A program made the translations under genes and the position numbers. Under the pieces are notes generated by a model, which made no database searches, was not told where the DNA came from, and saw nothing but the letters and a program-made list of their open reading frames with translations. Of a DNA stretch of 64,000 nucleotides, positions 1-64,000 are shown piece by piece. Origin of the DNA: Moniliella sp. 'wahieum' (Eukaryota; Basidiomycota; Moniliellomycetes; Moniliellales; Moniliellaceae); NCBI GenBank assembly GCA_003971905.1, contig RSEE01000108.1, forward strand, positions 62,001-126,000. The letters are read 5' to 3'. Numbering within the stretch: position 1 is the first letter of the stretch; each line of letters opens with the position of its first letter.

Positions 1-836
1 CGCCTTCCGAGCCGTACTGCACGCCATGCCATGACGTATGGATCGGTCCATCGGTCCCGTGCGAGGCCGGGTTGGAACGTAAAAAGTCCACTGGTTGCGG
101 GAGTGAGGACGACAAGGACGCATTGATCCCCGCCGGCACGGGCTCGGCAAACTCACTCTTTTTCATTGCGGCCAACATGCTATCCCACGTCCAGTCGCTC
201 CCGTTGGTCTGCAGCGCCGCCCAGGCATCTTGCTCCACTTGGGTGTGCCGTGTCTACTCGTAGAGGATGGGGCGTACGACCAAAGCGCAAAAAAACAGAG
301 GGTAGGGGGGGTCAGACGTGCCGTGGCTTGCACTACATACTCAGTGTGCCCACGAGGAAAGATGCGGTGGGAGGGACTGAGGGTAGAATACCTTGAAACG
401 GGGAGAGAAAGGGGACATACAACAAGCATGATGTTGATCGCGCTAGACCCACCGAGCACTTTGCCGCGGGGCCAGGAGACTTGTCGCTGGTCCATCTCAG
501 CCTGGGGGACGGTGAGGTACTGCCAGTCCTTGTCGGTGCCAAAGGTGACGGTGGACGGGTTGAACATGGCATTGGGGGTGGTGATGTTGGTATCGCCTTC
601 GCCGCTGGCTCCCGCCTCGAGGACAAGGACGGTATGGTTGGTGCCCTGGGTCAAGCGAGACGCGAGCACGAGGCCGGCCGTGCCTCCTCCAACGATGAGG
701 TAGTCGTACGTCTGCCCATCAAAGTCGGTCGGGACGGAACTGATGCCGCCGGGCACAGCGGTAGGCAGCGCATGGCTGCCCACACTCAACCCCCACCCAG
801 CGAGAAGAAGAACGAACGGACGCCGGCGAGACGCAT
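1..836 (-). CDS. GMC-family FAD oxidoreductase, N-terminal part
   Basis: Start of a glucose-methanol-choline oxidoreductase (aryl-alcohol oxidase/choline dehydrogenase type), cut by the left window edge. The ADP-binding motif YDYLIVGGGTAGLVLASRL is followed by VLVLEAG, the PRGKVLGGSSAIN signature and, after an intron, VEQDAWAALQTNGSDWTWDS. These are the usual first third of the family; the catalytic His/Asn end lies outside. Exon 1 is about 421-836 and exon 2 is 1-253. The intron (254-420, 167 bp) has donor GTATGT and acceptor TAG. I chose the ATG at 836 (MRLAGVRS...), which gives a signal-like hydrophobic stretch (FVLLLAGWGLSVGSHALP) if one indel near 800-815 is assumed; in the main frame there is no ATG. 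It is probably secreted or enters the secretory pathway. Substrate unknown. Confidence 0.85.
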
Positions 837-1049
837 CGAATGAATGCAAGGGCGGCGGATGCAAGGCAGGAAGCAAAAGACCAACAGAGGCTGCTGGTCG
901 GTGGTGCGACGAGGACTGGATGTGGTGCGCCTAACAACGCAGCCCTGCGTAGGTGGGGGGGAGGGGAGGGGTTTATATAGTAGAAACACGCGAGCTGCTT
1001 TTGGCATGCACCGTGCCTGAGGCTTGAGGGGAGGCCCTCTGAGGCGTGC

Positions 1050-1101
1050 GCTTGGGGCTTGGAGCTTGAAGCTTGAGGCTTGAAGCTTGAAGCTGAAGCC
1101 T
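1050..1101. repeat. Short tandem array of GCTTGAA/GCTTGAG heptamers
   Basis: Roughly seven imperfect 7-bp units of GCTTGAA, GCTTGAG or GCTTGGG lie upstream of the GMC gene. Similar 7-8 bp arrays of AGCTCAA occur at 62745-62790, and GGAGCCT units occur at 4589-4703, so simple heptamer arrays recur in the intergenic DNA of this genome. Confidence 0.6.
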
Positions 1102-1847
1102 GACTATGCAATGACTATGCAATGATGGCCCGTCGCGGAAACTGACTGTAATGCGCATGACGCATAGACCCGTTCCCCCAACATCATGTGCATGACCACG
1201 GGTGCAATGGATTCTGTTCATGGATTAGGCCGAGTATCGATCAGCCTTGGGCGCATGGAGGACTAGCTGTGTCTACGAGAAGATCAGATGTAATCGTAAG
1301 CTCAGTCGGAGGGCTCAGCTGAGGGCGCAGGCTGCGCTGAACGCATGACGGTTGCGCAACGTTCAACGCGCAACGTACCACCGCCGCCAGAGGCTGCGGC
1401 CGGTGGCTCTGGAGGGGGTCTGCTGGGCGCAACGGCCAATCGGGATTGGAAGAAGGCCCGTGTGGCATGTGGCGAGAGGACGGATGGGCATGGTGAGTGA
1501 GGCCGGAGGATGGACGATCAATGGGGGCGTGGGGTCTTTCGAACTCAGAGATCGCATCCGTCTCTGATGTGCAGCCAAGGTCAGATCCCACACCGTAGAC
1601 CTGGGGGAGCCGTGGGCACGGACATAGGGTCGCTCGTCGGATGCAGGGTTAGGGTTAGGTGGCTGTGCTGGGGTAGTCTGCTCCGCTTCCGGTTCCGACG
1701 GAGGTAAGCGTCTTGGCGTTGGGTTGCCAAGCAAGGCAGGGCAGTGCTTATTTCCGGCTGCGTACTCAGCACGCGTCCATCCGAGCGTCGATCTGAGATG
1801 GTTGTCGATCATCTGAGACCGGGGTGGGGGGGCGTGGCGGGCATGCT

Positions 1848-1877
1848 CACGTGAGAGACCACGTGAGAGACCACGTG
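1848..1877. promoter_or_regulatory. Three CACGTG boxes spaced exactly 12 bp apart
   Basis: CACGTG occurs at 1848, 1860 and 1872, embedded in the 12-bp unit CACGTGAGAGAC. CACGTG is the classical site of bHLH factors (Cbf1, Pho4, SREBP-like). The array lies about 170 bp before the start codon of the PWWP gene. That it is a regulatory site is inferred. Confidence 0.5.
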
Positions 1878-1894
1878 ACTGGGAATCGGGCGGT

Positions 1895-1910
1895 AGGGTT
1901 GCCCAACCCT
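1895..1910. promoter_or_regulatory. Inverted AGGGTT/AACCCT pair
   Basis: AGGGTTGCCCAACCCT is a near-perfect inverted repeat about 140 bp before the PWWP gene. The same AGGGTT core occurs in all three ribosomal-protein promoters of this window and resembles telobox-type sites bound by Tbf1/Myb-like factors. Function inferred. Confidence 0.4.
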
Positions 1911-2047
1911 ACCCCGTGTGCCCATTGCGCTCGGACCTCCGAGCTGGGACGGCGGGTGTGATGTAAGCAGCAGTGGGCCGTGGCTCATGGCACCCCCGCA
2001 CGGCCAGGGCGCGTGTCTGGCCCACCACCACGCGGAGGAGACGCGCC

Positions 2048-4556
2048 ATGCCTGCCTCCTCGTCGCGGCGCCCCTTGTACGTCTGCCTGTCCTGTCTGTC
2101 CTGTCTGCGCTCACATGCTCATCCTGCCTCCCGCCAGCCCGAGGGACGCGGTGGTGCTTGCGCGCGTCCGCAGCTGCCGCCTCTGGCCCGCCATGGTGCG
2201 TGCTTCTCTTCTCCTTTCGTTTCGTGTCTTTCTCCTTCCTCACCTCCCCCGCCCGCAGGTCGTAGAAACAGACCAGATCCCCGCTGGCGTCTTGGCCGAG
2301 CGCCGCCGCCGCAAGTACATGACCAAGACCACCACTGTCCGCTTCATCCCCGACGCTAGCTAGTACGTGTCCTCCACGCGCACGCGTCGCACCTTGCGTA
2401 TTTCGCATTGCGTTCGCTCCCCACTCACCCCATCGTTTCCTCCAGCGCCTTCTTCCAGGACGAGGAGCTGACGCCGCTGTCGCCGCAGGACGCCCACAGG
2501 TTCTTGAAAGGGATAAAAGTCAACAACTTCCCCGGGCAGCTGAAGGAGGGGTACGAGATTGCCCAGACGCGTGCCGTGGCCTGGGCACGTGAACAGGACG
2601 AGCTGGTTCGGAGGGCGGAACGCGACCTGCCCCCTGCCTCCTCTGCCTCTCCCCGGCCGCGAAAACGCGCGCGCCAGCCTAAGAAGTGCCTGTTGCTGCT
2701 CCCGAGGCGAGTGTGTCCGACTCGGAGGAGGAAGCACCGCCTCCTCGAAAGCGTGGTCGCCCGTTCAAGAAAGCTCCTGTCGCAGCTGCGGAAAAGAGCG
2801 ATTCAGAGTCCGTGGAGGAAGTGCCCCCTCCTCGGAGGCGCGGACGCTCGTCCAACAAAGCACCTGTTCCTGCTCCAAAGGAGAGTGCATCCGATTCGGA
2901 GGAGGAGGCACCACCAGCGCGTCGTACGCGCGGACGCTTTTCTAAGAAAGCACCTGTTCCTGCTCCAGAGGAGAGTGCATCCGATTCGGATGAGGAGGCA
3001 CCACCAGCGCGTCGTACGCGCGGACACTCTTCTAAGAAAGCTCCTGTTCCTGCTCCAGAGCAGAGTGCATCCGATTCGGAGGAGGAGGCGCCACCAGCGC
3101 GTCGTACGCGCGGACGCTCTTCTAAGAAAGCACCGGCCCCTGATCCGGAGGAGAGCGCGTCAGACTTCGAGGAGGAGGAGGAGGAGGACGAGACGGAGGA
3201 GGAGGGGGAGGACGAGGAGGAAGAGGAGGTGGAAGAGAAAGAGGAGACACCAGCACGTCGTACGCGCGGACGTCTTTCTCAGAAAGCACTTGTTCCTGCT
3301 CAAGAGGAGAGTGAGGCAAGCTCTGAGGAGGAGGGGCCCCCAGCGCGTCGTACGCGCGGGCGTTCTTCTAAGAAAGCACCTGTTCCTGCTCAAGAGGAGA
3401 GTGCGGCCAGCTCTGAAGAGGAGGAGGAAGAGGAGGAGGAGGAGGAAGAGGAAGAAGAAGAAGAAGAGGAAGAGGAGGAGGAGCGACCGCCAGCACGTCG
3501 TACGCGTGGGCGTCCTTCTAAGAAAGCACCGCTTCCTGCTCAAGAGGAGAGTGCGGCCAGCTCTGAAGAGGAGGAGGAGCGACCGCCAGCACGTCGTACG
3601 CGGGCGTCCTTCTAAGAAAGCACCGCTTCCTGCTCAAGAGGATAGTGCCGCAAGCTCTGAGGAGGAAGAGGAGGAAGAGGAGGAAGAGGAGGAAGAGGAG
3701 GAGGCGCCACCAGCACGTCGTCAGCGCGGACGCCCTTCTAAGAAAGCACTCGTTCCTCCTCGAGAGGAGGATGTGCCAGATTCTGAAGATGCAGCACCTC
3801 CTGCGCCGCGTAAGCGCAGGCGTCCCTCGAAGAACGCTCTTGTTCCTACTGCAGAACCGAACGGGTCAGGGTCTGGGGACGATGTGGCGACGGCTGATTC
3901 GCCGCCTGCGCGCCACCGCGCACGTCGCTCCACCAACGCATCTTCAGCCCCGGTGGTGGAGCTGGTTCCGGAACCCGGTCTGGACACCGCGCCCCAGCCC
4001 CAGCCCCAGCCCCAGGCAGAGGCAGAGGCAGCGTTCGTACCGGACGCGATCTCATATGCTGATATGACCCTCGATCCGGGCGAGGGATGGAGGACCGGTA
4101 CGGACGACGGCCACCTGCGCGTGCTGCGGTTCGAGTTGCAGAAAGCGTTTTGGGCAGCGAAGGCTTGGTTCGGACGGTACGTGACTATTGACTTGCCGTG
4201 GTGGCCTGCACCGGGGCGATGGAGTGCCAAAGGGAGAAGTGAAAGGAAGAGGAAAAGGGGGAGGGGAGGGGGAAGGGATCGTGGCTGGTACTAGTAACCT
4301 TGCTAACTTACCTTGGCTTTTGTGTTTGTTTTTGTGTTTGTGTATGCTGCACCTGCAGTCGATGGGGCACGCGAACGCGGTGTTAGCGGAAATTGAAGCG
4401 TTGCCTACGATCACGCTGGAGGAAATCCGGTACAGTAAGATCAACAAGGTGTTAAAGTTGATTATCAAGAGCTCGCTCCCGGCCGACCTTGAGGCCGAGT
4501 ACCACTTTGCCCAGCGCGCTACCAACTTGTTGATCAAGTGGGCCAACGTCTCGTGA
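2048..4556 (+). CDS. PWWP domain chromatin protein with AT-hook-like repeats and an IBD-like C-terminus
   Basis: Five exons, judged from splice signals: 2048-2076, 2138-2195, 2259-2362, 2446-4176 and 4359-4556, with donors GTACGT, GTGCGT, GTACGT and GTACGT. The N-terminal PWWP domain (DAVVLARVRSCRLWPAMV, then VRFIPD..YAFFQDEELTPLS) reads methylated histone tails in known families. A long disordered middle has about ten units of the type RRTRGRPSKKAPVPA separated by Glu tracts (up to about 25 Glu); the GRP cores resemble AT-hooks. The C-terminus (DGHLRVLRFELQKAF, then AVLAEIEALPTITLEEIRYS and LLIKWANV) matches the helical integrase-binding/TFIIS-N-like fold of LEDGF and HRP2. Frame breaks near 2688 and 3600 and an unresolved phase at the last intron look like sequencing errors in repetitive DNA. 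Likely a nuclear protein on transcribed chromatin. Confidence 0.75.
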
Positions 4557-4588
4557 TCCATGTTCGGTCTGGGAGCCTGGGAGTCTGG

Positions 4589-4703
4589 GAGCCTGGAGCC
4601 TGGAGCCTGGAGCCTGGAGCCTGGAGCCTGGAGCCTGGAGCCTGGAGCCTGGAGCCTGGAGCCTGGAGCCTGGAGCCTGGAGCCTGGAGCCTGGAGCCTG
4701 AGC
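4589..4703. repeat. GGAGCCT minisatellite, about 16 copies
   Basis: A nearly perfect 7-bp tandem repeat starts about 30 bp after the PWWP gene's stop codon and ends in ordinary intergenic sequence. Expect length variation between isolates. It does not appear to be coding. Confidence 0.9.
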
Positions 4704-5007
4704 CTGATACTGGTTTGATTTATTATGTGTTGGGCACGCCTATGGTTTCTCGCCTCGCGGGTTCTGTGTACGCACGCCTGGTGCCAACCTAATTGTTGTC
4801 CTTTCTTCTTTTTGTCTTGCAACTTTTGGGCAACCTCTCGTTCCCAGCGCTCGTAGGTTGATCGAGGATCGAAATTCCATGGAGGCAGGACCAGGATGCA
4901 GGATACAGGATCCCTTGCTCTCCTCATCCTCTCAAAGAGGCAGAGAGACGAGAAACGAGAAACAAGGTACAAAAGACGAGAGGAAAGAGTAGAGAGCAGA
5001 GATTACT

Positions 5008-6358
5008 CTAGAGATACACGACCTGCTTGGCACGGGCATGGGACTGGACCAACTTGGCAATCGCAACATCTTGAGCGCCCACTCCGACCGACTTGAACAA
5101 CGACGGTGTGCCAGCCTGGCGTGCCGCGGCACCTGTTGCACGAGCCCTGTTGCGCCCCACAGCTGGCCCGGCACAGGCTCTGGGTCCACCAACAGCTGGC
5201 CCAAAGCCACCCCTTCCGAAGCGGGCACACCAGCCTTGATCAGGTCGCCCGCTTCGCTCCCTGATAACAAGCGAAACCCCAATCCCGCGAGAAGTGGTCA
5301 GTCACAGTCCCATCGGTTCCCCCGCCTGCGACTGGCGCTCGAGGGGGAAGTATAGTGAAGGAATGAAGGAACGGGGGGGACGGTGACAAGGGGACGTACC
5401 AACAGCTTCGACCGAGTCTACAATTAACGTGCCAGCCTTGGCCACGGTGCGGACCAGGTCGGGGGGTACCTCTTGCATATGCGGTTTGTCTGGTATGTTA
5501 TGGTGATATGGGAGGTGTCAGGTAGTGAGTTTCACACGGAGCGGAGCGTAGGTGAGCTTGGCTGTGCGTGGAACGCTGTGCACAAAGACACGCTGTGCAC
5601 AGCGCGAGGGGGGAGAGGAGAGGAAGGGACGTACAGGAACCAACGAGGATGAGGTGCGCGCCCGGTTTGATCTGGTCCGAGCGGAAGAGCGGGGCGGAGG
5701 ACGGGGTGGCGGTGCAGATGATATCGGCTTGGGGGAGGTGAGAGTCGTCCTTATCGACCGAGATAGTGACGTTACGTGAGGCCAACGTGGTGCGCAGGAG
5801 GTCGGCAGTGGAGGTGGTGGTGGCGCTCGTCGCACGTCCTGGGGTCGGGACAAAGTGGACAGAGCGAATAGAAGGGTACACAGCGACCAACAAGAGTGCA
5901 TGCCAAAACGTTTGTTGTCCACCGCCGTACAAGGCTACCGTGCTGACCTCCTCCGTGTCGGGAGGCAAGACAAGTGCTGTGGCCAATACGGATCCTGCGG
6001 CCGTACGAGCAGGAGTGAGTAGCGACGCATACACCATCGCCGTCAGTTTGCCCGTTGCATCGTCAAACAAGAGGGTTACACCGGGGATACCGGACGGTGC
6101 CTTGCCCGGCGTGGGAACGGCCACGATCTTGGCCGCTGTCGTACCGCCCGCACGCGCAGGCATGAACAGCATCGTATGTGCCGGGTTGGCAATCGACAGC
6201 CGAGGTGGAATCTGGACCTGCTCATGCGCATCCGACGGCGCTTCGAACGTACGAAACACTTCCGCTTGGTTGTTGAGAAGAAGGTGCGGCGACGTTAACG
6301 CGACTGAGACGAGCCAGTCTCGCACCTCGTCCTGGCTGAACACTTGCACGGCCGACAT
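5008..6358 (-). CDS. Ornithine cyclodeaminase / mu-crystallin family protein
   Basis: Three exons: 5635-6358, 5400-5489 and 5008-5260, with introns of 145 and 139 bp, both with donor GTACGT. The protein starts MSAVQVFSQDEV. It has the family's substrate region (PPRLSIANPAHTMLFMPA), the NAD(P)-binding core (VALYGGGQQTFWHALLL), the stretch DIICTATPSSAPLF, VGSYKPHMQEVPPDLV across the first intron, and the C-terminal LFKSVGVGAQDVAIAKL. Family members are NAD(P)-dependent enzymes acting on ornithine, or reducing ketimines; which applies here cannot be told. One indel near 5160 is needed to join the C-terminal motif. No targeting signal is evident, so probably cytosolic. Confidence 0.82.
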
Positions 6359-7218
6359 GGTGACAATGGGCGATGGGCGATGGGAGATGGTGAGATGGAG
6401 GAGGAGAGCCAAGTGCCACGGCCACCGTACTAGCAAGGACGAGGGGTCAAGCCACTAGTCACGAGCTTGGGGCTCAGGCTGAGCGCCAAAGGCCAAAGTC
6501 GATAGAATCTCCGCTGCGACGTCAGGAACATTGTTCGGACTTAAAACTTTTTACCCGCCCCCCCCCTTAACCCACTTTAAATTGGGTAGATCGTAGATGC
6601 GATCTGGCATGGTCCTTCCCGGCGGTTATCGATTATCGATTATCGGTTACCCTACCGACTGGGGCGATCGATGCGCTGCCAGGATGGGCTTTTAGGTTCA
6701 ACGTTGACCCCGCACGTTGACCCCAACGTGTTGGCTGACGCTCAGCAACCGACACAGTAACTACTACAGCTATCGCATCGTGTGCACCGGACGACTTGGG
6801 TCCTGGGGGGCCCCTCAGTGAGTAAAGAAATGGTTCCGTGCCGGAGACACAGCCATCTTTTTTCAACAGCGTCCCCGACCTCGACCAAGCCGCCCTTGCA
6901 TTCCTGCAACGGCATCAGCCACTCCTTTATTGGCTTCCTCCCGTTCTGGGTTACACGAGCCCAGTCCCAACAAGCCTGTGCACAGGCACAGCATAGGCCA
7001 GTCTCTATGGAAGCACACCTCGCACGCAATGGGTCCTGGTGTGCATATCTGGCGCCGAATCAGGCGTGATCCTATTTTCGCCGACCGACAGGCCCAGGCC
7101 GAGCCGTCAAAGAGCCGTGAGGAAGCAAGCACCAACCAGTCCCGTAGTGTGCGTCTACCGCTCTCAGACTTCAAGCAAGATAGTGTACGCGGGCCGAGCA
7201 GCCGAGAGCAGGGTACGA
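6359..7218. other. Intergenic region, no gene recognised
   Basis: About 860 bp between the cyclodeaminase start and the RPL21 stop. It has a C-rich run followed by TTAACCCACTTTAAA around 6550-6580 and a short ATCGATTATCGATTATCG repeat near 6625-6645. The overlapping short frames on both strands resemble no known protein. Confidence 0.5.
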
Positions 7219-7701
7219 TTAGATGTACGTGTCGTAGGCGATGGGGGCGAGGGTCTCGGGGAGGTTGTCCTGGGTCTGGATGACGCGGGCGTCGCGAGGC
7301 AAAGCCGGGCGACGCTTAAGGTCAAACGTCTCGCCAGCCTCTTTGGCAATGCGTTTCTTTTCAGCGTTGGACTTGACGCGGGCCAAAAAGTCGTCACGGC
7401 ACTTGGAGTGCTTGACGTGCTCCACACGCACATTCACCCGTTTCTCCATGTACCGACCACCGACAATCTTGTAGATGATCACGCCGACCGCGCGCGGCGC
7501 CACATTGTACACCACGCCCGTGCGACCGTGGTAGTACTTGTGCGGCATGCCCTTCTGGATCGCACCGTTGGCCTTAATGTCGACAATGTCGCCCACGTGG
7601 TACGGCCGGAGGTAGGTCGAGAGCGGGATCTGGCCGTGCTGGCGGAAGCCACGCTTGAACAGGTCGCGCGTGCGCGCGCGGTAACCAAACGAGTGCGGCA
7701 T
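7219..7701 (-). CDS. RPL21: 60S ribosomal protein L21 (eL21)
   Basis: Intact 160-residue protein, the usual family length. It starts MPHSFGYRARTRDLFKRGFR, followed by the diagnostic VGDIVDIKANGAIQKGMPHK, YHGRTGVVYNV, the segment ending RVEHVKHSKC, and the conserved end LPETLAPIAYDTYI. It is a single exon with no frame problem. It forms a head-to-head pair with RPS9 across 485 bp. The protein sits in the large subunit near the central protuberance and 5S rRNA. Confidence 0.97.
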   Translation of the reverse strand: MPHSFGYRARTRDLFKRGFRQHGQIPLSTYLRPYHVGDIVDIKANGAIQKGMPHKYYHGRTGVVYNVAPRAVGVIIYKIVGGRYMEKRVNVRVEHVKHSKCRDDFLARVKSNAEKKRIAKEAGETFDLKRRPALPRDARVIQTQDNLPETLAPIAYDTYI

Positions 7702-8186
7702 GACGCTGCCGAGGGCGAAGACAAGGCAGGGGCAAACAAGAACAAGTCACTTGGTCAGTTTCGTCGTTCTCGTTCGTGGGGGGGGAGGGAGGGCGTCATC
7801 CGCACGGCCAAGCAAAGCGGCCGACAAGCATACGCCGAAAACTGGCTTGGTGACCTCGTTGGTGAGAAAACCAGCGGGCTCGGGGGCCACCACTGGGGAG
7901 ACTGCGAATGGCCGCCACGGCCCAGCTACCAGTAGGGTTGGCTGCGGGCGTGCCCGCGTGGCCGCTGGGCAGTGCCTGAATTTATTGCGGACGCGAAAAG
8001 GGAAAGCCTGGCGCGGGGGCAGTCCATGCCATCCGCCAGGGTCGCACGAATTTGGCACAAGGCCACACTGTTGGATGCCGAATAGGGTTGCGCCGGTGTG
8101 CTCCCCCCTCCCCCGCCCGTCCCCGTCGGGCTGGCTGGGCCAGCGAGTCGTGGCTGCCGCTTTGCCTCTTGCCCCTGTCCAGCACC
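7702..8186. promoter_or_regulatory. Bidirectional RPL21/RPS9 promoter region
   Basis: 485 bp separate the two start codons. AGGGTT cores occur at 7934-7939 (AGGGTTGG) and 8084-8089 (AGGGTTG), the same box found between the other two divergent ribosomal-protein pairs here. A pyrimidine-rich tract (8100-8186) precedes the RPS9 start and ends in CCAG just before it. Regulation is inferred from shared motifs. Confidence 0.55.
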
Positions 8187-8759
8187 ATGCCTCTCGCTCC
8201 CCGGAAGCAGTCGAAGACGTACAAGGTCCCGCGTCCCTTTGAGGCGTCGCGTCTCGACTCGGAGCTCAAGCTGGCTGGCGAGTACGGGCTGCGCAACAAG
8301 ACGGAGATCTGGCGCATCTCGCTGACGCTGTCCAAGATCCGTCGTGCGGCTCGGGAGCTGCTCAAGCTGGATGAGAAGGACCCCAAGCGTCTGTTGAGGG
8401 CAACGCCATTATTCGTCGTCTGGTCCGCATTGGTGTGCTGGACGAAACGCGGATGCGGCTGGACTATGTGCTGTCGCTTACCGTCGAAGACTTTTTGGAG
8501 CGTCGGTTGCAGACGCAGGTGTTCAAGACGGGCCTGGCCAAGTCCACACCACGCCCGCGTGCTCATTCGTCAGCGCCACATTCGCGTCGGCAAGCAGATC
8601 GTTAACGTGCCCTCGTTTGTCGTTCGTCTCGACAGCCAGAAGCACATTGACTTTGCCCTCAACTCGCCCTACGGCGGCGGCCGCGAAGGCCGTGTGAAGC
8701 GCAAGCGCGCCAAGGCCGCCGCCGAGGGCGGTGACGAGGAAGAGGAGGAGGACGAGTAA
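8187..8759 (+). CDS. RPS9: 40S ribosomal protein S9 (uS4)
   Basis: Starts [20 protein letters not shown] and contains [20 protein letters not shown], then the S4 domain ([20 protein letters not shown]) and the family end [15 protein letters not shown] with an acidic tail. Between about 8394 and 8548 the translation leaves the S9 frame and then returns. A one-base loss near 8394 (TTT read as TT) and a two-base loss near 8545 restore [20 protein letters not shown] and the rest of S9. Since S9 is essential and single-copy in most fungi, sequencing error is the likeliest cause. It functions in the small subunit near the mRNA entry and the decoding fidelity region. Confidence 0.95.
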
Positions 8760-9383
8760 ACCCACTTGCATGCTTTTGGTAGGTTGGATACAAGTCTGTC
8801 TTGGTGGCTGTACCCCTTTCTCTAGGGTTGTCACCCGCTCCTACCCCGTACTTGTCGTTATGCCCTAGGCTCTGCCAAAACTTGCCTCTTGATCGCGAGG
8901 GGACACATTTATGGCCCATCACAAAGCATGTTGCTATCTCGCACCTGAGCTCTTGCTGAATGTGGAGATAGTATAGTCTGAATAGAAAACCAAGGGAAGC
9001 CGTATGCGAGTACCTAGGAACAACAAGTCTTTCAACCAGTTGAGAGGGAGGTGCTGCTTCCCGTAGTACAACCTGGCCCAGCTGGATCGCTGCCGTCGGA
9101 TTGAAGCTGAAGCTGCATCCAATTCACATAGGCCGCTACCGGCAGACCTATGTCCAAGTCTTGTGAGAGGAGGCCCACGCTTCCCACGGCCGACGCATCA
9201 GCAAGCTGACGGAAGCCGCTAAGTCCCGTCCTCCCTGCCTATATTGCAACACTGCAAGGAAGCGCAGTACGGCCTTCCTACATCTCGCCATCGAAGGTAA
9301 GAAGTGCAGGAAGCAGAGAACCAGGTGGATACAAATGCAACGAGAGTTGGATGATGCTACTAGGAGAAGGCAGCCTGGACGCT
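8760..9383. other. Intergenic region between convergent RPS9 and eIF2-beta
   Basis: 624 bp with the two 3' ends facing each other. A second AGGGTTG occurs near 8822. No open frame has recognisable domains and no structured RNA was noticed. Confidence 0.5.
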
Positions 9384-10433
9384 CTACGCCGCCGCGCGCA
9401 TCCTGGACCGTTTTCCTGTGATGGCCTGGAACCCGTTTTGACAGCGGCGACCGAACGCTGGGATCCGCACGTCTTGCACTTGACAAAGTAAAGCGATTTT
9501 CGCGGCTCAGCTCCGTGTCGGCGGATTTGCACGTTTTGCACTGCACGTACTCGGAAATGTACTTGCGCAGGACATTTTGGATTTGTTGCTGTTGGAAGCG
9601 ACCCTTGATGATCAACCGGCCCGCACCGTCTTCGTTGCCAATGGTACCCAATTCGGCAAATAAGAACGCCTGCACGTGCTCGTGGTCCCGGTGCATCCGT
9701 CGACAAATGTCGGCACAGTTGACAAACGCCGTCTTCTTGGAACCTTCGCGCTCTACCACGGGAGGCACCATGGTGTACTTTTTCTTGTCCCCCGAGAGGG
9801 CCGGGTTGTGCTCGCGAAGCGTGACAAAGGTCCGGTTCAAAAGCTAGCCGAGGAAGCACGTACGTCAGAACATCCACACACACACACACACGAAACGAAA
9901 CGAAGGAGAGGAAGAAAGACGGTAACGTACCCAAGCATACGGATACTTGTCCGTTCCCTTGAGGAACTCAATCTCCTTTTCCGGGTCGGAAGCAAAAGGA
10001 TTGACCTCTGGATTTTCATCAAACTCATCCTTGTCCTCCTCGTTGGCGCCGCCTTCGGCAAGTGCCTTGTCAAGCTCCGCGAGCTTGTCCTTCCTGGACT
10101 TTTTCTTCTTCTTCTTGAGGTCGCCAAACAAGTCCTCGGGGGCAGGGGCGCTGGGCGCAGGGGCATCCGCACTGGCGCAGCAGACACGGGGTCTCGGTCG
10201 AGACGGCTGGCTCGGCAGCGCCAGCGTCCTTGGCAGAGGGAGGTTGTCGAGGTTGACAGTAAAGTTCTTGGCGGTCTTTTTGCTCTTCTTCTTCTTCTTC
10301 ATGCCGCCAAACATGGCGGCCAGGTCGTCGTCGGCAGTGGGGCCGTCGCCGTGGGCGTCGGCCCCATTGGGCGGCGGGGCGGTGGGGGCGGTGGCGTCCA
10401 GTGTGGCTGCCGGGGGCGCGGCGTCGGCGGCAT
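9384..10433 (-). CDS. SUI3: Translation initiation factor eIF2 subunit beta
   Basis: Two exons: 9931-10433 and 9384-9843, with an 87-bp intron (donor GTACGT). The N-terminal half carries poly-lysine boxes ([12 protein letters not shown] and [17 protein letters not shown]) that in this family bind eIF2B-epsilon and eIF5. The C-terminal half has TKYTMV-like [40 protein letters not shown] and the zinc ribbon [10 protein letters not shown]...CKTCGS. The end [14 protein letters not shown] requires missing T residues near 9440 and 9490, both in T runs. A missing G directly after the start ATG (10433) would give [10 protein letters not shown]. Part of the eIF2 complex delivering initiator tRNA. Head to head with the thioredoxin gene. 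Confidence 0.92.
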
Positions 10434-10700
10434 GGTGGGACGAGCGAGGCGGCCGGGCGGGGCGGGTGGGCAGCCACAGGTCGGGCCACCCCCGCACCTG
10501 ATTCCGCCATGTGCTCATTCCGCGGTGCGGAGCCACGTGGCTGCTCCTCTTCCCTGCGAGACACGTGACCTGCACAGATCAGCCGGCCATGGTTGGTCCA
10601 GCCGAGAAGCCCATCAAGCATCATGCATCACCCACATCACCCGCGCCCGGGACCCAACACGTGCGTTTGCCACCCCCACCCCAGCACCGCGTCCTCCGCC
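10434..10700. promoter_or_regulatory. Bidirectional promoter with three CACGTG boxes
   Basis: 267 bp between the start codons of eIF2-beta and the thioredoxin. CACGTG occurs at 10534-10539, 10562-10567 and 10658-10663. Three hexamers in so short a region are more than expected by chance and match the box arrayed before the PWWP gene. A bHLH factor is inferred. Confidence 0.5.
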
Positions 10701-11437
10701 ATGCCTGCGCCCATCGACATCACTTCCGCCGCCGACCTCGACAAGATCCTCGCCGACGCCGGCGACAACCTCACTGTCGTCGACTTCCACGCATCGTGTA
10801 CGTCCTCCGTTTCTTGTCCCCGGCTCCTCTGCCAGCTGCGCTTGTCTGTTGGCGTGTGGCATGTGTCATGTGCCCTTTGCCATTTGCCATTTGGCCTTTG
10901 GCGTTTGGCCTGGCGTTGGCCCTGCATGGAAGAAGAGCGAAGCAGCCTATTCGATGGGGTGTTGGATATTGACCTACGACGGGGCACGATGGGGATGCGG
11001 CAGGGTGCGGGCCGTGCCATGCGATTGCGCCGGTGTTTGCGCGGATTGGCGCGGCGTCCGAAGCGACGTTTGTGCGTGTGGACGTGGACAAGGTGAAGGA
11101 GTTGGCGCAGCGGTACAGTGTGAGTGCGATGCCGACGTTTGTGTTTCTCAAAAAGGGCAAGGTGGTGGATACGCTGCGCGGGGCGGATCCGCGTGGCCTC
11201 CAGCGCCTCGTTACCCAGCACTCGGGACAGGAAGTGTCGGCGGAAACGGTAGGGGAGATGGCTAAGCCCAGTTGGCGCTCCATGGTCGCTCAGCACGGCT
11301 TGCCCTTGCTCCTCGCCGCGGCCTATCTCCTCTACACGTACTTTTTCCCTTCGGACGACAGAGCAAGTGTAACTACACCCTGGACTCGCGCAGCAAGTGT
11401 ACCTAGGCCCTGGACACGACAGAGAAAGTGTACCTAG
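10701..11437 (+). CDS. Thioredoxin with C-terminal membrane anchor
   Basis: Two exons: 10701-10797 and 11004-11437, with a 206-bp intron (donor GTACGT) that splits the Trp codon of the active site. The joined sequence reads VVDFHAS-WCGPC-HAIAPVFARIGA, so the redox CGPC motif is complete. It is followed by VRVDVDKVKELAQRY, the cis-Pro segment SAMPTFVFLKKGKVV and a short linker. Near the C-terminus, LPLLLAAAYLLYTYFF is a single hydrophobic helix, suggesting a tail-anchored thioredoxin-like protein of the ER, mitochondrial outer membrane or another membrane. The last about 25 residues fall inside a 31-bp tandem repeat, so the true stop may differ. Shares a promoter with eIF2-beta. Confidence 0.85.
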
Positions 11438-11475
11438 GACCTGGACACGACGGAATAAGTGTACCTACTAGGACC
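11375..11475. repeat. About three copies of a 31-bp tandem repeat
   Basis: Units run from CCTGGAC through AGTGTACCTAGG, with 30-34 bp spacing and a few differences per copy. The array begins in the last codons of the thioredoxin gene and continues past its stop. Confidence 0.8.
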
Positions 11476-12053
11476 TGGCTGCCACACGGGAAGCTTGCTG
11501 TGTGACGTGGAGGAGGATGAGATAGGAGCGATGCGCCGCACGCTGGGTTCCTGATGCCGTAGGCCACGTGCCAGCCAGGTCGGGGGGGGGGGGTAAAAGT
11601 TAAAGTGGGATCATTGTGATTTCCTGGCCAAGGAGAGTAGCTAATACGCAAGACAGGCCCCACGTGGGGGGATGGGGGTAGATGGTGGGGGGTAAGGGAT
11701 AAGGATAAGGAGTATCGAGTACGGCAAGTAAGGAAGTGGGCAGGGCGGAGGGATACGACAGACGACCTATGGCTCTACGCCGACCTAAGGCCTAAGGTTT
11801 AAGGCCGAAACTCTAACCCCAACTCCAACCCCCTAGCCCTAACCGCAAACCAGCGGCGCCTTCGACCGACGCCATTGACGAAGGAACAGGGCCGGGTGCG
11901 GGAAGCGAGGCGCTCATGTACGCTTCAAGCTTCGCTTCCGAGTCCAGCGACCGATGGAACAAAAACGGGGGAACAGAAAAACGTGGACCCCAAGCAGTCT
12001 CAAGATGATGTCATGGCAGATCTCAAGTCGCATTAGGGCTTAGCGCTTAAGGC
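11476..12053. other. Intergenic region after the thioredoxin gene
   Basis: Contains a G run (11582-11592), purine-rich GGGATAAGGATAAGG, and around 11810-11845 degenerate CTAACCCC/CCTAACC units reminiscent of telomeric repeats but too few and irregular to be a telomere. TTAAGG/CCTTAA inverted elements occur near 11785 and 12035-12060. No gene seen. Confidence 0.5.
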
Positions 12054-12431
12054 TTAAGCCCTTAGGACGCACGGGCTTTGCCCTTGCCTTGCCCTACTTT
12101 TCTTGGGCGGAGCCTCGGGGGCGCCGTCGGCGTGGGGAGGCGGAGGGTGAGTGGCACTGGTAGTACTTCCCTTGGAGTAGGCGTGCGTGCCATTAGCTTG
12201 CGGGTGGCTTGCTCCACTGCCGACGCCCATTGCCCTTGGCCAGGAGAGGTGCGCGGGGCGGAACGAGCAGAGGCCGACGGGGAGGAAGCAAGCGTTTCCT
12301 GCAGCGCCTGGAGCGCCGCTGCGTCGCCCCTCTGAGCTGCTCGACAGGGCCCAACCGGGGATCCTCGCCTCGGCCCAGCGAAGAGAGGTCATGGAGACCG
12401 TGTTCCGACGGACCATCTCCCAGGCCATCAA
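12054..12431 (-). CDS. Possible small hypothetical protein downstream of PEX6
   Basis: An open frame of 125 codons beginning near MAWEMVRRNTVSMTSLRWAE and ending in a basic Pro/Lys/Arg-rich tail (APPKKSRARQGQ). No domain is recognised. The antisense strand is also open over most of this length, as expected for GC-rich DNA. It lies only about 55 bp after the PEX6 stop, leaving little room for its own promoter. Could be chance. Confidence 0.2.
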   Translation of the reverse strand: MMAWEMVRRNTVSMTSLRWAEARIPGWALSSSSEGRRSGAPGAAGNACFLPVGLCSFRPAHLSWPRAMGVGSGASHPQANGTHAYSKGSTTSATHPPPPHADGAPEAPPKKSRARQGQSPCVLRA

Positions 12432-12485
12432 CCAGTGATCGGAGCTCGGTTCAGCATGGCCATGGCCAGGGCGGGCTTACTTCAT

Positions 12486-15400
12486 TCATAGTTTGTCCTT
12501 ATCGGGATCCTCAAACTTAGCGCGGACGAGCGGTATGAGCCATTTCGTCCTCCGAAACGGACGGGACCAGTTCCTGCAGCGCCAGCTCAAGTCTTGTTTG
12601 CTCACGCTCACCTCGTAGTCTTGGCGTAGCCAGTTCCGAAAGGTAGTACTGTGCGGTCAAGGGGGTGGGCCAGTCGTGTGGTCCAGGCTGGCGATTGAGC
12701 TGGGCAATTTTTGGTCTACTTCATTAGCTTTGCGCGTCATGGCCTTGAGCATGGCGTCGGATGCCAAAGCGTAAAGTCAGCGCCGGTCAAGTTGAACGGG
12801 CACTGGTTCGCGATGACGGCCAAGTCGCCCACGTCAGGATCGAGACGGAACTTGCGCGTCAAAGCTTGCAAGATGGTCTGCTGGGCAGCGTGCGTCTCCG
12901 CGAACCGAGAGGTAGACAGTTTTCAAACCGACCTGGGCGGAGCAAGGGCCGGGGTCGAGCAGATCCGGTCCGATTCGTCGCGCCAATGACAATACGTCTA
13001 CGCCGCCTCCGGACGCCATGCCATCGAGTTCAGCCAAGAGCTGGGACACGATCCGGTCCATCACGCCGCCCGAGTCGCCTTGGTTGCCACGTTTGGGCGC
13101 TACCGAGTCAAGTTCGTCAAAGAAGATGACGCAAGGGGTTGCATCGCGCGCCTTTTGGAACACACGCCGGACATTGGCTTCGGATTCACCAATGTACATG
13201 TTGAGCAGTTCGGAACCCTTGACAGAAAAGAAATTGAGCGAGCACGATAGCTACACAGCCTTGGCCAACAGCGTCTTGCCCGTTCCAGGAGGGCCGTACA
13301 GCAGCACACCCGATCGCTTCTTCAGTCCATCCGCAAACAAATCCGGACGTTCAAGCGGAAGTTGAATCGTGTCCAGAATATCGTGCTTGACCGACGCAAG
13401 ACCACCCACATCGTCCCACGTCACATTGGGGATCTTGGGCGCACCAATCGACTCGGAATAGGTCGCACGAGCAGACGCCAACGCCGTATCAAAGTCAGAA
13501 CCGGTCAGGCTTACCCCAGAAGCGAGGACATCAGTGAAGGAAGTACCCTCCGGACTGAAAACACACATAGATCATCAGTCAGTGGGAGCAACAGGGTAAC
13601 AAGCGAGGGAGGGGGGAGTTGGACATACACTTGGTCCCGGATGCGTGCCGTCGCGGCAGCTTTCGAGCGTGCTACCAGGTCAGCCAGGTCGGCCGCAACC
13701 AACGCAGCTGTCTGCGTAGCCAGGGACGATAACGTTACATCCGGAGCAAGCGTAATGGTAGCAGCGCCTTGGACCGAAAGGGATTTTGAACCTGTCGAGC
13801 GGGATGAAGACGGACAGAAACCGTTGACGAAGCGGCAATTGCTCCTTGCAAGATGGACAGACGCTCCTGTTCGTTGGGGGCATCCCACTGGACCGTATGC
13901 TTGAACAAAGCCAACAATCCAGGGGGACACTTCTCCGACTCGCTCGTTGTGCCCAAGACAATCAACGGGTGGAAAGCGTCCTTGTCGATCGAGGTGCTGT
14001 GGTTGGGTGTGGGTCCCGAAGAGGCGGGGGTAGATGAAGGCTTACCGTTACCATCCGAGCCTTCCTGACTTTTTTCAATGTGCTGCGAAGGGCTAGGGCT
14101 ACTCTTAAGCGTCTCCAAGCAATCCGCTAAAACCCGCGTCATTGCAGGTTCGTGGCCATCCTGGGTGGCTTGTGCCTTGGACCCCAACGCCTCAATGCCG
14201 CGAGCAAGATGACGGCGGGAGCAGCCTGTTTGGCCGTTCCAAACGCGCTCGCAAAGTCCCCGGTCCGAGTAGAGAGTCGGCGAGCAAAGCGTAGCAATCC
14301 AACTGCACCACGTGCAGTCCCAGGCTCTGGGCGGCCCATAAGCGTTGTCCGTTTCCCGGCCCCGCGCGCCCCCGAAAGAAGCGCAGTGACATGAACACCT
14401 GCTTTGGCCCCGGCGGGGTGCAAGGCCGCACGCACAGCGCCTGCAACTGGCCAAAGGGGGTCTCGGGCAATGTCAGCGCCGATCCAGGCGCGGGGGCGGG
14501 CGGTAGCCCCGTATCCAAGTTCAGCCAACCAGCAATGGACGGGACACGGGAGTGAACCAAGCCAGCCTGGACAATCTGGGTCAATCCTGGGTCCACCAGG
14601 GCACCCAATCCCCCATTCCAAGCAAGGGAGCGGAACGCCATAGCGTCTGTGTTGGGGGGTCACATGTACTGGGCGCAGAGTGTGTGGGTGCTTGGGCCCG
14701 AGCAGACGTTGAGGTCGGTGGCGTAGGGTCCAGATCAGGTCGCACGTCGACCACACGGAAAAATACCGCCTCGGTAGGAGCCTCGTTGCCTCCAGGCAGG
14801 CAAAGGCACATATCCAACTCTTCTTCCTCGCCGCCGACCGCATTTGCCGTACCAGGATCAGAGGCCCGTGCCGAAACAGAAGGTGGTCCAGAAGGTTGAG
14901 TCGATGCCCCCGCTCCTGCCCCCACTGCACCAGGCGGAGCGCTCGACCCGGATGTTGGTGGGTTCGCCGCGCCCGACCCTACCCACCGGGTCACACGGCC
15001 GTCGAGCAACAGCATCAAGTCCCCGGGCAAGACGATGCGCCGGTGCCCGCAAAGAAGGAACGGAGAGCAGCGAGGAAGAGAGGCTCGTGCGCCTTGTCGA
15101 CCGAGGCAGGGCTAGCGACGCGCGCGAGCGTCAAGCGTCAGCAAAGGGATCGGAGGCTGGCTGTTTGGGGCGAGCGAAGACGGCAAGGAGTAAGCTGAAC
15201 AGCAGACCATTCTCCCCGCCACGTTGGAACTGGAGGCGCCATCGCTCTGATGCCAACAGATTGGTCAGCAGGAGAGGAGACATAATACAGGCACATTGTT
15301 GGTCCGGTGCCGCGTGGAATGGCCGGAAGTAAGGCTGCCGGTGCTCCAAAACACGTACCAATCGTTGGCTGGGCGGCGAAGCGGGCGATCCGAGGAGATC

Positions 15401-16437
15401 GGGGTACGTGAGAGAAGCGCATACTGGCCGTTGAGGCATCCAGCACGTGCAAGCTGCGACTCTGGAATAAGTACGATGGCCTCCTCATCCACGTCGGCAC
15501 GAGGCCGGTCTGGGGCAGAGCAAGTCCAGGCGGAGAGGACAGCATCAGTGGCATGGCATGTGGGCAGGGCGTGAGCGAAAAATGTGGGTGAAATGGACAC
15601 CTTGGGAGGCGGGAGACTTGGAGTAGGTCTTGTCGCCCTCGGTTGATGGCTCGAGCTTGGCCAACGTCTGGGCTAAGAAGTCTCGTCAATCAGCAGATCG
15701 TCGCCTTCTGAACCCCTTGGTCCTCGTCCTCTGCCTCGTCGAGCCCTTTTGAGAGTATATTGATCTGCTCGCAGGCACCACAGACGACGTGGTTGCAATC
15801 GACTGGCGATCGTCGTCGTCGTCGTCATTTTCATCGACCCAGGAGGAAGGGGGTACAAGAGTCAGTGTCAGCTGCGTCGCATCTGTCACGACGCCCTGAA
15901 GAACGGGTTCCCATGATAACACGGACGGGGGCATACGATGCAGCGCTTGATGTCCACGGGAAGAGAGAGCTGGCCCTGACGCAGGACATGTCGTCGAGGT
16001 ACGCAGTCACTTGCCCATCTGGACGGGACAATAGGGCGGCGGAGGGCGTGGCGAGCACAACTTCGTAAGGGGGATCGGCTCGAAGGGGCGCACATGGGCG
16101 GAGGAGGAGGCGAGGGAGCGGTGTGCGTGGCGAGGACGTACCAGAGCGCGGAGCTGTCCTGAGGATCTGGGGTCGGTTGGGCGGCGGGGCGGCAGAGGGC
16201 AGGCAAGACGATGGAATGCCAGCGCGGCGTGTACGCGGCTGCCGCCCCGGAGGGTGATGGGGCAGGCGGCGTGACAGCCACGGCGACATACTGCTTGCGG
16301 TCGGGGCCATCGGCGGCAGAGCCAAAGACGGCGGCCCATGCAGCGGGGGTGAGCACGGCGGCGCTGTGCTCGTGGGGGATGGCGGGGGCGGGGGCACGCG
16401 GGAAGCGGCGGACGGGGAGAAGAGCGCCGGCGGGCAT
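12486..16437 (-). CDS. PEX6: Peroxisomal biogenesis AAA+ ATPase Pex6
   Basis: Long type II AAA protein. N-terminal segments include [35 protein letters not shown] and [16 protein letters not shown]. The first AAA domain (about 13900-14400) is degenerate ([29 protein letters not shown]). The second is canonical: Walker [15 protein letters not shown] (about 13270), Pex6-type [20 protein letters not shown], Walker [21 protein letters not shown], then [20 protein letters not shown]. The end, [14 protein letters not shown]...KFEDPDKD, stops at 12486. With Pex1 it extracts the PTS1 receptor Pex5 from the peroxisomal membrane. Several frame breaks (for example near 12970, 13250 and 12550) interrupt motifs that are otherwise conserved. 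The start is uncertain; an upstream exon from about 16591 is possible. Confidence 0.9.
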
Positions 16438-17108
16438 GCCGTCTGGGGGGGGGGGCAGAGGGACAGGGGGGGGTGAAGTGGCGGTGGTGGTGGTGGTGTG
16501 GAAGTGGTGTGGTGGTGGTGGAAGCGGTGGTGGTGGTGGTGGTGGTGGTGGTGGTGCGGGTGGCGATGGACGTGGCGGTGGAGAGCATGCCACGCATCGG
16601 CTGGTCTGAGCGCCCCGGCGTGCTTCTGACAGCCGCCGGTGGGGCGGCCCACACGGCGCCGGCCTGCGTCTGCGCCACCCTCTCACGCCGGCCCGGCTTT
16701 TGGCCGTGGGCTAGCCGGATGCACGGCGGCCTTGCACCGACCACGTGACACGCTTCTCGCTCTGTCTCCCACTAACACTAGATGGATGACGAAAGCCCAT
16801 GCGTGTATCCGTGCCATTCGCCAGGCGCGGGACAGGCTAAGCGTGCAGCCACCAGCCGCCTCCAAAGCCCGAGGGCACTCCATGCATGCGCGAGATGGTA
16901 CACGTCGACGCGCCTGTCCGTTGCGGGCCAAGCAGGGCCCAGCCTCGCCCCTTCCCAACATCCAGGACTAATAATACAAGCCGAGCGGCACGGTCGCCCC
17001 GCTCTCGCTTCAAATAATAGGTGTCGCCGCTTGCGGCGGCAAAAACGACGGAGGAGCACCCTGCCGGGCTGGAAAAAGAGCAGCAGCAGCCACACGAACA
17101 CAGCCGTT
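16438..17108. other. PEX6 upstream region with a GGT microsatellite
   Basis: About 670 bp between the PEX6 start and the RPS11 stop. A (GGT)n tract at 16481-16560 reads as Thr/Pro or His codons on the minus strand and could belong to a 5' exon of PEX6. CACGTG occurs at 16742-16747. No other gene recognised. Confidence 0.5.
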
Positions 17109-17595
17109 TCATGCGACGCGGTTAGAAGCGGCCGAATGCTTGGCGGCCTTCTCCAGCGCCTTGTTCTTGGTCACTTTGAGCACGTTGAACGCACCGCCGT
17201 CTGGACAGCGGCGGCACTGGCCCACAGTGACTTCGTCCCCGACGTCGACGGAACGCCGGGGAGCATGGCGCCAGGTTCTTGTGGCGCTTCTCGTAGCGGT
17301 TGTACTTGGGACAAAGTGCAGTACTCGCGGCGAATGATGATGGTGTCGGGTCATCTTGGTCGCACGACCGACCGGTGATGCGGCCCCGATGGACACCAGC
17401 CAGTCCAGGGGCACTTTTTGTCAATGTACGTGCCCCCAATCGCCGCTGCGGGCGTCTTGAAGCCGAGGCCAATGTCCTTGTCCACCGCTTGGTCTTGTTG
17501 TTGTTGACCTTCTTGCCAGCTGCCCTTGGCGTTCTGGAAGAGGGGCTGTTTCTGGAAAGCACGCTCGTGCTGCACACCAAGCTCAACGTTGGCAT
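17109..17595 (-). CDS. RPS11: 40S ribosomal protein S11 (uS17)
   Basis: Recognised from [79 protein letters not shown] and the end [18 protein letters not shown]. These are in order but spread over all three frames, so at least five small indels are present in under 500 bp. The start ATG at 17595 is followed by CC rather than GCC, again a lost base. The pieces together cover the whole family length. Divergent from RPS12 with 405 bp between. Component of the small subunit body. Confidence 0.93.
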
Positions 17596-18000
17596 GGCGA
17601 CGACGGAGGCGGAAGCGGAGGAACAACAGTGCGGGACCAGATAGCTTGCAAGCACCGCACGAAAGCAACCCGTGCTCACCTAGTCTACCAGACCCAGTGG
17701 AGACTGCGGAATATTGAATTCGTGAAACATTGGACCACGAGCGGCCCCGACACGCTAACCAGCAACCGGCAACCCGGGCGATCCCGCAACCCTATTGGGC
17801 ACTCTGCCAAGGGCGCCCATTTTTATTACGCCTGGCTTGGAGCAGGGGGGCAGCAGCATTTGCTATTGAATGAAGGGCGGGATCGCACACTGCCCTAGTG
17901 CCCATTCTGGCTTCGCCGCCGACCGTGGCACCCGCAAGAAGCATGGACATGGTCTTGGTTTGCCCGCCACGCCACCACCGTCTCCCTTAAAGCACGCACC
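17596..18000. promoter_or_regulatory. Bidirectional RPS11/RPS12 promoter region
   Basis: 405 bp between start codons. It contains AACCCT at 17788-17793 (in CAACCCTATTGGGC), the same box as at the other ribosomal-protein pairs. A pyrimidine-rich stretch with CCACCACCG lies just before the RPS12 start. Regulation inferred. Confidence 0.5.
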
Positions 18001-18499
18001 ATGTCCGACATTGAGGAGCAGCAGATCGACGTTTGTCGAGGAAGTCGCCGTTGAGGAGACTGCGCCCGTCAAGACGGGTCTGACGATTGAGGAGGCTCTG
18101 CAGAGGTGCTCAAGAAGGCTCTCATCCACGACAGCCTTGCGCGTGGCCTGCGCGAGTGCGCCCACGCTCTTGACCGCGGCAACGCGCAGCTGTGTGTTCT
18201 GGTCGAGACCAACACCGAGGGCGAATACATCAAGCTGATTGAGGCGCTGTGCAACGACCACAAGATCGACCTGCTCAAGGTTTCCGACGCCAAGACCTCG
18301 CACCTGGGCCGGTCTGGCCAAGATCGACGCGAGGGCAACCCCCGTAAGGTCGTTGGCTGCTCGTGCGTCGTCGTTCGTGACTTTGGCGAGCCCTCGGAGG
18401 GCCTGAACGTCCTCACCGAGTACTTCAAGTATGTTCCCTCTTGACTCCCCTCTCTGCACGTGAGATACTGACCGTTTTGTGCTGCAAAGGTCCCGCTAA
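18001..18499 (+). CDS. RPS12: 40S ribosomal protein S12 (eS12)
   Basis: Starts MSDIEEQQIDV, then EEVAVEETAPVKTGLTIEEA, VLKKALIHDSLARGLRECAH, the core LCVLVETNTEGEYIKLIEAL, and NPRKVVGCSCVVVRDFGE. A 61-bp intron (18429-18489, donor GTATGT) separates the last codons, so the protein ends YFKSR. Small indels near 18035 (extra T), 18111 (lost G), 18288-18296 (lost C and lost G) and 18327 (lost C) break the frame; restoring them gives a normal S12 with the LGTWAGLAKID segment. All are in runs of identical bases. Divergent from RPS11. Confidence 0.94.
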
Positions 18500-18981
18500 G
18501 TATGCGATGGCACGCTTCAATGGCTTGGACGCGCCACGAGCCGACCCTATTGGCTATACCCGCCATGGCGGACACTGCACTCCACCTGTTTGGCCCCCCA
18601 AAATGCAATAACAGTAACCCTGTGCGTCCCCACGACTCATCCTGGGCCTTGCACTGTCTTCATAAGCACTCGCCTCTCCCTGTTGCCATATACGTTTTAG
18701 CGCCTGGTCCCCTAGACTCCGACATGTCATTGCAGAGAACAGAGGGAAGGCGGCCCCTACCTTTGGAGTGGCTCGAGCTAGTGACCGGAGGAGAGGAGGG
18801 GACAGCGTCCCCCCGCCATGGTTGTAGGATGCATTCCGCCTGGGGCAGTTGGATTCCGCGCTGGGACCCCATTGGTTGGAGCAGCCCCAGGCAGTGGATG
18901 ATAGTTTTTTTTTTTCAGGCGCACTGTTTAGATCTTGTGCGTGCCGCCTGCTCGTCCCTCGGTGCTACCCTGCTGTGCGCG
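18500..18981. other. Intergenic region between RPS12 and the NUFIP-like gene
   Basis: 482 bp. A T run (18905-18915) precedes the next gene. No coding features or repeats of note. Confidence 0.5.
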
Positions 18982-20846
18982 ATGTGGCCGCGCAACAGCT
19001 CCCACGGGCGCTCGCGCGGCGGCCCTCGGGGCGCGGGTGCGTTCGTGTGCGACTACGTTGTTCCCCGCCGACGCCGGTGTGCAGGCGGGCCAGCGGTGCG
19101 GGTGGAGCGGGCGCAGTGCGCTGGACCTGACGCTGCACAAGAGCGACCGGCACCTGATCTACCCTGCCGGCGGGCTGGCCGCTCTGCACGCCATCGATCC
19201 CATTCTCCAAGCCGAGAAGGCCGAGCAGCGTCGTCGAGCGCGCCGGGAAACTGCGCGTGCTGTGCGTGCTGCACCTGCACCCGTGATGGGCGGACAGGAT
19301 GGCGATGCACTCGCTGTCTTATCCGGGTTGACTGTCAAGCTCGACACGCCCGAGATGGTGGAGCAGTGGATTGCTGAGCGCAAGAAACGATGGCCCACCC
19401 CAGCTGCCATGGAGAGGAAGAGGATTGAAGATGAGTGGAGGGGACGCGACCCTCCCCGTCTGCCTCGCGCGCGAGCTGGACCCGTACCCCGCCCACCTCC
19501 TAAACCTACCACACCCCCCTCCGATTCGGACTCGGACTCGGACTCGGACTCGAGTTCGAGTTCAAGTTCGAGTTCCGACGAATCAGACGATTCGGGGTCA
19601 GAAACTTCCTCCGACTCGGGCTCCTCTAGCTCCTCCGATTCCGATGCTCCCCCCGTTGAACTTCCCAGTGCGTCTCGTGAGCCTGGGCCTGCTGAGGAGG
19701 AAGGGGAGAGCAGTGACGATGCACCCGTGGAAGAAAGCGCATCCAAACCTCCACCTACTGCTGCACTTACCCCCGCATCTCTGCCTTCCCGGCCAGTCTG
19801 TAAGTTTTGGCTGCAAGGACGGTGCGGGCACGGCTCCTTGTGTCGTAACCAGCATCCCGATCCCAATTCCACACCCAATCCCACTCCAATTCCAATCCCA
19901 ACCCGAATCCCACACCCACTCCCACTCCCAATTCCAACCCGAAGCTAGTGGCCAGGCCGCGACGGCATGCAAACGCCCTGCACCCTCGTCTGAGTCCTTG
20001 GCAGGGGCGAAACGTGCTCGTCCTCGTCGACGTCCTGCACCTGCGCCAGTCAACCCCTTTGCCCAACCGGACCTACTTCGCGCGCTGCTCAGCCGCGAAA
20101 TCGCACAGCACGTCGAAGCCACCCTGCAGGCCATCCGCTTCCTGGCCAAGAACGACTGGCTGGTCCATGTTGAGCTGGTGCCCGGCCAAGCGGCCGAACA
20201 GCGACGACGACGAAGGTTGGTCCAACCGTTGGACGCGGACGCTAGTCCCTCGGTGGATGCTGCGCTCCCCGTTTCAGGCTCGGGGTCGGGTTCGGGGTCG
20301 GGCCCCGTCTCTTTGGACGGCAACTCATGTTCGTCCCCGCTTCTCAGGCCTCTGACGGAGCTCGATTGGCCGCCTGAGCCGGATCCGATGATTTTTCTGG
20401 ACCCGATGGGGCGGGACGAGCCGAAACCGCTCAAGGTGGCGCAGTACGAGCGGGTAGCGCAAGACCCTCAAGTAAGAGAAGTGCTTGCGCCTCGGTCGGG
20501 CGTGCATCCGTACGGGAGACTCAACAGTGCCTTAGCCCGTGGCCTGCAGTCCTTGTTGGACTTGCCGTCGCAAGCGCACCGCGTGGCAGCGATCGAGTTG
20601 ATCTTAGGTACTGCGCCGCACGCTCCGCGCTACACCGAGCAAGACTTGTTTCGTCTAGGGCTCAAGTTGGGCCCGCTGGAGGTTCCGCTGGTACGGGCGT
20701 TGGCGGCGCGGGTGAGCGAGGTGTTGGATGGTGCAGTGGCGTACCAAGATGACTTGATCCGACGCCAGACGCGCGAAGAAGCGCTTCGGGCCGAGGGCGA
20801 GAGGCGGGATGAGCTGCGTCGGGTACTGGGAATCGAGTTGGACTAA
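18982..20846 (+). CDS. NUFIP1/Rsa1-like box C/D snoRNP assembly factor with CCCH finger
   Basis: N-terminal C2H2-like finger (FVCDY ... LTLHKSDRHLIYP), then the NUFIP signature LDTPEMVEQWIAERKKRWPT (about 19340-19400), which in known members binds Snu13/15.5K. This is followed by a long Ser/Asp/Glu-rich tract, a CCCH zinc finger (CKFWLQGRCGHGSLCRNQH, about 19798-19855) and a helical C-terminal region (NPFAQPDLLRALLSREIAQH ... ARVSEVLDGAVAYQDDLIR). The family links Snu13 with R2TP/HSP90 during snoRNP assembly in the nucleus. Frame changes are needed near 19055 and within the Pro/Asn/Ile repeat at 19860-19940. The C-terminal half is less conserved and could in principle belong to a separate gene, but no start codon context supports that. 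Confidence 0.72.
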
Positions 20847-21158
20847 ACAAACAGAGCTGCATCCAAAGCATCTTCATCGAAGGCCACTTTTGTTCCAACT
20901 GCATCCCGCGAGGGATCCATCCATAGCGAACGAAAAGCGATTAAGTACATCAAGAAAATCGGGACAGGCTGGGATAGGGAACAGGACCTATAGGGAGCGA
21001 GCTGAAGCTGAGCAGGATGAGGAAGCAGAGGGGGGGGAGAGGATCGAGGGAATAACCTTAAAGAAAGGAAAGGGGGAAAAGGGGGACAGGAAAGGAAAGC
21101 ACCGAGAAATAAGAAAGAAACTGAGGCGAGGTTACAGCCTTCACACCATTCACATTAT
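20847..21158. other. Convergent intergenic region
   Basis: 312 bp between the stops of the NUFIP-like and forkhead genes, purine-rich on the + strand (runs of GGAAAGG/GGGGGAAAA around 21030-21115). No gene. Confidence 0.5.
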
Positions 21159-24100
21159 TCACAACTCGCCCTCGCCCTCGCCCTCGCTTTCGCCTTCGCC
21201 CTGACCATTCTGGGTACGGTGGACCGAAGCGAGCACGCGTTTCAACGGCGAGCCACCCTGGGGGGAGGGCACTGTGCGTCGCGCCGGTGGGGGCGCACGG
21301 GGCCGCTGAACATTGACATTGGCTTTGGCCGTAACTTTGTGCGGCGAACCTTCTTGTTGGACCGGGACAAAATCAAACGGATCGTCCAAACTTGGCATGG
21401 GCACAGACACAGACGCGGGCACAGACGCGGACACAGACGCGGACGCGGACACAGATACGGGCACGGGCGACGTCGGTTTAGTACCTTGGTGCGCACCCGG
21501 TGCTTGTGCTTGTGCTTGGTCCGCGACGGACACGGGCACGGGCGGCGGGGGAGGACGAGGGCTGAGCAACCCCCACCGGTCGAGCGATTGCATGTGGCTC
21601 TGCATGGCCAAGGTCTGACTCGCCTCCCGACTTGCACTCCGACTGGTATCGCGACTTGCGCCCCGACTGGTATCGCGACTTGCCTCCCGACTTGGATCCC
21701 GCTCGCGCTCGCGTTCGCGCTCGCGTTCGCGCTCGCGGCCAGGCCGGAGGGGGGTAGCAACGGAGCCGCCCGCAGTTCGCGGGAGGGTGCGCGGGGTAGC
21801 CGCCCCGCCACACCCACACCCATGCCCATACCGCCCATGCCCATGCCCATGCCCATGCCCATCCCCATGGGCAACAACCCCTCGTCCCGGGCGGGGGAGA
21901 TGAAACTGAACTGCCACGGGGAGAACGCAAGGTCAGCTGAATCGGAGCCTAAGCCCAGCCCTGGCTCGCCCCGACTCGGCGTGGTGAGCGTGAACAAGTC
22001 TTCCAGCGGGGGTTGGGAACCGCCCATGCCGCCCATCAAGCCTGATCCTGATCCTGACCCTGGTCCCAAGTTCAAGCCCGACCCCAACCCCGACCCTGTC
22101 CCTGAGCCCGAGGCCAAGCCCGAGCCCGCAGGACGCGGGGTAGAGCAAGGTAGGAGGCGCCGCGGGCTGTCGCGCAGCCATCGCGAAGCAGGTGTCAGCA
22201 CGCGCACGGGACTGCCGCGCGCGGCTCGGCCCGGCGTGCCTACCAGACTCGCATGGGTAGCAGTAGCGGTAGCAGTCGCGGGATCCGTATCGGTAGCCGA
22301 AGCAGTAGCCGTATCGTTCGCGGCACCGGTAGAGGTAGTTGTCGAATTGGGGCGGGACGAGGTGGTAGATCCCTCAGCAATCGCACTGAGCAAAGTACCG
22401 GCCCTACGCTGGCGCCTTCCGAGGGGCGACGGGACCGGGCGAGAACTGCGGAGGTTACTCAGTGGCGAGCGGGTGTTGGAAAGGGGCGAGCGGGCGGAGG
22501 ATAAAGGCGAACGGGGGAGGGGCATAAGCTGAGCCGACACAGCAGGGCGCGAGTCGGGAGAGCTACTGCGCCCAGTCCGCGACGCGTCGGGGGGCGAAGT
22601 GAACACGTCTGACCCGTGTCCTGGCACGCTCGATGCGTACGGATAAGGTACGCGAGAAAATGCACCGGCAAACCGATCGGGTGACGGGCCAAGGCTGGGG
22701 CCCAGACCGAGCCCAAGGCGAGCAGGACTGGTACCGCTCAAGCCCACGCCAAATCGAGCTGGCAAACCTAATGCGCTTCCCCCCGATCTTGCCCGGAAGG
22801 GAGAACCATTCAACGCGTACACACTAGGGGTCAGGGCGTTGCCACCCGCCAGACCCGGGCGGCGACTTTCGCGAGGCGTAGCGTACAGCGGAGTCCACAT
22901 CTCGTACCCATCCGTCAACTCGGCCACAACGTCGCCGTCCTCATCCTCGTCCACTCCCTCGGATTTGCTCCGCGCCTCGGCGTCAGGCTCAGCGGGATCG
23001 TCATCCATCTCCAAGTCGTTGTCCGAGTCGCCAGGAGGAGGGGGGCAGACGACTCTTGGCTGGCGTGACAACCGACAACGAAGGCTGGGGCTTGGGCTTG
23101 GGCTTGGATTCGGCCAACCCATCCTCCTGTGGCCGTACGGCCACAGCGGCACGAGTCGGCTGCACTTCTTGTGCTGGACGACGACGTTTGCGCGACGCGG
23201 CAGCGGCAGCGGCAGCATCGGGCGCGGGAAGGGCGTGTTTCGAGGGTCCGGATGGCAGAACAGCCGGGGCAGCCAGGGGGGGCAAGGTTGTCTTGGTGGG
23301 AGACGGGGCGAGTTGAGCATGTGCATCCGAGGGCGTAGCGGGGAGGGGCAAATCTGCCTCGCCGTTGGCTGGGACGATGCAAGCGCCATCGATGAAACAT
23401 TCTTCGTGCCCAGGTACGATGGTCCACAGTCCGCCCTTGCCTGGGATGGTCTTGGGGCGAGGCCGTTTGGCAAAGGAGCGGTGGAGGGAGAGGTTGTGTC
23501 GGATCGAGTTCATCCACTTGCGGTCGCCGGGGATGTAGAAAGGGTAGCAGGCTGCGATGAACAAATTGATCTCGGCCAAGCTCAGCACGCCATCCGCCGA
23601 GGAACGAAGTGCTTGTCCGATTAACCCGGCATACGACGTTCCGCGTGGTCGTGCGTCGCTCTGCCCCCATCCGGGGGGCAGGACCATATACCGCTCCGCA
23701 AGAGCATCGAGCTGATTCGCATCTTCGGCAACGAGTTGGACTAGACGTGCACCATCCGGCAGATCCCACTCTGGCGCCGAGCACAGACCTGCTGCGGGAA
23801 GCACCAGCCGGTCCTGAGCCGGGACACGCTGGGAGAGCTGCGCTTGGGAAAAGACCTGCGTCGGCAGCCCCCCTCCGACCTTGGGTGGGTCGGGGCGCGC
23901 TGGCAGCCCCGCAGTGGGCCCTCCCGCCTTTGCTTGGTCGGCCCGGACGACGTGCGACAGGCCTTTGGGGTTGGGGTTCGGGGTGGGCTGCGCGGCAGGA
24001 GGCGGGGGGGAAGCGCAGTCCTCGATGGATGGAGGAGGGCGTGGGGGCAGCCCCAACGTGAGGGTAGCACGATACGGAGCAGGCATATCCACGTTGCCGG

Positions 24101-25909
24101 TAAGCCGAGTGGAGAAAGCAACGGGAGGCGCAGGGGCCTTGCGTGCATCTTCTTCTAGCATCGGAGAGAGGAATGCGAGGCCAGTAGCACTCGTGTCGAA
24201 TACCAAAGCCGCGCCCGAGGCCGGTGTGGGCACAAAGGGAGATGTCTAGCGGGAGGGAGGTCAGTTAGGATCCAGCTAGCACAAAGGACGAGGGTTACGA
24301 ACCATTGTTTCGTCTGCTCGGCCTGTCCTGCTCAGTGGCGTGGAGTTGGCCATGAGAGGGGTCGAAAAGGCATTCGTACCAGGAGGAGGCGGCACTTCGA
24401 TCGAGGTATCCTCGGCCTCGCACTGCGAACCATATGTCCCTTGGGGAAACATGACAGGGGGTGGGAGATCGGGTAAGCTGTTTAAGCCAGCAGGCAAAAA
24501 GGTGGGCAAGACCATGGGAGGGACGCCGTGTTGGTGGGCATGTGCCGTTAGGGAATTTGCCCAAGCAGCATATTGGGCTTGTTGAAGCATCCATGCCTGG
24601 TGAGCCCGAGCAATCGCACGGCTCTGCTTGCGCAGACGAACAGGAGACTTCTTGAAGGACATGACTCGGTCCAGGAAGGAAACGTGCGAGTCCTGGCCCT
24701 GCTCCGCCTCGAAGGTGGATTGGTCGTGGGACCCACCTCGTACGGGAGTAGTGACGAGGGGCAGCTTGTCAGAGGAAGGCGTACACTGGGGATCCACCGA
24801 CTCGGGCTCTGACGTGTGCTCAGAGGTATGCTCCGAGACCTCTGCTACAACGGGGAGGGAATCGTCCACCTGGAACTGGTCAAAGAACACCCCTGATTCG
24901 TCCCCGTCCTCGGTTAAGAGGGGAGGGGGCATGCGGGAGCGAAAGGAGGGGCGCGAGGGTGTGGCTTCCATCAGATGGCTGTGTCGCGCAAGACGAAGAC
25001 GACGACGCTTGCGCGCTGTGGCAGAGAAAGAAGTGTCTGCATCTTCGTCTTGTTCTTCTTCGTCCTCCTCCTCCTCGGCAGACATGTGGGCAGCCCAATC
25101 GATCGTCGTGTCCTCCGGGGCGGCAAGGGGCACTACGGTCACATTGAGGGTGCCGCCCGGACTGACCCAGGGGCGAGCCTCGGTCGCAGGCGCAGGAGGA
25201 ACCAGGGTGGTGTCACCGGTAAAGGGCGTAGCCATCACCTTGGAGATGGGAACGGGGGTTTCCACCAGGGTGGTGGAGGCGCCCGAGGGGTTTGGGCCAC
25301 GTCGGCGGCAGGGGGGCGGGTTGAATGGGGCAGAGGGGCAGGGGGGCAGGTACAGAAGAGGTGGAGGCAGCGGCGGCTTTGTGGCGAGCGCGGCGTGCTG
25401 CACGGCGACGCTCGGAGATGGTTGCGGCGATGGTGTCGAGGGAGGGGCGGGAGGTGCCGGGGAGGCGCCGAAGAGCGAGGTGAGGAGGGCGGCGCGTGCG
25501 GTGGGGTCGAGCTGGGTGCTGAAGAAGGCGGGGCGTGGCGGGGGCGGGGTGTTAGCAGGCGCACCGGGAGAGGACGTAGAAGCAGAAGCAGAAGAAGCAA
25601 CGCAGCAGCACCAGCGGGAGGAGCGGGAGGCGCGGGAGGCGCGGGAGGCGCGGCGGGAGCGAGTGGAGCGGCGGCAAGAGCAGCAGGAGCCGGCGGTCGC
25701 GGGTGCGGGGAGGGGAGGGCGCCGGGACGGGCGAGGAAGGCTTGGACGTCGTTGCGCATGCGGGCGGCCTGTTCGCGGGTGACATGCACGCCGCGGGCGG
25801 CGGCGCGTGCGACGAGCGCGTCGATGTCGGCCGCGGCGGAAACGGCGGGGGGCGGTGCTGGCCATGGGGACGGGGGGGGCGGGGGTGGGGGGGGCAGGCG
25901 CACGGGCAC
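21159..25909 (-). CDS. Forkhead-domain transcription factor with long low-complexity tail
   Basis: The forkhead (winged-helix) domain lies at about 23425-23655: SYAGLIGQALRSSADGVLSL, AEINLFIAACYPFYIPGDRK, WMNSIRHNLSLHRSFAKRPR, GGLWTIVPGHEE. The recognition helix (NSIRHNLSLH) is intact. An N-terminal exon (from 24303 upward) contains ADIDALVARAAARGVHV, a Glu/Asp tract and HSHLMEATPSRPSFRSRM. A 57-bp intron (24246-24302, donor GTTCGT) joins it to TSPFVPTPASGA. The C-terminus is over 700 residues of Ser/Pro/Gly-rich sequence with MG repeats, (RE)n and SREASRDTS repeats, ending GEGESEGEGEGEL. Frame switches occur near 25650, 23060 and 21700. No ATG opens the first exon, so the start is approximate. 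Probably a nuclear DNA-binding regulator. Confidence 0.82.
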
Positions 25910-26489
25910 GGCGGGCGTGGCAGGGACGGCAGGCGGGATGGTGATGGTGGCGGTGGTGGTGGCGTGGATGCGTTCGGTGGTGGTGGTGGCCGCAACGCGT
26001 CGGGTAGCGGCCGAGCGGATTGGCTAAGCGGGCGGCAGCCCTGCGCGGGCGCTGCGGCTTATGTCAGCCAGTGCCGCGCGCCGGGGGCAGCCCCCCGCCG
26101 CACTGGCCCGGAGCCACCCGTGCCGCGCCGACAGCGGCGCCGTGCGCGCACATGCCACGGGGCAGGCGCCGCCACGCGTAGCGCGTTGCGTTGCACAGCC
26201 TGCGCGTGTCTGTTCCGCCGCGCGTTCCGCTGGGCCATCACATGTGTTGCACTGTCATTTCCATTCGATTTGGATTTTCCATGCTTGCACGCCCCCTCAG
26301 GCCTGAGGCTCAGCCTACTCCGCGCACCAGCCCACAGCCCCCGCGCCGCGCGGAGAAAACCACGCCCAGCCCCCCAGCGCGTCTTCTCCGCCCCCAACTA
26401 ACCCAGCCCGGCGCATCCGGCGGCGAGTACAAGAAGACGCGCTTTGTCCGTCCCCCCCGCCGCCTCCTCCCCCCGCCCCCCCCCCCACC
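25910..26489. promoter_or_regulatory. Bidirectional region between the forkhead gene and ILV6
   Basis: About 580 bp of very GC-rich DNA. The first about 110 bp may still code for the forkhead N-terminus (a Thr-rich frame opens up to 26023). CCTCAGGCCTGAGGCTCAGCC near 26296-26316 contains an inverted repeat. A C run (26470-26487) lies directly before the ILV6 ATG. Confidence 0.4.
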
Positions 26490-27386
26490 ATGCTCGCCGC
26501 CCGCCCGGCCTGCGCGCCGCGGCCCCCCGCGCACTGCGCGGCCTGGCCACCAGCGCACGCGTGCGCACGCCCAAGCCCGAGGCCTCCTCCACCGGCCCAC
26601 GACTACAAGATCCACCACCCCCACCGCCAGCTCCCGCCGCTGCCGACGATTGAGCCGCCGCGCATGCAGGCCGCGAGGGCCGTCGGCAACATCCTCTACA
26701 ACACCCCCGCCCACAGCGAGCCGCTCAAGCGCCACACGCTCACCGCCCTCGTCCAGGACGAGCCCGGGTGCTGTCCCGCTCGCCGGCACGCTCGCCGCCC
26801 GCGGGTTCAACATTGATTCGCTCGTCGTCTGCTCCACCGAGGTGCCCGACCTGTCCCGCATGTGCATTGTGCTCAAGGGCCAGGATGCCGTGGTGGAGCA
26901 GCACGCCGCCAGCTCGAGGACCTCGTGCCCCTGGGCCGTGCTCGACTACACCCGCACCCGCACCATTGAGCGCGAGCTCTTCCTGGCCAAGGTCAGCTTG
27001 CTGGCCCCGAGTACTTCCAGGCCCAAGTCAGCCACGCGGCTGCCCAAGGCCTGCCCACGGCTGCCTCGGTCGCCGACGCTGCCGAGGATCCCAAGTTGCC
27101 GCCGGACGTGCAGGCCGAGCGGACGCCCATCCCGGCTCGCCGCCCGGCCGCCGCCCGGCATCCGTCTAAGCCCCACCGACGCGCTGCGCATCAAGGGCGA
27201 ACATTTGCGCCACATCATCGCCCTTGCCGAGCAGTTCCAAGGCCGCGTGGTGGATGTCAGCCCCGAATCGGTCATTGTCGAGATGAGCGGCAAGTCGCGC
27301 CGGTGCGAGGCGCTGCTCAAGCTTCTCCGGCCGTTTGGCATCATTGAATGTGCTCGTCGGGTACCATGGTCCTTCCCCCGCGCTAA
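26490..27386 (+). CDS. ILV6: Acetolactate synthase regulatory (small) subunit
   Basis: The N-terminus is an Arg/Ala-rich mitochondrial presequence (LRAAAPRALRGLATSARVRT, read with one frame change). The ACT domain follows: HTLTALVQDEPGVLSRLAGT, LAARGFNIDSLVVCSTEVPD, LSRMCIVLKGQDAVVEQ. Then come TIERELFLAKVSLLGPEYFQ, the second conserved block LRIKGEHLRHIIALAEQFQG RVVDVSPESVIVEMSGK, and RRCEALLKLLRPFGIIECAR, ending SGTMVLPPR. It activates Ilv2 and confers valine feedback inhibition in branched-chain amino acid synthesis, in the mitochondrial matrix. Frame breaks near 26560, 26770, 26905, 27000 and 27356 interrupt known motifs and look like base-calling errors. No intron is needed. Confidence 0.9.
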
Positions 27387-28349
27387 GATGGAGTTTGAGG
27401 AGGAGAGAGGTGGCAGAGCAGTGCTGTCGATGCCAGCCTGCTGCCCCCTGGTTAACGGAATTTTGTCCTCGCACTGTGCTTTCGCTTCCCCCGTCTCCCA
27501 CTGCAAGGCTGCATGGCAAAACCAAACAAAGCAATTAATCATTAGGCATTTGCCCGTTGGCTGCCCTTCATAGAATTGATGCCCTTCATAGAATCGAGTC
27601 CGGTACTAGTACTCCTACCATCCAACGGTCGAAAAAAGCCCAGACGGCTGAGCCCCACTTGCGCGTTCGTTCTGCCCAGACTAAGTTGGTAACATAGCTA
27701 GCTTGAATCACTGTTGCGCAAAGGCATGTCGCTGCCCGTGAGTGAGCCATAAGACCCTCTGTCTGTCCTCGTTCCGTCAGTCTCTCGCCTGCATTCTCCT
27801 TTCTGTCCTCTTTCTCATCACTCCTTGCCCTAAGTTCTGCCGTTTTTCATGTAGTTCTCCCCCCTTGAAGCGCATGGAAATTTGAGGCCAAAGCACCGAC
27901 CGCATTCGCTGGCTACTAGTCGGGAAGAAGCAGAAGGGGCAGCGTGACCTGACAGACAGTTGACAGTGGATGGGGTACCTCGTAGAGGCCTGTGCGCACT
28001 GGGCCAATCTGGGCCACGCCAGGGGCCTATGGACAAGGTATATCTGTCTACGCCACAACACACTAGCGCCCCCCTTCAGCAACTATGTTCGATCGTCTAA
28101 TCATATAAGGGCGTCATTTTGAGTTTGCCTATTTGCGACTTGCTGTAGTATACTAGTGAGCACCATTATACTCGTTGCTGGTGACTTACGGTGCTAGGTA
28201 ACACGTTGACAAAAAGTGAGTGTCAAGCTGATGGGCATTGACGAAGTGAGCGCGTCTGAGAGGCCTTTGTGCGTCAGGCCGGGTCAGGCCCATCAGTACG
28301 TTCCTGTTATTAGCCCATCGCCTGACTCGCCGCTGACCCAGCATTTCTG
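27387..28349. other. Intergenic region, nothing recognised
   Basis: About 960 bp of lower GC than its surroundings. It has an imperfect repeat of TGCCCTTCATAGAAT at 27562-27596. No protein-coding similarity or RNA gene noticed. Confidence 0.5.
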
Positions 28350-29427
28350 CTCGCAAGATCTGTGGCAAGACAGACATCAACTGGGGGGCGACGGGGTGTC
28401 GGACTGCCCGATTGTGCTCATCCCTCTTTTGTTCATGCTGCGGTAACAGAGAGCCCAACTGGAAGGAAACCACCCTCGCTGCCCGTGCCCCCAACAGTAC
28501 TAGTAGTAGGCCCCTGTGGTGCCGTATATGCGGTGCCAATTTACGGAACGGCAGCGATGCCGAGCAGGTTCTACATGTGCTCACAGGAGGTGTGAAGTGA
28601 AGCAACAACCAGATCCAAGCGAACTTTGAGAGGCAGGTGGATCACGCTATCCAGGGCAACAATGCTGCATACGACTAGGAACGCGCCGCGACAGGCGACA
28701 TGGACTCCAACGCCCAATAGTTCTGCTGCTCCTGTGTCGCCGACAGGAAAAGTTCGAGAAGAATGGGGAGAAGCCGCCCATCCACACTCGCTCATCCCTG
28801 AAGGAACTGCTCTAACCGAGACAAGGGCTGGATCATCGAGCTGAACCAATTCGAGGCGGACGATCTGTGGAGGAAGAGCTTTTTGATGTGGCCCGGCGCT
28901 GATGTCCCTGCAGCAGTTTGAGCAGCTAAGGACCCAAGATTGGTGTGGTACAACAATCTCTCACCGACGAGGATCTGGGCCGTTCCCAGCTCGCGGACTG
29001 TGTCAAGATATGGGCATAGTATTCAGCACGCCTGCACCAAGATGTGCATGGTAGAGCAAGACGGCCAGAAAGTACTGATGCACAACTACGAGAAGGCTTC
29101 ACAGTCACGGGGAGAACGAAACGAGAGAGTACTTCATCTCAGTGGCGTCTCACGCTAACGTCAAGAACGGGAAGCGGCTGGTATTGAGAACGGATACGCT
29201 ATACGCGAAACGCACCACACCACAAGCCGCACATGGACTTGAGGATCAGCTGGAAGTCCCCCCAACTGAGTGCCAAGGCGCTGAGCAAAGACGTGGCCCA
29301 GAGGATTGGAGCGAACGGTGTCATGCATATGTGGGAAACGCACGCCAAGAAGAAGGCACCTGCTGTGGTCGCTGTCGGAGAGGGCCCCACGACGCCTCTT
29401 CGGACAGTATATAGTGACAGTGATTAA
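28350..29427 (+). pseudogene. Unrecognised coding relic or error-ridden gene
   Basis: Several protein-like segments on the + strand follow one another in changing frames. They are a CxxC pair (FCSCCGNREPNWKE ... LWCRICGANLRN, about 28427-28548), ANFERQVDHAIQGNNAAYD, GWIIELNQFEADDLWRKSF, LTDEDLGRSQLADCVKIW, EYFISVASHANVKNGKRLV, and a clean end AKALSKDVAQRIGANGVMH followed by PTTPLRTVYSDSD and a stop at 29427. The spacing and base composition fit a single protein of about 350 residues with a zinc-ribbon-like start, but I recognise no family. With five or more frame changes and some in-frame stops it may be a decayed gene, or a real one hit by sequencing errors. I would not exclude chance for the weaker segments. 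Confidence 0.3.
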
Positions 29428-29783
29428 TGCGAGTATCAATTTGTCCACGCCCAATGCATTGTCTTCCGCCGGCCTTGCGTAACCTCATCTCTTCGGTTGC
29501 GGTGCGAGGACGAACGGGCACGGGGCGCCGAGAACATCAGTTAGCGTATCCTCTTTCTCAGCGACGCCAGTGGACGAGCTCACTGCGTTTTGAGGTAAGG
29601 CTTAGTAGTTGCACTATCAGCTTCTCAGAGACACCTGTTGACGGAATGAGTGTGGCTAGTATGTGTGAATCTGGGGCTCTAGTATCATTCTCACTGGCGG
29701 ACAATAGGCACAACGACGAGAGCGCTCTTGCACCACCCACCCCTCTTAACGCAGGGCAAGGCAGGAAGCGAGCCGAACGCCCG
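29428..29783. other. Intergenic region downstream of MCM7
   Basis: 356 bp between the relic's stop and the MCM7 stop. No features seen. Confidence 0.5.
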
Positions 29784-32349
29784 TCAAAGGAAGATAAGGT
29801 GGTCGTCATCCGTGACGCTCACAACGCCCAGGCTCTGGTACTCGGCAATAGTCTCTTGGAGTTGATTTTCGAGCCAGCCAGCGGCGATGATACGGTCGTG
29901 CACGTCGCGCATGGCCAGGGTACCGAGCGAGGCGAGCCCCGGATCGACGTCCATTGGCTCTTCGCCGTCGGGGCCGTGTCCCAAGCGAGGCTCAGCCTCG
30001 CCCGCAGCAAATGCCATCTCGCGAATGATGCGGTAAATCTTGGTCATGTAACTGGCGTCGGTGCCTGCCTCGGCCTTGTCGGCCGGATCAAACAGGCTGG
30101 CCTTGCTCACCTCCATCAAGCGCAGCGCCTCATCAACATCAGCCGTGTCCACCGTGCTATCGAACCGCAACCGGGCCAGCGCTTGCGCCAACCGTACCAC
30201 CCCCAGCAAGGTACGCGCCGAGGTATAGGTAAACGCTTGTTCGCGCGCTTCGTCTTCCTTGTGCTGCGCGCGGATCTTGACGTAGCTGCCGACAATGTAG
30301 TCGGATACCGCGGGCGGGATGCTGGGTTCGAGTTGGCGTGCGAGCGCAATGTAGTGGCGCATAATGTTGGCGTCCAAAGCGTCGAGTTGGCGTTCGGGCG
30401 GTTCGGAAAACATATGCACATGCGTGACGTGCGAAGCCAGTCGCTCGTCGTCCTCGCGACGGCACATCAAGGATGAGGAACAGCACGTCGAACCGCGACA
30501 AGAGCGCAGCAGGCAAATTGATATTGTCCACAGGGGAGACCTTGGGGTTGTACCGGCCGTACAGAGGGTTGGCAGCAGCCAAGATGGCTGTGCGGGCATT
30601 GAGCGTGGTGGTGATACCGGCCTTGGAGATGGAGATGGTCTGTTGTTCCATCACCTCGTGAATTGCCGTCCGGTCCGACTCTTCCATCTTGTCAAATTCG
30701 TCAATGCATGCAATCCCGTTATCGGCCAAGACCAACGCGCCACCCTCGAGCACCATCTCGTCCGTCACCGGGTCCCGCATCACCGCTGCCGTCAAGCCGA
30801 CGCCCGAGGACCCACGACCGGTGGTGTACACGCCGCGCGGAGCGACTTTGGAAATGTACTTGAGCAACTGGGACTTGGCCACACCGGGATCGCCCATGAG
30901 ACAAATATTAATGTCGCCGCGAATCTTCATGCCGTCGCTCATCTGCTTGGTCACGCCGCCGACGAGCAAGAGCAGCAAGGCCTTTTTCACATCGTTGTGC
31001 CCGTAAATCTCCGGTGCGATGGACTGGGACAGACGCTCGTACAGCGCGCCGTCACGCTTGATCGCATTGATCGCTTCGGACACCTCGGGGGTGAGCTCCA
31101 TGTACTGGTACTGCTTCTTGAGCTGCCGGACCGAGTGGGCCTCGAGGTACGTGTCGGTGAGCAGGCCGGCACGGACGGCTTGCATGCCGGTAAAGGGGAT
31201 GGGGGGAAGATGCCGCCAACCTCGACGACGTCACCGGGGTTCATGGACCGGGTCAGGGTGCCATAGAGGTGGATGGTGAGCGTGCGTGGGATGTGGCCAA
31301 TCGGCACTTGGTCCGCCATCTCTTGGATCTTGACTTCTTGAAACGGGACAAACTTGGACGCTCGGTTCTGGGGATAGACAGGGCTCTTGACCTTGTTGGT
31401 GGTGCAGGTTTTGGAGGTGCAGAAGGTGGTGGGCAAATAGGAGCGGCTGGTGATCTCGGTAAAGATCTCCGCGCCACACACGTCACATGCCACCGCTTCG
31501 ACTTGGAGGAAGGGTTTGACCTCGCTCACGCGGGTCACGATACCACGGAGCGAAATCAGCTTGCCCAAGTGAGCACCGCGAATCTCGCGCACCGCCAGCG
31601 GCTTCATTGAAGCCGGTGGATTAAAGTAGAATGCATACCTCCTCAGCAGGGCGGGCGGGAAGACCTTCTCCTCGTCCACCTCCAACACATCGTCCACCAT
31701 CGTCTCGTCGTTCTGGGCTGCCTGCGCCGCCCGCTCGGCGCGCTCGCGCTGCATCTGTTCCTTGCGCTGGTGGATAATCATCCAGCACGTCGTCCTTGTC
31801 AGAGATGTTTTGGTCGGTGCCGGCATGAGCTTGTCGACGACTTGGCAAAACAAGTCGACGTAGCGCTTGGTGTTGGCCAGCACATTGTCTGCCAGCTCAA
31901 TGCCAAACGTCTTGTCGCCATTGGCCGAGAACTGGAGGGGAGAGCAGGACGCAAATCAGTACGCCGAACAAGAGGAACGGGCGGCGGGGGACATACCGCG
32001 AGGAGGTCGTCAATGTCGACGATGAGCGTGTCGGTATCGCGGTTGGCGATCTGCTGGAGGAGCAGGGCATACTTGTGCACGATGCGCTGGCTATCGTCGC
32101 GGGTGAAGGTGGGCGGCTCGGGGGCGGGCGGCTGGAGGTCGGGGGGGACATAGCCGCCCGAGGCGCGGGGGCGATGCGGTCGTTGGGCTGGTAGCTTTGG
32201 GACACCAGACGGCCCTCGCCGTCGTAGTGGAGCAGGTTGGCCTGCTCGGTGGTGTACTCGGCGAGGAACTGGCCGATCTTGTCGCGCTGGTCGTCGTAGT
32301 CGATGCCGAGCTGCACCACAGGCAGGACGGGGGCAGGGCCAGCAGACAT
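29784..32349 (-). CDS. MCM7: DNA replication licensing factor Mcm7
   Basis: Two exons with a 65-bp intron (31932-31996, donor GTATGT). Starts [20 protein letters not shown]. The zinc-binding motif is CDVCGAEIF...[10 protein letters not shown] (about 31375-31490). The helicase core has [20 protein letters not shown], Walker [18 protein letters not shown], Walker [21 protein letters not shown] and the arginine finger in [13 protein letters not shown]. The C-terminal region ends in a winged-helix-like segment and [11 protein letters not shown]. The wording of the core, especially [19 protein letters not shown], identifies Mcm7 rather than another Mcm. It is part of the Mcm2-7 helicase in the nucleus. 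Frame breaks near 32157 (lost G in GGGG), 31790, 31200 and 30465 are in otherwise conserved sequence. Confidence 0.95.
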
Positions 32350-32700
32350 GGTGAGGTGGTGGTTGGGGGGGGGGCACGCTGGGCTGCCTTGCGCGGGCGC
32401 AAAGTCCCCCGCCACGCGACACGACGCGGCGCGACACGACACGCCCCGACGCGTGTCGTGACAGGCAGCGCGTGGGCCCCAGAACACTGGTCCCGCGCCT
32501 GGCTGTGCACGCCGGAACTCGGGACTGGGCGACGCGCCGACGCGTGTGCGTGGAGCAGAAGCGGTAGCATTTGAACATTGCATTTCGGCGCCCCATCCAT
32601 CCCTTGTCCCTTGCGCAGCCATCGCATCCGTGGGTCCTGGGGACACTGCTCTCTGCTCTTCTTGCTTGACCCTACGAACGCAGGATGGCTGCATTCCTTA
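32350..32700. other. MCM7 upstream region
   Basis: 351 bp between the MCM7 ATG and the copia element. It has a cluster of CGACACG repeats around 32415-32462. The retroelement begins 357 bp before the MCM7 start codon, so upstream control elements may have been displaced by it. Confidence 0.5.
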
Positions 32701-32705
32701 CCTGG

Positions 32706-32864
32706 TGTCGGCCTCGCTACTACCACAGAATGTGAGCACTGAACGTCGTATTTGACTAAGAAGCTTCTGCGACTGACTCGTCCAGAAGACTGGTGCGAGC
32801 TCGGAAGGAATGAAAGCTGACTCACGTGACTCAGGGTCCGCGCGGTCCTAGGACGGATGTCACA
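32706..32864 (-). repeat. Copia LTR, left copy (3' LTR of the element)
   Basis: 159 bp direct repeat matching 37331-37490 almost perfectly. It is followed inside the element by CCCCCGCTG, whose complement is the short purine tract expected next to a 3' LTR of a minus-strand element. Confidence 0.95.
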
Positions 32865-35800
32865 CCCCCGCTGACGGAGGGCCCAGTCATGTGGACTGGA
32901 TCCATCTCGACGCGGAGTTGAGCAAGATGGCTTGTCAGGGCGGGACGGCCGAGAGGCTTGAGGACGTCCGCTGGGTTCCTTTCGCCGGGGATGTGTACAA
33001 GTATGGCCTCGCCCGAGTCCACGTGTTGCCGTACATTGTGGTACCGGATCTTCAGCTCTCGGAGCTTGCCGGTGCTGCCAAATTGTGGGCGAGATCGACG
33101 ACAGACTTATTGTCGCAATACCAATGAATGGGTGTACCCTCGCCGATGGCCCCAAGCTCGATCATGATGTTCTTGACATAGTTGGCGTCAACCAGTCCAT
33201 CATATCCTGCCGTATTCGGCGGCGGCGGTACTGGTAACGCTCTTCGGCTGAAGAATGGATCGCCACGACACCGGCACACCGTACACCATCAGTAGGCATC
33301 CAGATGTGGAGCGTGCCTGGATGGGATCTCCCGCCAAGTCGGAATCTGTATACAGCGCAATGGCCGGTGCATCTGATGTTGGGGTCAACCTCAGGCCCTT
33401 TCCTCGAGTATGGTACAGGTAGCGAAGGAAGTCATCGACTGCTTGATGATGCTGCTGCGATGGGTCGGCAGCGGCTCTGCTGAGGGCCGTGATAGCGAAG
33501 AGGGAGTCAGGCCGGCCCATTCGTGCAGCCCACAGTCCCGATCCGATCTTCCCGATATGCCTTGCGCAAGGCTGGGAGGGATGGGGTTCAGGGTCGGCAC
33601 GGGCGGTATCATCCGTACGGGATGTGGGAGAGTCCGGATCCACGGGCTTTGATGTGGTGCTTTGCCACCACTTTCCTCGATGAACTTTGGTTGGCTCAGG
33701 TACAGCTCCCCACCGATCCGATCGTATTGGCATCCCAGGTGGTAGTGAAGGGGACCGTTACCACGAACATCAATGTGTGTGTTTATCTCGGCCATAAACT
33801 CCTCGTACTTTTGGTGTGACTTGCATGCGAGGAGCAGATCGTCGGTGTGGACCGCCAGGAGGATCTGCTCACCCGGTGGTGCAGCGCGCACGAACAAGCA
33901 GGGCTCGGTCAAGCTTTGCGTGAAGCCGAGCTTGTCACGCAGCAGGTTCCGGATGTATCGTGCCCAGTTTGCTCCGCTCTGATGTAGCCCGTATAGACTC
34001 TTCTTGAGACGCCACACGCGACCACCCGCTTCGGGGAAGTAGGGGGGTGGGCGGATGTAGACTGCTTCTTCGAGGGGGGCGTTCAGGTACGCTGCATTGA
34101 CGTCCGCCGAGAAGAGGCCAAACTTAACTTCTCGGCCAGCACGACGAGGGTCAGGATGGCAGGTGTGCGCACCGATGGTGCGAACGTCTGGCCCCAAGTC
34201 TCGGCCGATTGTTGGTGTCCGCCCGCGACAAAGCGCGCGCGGTGGCGCAGGAACCGGCCCTCGGCGTCCGTCTTTGTGGTGATGCGCCATAGTCCTATGA
34301 GGATTTGTGCACCCGGTGGTGGGTACGTAGCCTCGTAGGTGCCGTATCGCGCGAGTGTGGCCACCTCGTCGGCCATAGCCTGCTTGACCATGGCAAAGGA
34401 GGGGTGAGTCTCGAGACCCTTGAGCGTCTTGGGAGCGAGGGGTACGCCATCCTTGGTGAGCTGAACCGTGTCCGGGTGGATGGGTGCGCTGAGAGCAGTC
34501 ATGGCGGCGTATTCGGGACATGGGTGCTGCCGCGGCTGGCGGAGTAGGGTTAGCGTCTTTTTCACTGTCGATTTTAATTTGAGGTGATTTGGAGATGTCG
34601 GGTGGGAAGTGGTCGGGGTGGAGATGGGGGTAGATGGCGTTGCCCCATTTGTACGGTTTCGACCAGCGGTAGGTGAAGGTACCCAGGGATGGTTGGTATG
34701 TGGCGAAGAGCCATCCCTTTGATCCGCGCTGATGGTGGTATCCTACCAGCATACCTTCCTCTGCCCGCGCGCTGAGCTTGTGCTCGCGGCGTGACTCGGG
34801 CAGATGGAGGTATGCAACGCGGCCAAAGGGTTGCATCGGTAACGAGTATGCGTGGCCTTTGTATCGCTCAAATCGCGATTTGTTGTCTTCCCCGGATGTT
34901 TTGAGTGGCATTTGGTTTTGGGTGAAGCACGCAGCGTGGAGGCTGTGTTCCCACCAGTCCGACGTCGGAAGACCTGTACCCAAGAGCAACTGCCTTGCAC
35001 GAGTCGTTATGGTTCGGATGGCACGCTCAGCCACACCGTTGCTAGCACTCTGCCCCGGGATTGTCCGTTCTGACGTGATGCCTTGCTCGTCCAGAAAAGG
35101 TTGCAGTGCGCTTGTCAATTCGGGGGCGTTGTCCGTGCGCAAAGTCCGCAGCAGTCTGTCCGGGCCGTAGCGTTGCTCCCGCAATATGAGGTTCCGCAGT
35201 TCCTTCGTTGCAGCGCCCTTTGTCGGGATCGCTGTGGTGAAGACGTACCGCGTGAAGTCATCAACGGCGACGAGGGCGTATCCGTGCCCCATGCCGGTTA
35301 CCCGGGGGAGGTCTACTACGTCGACGTGGAGGACCTCGAAAGGTCTTTGGATCGGAGGCGGTCCCGGCTCGGATGGGGCGATGCTGTCGCTAGTGCCACC
35401 GCGCATGTTGGGCAATCCCACTCTGAACGACAGAGGGAGATATGCTTGGCTGTGACGCGGAGGCCTGCGGTTTCCGATCGTGTAAGCCAGGGGAGGAGGT
35501 CGATGGCTGCGTGGTTCCAGCGTTTGTGGGCTTTAGAGACGTGGTCCAGGGCCAGGGATGCTGCGAGGGAGTTTGGGGTTGAGGGTGGGTCGGCCGGTTT
35601 GATCGGTTTGGTCGCCATGGCCCGCAGGGGTGTGGGTGGCGTTCGCGGGTTGTGTAAGATCGTGAATTGATAGTCACTGCCGGTTACTTTTCGTAGGGTG
35701 GATCCTGGGTTACCAAGCCAGATACCCTTCTGGTGTGGGGCGAAGTATGATGCGATTCCGGTGTTCGACAGGTGTGCTACACTGACGAGATTTCGGCTGA

Positions 35801-37330
35801 AACGGGGCATGTATAGGCTGTTGGGGAGTTTTATCTCCATTTGGTGTCCTCCTAAGCATCGGATACGGATTGTGGCCGTGCCTCGTCCTTCCGCCTTTAC
35901 ATGTGTCCCGTTAGCAACCTCTATCTCGTCGTCGCAAGGGGTCATGGATGTGAAGACGGATTGTCTTTCCAAATGGATGGGAATGCCCCACTGTCATATA
36001 ATGCCCGGATGATTCGCATTTCGCCCCCGAGTTCCTAGTAGTCAGCTGTGCCGCATCAACGTCAATCACTTCAGACTCGGGAGAGCTCGCTCTCTGAGCG
36101 ACGTGAGCGTTGGCTCGGCCTGGGTTGCGCGGAGGGACAACAGGTTTATTAGACGTCGCGCTGCGCCAGGGTTGGTTGGTGCGGTCTTGCCCCTTGGTCT
36201 TTGTGTCCGCGAGGTTGTCGTCGCCGGCTTTGCCCCCGCTGGAGTTTTTTCCCCGCTGGTGGGTCGTCCCCCGCTGTCGGGTCGAGTCCAAGGCGTTCCT
36301 CCGTTGACCGGCTTGCCTCCGTTTCTCTTCCTTTCTCCACCGGGATACGTGGCGGCTGGTATGTCCATCACGGCCTGCCGTAACTTGTCTAGACTCGAGC
36401 GCTCTTCACGCTGGCGAATGCTCATGTCGCGTAAGCCGAGTAGGATCCCAGTGCGTTCCTGCTCTTCCGTAAGTGGGATGCCCGCTCGCGTCAGGCTTGC
36501 ACTGATCTCTTCCATGTAGTCGAGGTAGTCTCGACCCGATCGGTTCCTTGGTCGGCCGAAAAGTAGCGAATGAGTAGAGGCCCTCTGTTTGCGGTAGGCG
36601 TATATCCATACCGCTGACGCAGCATGTTCAGCGTGTCCTGGGTGCATGATATTCGTGGTGGGTGCGGATCGTCCGGAAGAGGGTTGACGGCATGGCTTCC
36701 CTAAGAAGGTTGTGCAAGCGTCTGTCGAGGTCCTCGGTGAAGTAGCGGGAGCTGCGACCATTCTGGACGACGTCGCTTGCGTGGGGGTGGGCATCTGTTA
36801 TCGCGAAGAGAAATTCGTCTTCCCAAGCGCTGTAGGCGGACGGGTTTGTTCAGATCAGGCCACTTGATATTCTTGGTGGGAGACTCGCGTAGTGATCTGT
36901 AAAGGTCGTACTCGGGTCGCGAGGCTGCGCCTGTAGGTGCCCCCAAAGTTGCGTTGGGTTGAGTTTCCATTTGGTGGATGTTTTGCACCACAAAATTCGT
37001 AGCCCGTCGAACCCAGTTTGTCGTGATAGACGTAGGTTCGTCCTTCCATCCAAGCCACTCGGCTCTGTCGTGTATAGCTCTGTTGATCTTCTCTTTAACG
37101 ACATCGATGTCGTTCGTCTTCTTGAACCACAGGTGCGCTTCGGCGCAAAGCATCATGAGTTCCTCGTTGTCGGTGCCAATCGGTGGCGGATCGCGACCGG
37201 TTGGTGTCCAGTAATCGCGCTTGTTCACCATTGTGGTGTCGCTGACCGAGAGATCGGTGTTAGCGTTGGCGCCCATGGTTGTGGGTGTAGTTTTGGCCAG
37301 CTCAGGGATGAGCAGATAAGGATGTAACTC

Positions 37331-37490
37331 TGTCGGCCTCGCTACTACCACAGAATGTGAGCACTGAACGTCGTATTTGACTAAGAAGCTTCTGCGACTG
37401 ACTCGTCCAGAAGACTGGTGCGAGCTCGGAAGGAATGAAAGCTGACTCACGTGACTCAGGGTCCGCGCGGTCCTAGGACGGATGTCAACA
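37331..37490 (-). repeat. Copia LTR, right copy (5' LTR of the element)
   Basis: 160 bp direct repeat, partner of 32706-32864. The target duplication CCTGG follows immediately. The adjacent internal sequence (GAGTTACAT on the minus strand) occupies the primer-binding position; I could not assign a tRNA. Confidence 0.95.
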
Positions 37491-37495
37491 CCTGG

Positions 37496-38144
37496 TCTCC
37501 GTAATGCCCACGGAGACAGCGCCCCCCCAATCATTGCTGTCCAAGGGTATCGTCTGCTGGCCTCTTGTGCACGCGATGGGATCTCCATATCCATCTGGGG
37601 ATGCGCCCAGGGGCGACGGGCGGGCCGCAATGGCGCAAGAGACCGAGGGTCAGAGGCCATCCCAGCTGTGGCAAGCTCGCTTTGGAGTGTGGTCGGGCGG
37701 GCGGAAGCTTGTGGAGGGGCCAGCGGACAGGACACCGCTGTGCTGTGCTGTGCTGTGCTGTGCTGCGCCGAGCCGAAGGCGGGCGAGCCTGGTTAGATAA
37801 GCAGCTGGCCCCGGGCGGCGAGGCGAGGCGAGGCGCGGCACGGGGCGAGTGTGGATGCGCGGGCGGCCGGCGGGTGCTGCGCGGCGCGCGGGCAGTGTAC
37901 GGGCGCCGGGGTTGATGGGTGATGGGGCGCGCAGGGCGGGGGCAGTGTGCGCGCGCGTGTGACGGCTGATGCGAGGGCCGCGGGCGACACAGGCGCCGTG
38001 CGGGCGCGCCTGCCCGGCGTCGGCTGCTCCCCGCCTGCGTTCGGCGGGCGGCCGCAACAGAGCGCCGCCGCTTCGGCCGCTTGCTGCCCACACCGTCCGT
38101 GTGCTGAGCGTGTGCGGCTTTGCGTGCTCGCTGCGTCCCCCACC
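37496..38144. promoter_or_regulatory. Upstream region of the SWIB gene
   Basis: About 650 bp, very GC-rich, with a (TGTGC)n run at 37739-37763 and GGCGAGGCGAGGCG at 37817-37831. No gene is recognised. The copia element ends about 650 bp before the start codon. Confidence 0.4.
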
Positions 38145-39175
38145 ATGAGCGTCGACGACCTCCGCCCCTTTGTCATGGACATCCTCCACCGCAGCGACCT
38201 CACCCAGATCAGCTCCAAGGCCGTCCGCAACACCCTCGGCTCCCGCTACGCCGGCCAGATCCCCCCCGGCATCGAGCTCGACGGCGCCCACAAAAAGGAG
38301 GTCACCGCCCTGATCAAGGACTGCTTCCACCGCATCAGCGACCCCCCCCCGCCCTCCGACGCCGCCCCCGGCGGCCTCTCGCTCCCCGGCACCGGCGGCG
38401 TCCGCGGCGGCCTGCCCGCCGAGGCCGAGGCCAAGCCCAAGCCCAAGCCCAAACCCAAGGGCAAGAAGCGCTCCGCGCCCGACAGCGAAGAGGGTGCGTC
38501 GTCCAAGCCGGCCAAGAAGACGGCGCGCAAGAAGAAGGCCAAGGAGCCCGAGGACCCCAACGCGCCCCCAAAGCCCAAGCGGCCTGTCAACCCCAACAAC
38601 CCTTTCAATCGCCCTTTGATCCTCGACGAGGCGCTGCGCGAGGTGTGCGGCGTGGACGAGGCGCCGCGATATGGCATTGTCAAGCTCATCTGGGTGTACA
38701 TTAAGGGCAACAAGTTGCAGGACCCCAACAATGGACGGACGGTATGTGGATGTGGATGTGGCTCTGGCTGATGGTGTGGATCGCACTGGCTAACTGCGTT
38801 TTTTTTCTTCTTCTTCTCTTGTGCTGGCCGACAGATCATCTGCGACGACAAGATGCTGGCCATCTTTGGCAAACCAAAAGTCGAGTACGTGCCTTGTTTC
38901 CCTTGTCAGGACGCAATGACTAACCCTGCGTACCTCTCCTTTGTCTCCCTTGTGCGCTCGTGTTCGTTTGGCTGCGCAGCTCGTTTGAAATCGTCAAGGT
39001 ACGTGTTAGCCACCCTGGCTTGCCTGCCTGCTCATAGCCTCCAGGATGACCCTGGCTAACCTGCGTGCTTTCCCTCTCCCTACAGCTTCTGGGCTCGCAC
39101 ATCACCCCCAAGCCCATTCCTCCAGGCGGCTTCCCCGTGCCCTCCGACGGTGGGGAGGAGGGTGAGGAGGCGTAA
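38145..39175 (+). CDS. DEK_C / SWIB-MDM2 domain protein (Uaf30/Tri1-like)
   Basis: Four exons: 38145-38741, 38835-38884, 38980-38998 and 39086-39175, with introns of 93, 95 and 87 bp and donors GTATGT, GTACGT and GTACGT. Residues 1-65 form a DEK C-terminal-like domain (LRPFVMDILHRSDLTQISSK AVRNTLGSRYAG). A Lys/Pro-rich linker (KPKPKPKPKGKK, KKTARKKKAK) follows, then the SWIB fold (FNRPLILDEALREVCGVDEA PRYGIVKLIWVYIKGNKLQD, IICDDKMLAIFGK, SFEIVKLLGSHI). In yeast this architecture occurs in Uaf30, an upstream activation factor subunit for rDNA transcription, and its paralogue Tri1. No frame break is seen. The exon as short as 19 bp is notable. Probably a nuclear or nucleolar transcription factor. 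Confidence 0.9.
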
Positions 39176-39765
39176 AATGAGGGGATGGCGGGGGTGCGGC
39201 GACGTCCCCGGGCCGTCCAATTCGTGTCCTAACCTGCTCCTCCTCCCACCCCCCCCCCCCCCCCCCCCTGCTCTCCTGTGGGGATTCCCTCTGTCCAGGA
39301 CCCAAGAGCAGGACCAGGACGCGGACCCGGACCAGAACCCAGACCAAGACCAAGACCAAGACCCCAGCCCAAGCCCGTTGATTCTCCCTCGCCTGGCGCC
39401 GCCTTTGTGGCGGCTGCTGCTCCCCCTTGTAGCGCTTGTCCTGTTGCCTTGATTTTCTCTCTCTTTGCCCCGCTGCCCCCTCGTGGTGCGCCTGTCGTTG
39501 TTCCTGGATGCGGGTGCGCGGGACGGGGGCGGTGCGCTTGTCGCCAATGTATCGATGGATTTGACAGGAGAGAATAGGATGGGATGGGGTAGGACGAGAG
39601 GAGGGGATAGAATGGGATACCCCGGAACAACGTGACAATGGCCGATGTGAAAGTTGCCGGGCGGAAGAGGCGGAACGAGGTGGGGCTTCCAATCCGCACG
39701 CGGCGGACCACCACCTTCTTGTGTTTTGATTTGTGCGGCTGTTCTTCTGAGCCCCCCGACGCCCG
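39176..39765. other. Intergenic region with a long C run
   Basis: 590 bp between the SWIB stop and the next start codon. It contains an uninterrupted C run at about 39250-39268, a GACCAGGAC-type repeat (39310-39365) and a purine-rich GGATGGGATGGGGTAGG stretch near 39575-39595. No gene. Confidence 0.5.
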
Positions 39766-42700
39766 ATGCCGCTGCCTGTGCGCGCTGCTGCCTGGCGGGT
39801 CGCCCGCCGCAGCTGCCCGCCCGCCGCCGCCCGCCTCCTCCGCCGCGCGCGCTCGCCACCTCCCCCCCACCCGCTCCCCCGCCGCCGACCCCGACCCGCC
39901 GCCGCCGCCGCCGCCGCCGCCGCCTCCCTCTTCGAGGAGCGCGCGCCCGACTACGACCAGCACCAGGCCCGCGTCGCCCGCGCCCCCCCGCCATCGACTC
40001 CCCCGCCGCCGCCCTCGCCGCCATCCTCGCCCAGTCCCACCCCGACGACCAGCAGCTGAGCCAGGCCAACACCATCCTCGCCGAGCTCTCCGCCACCGGC
40101 GCCCAGGTCGAGCCCCACCCCGACTTTATCCGCCTCGCCGCCACCGCTGCCCGCCAGGCCGTCCACCTCGCCTTCTCCGACCCTGCGGCCCGCACCAACG
40201 GCACCCAGCTCCGCAAGCTCCAGCAGGCGCTTGCCTGGATCGTGCTCAGCACCCCGCGCCTGGGCCCGCGCTTGATCGAGGAGCAGCAGCTGGCTGACGA
40301 TCCGTTGCAGGAGACCGTCTTGCTGCTGCTCCAGGCCACCGAGTCGCCCACGCCAGCGGAGCGGGTCCTGTTGTACCAGTTGGCGCTGGTGCTGATGCAC
40401 AAGAACATGGTCCGCTTTGCGCTGCTCGAGCGCGTGGTGGAGCAGATTGCCTACCTGCCGCCGATCGTGTCGGTCAACTATGCGCCACCGGCAATGCAAG
40501 AGGACTGGCGGTCGTGGTGCACCGAGCTGGTGGAGAAGTTGGCGGACCAAGTGCCGCCGGGTCCGGACCAGGAACGGGTGCTGACTCTGCACGACAAGCT
40601 TGACCGCTACCTCTTCCCCACCCACCATGCCGTCAATGTCATCTCGCCCTTTATGGGCGACCACGTGGAGCTGGCGCAACGGTTAGAGCTCTTTTTGGCC
40701 AACGTCTACTTGGGTGGCAGCTCGCTCATCACGCCCGAGCTACTGCTGGCCTGTTTGCCCAAGCATGACGTCGACTCGCTCCTTCGTCTCACGGCGCGCT
40801 CGGGACCGGCCGAAACGGTACGTGACTGAGATGGAAGCGTGGCTGTTCCACAAGGCAGTCACGATCCACGTCAAAGCGCCCGATGTGGCCCGGATAGATG
40901 CCGCGTACGCCGTGTGGGTTCGCACGCTGCGTGCGCTCACCGAGCAGGGCAACCGCGACTTGATCCAGATGGCCAAGACCTACCCGGTCGCCGACTTGCC
41001 CAAGACGATGCGCAACCTGATGCCCAGTCCGAAACAGCAGGAGGCGTCGAACGCGAGTCAGCTCGCTGACGACCAAGAGGCGGCAGCGCAAACGGCAGCC
41101 GAGGCCGAACCGGCGCTGCTGGGCCAAACGCTAGCCAGTATGGCACCGATGCTGGACCCGTCGCAGTGGAAAGGGTTTGAGGACTTGGTGGTGGAGCCAG
41201 CTCCACGTGTACCGATCAAGTTGGGCGCACGGGAGATGATGTTGGGGATTGGGTTTGACACGTTTTTGACCATCTGGAGTCTGGTGCACCGTGAAGTGAT
41301 GGCGCCGGGTGAGAATACGGGCCAGCCAACGCCGTCGTGGGACTTGACCGTGCACGACGAGGCGCGATCGACCCTGTACCACTCGCGTGCTCGCTCGATC
41401 TTGGCCGACATGACGGAGTTGGAGATTCGACCGATGGAGAAGGAGTGGTCAATGGTATTGGACGCGTACTTGACCGCGGGTAAGGAGTACCGTAACCATG
41501 CGCGTCGGCTGGCCTCGCGCTTTGGCGTGATCGATCCCGACGCAGTGGCCAACTGGGCATGGAAGCAATCCGTGCTCAGCCCGGACGAAGGGTCTGCGCT
41601 GAACGGGCAGGGGGAAAATGCGATGCCAACGCAGCTGCCTCCGCACCTGGCCCCGCCGCCACCCAAGTCGCCTGCACTGGCAGCCGCGCGCAAGCTGGTG
41701 GCCATCACCACGCCCGACCCGGTTCTGGAGCAAGCCTTGGCACTGTTCAAGCCCGAGGGACCAGCGACGCTGGCCATGCGTTCGTCAGCGTTGATGCATG
41801 CCCTGCACACGACCAAACGCCGTGGCGGGCGAATGATGTTGGAGGCACATGCGATGTTTGATGCCATGTGGGACTATGTGGTGAAGAATGAGCGGATTGG
41901 TCTGCCCAACCTGCCCCATTCGCCGCCCGCGGGGGCGCAGGAGGAAGGCGGATCTGTGGCGGAAGCGTCGGATGTGGCGGATGCGGACTATGGGGTCGAT
42001 GGGATCGATAAGGCCGATGCACCGAGCGAGGCGAGAGCACTGCCACAGCGTCCTTGACGCCCTTGTCGTCGCAGGCCCAGCCGTCGGAGTTTGCAACGGA
42101 CGAAGCGCAGACCAAAGCACTGTTCAAGTTCCTGCTCGACACGCTCCAGCTGCCCATGGGCGGTCGGGTGCGGCTGCCGCGCGAACCGTACCGTGACGGT
42201 GTGCCGCCCAGCAAGTTTACTCGGCTTCAGTTCCTCCGTCGACCGGCGGGGCATGTGATGCGATCGTTTTTCGAGAATGCGTTGTGGCTCGCGTTGCGCG
42301 CGGACGAGCCGCCGGTGCTGATCCGGATGGACCAGCGTGGGCTTACCTGGTTCACCAAAATTGTGCTCTGGGCGCAGGACCACAACCAGCTGGACCAGCT
42401 GATTGACGCGGTAGAACGCTCGTCGAACCAAGTGGTTCGGTCCATCTTTAGTCGTGATCGTCAGATGCGCGAAGCGGCACGCGAGGCGCAGTTGACGCAG
42501 CCTGACGTGCCCCCCGAACGCAAGTTGACCAGTAAAGAGCGTCTGCTCCAACGCCGTCTGTTTGAGCAGAACCTGCTCCAGCGCATTCGCACCCTGCGCC
42601 AACGCCAAGGTATCCCGCTCAAGCCGGATGCTGCGCTGGAACAGCTCAAGCGCGACAACGAACAGCGTTTGGCCGAGATTCAATTGGAGCGCGTCCAGGC

Positions 42701-42803
42701 CGGCCTGCCGCCGTTCGACCCTTACGACGTGGCCCCGCCGCGGTCCGCAAGGAACAAGAACCGAGACGAGCAAGAGGCGCCGACAACGCGCACGTTTGCC
42801 TAA
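39766..42803 (+). CDS. Large helical protein, probably mitochondrial, family not recognised
   Basis: About 1,000 residues when three frame segments (39766-40040, 40040-40815, 40815-42050 and 42050-42803, two of them in the same frame) are read together. The start MPLPVRAAAWRVARRS...RLLRRARS is Arg/Ala-rich without acidic residues, typical of a mitochondrial presequence. The rest is mostly alpha-helical, with stretches such as VLLYQLALVLMHKNMVRFAL, KEWSMVLDAYLTAGKEYRNH and SALMHALHTTKRRGGRMMLE that resemble PPR-like helical pairs. The C-terminus is charged (RLLQRRLFEQNLLQRIRTLR). A role in mitochondrial RNA metabolism or translation is a guess from this architecture. Frame breaks near 40000, 40815 and 42050 fit the general indel pattern here. 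Confidence 0.6.
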
Positions 42804-44404
42804 CCTAGCTTGCCTCGCTTGCCTCGCTCGCTTGGATCGCGGTCTGGCGGACGCACAAGTGAATGGGCCTGCCGCGGCCTTGGATTGCTTGCCCCCGGCC
42901 TGCTTCGCCCTCGGTCCTATCAAACGTATGGTAACTGCCATCACACCCGCGACGGACGGACGTAGACCCAGTAGCTCGCTACGCGCATTTTCCCTATAGT
43001 CCTAGTATAGCACCCTCCCCCCTGGCCGCCATGGCCCTCTGCCATGCACTTCCCTCCCGACCCGGTCGGGGGACGCGCCTGGAGACACGGCCGGAGCCGA
43101 TCGGGTTGGATGCTAGCAGGGATAGAATGGGGTAGCAAGTTGGTCTCCACGCTGCGGTGCCTTCTCCTCTACCGACCGCCACCACACACCTTTTCCGTAC
43201 CGCTTTGGGAGGCTGCACTTACTGAGTACTCTGTATTCGCCCCGTGCTCGCCCGTAATGACCCCCCGGGCCGCAGCACAACACCGCTCCACCAAAGCAGA
43301 CAGGATGACCCAAAAGAATACCATTCGGCGCGGTACCCCACCCGCCCACCCCAAAAGGAAGTGCACGCATCACTGACGGAGGAATGCACGGTGGAGTGTC
43401 CAGATGTTACAGACGGTGCAGGAACTGTCACATCGGGGCCAAGGCGAGGGAGACCAGAGTCGAGACTAGGTTGAGGTATGGAGCAATCGCTCGGGGAAAG
43501 ATGCAAGAGGGGGGGACATGGTGCGAGGTGGAAGAAACAGACCCCCGTTGTACAGGTTCCCCCAAGGGCCCCACCTGCGAGAGGAACAGAGAGTTTGTTT
43601 ATTTCCATGGAAAGGGGACGTTCGGACGTTGCATATCCTCAAGCATGGCCGTGGCCATACATTCCCCGCGGCAGTGCTGATTTGCGCCGACATTTGTTGG
43701 TGGATGGGATGAAAAGTGGGCTTGGAGATCCCGACGGTGGACCCGGGCCTGCTCGCCAAACCAACTGTCGTTCGTGCCTCCGCGCCAACCACAGCACCCG
43801 TCGCAGAGAAACGCGCCACCGACACGCTCCCCAGCACCAGGCGTAGCAGCACAACCAGGCGGCGGTGCGGGCACGCGAAGCGGGCGAACGGGGGGTTCCA
43901 ATGGGGGACATCATACTATGGGGACGCGGTTAGACACCCCCGCCATCGCCAGATCCACACGGGGACCGGAGAATCAGGGCCTGATATTGCATTGCACATT
44001 TCACTTTGAACACGCCCCTGTTATCGCGTGTCGGGCCCCGATCATCGATCATCGATCACCGGTCATCCTGCACGCGGTAGCCAAGGCCTGGGCGCTTCGG
44101 CACCATCCTTCCTTGAGTGGCCCCATTGTCACCGTCGATCGCCTCCTCATCGGTCTGTCCCAGGGGGTACCGGTATGCGGCAGAACACACCCTCCCCTTC
44201 TTTCCTTTCTTCCAACCAAAACGACTTGCTCATATACCATCCGGCAACAGTACTGCACTATAGAATTCCCTTCTCTCCTATGAGGGTGCCACGGGTGCAC
44301 GACAGCCTGTTGCACTTGGCGCCTCTGCATTGCATGTCACAGGGCCGCTCGCTACCTTTTTGCATGGTGAGCACGGCTTGGGAAAACAGATCGAGGAATT
44401 GGAT
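42804..44404. other. 1.6-kb intergenic region, no gene recognised
   Basis: Lies between convergent genes. Contains ATCATCGATCATCGATCACC near 44040-44058. Several overlapping frames of 90-130 codons on both strands have no domain-like features. No LTR, tRNA or inverted terminal repeat was found by eye. Confidence 0.45.
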
Positions 44405-45588
44405 TTACTCCAGCAGGCCCTGGTCCTCGAGCGTCTTGAGCTCAGCAGGCTTCTTGAAGCCAGCCGCGTCAAACTGGGCCGTAGGCACACCCAGCTCAAA
44501 CAGCGTCGAGACAACCTTGGAGAAGTTCTTAAAGAACAAGCCTTCGTCCTTGGCGTACTTCTCCACCCAAGGCCGGAACTTGTCGTCCTCCGTCAGCGCA
44601 TAGTCCGTCTTGAGCATCATCAAGTTCTTGCCCTCGTTCTGCGCAGCTGAGGCGGGCCGGACCACTTGCGGTCGGTCCACTTCTCCTCGAGCAAGCGGAA
44701 AAAAGCTCATTGTTAAACGTCGTCGGGCTGTACTGCCACGGGCCATCAAAGCCTGAACGGTCCGTGTGGCAGCGGCCAAGCGCATGCGCGCCACTCAGGG
44801 TAACAATGTCTTGGTCGTTAAAGCCCATGCGGTGGAAAATGAAGCGGAGATGGTCCGCATGCTTGGTCCCGTCGGGCAAACGGCCGCGCGGGGGCGAGTC
44901 GGGCAGATCGCCATCCACACGGCCAGGGCGCCAAGGCACCTTGGGTCCGCCCAGCTCTTGCACCGCCGCCACACCGGCCAAGGTCCACAGGTCCCCGTAC
45001 GAAATCCAGGGGAAGTCCTTGTGCACCTCCTCTAGGTAGTCGCGCGCGACGACCAGGCCAGCGTTGGCGCCATCCTGCGCCTCGGGGTAGAAGCGCATCG
45101 TTGCATAGTTCGAACCGCCCGATTTGCTGTCCTTGTCGTACGTGCCGCTCGCGTGCCACGCGACGAAGCAGCACAGGGCCAAAGGATCCATCGTCGTACT
45201 CGGGGTCCTTGTCGAGACCCTTGGCAATCGCATTGTAGACCGCTTGGTAGTCCTTGAGGCTGCGCTTGCTAATGTGGGACACGTTGGCCTTGATCCGCTC
45301 GTCGCTCGGGCCGGTTGCATTGGCAAAGGGGTCGGGGCCTTCCTCGACGACGGCCTTCTTGGCATCGCGGGGGAGCAAGTACCAGCCAGCCGCGCCAGCA
45401 CCAAGCAAGCCGAGGCCGACCAGCAAGCCAGTGTTGCTGCCGGTGTCCTTGGAGGGTGAGGGGCCGCCGGGGGCGCCGTTCTGGGCAGCGGAACGGGCCG
45501 AGGAGGTGAAGGTGCGGGCGGCAGGAAGGGCGGTCGGGGCGCGGCGAACAACGCCACGGAGAGCAGTGGCCGAGCGCAGGGAAGCCAT
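44405..45588 (-). CDS. CCP1: Mitochondrial cytochrome c peroxidase
   Basis: Starts [20 protein letters not shown], a presequence, followed by a hydrophobic segment ([20 protein letters not shown]) that acts as the sorting signal in the family. The mature enzyme shows [10 protein letters not shown] and [12 protein letters not shown] (distal His), [40 protein letters not shown], the proximal-His motif [35 protein letters not shown], and the end [33 protein letters not shown]. It reduces hydrogen peroxide with cytochrome c in the intermembrane space. Frame breaks near 45165, 44885 and 44690 lie inside conserved sequence. No intron seen. Confidence 0.94.
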
Positions 45589-46641
45589 GGTAGAGAGGCT
45601 GGGCAGCAAGATACGGAAGGGTGGGGATGGTGGGGGGCGAAAGGCGTTCGCAACACGCGCACAGACGGCGGGTTTTAACCGGATGAAGCAGGGCGCAGCA
45701 CGGCAGCAAGTCGATCTTGGGGAGAGTGGGTGGGTAGCGCCGTGCTGTGCCGTGTGGTTGCCGGTGCCGTTGCGCGCTCGCCAGCCGCCCGTATCCTCCC
45801 CAAGCGCCCTCCCCCCGAACAGAAATGCTCGGCGGGGGGCCGGGTCGCCGACGGGGGGCGGGTATCAACACTGGCGCTGTGCCAGTGTTTCACATGTACC
45901 CCGCCTTGCAAACCTTGTCTTCTGTGGGCGTCCGAGATTGAATCGCTGCGCCAAACGTCACGCCTCCAGCTGGGGTGTGCTTGGCCTCGGTTTGGCTGCT
46001 ACCTCAGCCTGCACCGCTCCGCCGCACAGCCGGCGTGCTGCCTGGCCATCGTCCAGCAAGCCGTTTGATGTCAGCGTCCGCCCGCCCAGCATCGGCGCGG
46101 GAGCCAAAGTCTGCCCAGGTTGCTGGGCGCCGAGGGCAGCAATCGGTCTGCGTGCGACATGTGAGGCGAATAAATTGGTCCGTGCGGTAGGTAGGCGCAA
46201 AATTCGCATTACTAATTGCGGTGTCAGCACAGTGTGAGGAAGTACACTGCCCCCTGCGCTGCTCCGATCCGGTCGGCTCGAGCTGGCGGGGATCGTCCCG
46301 AGGATGATGCAATTGAATATTGTCTGAACGCAAGCAGCCGCCGATGGGCAGCGCACTAGGAAAACTATTCACTCGCAGCAGAAACAGGCGTCCACTGCCG
46401 GTCACGCGCCCGTTCAAGTCCCTCGCTTGGCGCGTCGCTATCATTGCGTCTTGCTCGAGTCGTCAGTCTGACTTCCTGTCCGTGGCGTTCGAGGGGTGGG
46501 AGGGGGGGGAGCAACCGAGTCGTGGCTCCCGCCAGGGTTTGGAGCCAAGCGTCAGCGTCCACCGTCCAGCGTCCAACGTTGAAGTTCAACCCACAACCCC
46601 CAACCATGTTGCCACGGGCCGAACTGCTGCCATAATACATC
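45589..46641. other. Upstream region of CCP1, no gene recognised
   Basis: About 1.05 kb between the CCP1 start and the second LTR element. GCCAGTGTTTCACATG with an inverted CACTGGCGC... occurs near 45870-45895. No coding similarity seen on either strand. Confidence 0.45.
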
Positions 46642-46646
46642 GCATA

Positions 46647-46886
46647 TGTTGGCCTAGGGAGCCGGACGGGCAGAAGGATGAGGAGAAGGTGATGGATTGG
46701 AGCCAGAGTTGGGTCTGGGTACAGAGGCATCTATATAGGAGGCTGGACTAGGCACAGGGACAGTGAGTCACACAGGAGAGAGTGCAGGGCACAGGGACAG
46801 TGACACGCAGGGACGTCAGCGTGGAAGCCGATGGAACCGAGGCGAACCTGGTCTACCGACTGGGAGCCAGAGGATCACAGTCAACA
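46647..46886 (-). repeat. 240-bp LTR, left copy
   Basis: Identical to 47803-48042. Contains CTATATAGGAG (TATA-like) at about 46730-46741 and direct sub-repeats of GGCACAGGGACAGTGA. Preceded by the target duplication GCATA. Confidence 0.95.
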
Positions 46887-47607
46887 CCCCCGCTGGCCAG
46901 GGAACCCGGAGACATCGGTTGTGGGATGAGCTCCTGCCAGTGGATGTAGAGAGGGGAGGACTTGAGTGGCAACCGGGACGAATGGCCTGGAGTTGTGCAT
47001 GGCCACACGACTGGCCTACACCCCCGCTGTCCAGGATGACACCTGAACGAGCCGAGCGCTTGTGGTTGGTGTATTGTGCGACCGCCAGATGCTTGTAGAA
47101 GTCTTAGAAGTAAAAGTAGTAGGGGTTGCGCCCGAAGCGATTTGGTGGGCAAAAGTAAAAAGCACCAGTTATAGGTGTAGTGAAAGAAAATTGGAAACTT
47201 GGAGTAAATGCGGTCCAAGGTCGTTTGGCATCAAATTGGATGCGTTTGGTAGTTGTTTGGTTCCGCATGCCTGGTGCCAGTGGGGTCCATTGGGCATGGG
47301 AAATGAACGGGCGCTATGCGTCAACCGTCTTGATCTGTTTGGGTTCTCTTTGTTGTTGAAAAAGAGGAGTGGAAGAAGTTGGGTGACCACCCCCCCCATC
47401 CTTTCCCCAGGTGCCCCGGATGAATTGGCAATCCGGGGCGTGTAGCCGTGGGTGGGGCACTTGATGAGCAGCCACCCCGCTTTCTGCGATTCGCCTGCGC
47501 CGTTTTGTCGTTGGAGGAATTTCGTCTCGTTGACGATACCCGACACGTTTTGTTCCGTCGTGTGTTGTCCCTAAAAATCATTGCCCCATCTGTGGGGGAC
47601 GAGTGTG

Positions 47608-47692
47608 CCGATTGTGGCGGTAGTATGCCGATTGTGGCGGTAGTATGCCGATTGTGGCGGTAAGGTGCCGATTGTGGCGGTGGTGTTGTTGG
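47608..47692. repeat. Four tandem copies of a 20-bp unit inside the compact LTR element
   Basis: GTGCCGATTGTGGCGGTA-type units repeat with a 20-bp period, then continue into GGTGGTGTTG. Position within the interior suggests a spacer rather than coding sequence. Confidence 0.85.
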
Positions 47693-47802
47693 GCGGGAGG
47701 ACGGGTGTGTCTTGTGGGCTTGGCGGCTTAGCTTGGGCTTGTAGGCTTGGGGTGGGCTTGCTTGAAGAGCGCTCCCCTTCCGGGGGGATCAGATTGTAGC
47801 TC

Positions 47803-48042
47803 TGTTGGCCTAGGGAGCCGGACGGGCAGAAGGATGAGGAGAAGGTGATGGATTGGAGCCAGAGTTGGGTCTGGGTACAGAGGCATCTATATAGGAGGCT
47901 GGACTAGGCACAGGGACAGTGAGTCACACAGGAGAGAGTGCAGGGCACAGGGACAGTGACACGCAGGGACGTCAGCGTGGAAGCCGATGGAACCGAGGCG
48001 AACCTGGTCTACCGACTGGGAGCCAGAGGATCACAGTCAACA
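47803..48042 (-). repeat. 240-bp LTR, right copy
   Basis: Identical to 46647-46886 and followed by the target duplication GCATA. The adjacent interior on the minus strand reads GAGCTACAATCTG, similar to GAGTTACAT at the same position in the copia element. Confidence 0.95.
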
Positions 48043-48306
48043 GCATATCACATGTGATCATGTCCTGTGACCAGGGTGGCCCCAATGTTCATTGCCCAGA
48101 AACTTTCAATGGGGGCGATGAACATTTGGAAAACGTTGAGGCTCTGGCGCAGCGGCGCTGACATAAGCCGCGGACGTGCGGCGGCCGAGGCGGCCGGGAA
48201 GGCAGGCAAAACACACAGCATCCCACCACCACACCCGTCGTCCCATCACCACCACCGCCACCGCCACCGCCACCACCACCACCACCCCCACCACCGCCCT
48301 CTCGCC

Positions 48307-51300
48307 ATGTCTGCCTCTCCGACCCGCTGCCCAGTGCAGCGCGGGCGCAGGCAGATGCGCTGCGGCGGACCCTCACCACTGGGGCCAGGGCCCAGACGAT
48401 GCGTCCCCCCAGCCCTTGCTCGACCTCCTTGCCGCCGCCGAGCCCCAGCCCGCCCAGCTGCCCAGCCTCCTCCTCACCCTCATGCGCACCGTCACAGAAG
48501 ACGACCGCATTCGCCCCACCATTGCCACCGCTCTGGCCCGATGGGTCCACTTGCCTGCCTTGGACGGGCAACGCGCGTCGTCCTCGCCCGAGCCCGAGGC
48601 CATGCGCCAGGCCGCGCTGCTCGACTCGATCTGGATGCTGGACCAAGAGCTCGACATTACGCCAAACTTGTCGGCGACGGGGAAAAGCAGCGATGGAAAA
48701 CGATCGGTTACGCCTGAATACCCTCACCTCTCAACTCCTCGTACGTATTCGTTACCTGTTCGCCCCCTCAAGCATCCCTGCCAGGAGCGCAGCAGCTGCT
48801 GCTTGGGTGGCGCGCACCCATGGTGGCTCTGCGCTCCTCGCATTTGCCCTTCCGCCCTACTTCCCCCAGCGGATCGTATCCACCCTCTTCATCTTCATCC
48901 TTACTCACCACGGCTCTTTCACACACTGCGGTGGTACAGGTCAAGTCTGCGATCTCGCGCACCCTTACCGGCCCGCTTGGCAATTAAGCAGCTCGGCGAC
49001 ATTGGCCTCGTCGTTTCCACAGCCAATTACACTCGCAGGAGAAACCAGATCAACACGGGCCGCCTGTACAAGCAAGAGAAGTTTAACCTGATGCGTGAGG
49101 AGAGCGAGGGGTTCAGCAAGGTGGTCGAGGTTATTCTCGCTGGGATGGGTGCGCTCAACAAGCCGTCCTCTCTCCGGAGGGGGATTGCTGTGCCAACCAT
49201 TATGGAGCCTCAGCGCCAAATCAAGAAGCGGGCAGCTCGGGTTTGGAAACATCTTCTCGCCCTGATTGGGTACTTTGATCTGGAGCCAACTCGGGTGCTG
49301 GATCTCATTCTTGATCTCTTTATAGCCGAGGTGTGTACTCACTACCACTTTTTCTTGGAGCTGCTCTCGCATACCCCCTGGGGCAGCAATCTGGCACCGT
49401 CGTCCGAGTTGGATCCAGCTTCTTCCCCGAAACCGCCTGGCTCAATGCAGAGACGGAAAACTACACCTTTGCTCAAATCATTGGATTCAAGCTCAAATGG
49501 TTCTCACAGGGTCATGTCAAGGGTGACGCACCTATGAGCTCTTCCTTGTCATCGGCTTACTGATCCGACATGGCTATCTCTCGACGCGATCCATCTGGTC
49601 TCAACTCTACTCGCCCGACGCGATGGCCGAAGAACTCAAAGGGTACAACCAAAAGTTGGACGATTCGATGGCAGAAGCGGGCGCGAATCCGCTCGCTCTT
49701 GCTGGGGCCTTGGTTGACGATGATGCGCCGGCGGAGAAGACGGACACCAAGAAGGCCAAGGAGGAGCCCGTTCGCCCTAAACAGGCTCAGTTGGTCGGCT
49801 TTGTCAAGGCATGTCTTGCCTTGGGTATGCTTCGGCATAGCTGTCTCGTCCTGGCCGGTGGCCCTGGCTTTTGGGATCCTACCCCGAACTGGGTTCTTTG
49901 TATTGCCGGCTGCTCCGCCCGATTCTCCGCCCTGCGTATCACGCCATGGTGCGTTCCGCGGCTTACGAGCCCCAGCCGGCATCCGCCGAGGGAAACATGC
50001 CCATTCTCGTGCTCGGCAGTGGGACAAGAAGGGGGAGCAGTTCCTGGAGCGCAAGCCACCCTCGTGCTACCTCGTCTCGGTTATGCCCCCGCCGGACACG
50101 ACCAAAGTGCGCTTCGCCTTTTTTTACCCAAGTGGCACTGGGATCTTCCCGTGTCTCCAGCCCCGAAGAAGTGCTCTCTGAGTTTGTGCCCTTGCTGAAC
50201 CTGGGGCCGTATCTGCACTACGACTTGGTTTTACTCCAACATGTCGCCCGTATCACTGCGGCCGGTCTGAAACAGCACCCACCGCCTCCGCCCAAGGACG
50301 AGGATGACTGGGAGGAGGAGGAGGCACCTCCCAACCCTTGGCTCGGCATTCTTCGTAGCTTTTTGCTTCCTGCTTGCTCATTGTCACAATCCAGTGCGAC
50401 CATCTTGGTGGAGTTGTGGACGACCCTGTCTCAGTTGCCGTACGAGCAACGCTTCTCGTTTACGGAGAGTGGCGGTACAGCATCTACCGCCGCAAGGAGC
50501 TCAAGGCGTGCCAAGCCAAGACGGAAAAAGAAGCCAAGGGGATTCTCAAGCGAGTGAGCAGCGACAAGAACGCCCAACGCATCATGGGACGCAAGCTTGC
50601 CAAAGCCCCATTCCAACCCGACCATCTTTCAGCGTCGCCTTGTCCCAAGTGCAAGTATACGAGAACATGATCGATCCCATCGTCGAGGCAGCAAGGTACT
50701 TGACCGAGATTGAGAACGACATTTTCACGTGGAGTTTACTCGACGCGCTCTCCAACCCGGCCAAACAGCGGATGAAGACGGATGGGACGAATCTGGCGCA
50801 CTGGCTCAAATCGCTGGCTGCCTTTGCCGGCACACTTTATCGTCGCTACCCCGACATCGAGCCTGCGCCAATCTGCAGTACATTGCCAACCAGCTGCACA
50901 AAAACAATCCCAACGACTTGGTGGTGATTCGCGAGCTGGTGCTCAAGATGAGCGGGATCGAACCGCTGGTCAACCCCTCGGACAAGCAGGTGGCCGCCTC
51001 GGCTGGAGGTCGTCTTCTTCGGCGCGAAGCGTTCATTGCCAACGGGAGCTCAGGGCACGCCCGCTCGGAGCGACTACAACGGCAAGGCGAACGTCTTCTT
51101 GTCTCAGCCAGCAGAGTGGCATGTTGGTTCCCTCTTGATCCTGATCGCACAATGTCGCGATGCGTGCATCCACATGCCGTGCCTGCCAGTGCGTCCGACG
51201 AGGCCCCGATGCGCACATCAAGTTTTGGCCGCGCTGTTTGACTCTGCAACGAAACCTTGTTCCAATATGCCGAGTTTTCACTGCCTTTCTCGATCCGTCG

Positions 51301-54300
51301 CAGTATGCTGCCATGGTTCCTGGGTTGGATGCGCTGATCAGCGGTTCCAGATCCGCCCCGATGTTGCGTTCCACTTGGCGCGCCCAGCGATAACTTCTGC
51401 CTCGACTTGTTCGCAAGGAGTATCGCTCTCGTATCGAGGCGGTCAAAGTGGAGAGGGACGCATCTTGGCCGAACAAGCGGACAAACCGTCTGCCGATCCG
51501 ACTGTGAAGGCGGAAAAGGTGAAGAACGCTGTGGAGGAAGGCAAGGGACCCAGCACAGACCAAGACAAGAAGGAGCGTCCTGGCTCGGAGGACAAAAAGA
51601 AAGAGGAGGATGCTGAGCCTGAAGTTGGCGAGATGGCAGAAGATGCTCAGCCCCCAACGCCCGCGGCGGACGAGACACCCGTCCGGCGTGTCGATGGCGA
51701 CGAGGATGTCCAAATGGAGAAAGCGGATGCCTCCCCAGGTGAGCAGCGCCCTTGCTTCTGAAGAAGCCCGGCCTTGCGGTTTTGCCTGTGCCAGAGCAGC
51801 CTTCGTGGTGGGTGGAGCCACTGAAACCCTCGATCGAGTTTGCGGAGCGAACGACCCGCCTCCTTCACCTCGCTCATCAGCGCCCAGTTTTACGTGACCT
51901 TCTGGCAGCTGTCGGTGTCCGACTTTGATGTGCCGCAAGAGCGCTACCGCCAAGAAATCAGTGCTGTCGGCAAGGGGGGCGCGGATGCCGCCAAGCGTGC
52001 TGCGGTCACGCGGGCATTGCAAGACGAGTTGGCTGCCGTCAAGCAGAACGGGAAGACACGTCGGTCCGGATCCGTTCCGAGAGAGGCGCGTGGTTCGCCC
52101 CCACCCAGCGGGCCGTCGAGCAGGCGATCGGACGTACACTGAACCCACAGAATTCTGGGCGGTGCAGTCGGACCCGGTGCAGGAAGTGTAGACAATGTGG
52201 CCTGGGCTCTGCAGGGCGTGTTTTTCCCCGTTGTGTGCTCTCCCCGATTGACGCGGCCTTTTCTGCGCGCTTTCTGCGCTTGCTGCATGTGATGGGCACC
52301 ACGGGGGTTTCGACGCTGAGTCTGTATGCGCGCGCGTGTTTGACTCGGTTCGCCTGGCGCTGTTCGTGTCGACGGAGAGCGAGGGACGGAACTATGCGCG
52401 ATCCTCGAGGCTGTGCTGACGGACCTAGACGTTTGGCCAAAGACGCCAAGGTGTACGACAAGGAGGTCATCCCCCCCACCCGTCCGGGCTTCACTACCGC
52501 TGGGTAGGACCCAAAGCTGGATCGAAGCTTTCGCACGCCGACTACCTTCGCCAGTACCACTCCTGGCACAAGACCTTGTTTGAAGTGCGTTGTCCTCGTC
52601 CCCTTTCTGCTGTAGGTGTGTATGGCTGACACGAACGTTACCAGGCCTTTGCGTCTGTATCGAATCGCGCGAGTACATCCGATTCAAAAACACGATCATG
52701 ACCCTCACTCGGATTGCCAAGTACTTCCCCATCCTGGAAGAACATGGGACGCAGCTCACCGCGCTCGTCCAGACGGCCTCGCAGGAAGAGTCGCGTGGCG
52801 ACCTCAAGGTGCTTCTCCAAGGTCTGCTGGCTGTGTGGCCAAACACAAGAACACATGGACAAGCAACATGAAGGGAGAAAAGCTGGCGCCTGCTAGACCC
52901 GCCAGTTCCAAGCCCACCAGCGGCAAGCCAACGGGCCCTTCTGCTTCCGGAAAACCTGCCCGCCGCACCGGGTACACAAGGCAAAGAAACCTCGTTGGGC
53001 AAGGACGCCAAGCCCGCGCGTGCTATTGCTACCGGTACTTCTACCGCTGGCGGGGCAGGCAAGCCGACAGCCCCCCTCGCCTGGTTCGCGCCGCGGCGTC
53101 GGTCTGCCCACCAAGTCCATTCCCAGTGACCGTTCGGACGGGTCGCGGCTATCGCAAGCACACGCCGCCTCTTCCCCTCGGCCTGGTAAGATCCCCCCGA
53201 GGATGGCAAGAACACGAACACGTATGTGAACGGGCGCAAGGACGTGGGTGCCAAGGGCAAGGACGCCCGCGCCGGCGCGCGGTCGGACGCGACCGAGGCA
53301 GCGCGCGAATTGGCGTTGGCCAGTATGCGCGGCGGGAGGAAACCGGACCATTCGTCTTTGCGGGATGCCGTGTCGGAAACCAGCAGCAGCGGCAGCGCCG
53401 ATCCCCATCGCTCCTCGCGCAAACGGTCGCCACCGCCAAGCATGCCTTACCTGCCACCAAGAGACAAGAACGAGACAGCATGTCCCACTCGGATCGCGAA
53501 CGTGAACGTGAACGAGAACGAGAACGAGAACGAGAACGTGACCGTGACCGTGACCGTGATCGTGATCGTGAGCGTGAGCGTGAGCGTGAGCGTGAGGGCG
53601 CGGTACGTCTCGATCGCCGACACGGTGCGGCGGACGAAGACAAAGCCCGCTCGATGCGGGACAAGGAGCGCCATCCGCGCGTGCCGCCGACCCTCCCGCT
53701 CGATCGGGCGGGCGGGAGACGGGGGTTCCCTCCATTCGCCGCCCGGATCGGGAGGGGAGGAGACAAATGTTGGACCAGCGTGAAGCGTACCGGGAAGCGC
53801 TCCTTGTTCGGCGGCAAGCACGTGTGCGGGACGGGCGGAGCGCGAGACGCTGGCTGGCGCAGGCGCAAGTGCAGGTGCAGGCGCACGTGATGCAATCAAA
53901 GAAGACGACGCTTCAGTCGCGCCACGACTGGAGCGTCGTGCTGGTCGTCCGCTCGTCCCCACGCGCGACTCCACCTCCCGCGGCTCCAGCCCGGGCCGAG
54001 GGCACCGCGAGCGGGACCGGGACCGCAGCGCGGGCGGTCGCACCTCCATGCGCGCCGTGATTGAGGAGACGTTGAACATTCAGTCGTCACATTCGCATGG
54101 CGATCTGTCTTCCAGCCGCAAACGGACCCGCGAACGGGACGAGTCGACTGTGGAAGAGAAGAGGGAGGATGAGTCGTACAAGAAACTTAAGCTCGACTCG
54201 CCCCAGAACGCTATGGCTTCAGTCAAGATCCGCGGTCGCGGATCGGCCGTGTCTAACCCGGGAGCCCGCGGGACGTTGGCGGGGGTCGGGATGCCGATCG

Positions 54301-54963
54301 GGGAGAGCGGGAACGCGAGCGGGAACGCGAGCGCGAACGAGAAGGCCGAGGCCAAGACCAAGCCCAAGACGCGCGCTCCTCGCTGCGCGAACGCGATCGG
54401 GAACGTGAAATCAAAGAGCGCGAGCGGGAACGTGAGCTGCGGCGGCGCGGTGGGCACAAGCGCGACGGGCGGGACGAGCGGTCGTCGGAGCGGTCTGGGA
54501 ATGTAGGTGATCGGTCGCAAAAGGGTGCGTATGGTGCTTATTTGGCCAGCGCAGCATCGGCGGGAGCTATGGCCATGGCCAAAGACACGAGAGAAGAGCG
54601 AGGATCGGATTCCCGTTCTGCCCTCCCTCCTTCTGGCGAAGGTCCGGCCCGTTGGCCCGGACGAAACCTCGTACGGCCGGCGCTGCGTCTGCGGCCCCGC
54701 CCGGTAGGGACGACCGTTCGGACCGAGGGTGCGACTGGCGAGGCAACAAAGATGCGCGCGAACCGGCGCGCGAACTGATGGGCTCCGGGTCCAATCGGGA
54801 TCGCCACGAGGCGCGTGATGCTGCGGGATGCACCTCGGGCCTGGGCAGAGGTCGCGATACGCTCCGGTCTGAAGGGGGGCGGGAGCACCACCATGGCCGA
54901 GATCGGATGAAAGGCGGCAACAAGAAGCGTCGTGACAACCGCGGACGCCGGTCGGGGGAGTGA
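48307..54963 (+). CDS. THO2: THO complex subunit 2
   Basis: A 6.7-kb locus whose + strand holds THO2/THOC2 segments in order. They include IKQLGDIGLVVSTANYTRRR, SLRRGIAVPTIMEPQRQIKK, HGYLSTRSIWSQLYSPDAMA, VLSEFVPLLNLGPYLHYDLV, WRYSIYRRKELKACQAKTEK EAKGILKRVS, YENMIDPIVEAARYLTEIEN, DLVVIRELVLKMSGIEPLVN, the family hallmark AQFYVTFWQLSVSDFDVPQE RYRQEISAV (about 51870-51962) and RFKNTIMTLTRIAKYFPILE. The C-terminal third is basic and disordered, with (RE)n/(RD)n dipeptides (53488-53612) and ends KKRRDNRGRRSGE. THO couples transcription with mRNA export in the nucleus. Introns (for example donor GTACGT near 48739 and GTGAGC near 51739) and more than ten frame breaks are present, so exon limits are not resolved. 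The LTR element sits about 260 bp upstream. Confidence 0.88.
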
Positions 54964-55651
54964 GCGTGGAGTGGAGGACGATGCAACGGTCCTTTCATGG
55001 CCACTTGCCATGTCCCCTTTCAACTAGGATGCAATCCTGGATCCAGTCCCAGTTCTGAAGTCCAAGATCTGAATCCGGAATAGAAAGAGGTGGATGGAAA
55101 GCTACTTGGTTACTCTATGTGTTGGCATGTGGTACGAGATGCCATCCTTCCTTCTCCTTTTCCAAGCCTGCTTTTGGCATAGCCACTGGTTCGTTGCTGC
55201 TGTGTCATTTGAATCAAAGTATTACCGCCCGGGGCAACGTCGTGCGTCATGGTGCGTCATGTAGTGCGAGGAAATGTGGAAATGCCATTCCCGTCTGGAC
55301 GGACCATCGGAACGTAAGGACGGCATCTGCAGATGAGGTCGATGAGGGTGTTGGGGAAGAGAGAGGCGAGATGATCGATAATCGCCCAGGAGAGCTCAGA
55401 CGACCCACCCAGTCGAGCAGCTTCTGCCACTGCAGTCATGACAGCCAACACTAGTGAGGCCTACAACATTCGGTAGCTTTCCCACTGATGCATCAGTATC
55501 CTCTTCTTCTCACACCTGCCGCGTTACCCCCACACTGCCTGCCCCCCCCAACAAGCAAACAAGACGATCAGACGAACAGGACAGGTGGAACGACCATGCA
55601 GCATGGAAAGAGCGATACATTTTGGGAGATGGGACGGGTCAATGTCGCCCC
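54964..55651. other. Convergent intergenic region between THO2 and PRP19
   Basis: 688 bp. GTGCGTCATGGTGCGTCATG duplication at about 55241-55262. No gene recognised. Confidence 0.5.
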
Positions 55652-57282
55652 CTACGCCTTAGGCGGGGCAAATACAGTAAAGAGCGCGTCGTCGGTGCGG
55701 GACTGGACGATGGCCAGGTGGGCCGTGGCTTGGTCCCAGCCGATGGCTGTGGGTGTGGCCTTGGGCTCGAGGGGCGAAGTGAGCAAGGGCTTCCATCCCT
55801 TGGTCGCGTACACAGTGACTTCGCCCGGCGCCGCCACAGCGAGCATCTGGGCATTGGGATCAAACGCCAGCGCGGTCGGGGCCACAGCCAGCGCCAAGGC
55901 CGCCACGGGCGCCAGCTTGCGCAGATCCCAAATCACCACAGCCACACTGCCCACCGCAATCGAGGCGAGCGTGTAGCCATTTTCACTAAACGCCAGACCA
56001 CCCGGGAGGATGGCGTGCGCCGCCTGGGCCTCGGCCGGACCCGTCGGCTCAAACACAGCCATCAGCGCACCCGTCTTGACATCCCACACCACAATCTTGC
56101 CGCTCGCTGTGCCCGTGACGAGGAGCTGGCCGTCGGGGTGAAATGCAGCCGCGGTCACTTGCTCATCCTCTTCGACATGCACAAGCAGAACAGGATCCCC
56201 CCCGAGGGAACAAAGAGCGCCACCGTGTCGCCGCGGCCGACGGCGAAAAACGCATGGGATGGGTGCACGGCCAAGGCCACGGATGGCGTGTGCTGGGTCC
56301 CACCCAACGCCGCCAGGGAGACGGTGGCCGTGACTTGGATCGTCTCGCGCAATGCCACGACATGCACCGACGCGCCATCGGTCGATGCCGCGAGCGTAAA
56401 CGGCGGCAGCTCCGCCGTCTGGCCGAGCGTCGGCTGGGCCGGCAGCGCCAGCGCCAGCGCCGACACTCCCACCGTACCGGCAAGAGGGAGGCTGCCCAGC
56501 TGTGTGCCGTGGATGGATACGAGGTCAACCGCGCCAGGTTCAGCAGCAGCCAAGGCATAGGGGGGGTAGGCGACGGCGACCGGAGCTGGGTGGGCGATGG
56601 GGGTGGAGGATTGCAGGGCCAGTGCAGCGCCTTTGGCGGCCGTGTAGGTTGCCAAGCCAGCATAGGCAGACGGCGCCTTGCGCTTGCTCCTCCCCGTGCG
56701 GGCCGCGGTGAGCTGAGCGGCCAGCGCGGTGACCGTGCCCGCCAGCTCAAGAGGCAGACCGGGTGGGGCCGAGGGCGCCGCATCGGGCATGTCTGCATCT
56801 TCTGCCGCGGCGGCCGCAGCCGCGCTCGAGGTGGACTGCGTCGGAAGCGCATGTCCGATCGAGGCCAGCGCATCGCGTGCTTCGTCGCGCTCGCGCAGGA
56901 CGCGTGCAATGACGCGCGCCGCCGCGTCGTTCGAGTACAGCGCCGCCGCGAGTTCCTGCCGCGTCGTGTCGTACTGCCGCCTGAGCGATGCCATTTCGAG
57001 CAGCAGCGCATCGTACTCGCTCTGCATCGCGGTCAGCAGGGACGGGACGGAGGTCAGGTGGGCGCTGCGCGGCGGGGCGGCGCCGTGCGGGTCCGAGGCG
57101 CCGGTGGCGACGGCGACCAGGTCGCGGGCGGCGTCGAGGAGGAGAGCGCCATCGACGGGGTCGTGGCCGGCGTGCTCGGCAAGGTACTTGCGGATGAGGC
57201 GCTGCTCGTACACGCGGCCGCTCTTGACGGACACGACCGGCTCCCGCGCCGGCTCGCCCGAGATGGCGCACAGCAGCGACAT
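55652..57282 (-). CDS. PRP19: Pre-mRNA-processing factor 19 (U-box E3 ligase)
   Basis: Single exon starting MSLLCAISGEPAREPVVSVK. The N-terminal U-box is SGRVYEQRLIRKYLAEHAGH DPVDGALL. Next come the tetramerising coiled coil (QSEYDALLLEMASLRRQYDT TRQELAAALY, AARVIARVLRERDEARDALA) and a C-terminal WD40 propeller (QVTAAAFHPDGQLLVTGTAS GKIVVWDVKTG, GGLAFSENGYTLASIAVGS, WDLRKLAP) ending FTVFAPPKA. The scaffold of the Prp19/NTC complex needed for spliceosome activation. One frame break near 56170 separates the first propeller blades (SVALAVHPSHAFFAVGRGDT) from the rest. Head to head with MBF1. Confidence 0.95.
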
Positions 57283-57511
57283 TTAGCCTGTCTGGTGTCG
57301 GCGGCGGCGCAGCGGAGGTGGTGTTGGGCGCTCAACAGCGCGTCCCAGCGCGGAATTCGCAGGGCGGAATGCAGCGTCCATCCCCCGCCCGCCATGGTCG
57401 ATGACGTGTGACGCGTGACGCCGAGTTATGCTTATGGGCGCTGCTCGTCCTGCTGGCCCTTGGCGCCGCCACGCTCGCCACGCTCCCCACCACCACCACC
57501 ACCTCCTCGCC
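57283..57511. promoter_or_regulatory. Bidirectional PRP19/MBF1 promoter region
   Basis: 229 bp between the start codons, the shortest divergent spacer in the window. A pyrimidine-rich CACCACCACCACC tract precedes the MBF1 start. No TATA box; no AGGGTT or CACGTG box seen. Confidence 0.45.
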
Positions 57512-58041
57512 ATGTCTGCCTGGGGTACGTTGCTCTCCACCAGCCTTGCTGCCGCCCGCGGCCCACCGCACGCCTGACCCTTCCCCCGCCCGGCCCACCA
57601 GACCAGGACGTCAAGATCGGCTACAAGACCCGCCCCTCGGGCAGCGGCACCACCGCCTCCCAGAACGCCTACGAGCGTGGCCGCGCCGCCGGCGCCATCA
57701 CCGACAACAACCGCAAGACCGCCGCTGGCCACAACAAGGGCCACGAGGGTGTGGACCACGCACGCCTGGCCAAGCTGGACCGCGACAACGAAGTCACGGC
57801 GCCTCCCAAGGTGGCGCCCAGCGTGGGCAAGGCCATTGGCCAGGCGCGTCAGGCCAAGGGCTTGAACCAAAAGGAGCTCGGCACCAAGATCAACGAAAAG
57901 CCCCAGGTGATTGGCGACTACGAGTCGGGCCGCGCCGTGCCCAATCCGCAAATCCTGGCCAAACTCGAGCGTACGCTCGGGGTCAAGCTGCGTGGCAAGG
58001 ACATTGGTGCGCCCCTCGGCGGACCCAAGAAGAAGGCCTAA
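57512..58041 (+). CDS. MBF1: Multiprotein-bridging factor 1
   Basis: Two exons: 57512-57524 and 57602-58041, with a 77-bp intron (donor GTACGT) after only 13 coding bases. The protein is 150 residues: [20 protein letters not shown], then the MBF1 N-terminal domain ([32 protein letters not shown]). The Cro/C1-type HTH follows ([62 protein letters not shown]). It bridges transcription activators and TBP, and in yeast also suppresses frameshifting at stalled ribosomes. The frame is intact throughout. Confidence 0.96.
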
Positions 58042-59251
58042 ACGTATCGTGGGCATCTCCCCCTCGTGGGAAGACCTTGCTCTCAACCACTTTGCATGAC
58101 CGTATAAAGTTTTGCCTCTCACAAACTGTCCGACCCTGGCTCGGAAAGTATGGGCCTGTTATGTTACCAAGGCAGCGATTGCGGTCAACCACCCAATACT
58201 AGTCCATGTACTGCCATCTGTGGCAGAATCAAACCAATCGAACCGGTTGTAAGCGTGCGACGTATCCTCTTTCAGGGTAGCTCGCTCGTACAGCGATGAC
58301 TTCAACTCCTCTACCGAGCGCTGGGTTCACTTGTCCTTTCGCAACCTCATAATTTCGAGGGTGCAATTGCATCTTAGGTGACAGCGAGGACAGGGGACCT
58401 ACTGCTGCATTCGTATCATTTACAGAGCTTAGACTTGGGACCTACTGATGCACCATCATATCATTCATCGAGCGGGACGTACTGCAAACAGCGTTCTTCC
58501 AGCTCGGGCACAGTCGGCTCGTCTCCCCCGCAAGCGCCATGGGTTCGGTGGGGGAGGCTACAGGAGCCGCTTGGTGCGGTCACGTATGGGCGGCATTGCG
58601 TAGCTCCTCGCCGCTGAGGGTGAGGCCCTTGTACGACGCGCCACAGGAACAGGGTAAGGCGCGGTGGGAGCAGCGTAGGGCGCAGCAGAACCATGAAATG
58701 GCACTGCAGGTGGGACATACATCGCACTGGGCTAAGGGGAGGGTAAGGCGCGGCTGGAGCGCGAGCCGAGCCGGTGCCGGCACAGGCAGTGCAAGAAGTG
58801 GATCGGGTGCCACAGAGCTTAACGACGACGGGTTGCCCATGTTGGACATCGCCATGGCCTGCAACGTGCATAGATTGAATATACAAGACCACACCATCCT
58901 TCTTATTTTCCACCTCGCCAAATCTGCTGGAGACGTCTATGAGGAAAAGAGGCAGATCATAGAGATGTACTTTTGATGCCCTCAAGGGACGAAGAACATA
59001 CGACCACCCGTGCGTGTCGGTAGCAAAGATGCATGTGAAACATATCAGATCCCGTAGATCCGGGCCCACAGGAGGGGAGAGGGGAGGGGGGATGCAACAG
59101 ACCCGAGTGTGCACGGGATCAACATGCATGCTACGATGGTAGACACTGCCAGCTCCAGCACGCGGTGCCATAGGGGTGGCTCTCCTCCAAGTCGTCGAAG
59201 CAAAAAAGCAAGGGTGCCAGCTGTGATGTCGCACGTGCAGCAACGATGCGT
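58042..59251. other. 1.2-kb region between convergent MBF1 and RPL27
   Basis: Two imperfect copies of CTACTGATGCA/CTACTGCTGCATTCGTATCATTCA-like sequence occur at about 58399-58470. Frames of up to about 145 codons on + (58539-58976) and longer ones on - show no recognised domain and overlap each other, so I do not call a gene. Confidence 0.45.
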
Positions 59252-59652
59252 TTAGAAGCGGAGGGGCGTGAAGAACCAACGGTTTGCCAGTCAGGTAGCG
59301 CTCCCGAAAAGCTTCTTGACAGCCTTCGTCTTCTTGGCAGCAGCTCCTTGAGAGCATCGGCAGTCACAACGCCCTTGAGGCCCTCGAGCTCGAGAGCGTA
59401 GCGAGTAGGCATCAGGTGGTTGTAGTTGACCGCCTTGACAAACGGCTTGACCTTGCTGCGGCGCGACACCTTCTTGGCATCCATGGCCTTGGTCACCTTG
59501 CGAGGGTAGCGCTCAATGCCAGCGACGAGAACGTGGGGGTAAGGACGCTCCTTGGTCCCGTCGTCGTGCTGCTTGATAACGACGACTTTCTTGCCAGCCT
59601 GACGGCCGTGGAGGACAAGGGCAACCTTACCGGGCTTGTAGATGCGAGCCAT
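59252..59652 (-). CDS. RPL27: 60S ribosomal protein L27 (eL27)
   Basis: Starts [40 protein letters not shown], then [56 protein letters not shown]. Past this the translation drifts. Single bases are missing near 59345 (GG), 59304 (GGGG) and 59284 (AAAA), after which the normal end [16 protein letters not shown] is obtained, stopping at 59252. About 135 residues, the usual length. Three losses in 60 bp, all in identical-base runs, are a clear error signature. Divergent from RPS23. Confidence 0.96.
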
Positions 59653-60346
59653 TTGTGCTGGACGGGGCAAAAGAGTCAGTCGACGCTGCTTCCCAAGGAC
59701 ACGGGCATGCGGCGCAGCAGCAACCGCGGGACGGCGGGGGAGGGGCACGAGCAAGCGGCACGCGCCCGGACCGCATGTGTCCCGAGCGCAGGCAACCCAC
59801 TTCGGCCCCCAACAGGCGCTCTCGCTACTCACCTTGAGTACAACGGGAAAGTTGGCGTGGCAAACCTGGAGGCTCGTGGCTGCCCAATTGGTCCAACGCG
59901 GAAATTCGGGCGCCCGAGCGACACTAGTGGCGTGCGCCGCAAACCCCGGCACGTGCACCGCACCGCCCAGCACCGGGCAGTGTGTTTTGTTGCAACGCAG
60001 AAATGTGCCGCAGCACAACTCCAACCTTAGGGTTGGCCGGTCCTTTCTGTCGGCAGCGCAGCGCGCGTCCGCTTGCCCCAGACGCCACCGGTCAACAAGT
60101 GAGTACCTGTGCCGACGTGTTGCTTCCGCCGCCGCTGCTCGCTGGACCCGTCCCTGTCCTGCTCCTCTTCGGCCTCGCTGTGTTGTGCCGGGAGCGGACA
60201 ATTCTCGGGCGCGAGGAGAAGGAGCAGGAGGAGAAGAGGGGGACGGAGAAGAGGAGGAAGAAGGAGGAGCGCGCAAGGGACCTTACTTTTGCCAGCCATG
60301 CCCTCCGCGCGACGCTAACCCTGCCTCTTGTCTCTTGTGCAGCAAC
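59653..60346. promoter_or_regulatory. Bidirectional RPL27/RPS23 promoter region
   Basis: 694 bp between start codons, with AGGGTT at 60029-60034 (TTAGGGTTGG) and AACCCT at 60317-60322 (CTAACCCTGC). The sequence CTCTTGTGCAG just before the RPS23 ATG looks like a 3' splice site, so a 5'-UTR intron is likely. A Glu-coding GAGGAG tract around 60210-60265 is probably not translated. Confidence 0.5.
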
Positions 60347-60845
60347 ATGGGTAAGCCTAGTGGCCTGAACGCAGCGCGCAAGCTGCACACGACCCGTCGT
60401 GAGAACAAGTGGGCCGACAAGGCGTGGAAGAAGCGTGCGCTCGGCAACTTTTACAAGTCCTCTCCACCGCTGGCTCGTCCCAGGCCAAGGGCATCGTGCT
60501 TGAGAAGGTGGGTGTGGAGGCGAAGCAGCCCAACTCGGCTATTCGCAAGTGTGTCCGTGTTCAGCTCATCAAGAACGGCAAGAAGGTCGCTGCGTTTGTG
60601 CCCCACGACGGTTGCCTGAACTTTGTCGATGAGAACGACGAGGTGCTCATTGAGGGTTTCGGCCGCAAGGGCAAGGCCAAGGGTGACATTCCCGGTGTGC
60701 GCTTCCGTGTGATCAAGGTATCGGGTGTCGGTGCGTATCCTTGAGTTTCCCTTTTTTCTTTCTTGGACGATCGATTACTGACAGTTGACCTTGAATAGGC
60801 CTCTACGCCCTCTTCCGCGAGAAGAAGGAGAAGCCCCGTTCATAA
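60347..60845 (+). CDS. RPS23: 40S ribosomal protein S23 (uS12)
   Basis: Two exons: 60347-60730 and 60799-60845, with a 68-bp intron (donor GTGCGT). Starts [39 protein letters not shown]. After one lost base near 60463 it continues [59 protein letters not shown], with the decoding-centre loop KQPNSAIRK. The intron splits the Gly codon of KVSGVG, and the end is [14 protein letters not shown]. uS12 lines the decoding centre. Divergent from RPL27. Confidence 0.97.
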
Positions 60846-61135
60846 AGGCTTTTCCCTGGCTCTCGATGTTTTCCTTTTGCCTTCTCTTGGTCTCCCGACC
60901 CCCGGAGGCTTAAGGTCGACCCCCCCCCCCAGGCACTCGGGCGCTCGATGGCTGCCCTGGTTTCTCAAAATCTATGCGAACCGCCCCCAGTTTTCTTCGT
61001 CGTAGGGATGCATCCTTAGCCCACAGGACGAATCAATCGGTAGAGTGGATAGATAGTATTTTACGTTGATAGAACGCCAAGGGTCGCAGCGGCACAACAC
61101 CGCACAGGTGATCTCCGCCCCATGCATTGGCCATT
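60846..61135. other. Convergent spacer between RPS23 and the carnitine carrier
   Basis: 290 bp with a C run at 60921-60931. No features. Confidence 0.5.
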
Positions 61136-62130
61136 TCACCAGAGCTGGTTCATCAAAGCGAGGGAATACTCGACACCAACAAACGTGGCAGCGTTGGCCG
61201 GGAACGCACGCGCCATGGCTGGCCAAAAGCCCCGGAACAGGGCGCGGACGCCGTCGGCAGCGACGGTTTTGCGAATACAATCGGCAAAACCAGTGTATGT
61301 TCCGGGTGGGGCGCCCTGGATGCGCGACTTGATCACATCTGGTGGCATGGCCAAGGACCACATGGCCATCCCGGCCGTGCCACCGGCCAGAATGACATGG
61401 AGCAAGCTGAGTGATTCGCCTGGTTTCGCCCCGCTGGGAGTCAAGCAAGTTTTGATGGACTCGTAGGCGCAGAAGTAGGCCGCGCTGCCGGGACCGTCGC
61501 GGGCCAAGGTGGCGCCTGTGCCGCGGAAGATGGAGCGCAAGCCGCCCTCGGCATACAACTGTTTCAACACATCCCCCACCCCGTTGTACTGCGGTCCATG
61601 TGCACTTTGGCCCTGCAGCTGCAGCAGCACCTTGACCCGTTCCGCCGGGCCCGTGGCCAGCGTCGTCGGCACCGCACTGAAGAATCCGGCAAAGGCAAGC
61701 TCGGGCAAGGTCAAGGTTGGGTCCGCGCGATTGGGCGTCGCGGCATAGACCAGTTTCTTGCCCATGTCGTACGACCAAAAGGACAAGGCAAAGATGGGCG
61801 TGACCCCCAAGAAGGGAGGAAGCATGCCCCGATACAACCTACCCAGGCAAAGGTCAGATCATGGAAACCAGTACGCAGCCGCACTCACGCTCACGCATAC
61901 GTACCCACGCACCCCATCCGCCGCAATCGTCTTCTTCACCACGTCCAGCGCGCCGGTATATGTGCCGGGCGGGCGGTCTGCAGGCGGGTCTTGGTCAGGT
62001 CAAACGGTTGGCCGACCAGCACGGCGGCCATGCCCCCAACTCCGCCAGAGAGGAAGGATTTGATCGGGTCCGTGTCGCCCCGCTGCTCCTCGTACGAAAC
62101 GGACACGTCCTCGACGGATGGGTCGGACAT
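61136..62130 (-). CDS. CRC1: Mitochondrial carnitine/acylcarnitine carrier
   Basis: Two exons: 61905-62130 and 61136-61838, with a 66-bp intron (donor GTACGT). Starts MSDPSVEDVSVSYEEQRGD. It has three mitochondrial-carrier repeats: SFLSGGVGGMAAVLVGQPFD LTKTRLQ, GFFSAVPTTLATGPAERVKV LLQLQG, and AGGTAGMAMWSLAMPPDVIK SRIQGAPPGTYTG. Each has the PX[DE]XX[KR] signature. The combination GPAERVKVLLQ with the third-repeat wording fits the carnitine/acylcarnitine branch (yeast Crc1) in the inner membrane. One base is missing near 61970 (a C in the first repeat, PPGTYTGALDVVKK). Ends FVGVEYSLALMNQLW. Confidence 0.88.
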
Positions 62131-62783
62131 GATGGAGGCACCAGGCGCAGAGCGGGTGCGGCGACGAGGTAGATAGGATGGGTTAAACCAACGCGCAATC
62201 TTTTCTTCGGTGGATTCAGGGTTCTGGAAGCAATCATCAATCATCGATTAATCATCACATCAACGGGTCGATCATCGAGATCATCGATGGCTCAGAGTCC
62301 GGCGGGTTTGGAACGTTCATTAATTTATCTCATCCCGGCAATTTCGCCTGGCCTACACCGTCTCTCACAGCTGCCTGTGGCCTCTAGGCCACAACAGACG
62401 GGGGGGCAAGAGAGCAGCCGAGAGACACGTCGGATCGACCATTTGCATCAATCCTTTCCGGTGAAGGGGGGCATCCGGGTTCACCTTGAACGTTCAACGA
62501 ACGAACGAACGAGCTAACGAACGTGATGGATGATCCAAGCATCACAAGAGCGAGCTAAGCGCTAACAACGAGCAAAACGGAGGGCCAGTACGCCAAGCAG
62601 GCGGGAGAGGAATCTGGTATGGGTACAATGGGCGCATCGTGCGCAGCGACAATAACAGAGCAAAAGGATGGGGGGGTGGGGGGGGAGGGGGGGTGCAAGC
62701 GAGGTAAAAAGGTCGTCCATGGTTTTTGGTTGTAGTTCGAGTGCAAAAGAAAAGCTCAAAGCTCAATGCTCAAAACCCAAAGC
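62131..62783. other. Intergenic region with ATCATCGAT and AACG repeats
   Basis: 653 bp between the CRC1 start and the phosphatase stop. It holds ATCATCAATCATCGATTAATCATC-like units near 62230-62290, (AACG)n at 62490-62522, and AGCTCAA heptamers at 62745-62790 running into the phosphatase 3' end. No gene recognised. Confidence 0.5.
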
Positions 62784-64000
62784 TCAAAGCTTGGCGCGCT
62801 CAGGCAGGCGGTCGTGGAGGAGAATGACGTTGACCGTGATGTCGTCCCGGTACCGGCGCGATTCCGGCGACGGGATGGCCAACAAACCTGAGACGCGCTC
62901 GCGATGGGCACCGCCGAGCGCATTGCGGATCAGGTGGGTGGATAAGTTGTCGTCGGCAAAAGTAAATGTTTGGTCTGCCTTGGAAGGAGGCGTCAAGGGG
63001 TTGCTCCCTGTCTGGGCAGGTGGGAGGAGGGGGAGACGCCGTGATTGGGACCATGAAGGACATGAGCCAAGAGAGATGTCGTCTTCACATCCCCTTTAAG
63101 CCCAGCCAGGTGGCCAGCAACCAACGCCCCCACCTCGTCGTTGGACAGCATGTCCCACAACCCATCGGTGGCCATGACAATGAAGCGCAGCTCCTTCCTC
63201 CCCCGCCGGTCAGACGAAGGAGTTAAGGGCGGCAAGTGCTGTACCTGGACAAGCGGCTCAGGGGTGACATAAGGCGGGGTACGCAGCAAACTCGGAATCC
63301 GCCGCGCCTCAGCCACACCTCCCGGCACAAACGCATTGTAAAGGCGCTCCTGCAGGGATCGATCCCATTTATAACCGCATCTCCAAACGCCCGTGTAGGT
63401 TCCAGACCGCCAAGAACCCGGCCACGCATGATGACCTGGTCCGCTTCTTGAGGCGGGTGCTCAGCACGCATGCGCGCTACCTCGGACGGGTTCCGGCCGG
63501 TCTGGTCCGTTGACAGCGGCTCAAACACCCATGTTTGCGAGCTGGGATTCCAGAACCCACCGATCGCACGCGAGTCGCCCGTACAAGCCACATATACGTT
63601 TCCCCGTGCCGAGTCAATGTAGGTCAGCAAGGCACAGGAACCATTCATCGCGGGTCGCAAAGCATCGTACGCAGCTTGTTGTCGCTCCGCTAGGGTGGGA
63701 CCAGACGGCGGAGTGGTCCCCCCCAATAATCTGGCAAAGCGGCTCACACTGGTCGCCTCCGTCGGCGGCGCCGAGGACGAAGCGGATACAATATGCTGCT
63801 GGGAGGTAGTGTGTATTGGACAAGGCAGCCACCAGTAGCTCGTACTCATGCAGCAGCTCGACCGGGGTCGAGCAGATTTCTTTATCTAAATTGGCAAACG
63901 CTTTCCTCAATGCCATCTCGACCAAACTTGGGTCGGCATCAAGGGCAACGTTAGGATAGGTCGGGGCTGCACCGTTGGATGAGAGGAAGGCTTGCCGCCC
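62784..64000 (-). CDS. PP2C-type protein phosphatase, Ptc5/PDP-like, C-terminal part
   Basis: N-terminus lies beyond the right edge. Visible are LVEMALRKAFANLDKEI, PAMNGSCALLTYIDSARGNV YVACTGDSRAIGG (metal-site GDSR), YKWDRSLQERLYNAF, TPPYVTPEPLVQ, RFIVMATDGLWDMLSNDEV (metal-binding Asp), and the end TFADDNLSTHLIRNALGGAH, IPSPESRRYRDDITVNVILL. The TPPYVTPEP and NLSTHLIRNALGG stretches are typical of Ptc5 and mammalian pyruvate dehydrogenase phosphatase, which act in mitochondria. Frame breaks near 63740, 63385 and 62998. No intron was needed in the visible part. Confidence 0.87.

Follow-up and report, generated by a model that had tools for sequence, protein, structure and literature searches.

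Among the closest described counterparts of the element analysed here are fungal TRIMs. According to sections of Kojima 2024 (PMC10886601), fungal TRIMs have a tRNA-Tyr anticodon PBS in common with Copia, fungal Helenus elements resemble Copia at the PBS, and in most fungal Helenus elements the PBS fits a tRNA anticodon loop (that of tRNA-Tyr, -Ile, -Asp or -iMet) in its spliced form. The same sections count 113 Helenus TRIM families in Pucciniales and some in Agaricomycetes, and part of another paper (PMC5689174) records TRIMs for three out of five genomes of Boletales, which makes the statement in the preliminary description of this locus, that such elements are rarely described in basidiomycetes, too strong. 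The present element, located in a window of 64,000 nucleotides (positions 62,001 to 126,000 of contig RSEE01000108.1, Moniliella sp. 'wahieum', assembly GCA_003971905.1), shares with Helenus (TRIMp3) the 5-bp TSD and the anticodon-loop PBS that sections of PMC10886601 give for most fungal members.

Among plant TRIMs, as portions of Gao et al. 2016 (PMC4717578) describe them, some families, those with gene fragments, measure 1,172–1,449 bp; arrays bearing a single TSD, with LTRs in common between neighbours or with elements paired in inverted orientation, occur as they do here, and Ty1-copia partners are present, whereas in our case the host is a fungus and the partner is alike at the LTR junctions only. 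Cassandra too, according to part of a paper on it (PMC7215508), is an LTR element that lacks genes and forms tandem arrays, again as here, but, unlike the present element, it carries 5S rRNA; an Rfam search here returned three matches, all weak (E up to 1), and 5S was not among them.

The preliminary description had proposed a TRIM-like, non-autonomous element, and the features on which it relied were borne out. The 240-nt direct repeat (46647–46886 and 47803–48042) is 100% identical over exactly these coordinates, the element totals 1,396 bp, GCATA was read on both flanks (46642–46646 and 48043–48047), and the 916-bp interior contains no retroelement ORF as judged by frame length, the longest frame wholly within the element being 127 aa. 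The same classification is supported by the PBS and PPT, the TSDs and a repeated family. In the minus-strand reading, the LTR end ...CCAACA is followed by the PBS GAGCTACAATCTGA, and CCTGGCCAGCGGGGG stands directly before the 3' LTR; the plus-strand orientation was set aside, since the letters adjoining the LTRs fit a copia PBS and PPT on the minus strand only, and with minus as the sense strand 47803–48042 is the 5' LTR. The label "TRIM-like" is used because 1,396 bp exceeds the strict TRIM size limit, the length lying within the broader one that includes the plant families mentioned above (PMC4717578, in part). The features are as follows.

46642..46646, no strand: TSD GCATA (left)
46647..46886, minus: 3' LTR with TGTTG...CAACA ends, oriented via PBS and PPT
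46887..46901, minus: PPT1, CCTGGCCAGCGGGGG, adjoining the 3' LTR; 21 nt over the junction identical to copia family 8
46887..47802, minus: interior of 916 bp without retroelement gene
47021..47035, minus: PPT2, CCTGGACAGCGGGGG, an internal copy with TGTAGG behind it; in sense, position 783 of the interior
47602..47681, no strand: 20-bp tandem repeats, in sense ...GCCACAATCGGCATACTACC...
47789..47802, minus: PBS GAGCTACAATCTGA, 13 of 14 nt complementary to the anticodon arm predicted for spliced tRNA-Tyr(GTA)
47803..48042, minus: 5' LTR (sense is the minus strand)
47888..47893, minus: TATATA, possible promoter TATA box of the LTR, at sense LTR position 150
48043..48047, no strand: TSD GCATA (right)

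The window copy lies between a peroxidase gene on the left, which is read leftwards (start near 45609), and a THO2-like gene on the right. Judged by its proteins, the host is safely a fungus and probably a basidiomycete, the latter chiefly on account of one ribosomal protein. Among the best 120 of 5,316 matches to a 190-aa uS4 query, whose frame includes an intron, a Solanum-labelled record (52%) and a further protein (70%) come first, and the 31 proteins carrying a fungal name that stand ahead of the first ascomycete all belong to basidiomycete genera, at 59–67%, with one Hordeum-labelled record among them. A Prp19 query gave 8 proteins, two of which lead at 66–70%, while those bearing a species name, at 40–51%, include no basidiomycete, a result that lends the placement no support. 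MCM7 has its highest scores with yeast chains, followed by animal ones. An Rfam match to RsmY in the LTR was taken as chance (18 bits against a gathering score of 57).

Further copies and solo LTRs, proposed in the preliminary description as a check, were sought throughout the assembly to which the window belongs (69.5 Mb in 223 contigs). With 40 of 188 first-look candidates scored, the whole element gave at least 61 matches, 51 of them near full length at 97–100% identity, while the LTR-end pattern (up to 3 mismatches) was found at 228 places (reversed control 0) and the LTR/PBS junction pattern at 92 (control 0). These 92 junctions form 74 clusters, 14 of which hold more than one junction (one of the 14, on C22, through a chance match in the flank), and include an LTR end with a chance flank match (C22:353682) and an aberrant junction (C32:448725), so that at most 90 are ordinary. 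Because 136 LTR ends have no PBS after them, the genome should hold, outside the clusters, about 60 further LTRs that are solo or partial, a figure that is an estimate, as indels escape both patterns. Twenty-five insertion units, chosen as best matches and not as a random sample, were read individually: 15 have a single LTR-interior-LTR structure, and an exact 5-bp TSD with differing flanks was found in 20 of the 25. The TSD is inexact or absent in three testable units (C34, C22 and C13:555996), and the remaining two, C145 and C27, have ends beyond the sequence examined. Targeting of tRNA genes was considered and set aside, ARAGORN having found no tRNA in any of the 36 TRIM loci, out of 38, on which it was run.

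In 27 LTR pairs, which are not all independent since some share an LTR inside arrays, 6,436 sites were aligned; they show no substitution but 35 gap events, and 13 pairs are fully identical. Over the 44,030 bases of all aligned pieces, 42 substitutions were counted, though several are misaligned indels, together with 296 gaps; 238 gaps belong to the homopolymer-like class, and the gaps as a whole resemble sequencing noise. The many indels between copies, as long-read noise would give, speak for the identical repeats being a duplication made in assembly, but the exact TSDs with differing flanks in 20 of 25 units led us to reject this explanation, whose probability we regard as negligible. At the fungal substitution rate of 1.05e-9/site/yr quoted in PMC5689174 (consulted in part), a 240-bp pair would gain one substitution only per ~2 My; the upper bound on age obtained from 3/6,436 per site at this rate, on which it depends, is ~0.2 My. 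The preliminary description had read recent movement from repeat identity: recency stands, resting on the 27 pairs, whereas one identical pair is weak as dating evidence. By the family-level result of 0/6,436 the family is judged to be young.

The LTRs of Helenus hold tRNA-like sequence (PMC10886601, in part), whereas no tRNA model matches here: the LTR gave no Rfam tRNA match up to E=10 and no ARAGORN match. When LTR positions 1–80 were compared with 20 tRNA loci the score was not above that of shuffled sequences (34 of 200 reached it), but when the sense LTR was compared in full with these loci, 4 of 200 shuffles reached the score, which speaks for a tRNA-like sequence. On the same side, a box-A/box-B-like string, TGGCTCCCAGTCGG...GGTTC, is present in the sense LTR and was matched by 10 of 2,000 shuffles, the pattern having been chosen after reading PMC10886601. 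Sense LTR positions 18–43 (both LTRs, minus strand) read TGGCTCCCAGTCGGTAGACCAGGTTC, which resembles Pol III boxes A and B and may represent the remnant of a tRNA-like promoter. The antisense LTR matched tRNA locus L085 (0 of 200 shuffles), a result discarded as an artefact, L085 including 20 nt of TRIM; at this locus (G000:C1:621040-621161) a TRIM dimer on C1 ends about 20 bp from a tRNA-Thr gene.

For the helper that, according to the preliminary description, is or was active, a candidate was found in copia family 8 (L071; e.g. C12:229435, with a 211-bp LTR), which is identical to the TRIM over 21 nt at the PPT/U3 junction and over 17 nt at the U5/PBS junction. Below E=0.1 only these two junctions match, the next match, to the internal PPT2, having E 0.11 and the one after it 0.44. 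The TRIM does not have the structure of an internally deleted family-8 copy, as the LTRs differ in sequence throughout and no body is shared; with bodies and LTRs unlike, the link between TRIM and helper rests on 38 nt. Nine loci of family 8 were followed (at least nine exist in the genome); in the eight other than C12, every LTR located is 97.7–99.5% identical to the C12 LTR, the 5' LTR of C31 not being found within the stretch examined. Open frames of 1,158–1,202 aa cover the integrase match at C12, C57 and C100, and 5-bp TSDs were identified by eye at C12, C44, C57, C100, C63, C4 and C52 and found absent at C152.

With the TRIM itself being of the same kind, its helper could also have been another LTR family, whether extinct, unsampled or the copia of the window itself (32706–37487, minus). 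The latter has 157-bp identical LTR cores, with true ends by eye 2–3 nt further out and the TSD CCTGG, and its PBS GAGTTACATCC and PPT CAGCGGGGG both resemble those of the TRIM, with GAGTTACA at the PBS. The 150 RVT_2 matches scored have widely differing scores, which indicates several copia lineages; out of many copia loci, 30 partial ones among them, the non-family-8 ends examined beyond the window copia were those of five regions (L069, L070 and L072–L074), among which L074 has an LTR pair without TRIM-like PBS or PPT words and L072 and L073 have no LTR pair within the stretch examined. Against another helper, the 21 and 17 nt of family 8 compare with 12 nt at the PPT and 6 nt at the PBS junction for the next best, the window copia, and with 10 and 6 nt for copia family 4, all in register. 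Moreover, a pattern in which a base other than T comes after the exact U5/PBS end of the TRIM was found at one place only, C3:1256759, which is probably a TRIM variant because a TRIM LTR end lies ~1.15 kb away and the place is in the LTR/PBS junction list. We therefore regard another helper as improbable, and family 8 as the likely one on the evidence of the shared junctions. A copia adjoining a TRIM LTR on C16 was dropped as a helper candidate, having inserted into that LTR; at this locus (L069, G000:C16:692900-700400) a copia of another family sits inside the TRIM LTR, and its ends show a 5-bp overlap of TRIM letters.

The primer of Drosophila copia is tRNA-iMet. Half-tRNA priming in that element, described in part of PMC5371799, uses a truncated tRNA primer as proposed here, and sections of PMC10886601, which name the Copia element Copia-50_PHord alongside the TRIMs, give it an anticodon-loop tRNA-Tyr primer. 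A pattern of anticodon arm plus T arm was found at 37 places in the genome (control 0); 22 of the 28 examined share the form GATTGTAA, variable intron and CTCTGAATGTCCTGGGTTCGACTC (one with a missing base), and the other six do not. We interpret the 22 as genes for tRNA-Tyr(GTA) whose intron follows nt 37; tRNA-Tyr is absent among the 20 loci typed from the 63 best tRNA matches. Exon 1 was read from GATTGTAA on and nt 27–29 were deduced by stem pairing, and the spliced anticodon arm completed in this way, TCAGATTGTAACTC, is fitted by the TRIM PBS at 13/14 nt, by the variant PBS GAGTT... at 14/14, and by the PBSs of the window copia and family 4 at 11/14. Among the tRNA matches, 41 score equally at 59.1 bits, and the two of these that were typed (L083 and L093) are tRNA-Ala(AGC), which may be unusually multiplied.

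Since the usual PBS is one base off the primer, inheritance of primer sequence can be read in each copy: of 32 LTR/PBS junctions, 26 have C and six, in five of the 25 units, start GAGTT. This C>T change at PBS position 4 is the most recurrent substitution (4 of 30 aligned copies, 3 loci). The T is found in one of the 15 single LTR-interior-LTR units, which would be below the half expected under equal inheritance of both strands. Lauermann and Boeke are said to have found in 1994 that in Ty1 the primer tRNA sequence is not inherited. The copies with GAGTT could be an inherited subfamily instead of fresh tRNA copies, given that a single base differs and that two of them, in array C145, are not independent; yet the T loci have no other common substitution among those listed, four of the five units carry differing rearrangements, and the variant T is the base complementary to A37 of the tRNA-Tyr-like genes, which together make a subfamily doubtful.

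It is highly probable, from sequence comparison, that this is a non-autonomous, gene-less 1.4-kb TRIM-like LTR family whose LTR drives transcription, whose RNA the proteins of copia family 8 package and reverse transcribe in trans, and whose copies integrate with 5-bp TSDs. TRIM RNA would start in the LTR and be packaged and reverse transcribed by the Ty1/copia proteins of family 8; minus-strand synthesis would be primed by a 3'-truncated mature tRNA-Tyr, presumably produced by cleavage, whose anticodon arm pairs with the PBS, and plus-strand synthesis would proceed from PPT1 and at times from the internal PPT2, before integration of the cDNA generates the 5-bp TSD. The kind of element is already known; the family is new, and its by-products are informative. 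As this young fungal TRIM-like family and its candidate helper are present in one genome, both mobilisation in trans and the smallest set of cis signals needed, some 38 nt at the LTR junctions, become testable.

A second PPT is also present in Ty1, as its central PPT (PMC5371799, in part), and in our element PPT2 predicts the positions of aberrant cDNA ends. Insertion C23:609273, which consists in sense of interior 783–916, LTR, interior and LTR and has the TSD ATACC, begins exactly at interior position 783, that is at PPT2, and is the one unit among those read in which PPT2 forms a genomic end; such a product would be expected if plus-strand synthesis had started at PPT2. In C32 a PPT2 end is joined to an LTR end (TSD TCCAC), and an aberrant junction reads GAGTT and then LTR position 14. 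C2 is a dimer joined LTR to LTR with one extra base (TSD TCTCG), C23:473915 has an LTR head to head with a full element by an exact U3-U3 join (TSD CTTTT), and C7 and C11:50045 are dimers with a shared LTR and one TSD each. In C11:51040 the PBS reads GAGTTACAATCT and then jumps to interior position 168 within the 20-bp repeats, which also hold ACAATC, and C34 is a palindrome centred at GGTAGTACTACC in these repeats, without TSD. We infer that the composite units may have formed during reverse transcription.

The shared LTRs, LTR-LTR junctions and inverted pairs of the arrays might alternatively have arisen by recombination between copies after integration, as unequal crossing-over yields dimers with a shared LTR and one TSD, such as C7 and C11:50045, and homogenised LTRs would also be expected. 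Recombination leaves unexplained, however, why the PPT2 end has a TSD of its own, why letters resembling the tRNA stand at the aberrant junctions of C11:51040 and C32, and how the exact U3-U3 join with one TSD in C23:473915 came about, and we regard it as less likely than not. Formation during reverse transcription would make the family a genomic record of its intermediates, in which PPT2 supplies integrase with an additional usable end (TGTAGG), cDNAs that are U5-U5 ended or joined at their ends insert with the usual 5-bp TSD, and tRNA-Tyr primer sequence passes into a minority of the copies, unlike in the Ty1 report; to this fuller reading we give an even chance. A far-from-full search on fungal TRIMs, tRNA-half primers, arrays, PPTs and primer inheritance, with its sources consulted in part, brought up neither a described TRIM insertion that ends at PPT2 nor described variants with tRNA letters. 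A further rearranged unit, C14:766848-768195 (L025), has interior positions 47–109 deleted, with a 12-nt filler that produces a telomere-like GGGTTAACCCTAACCC string.
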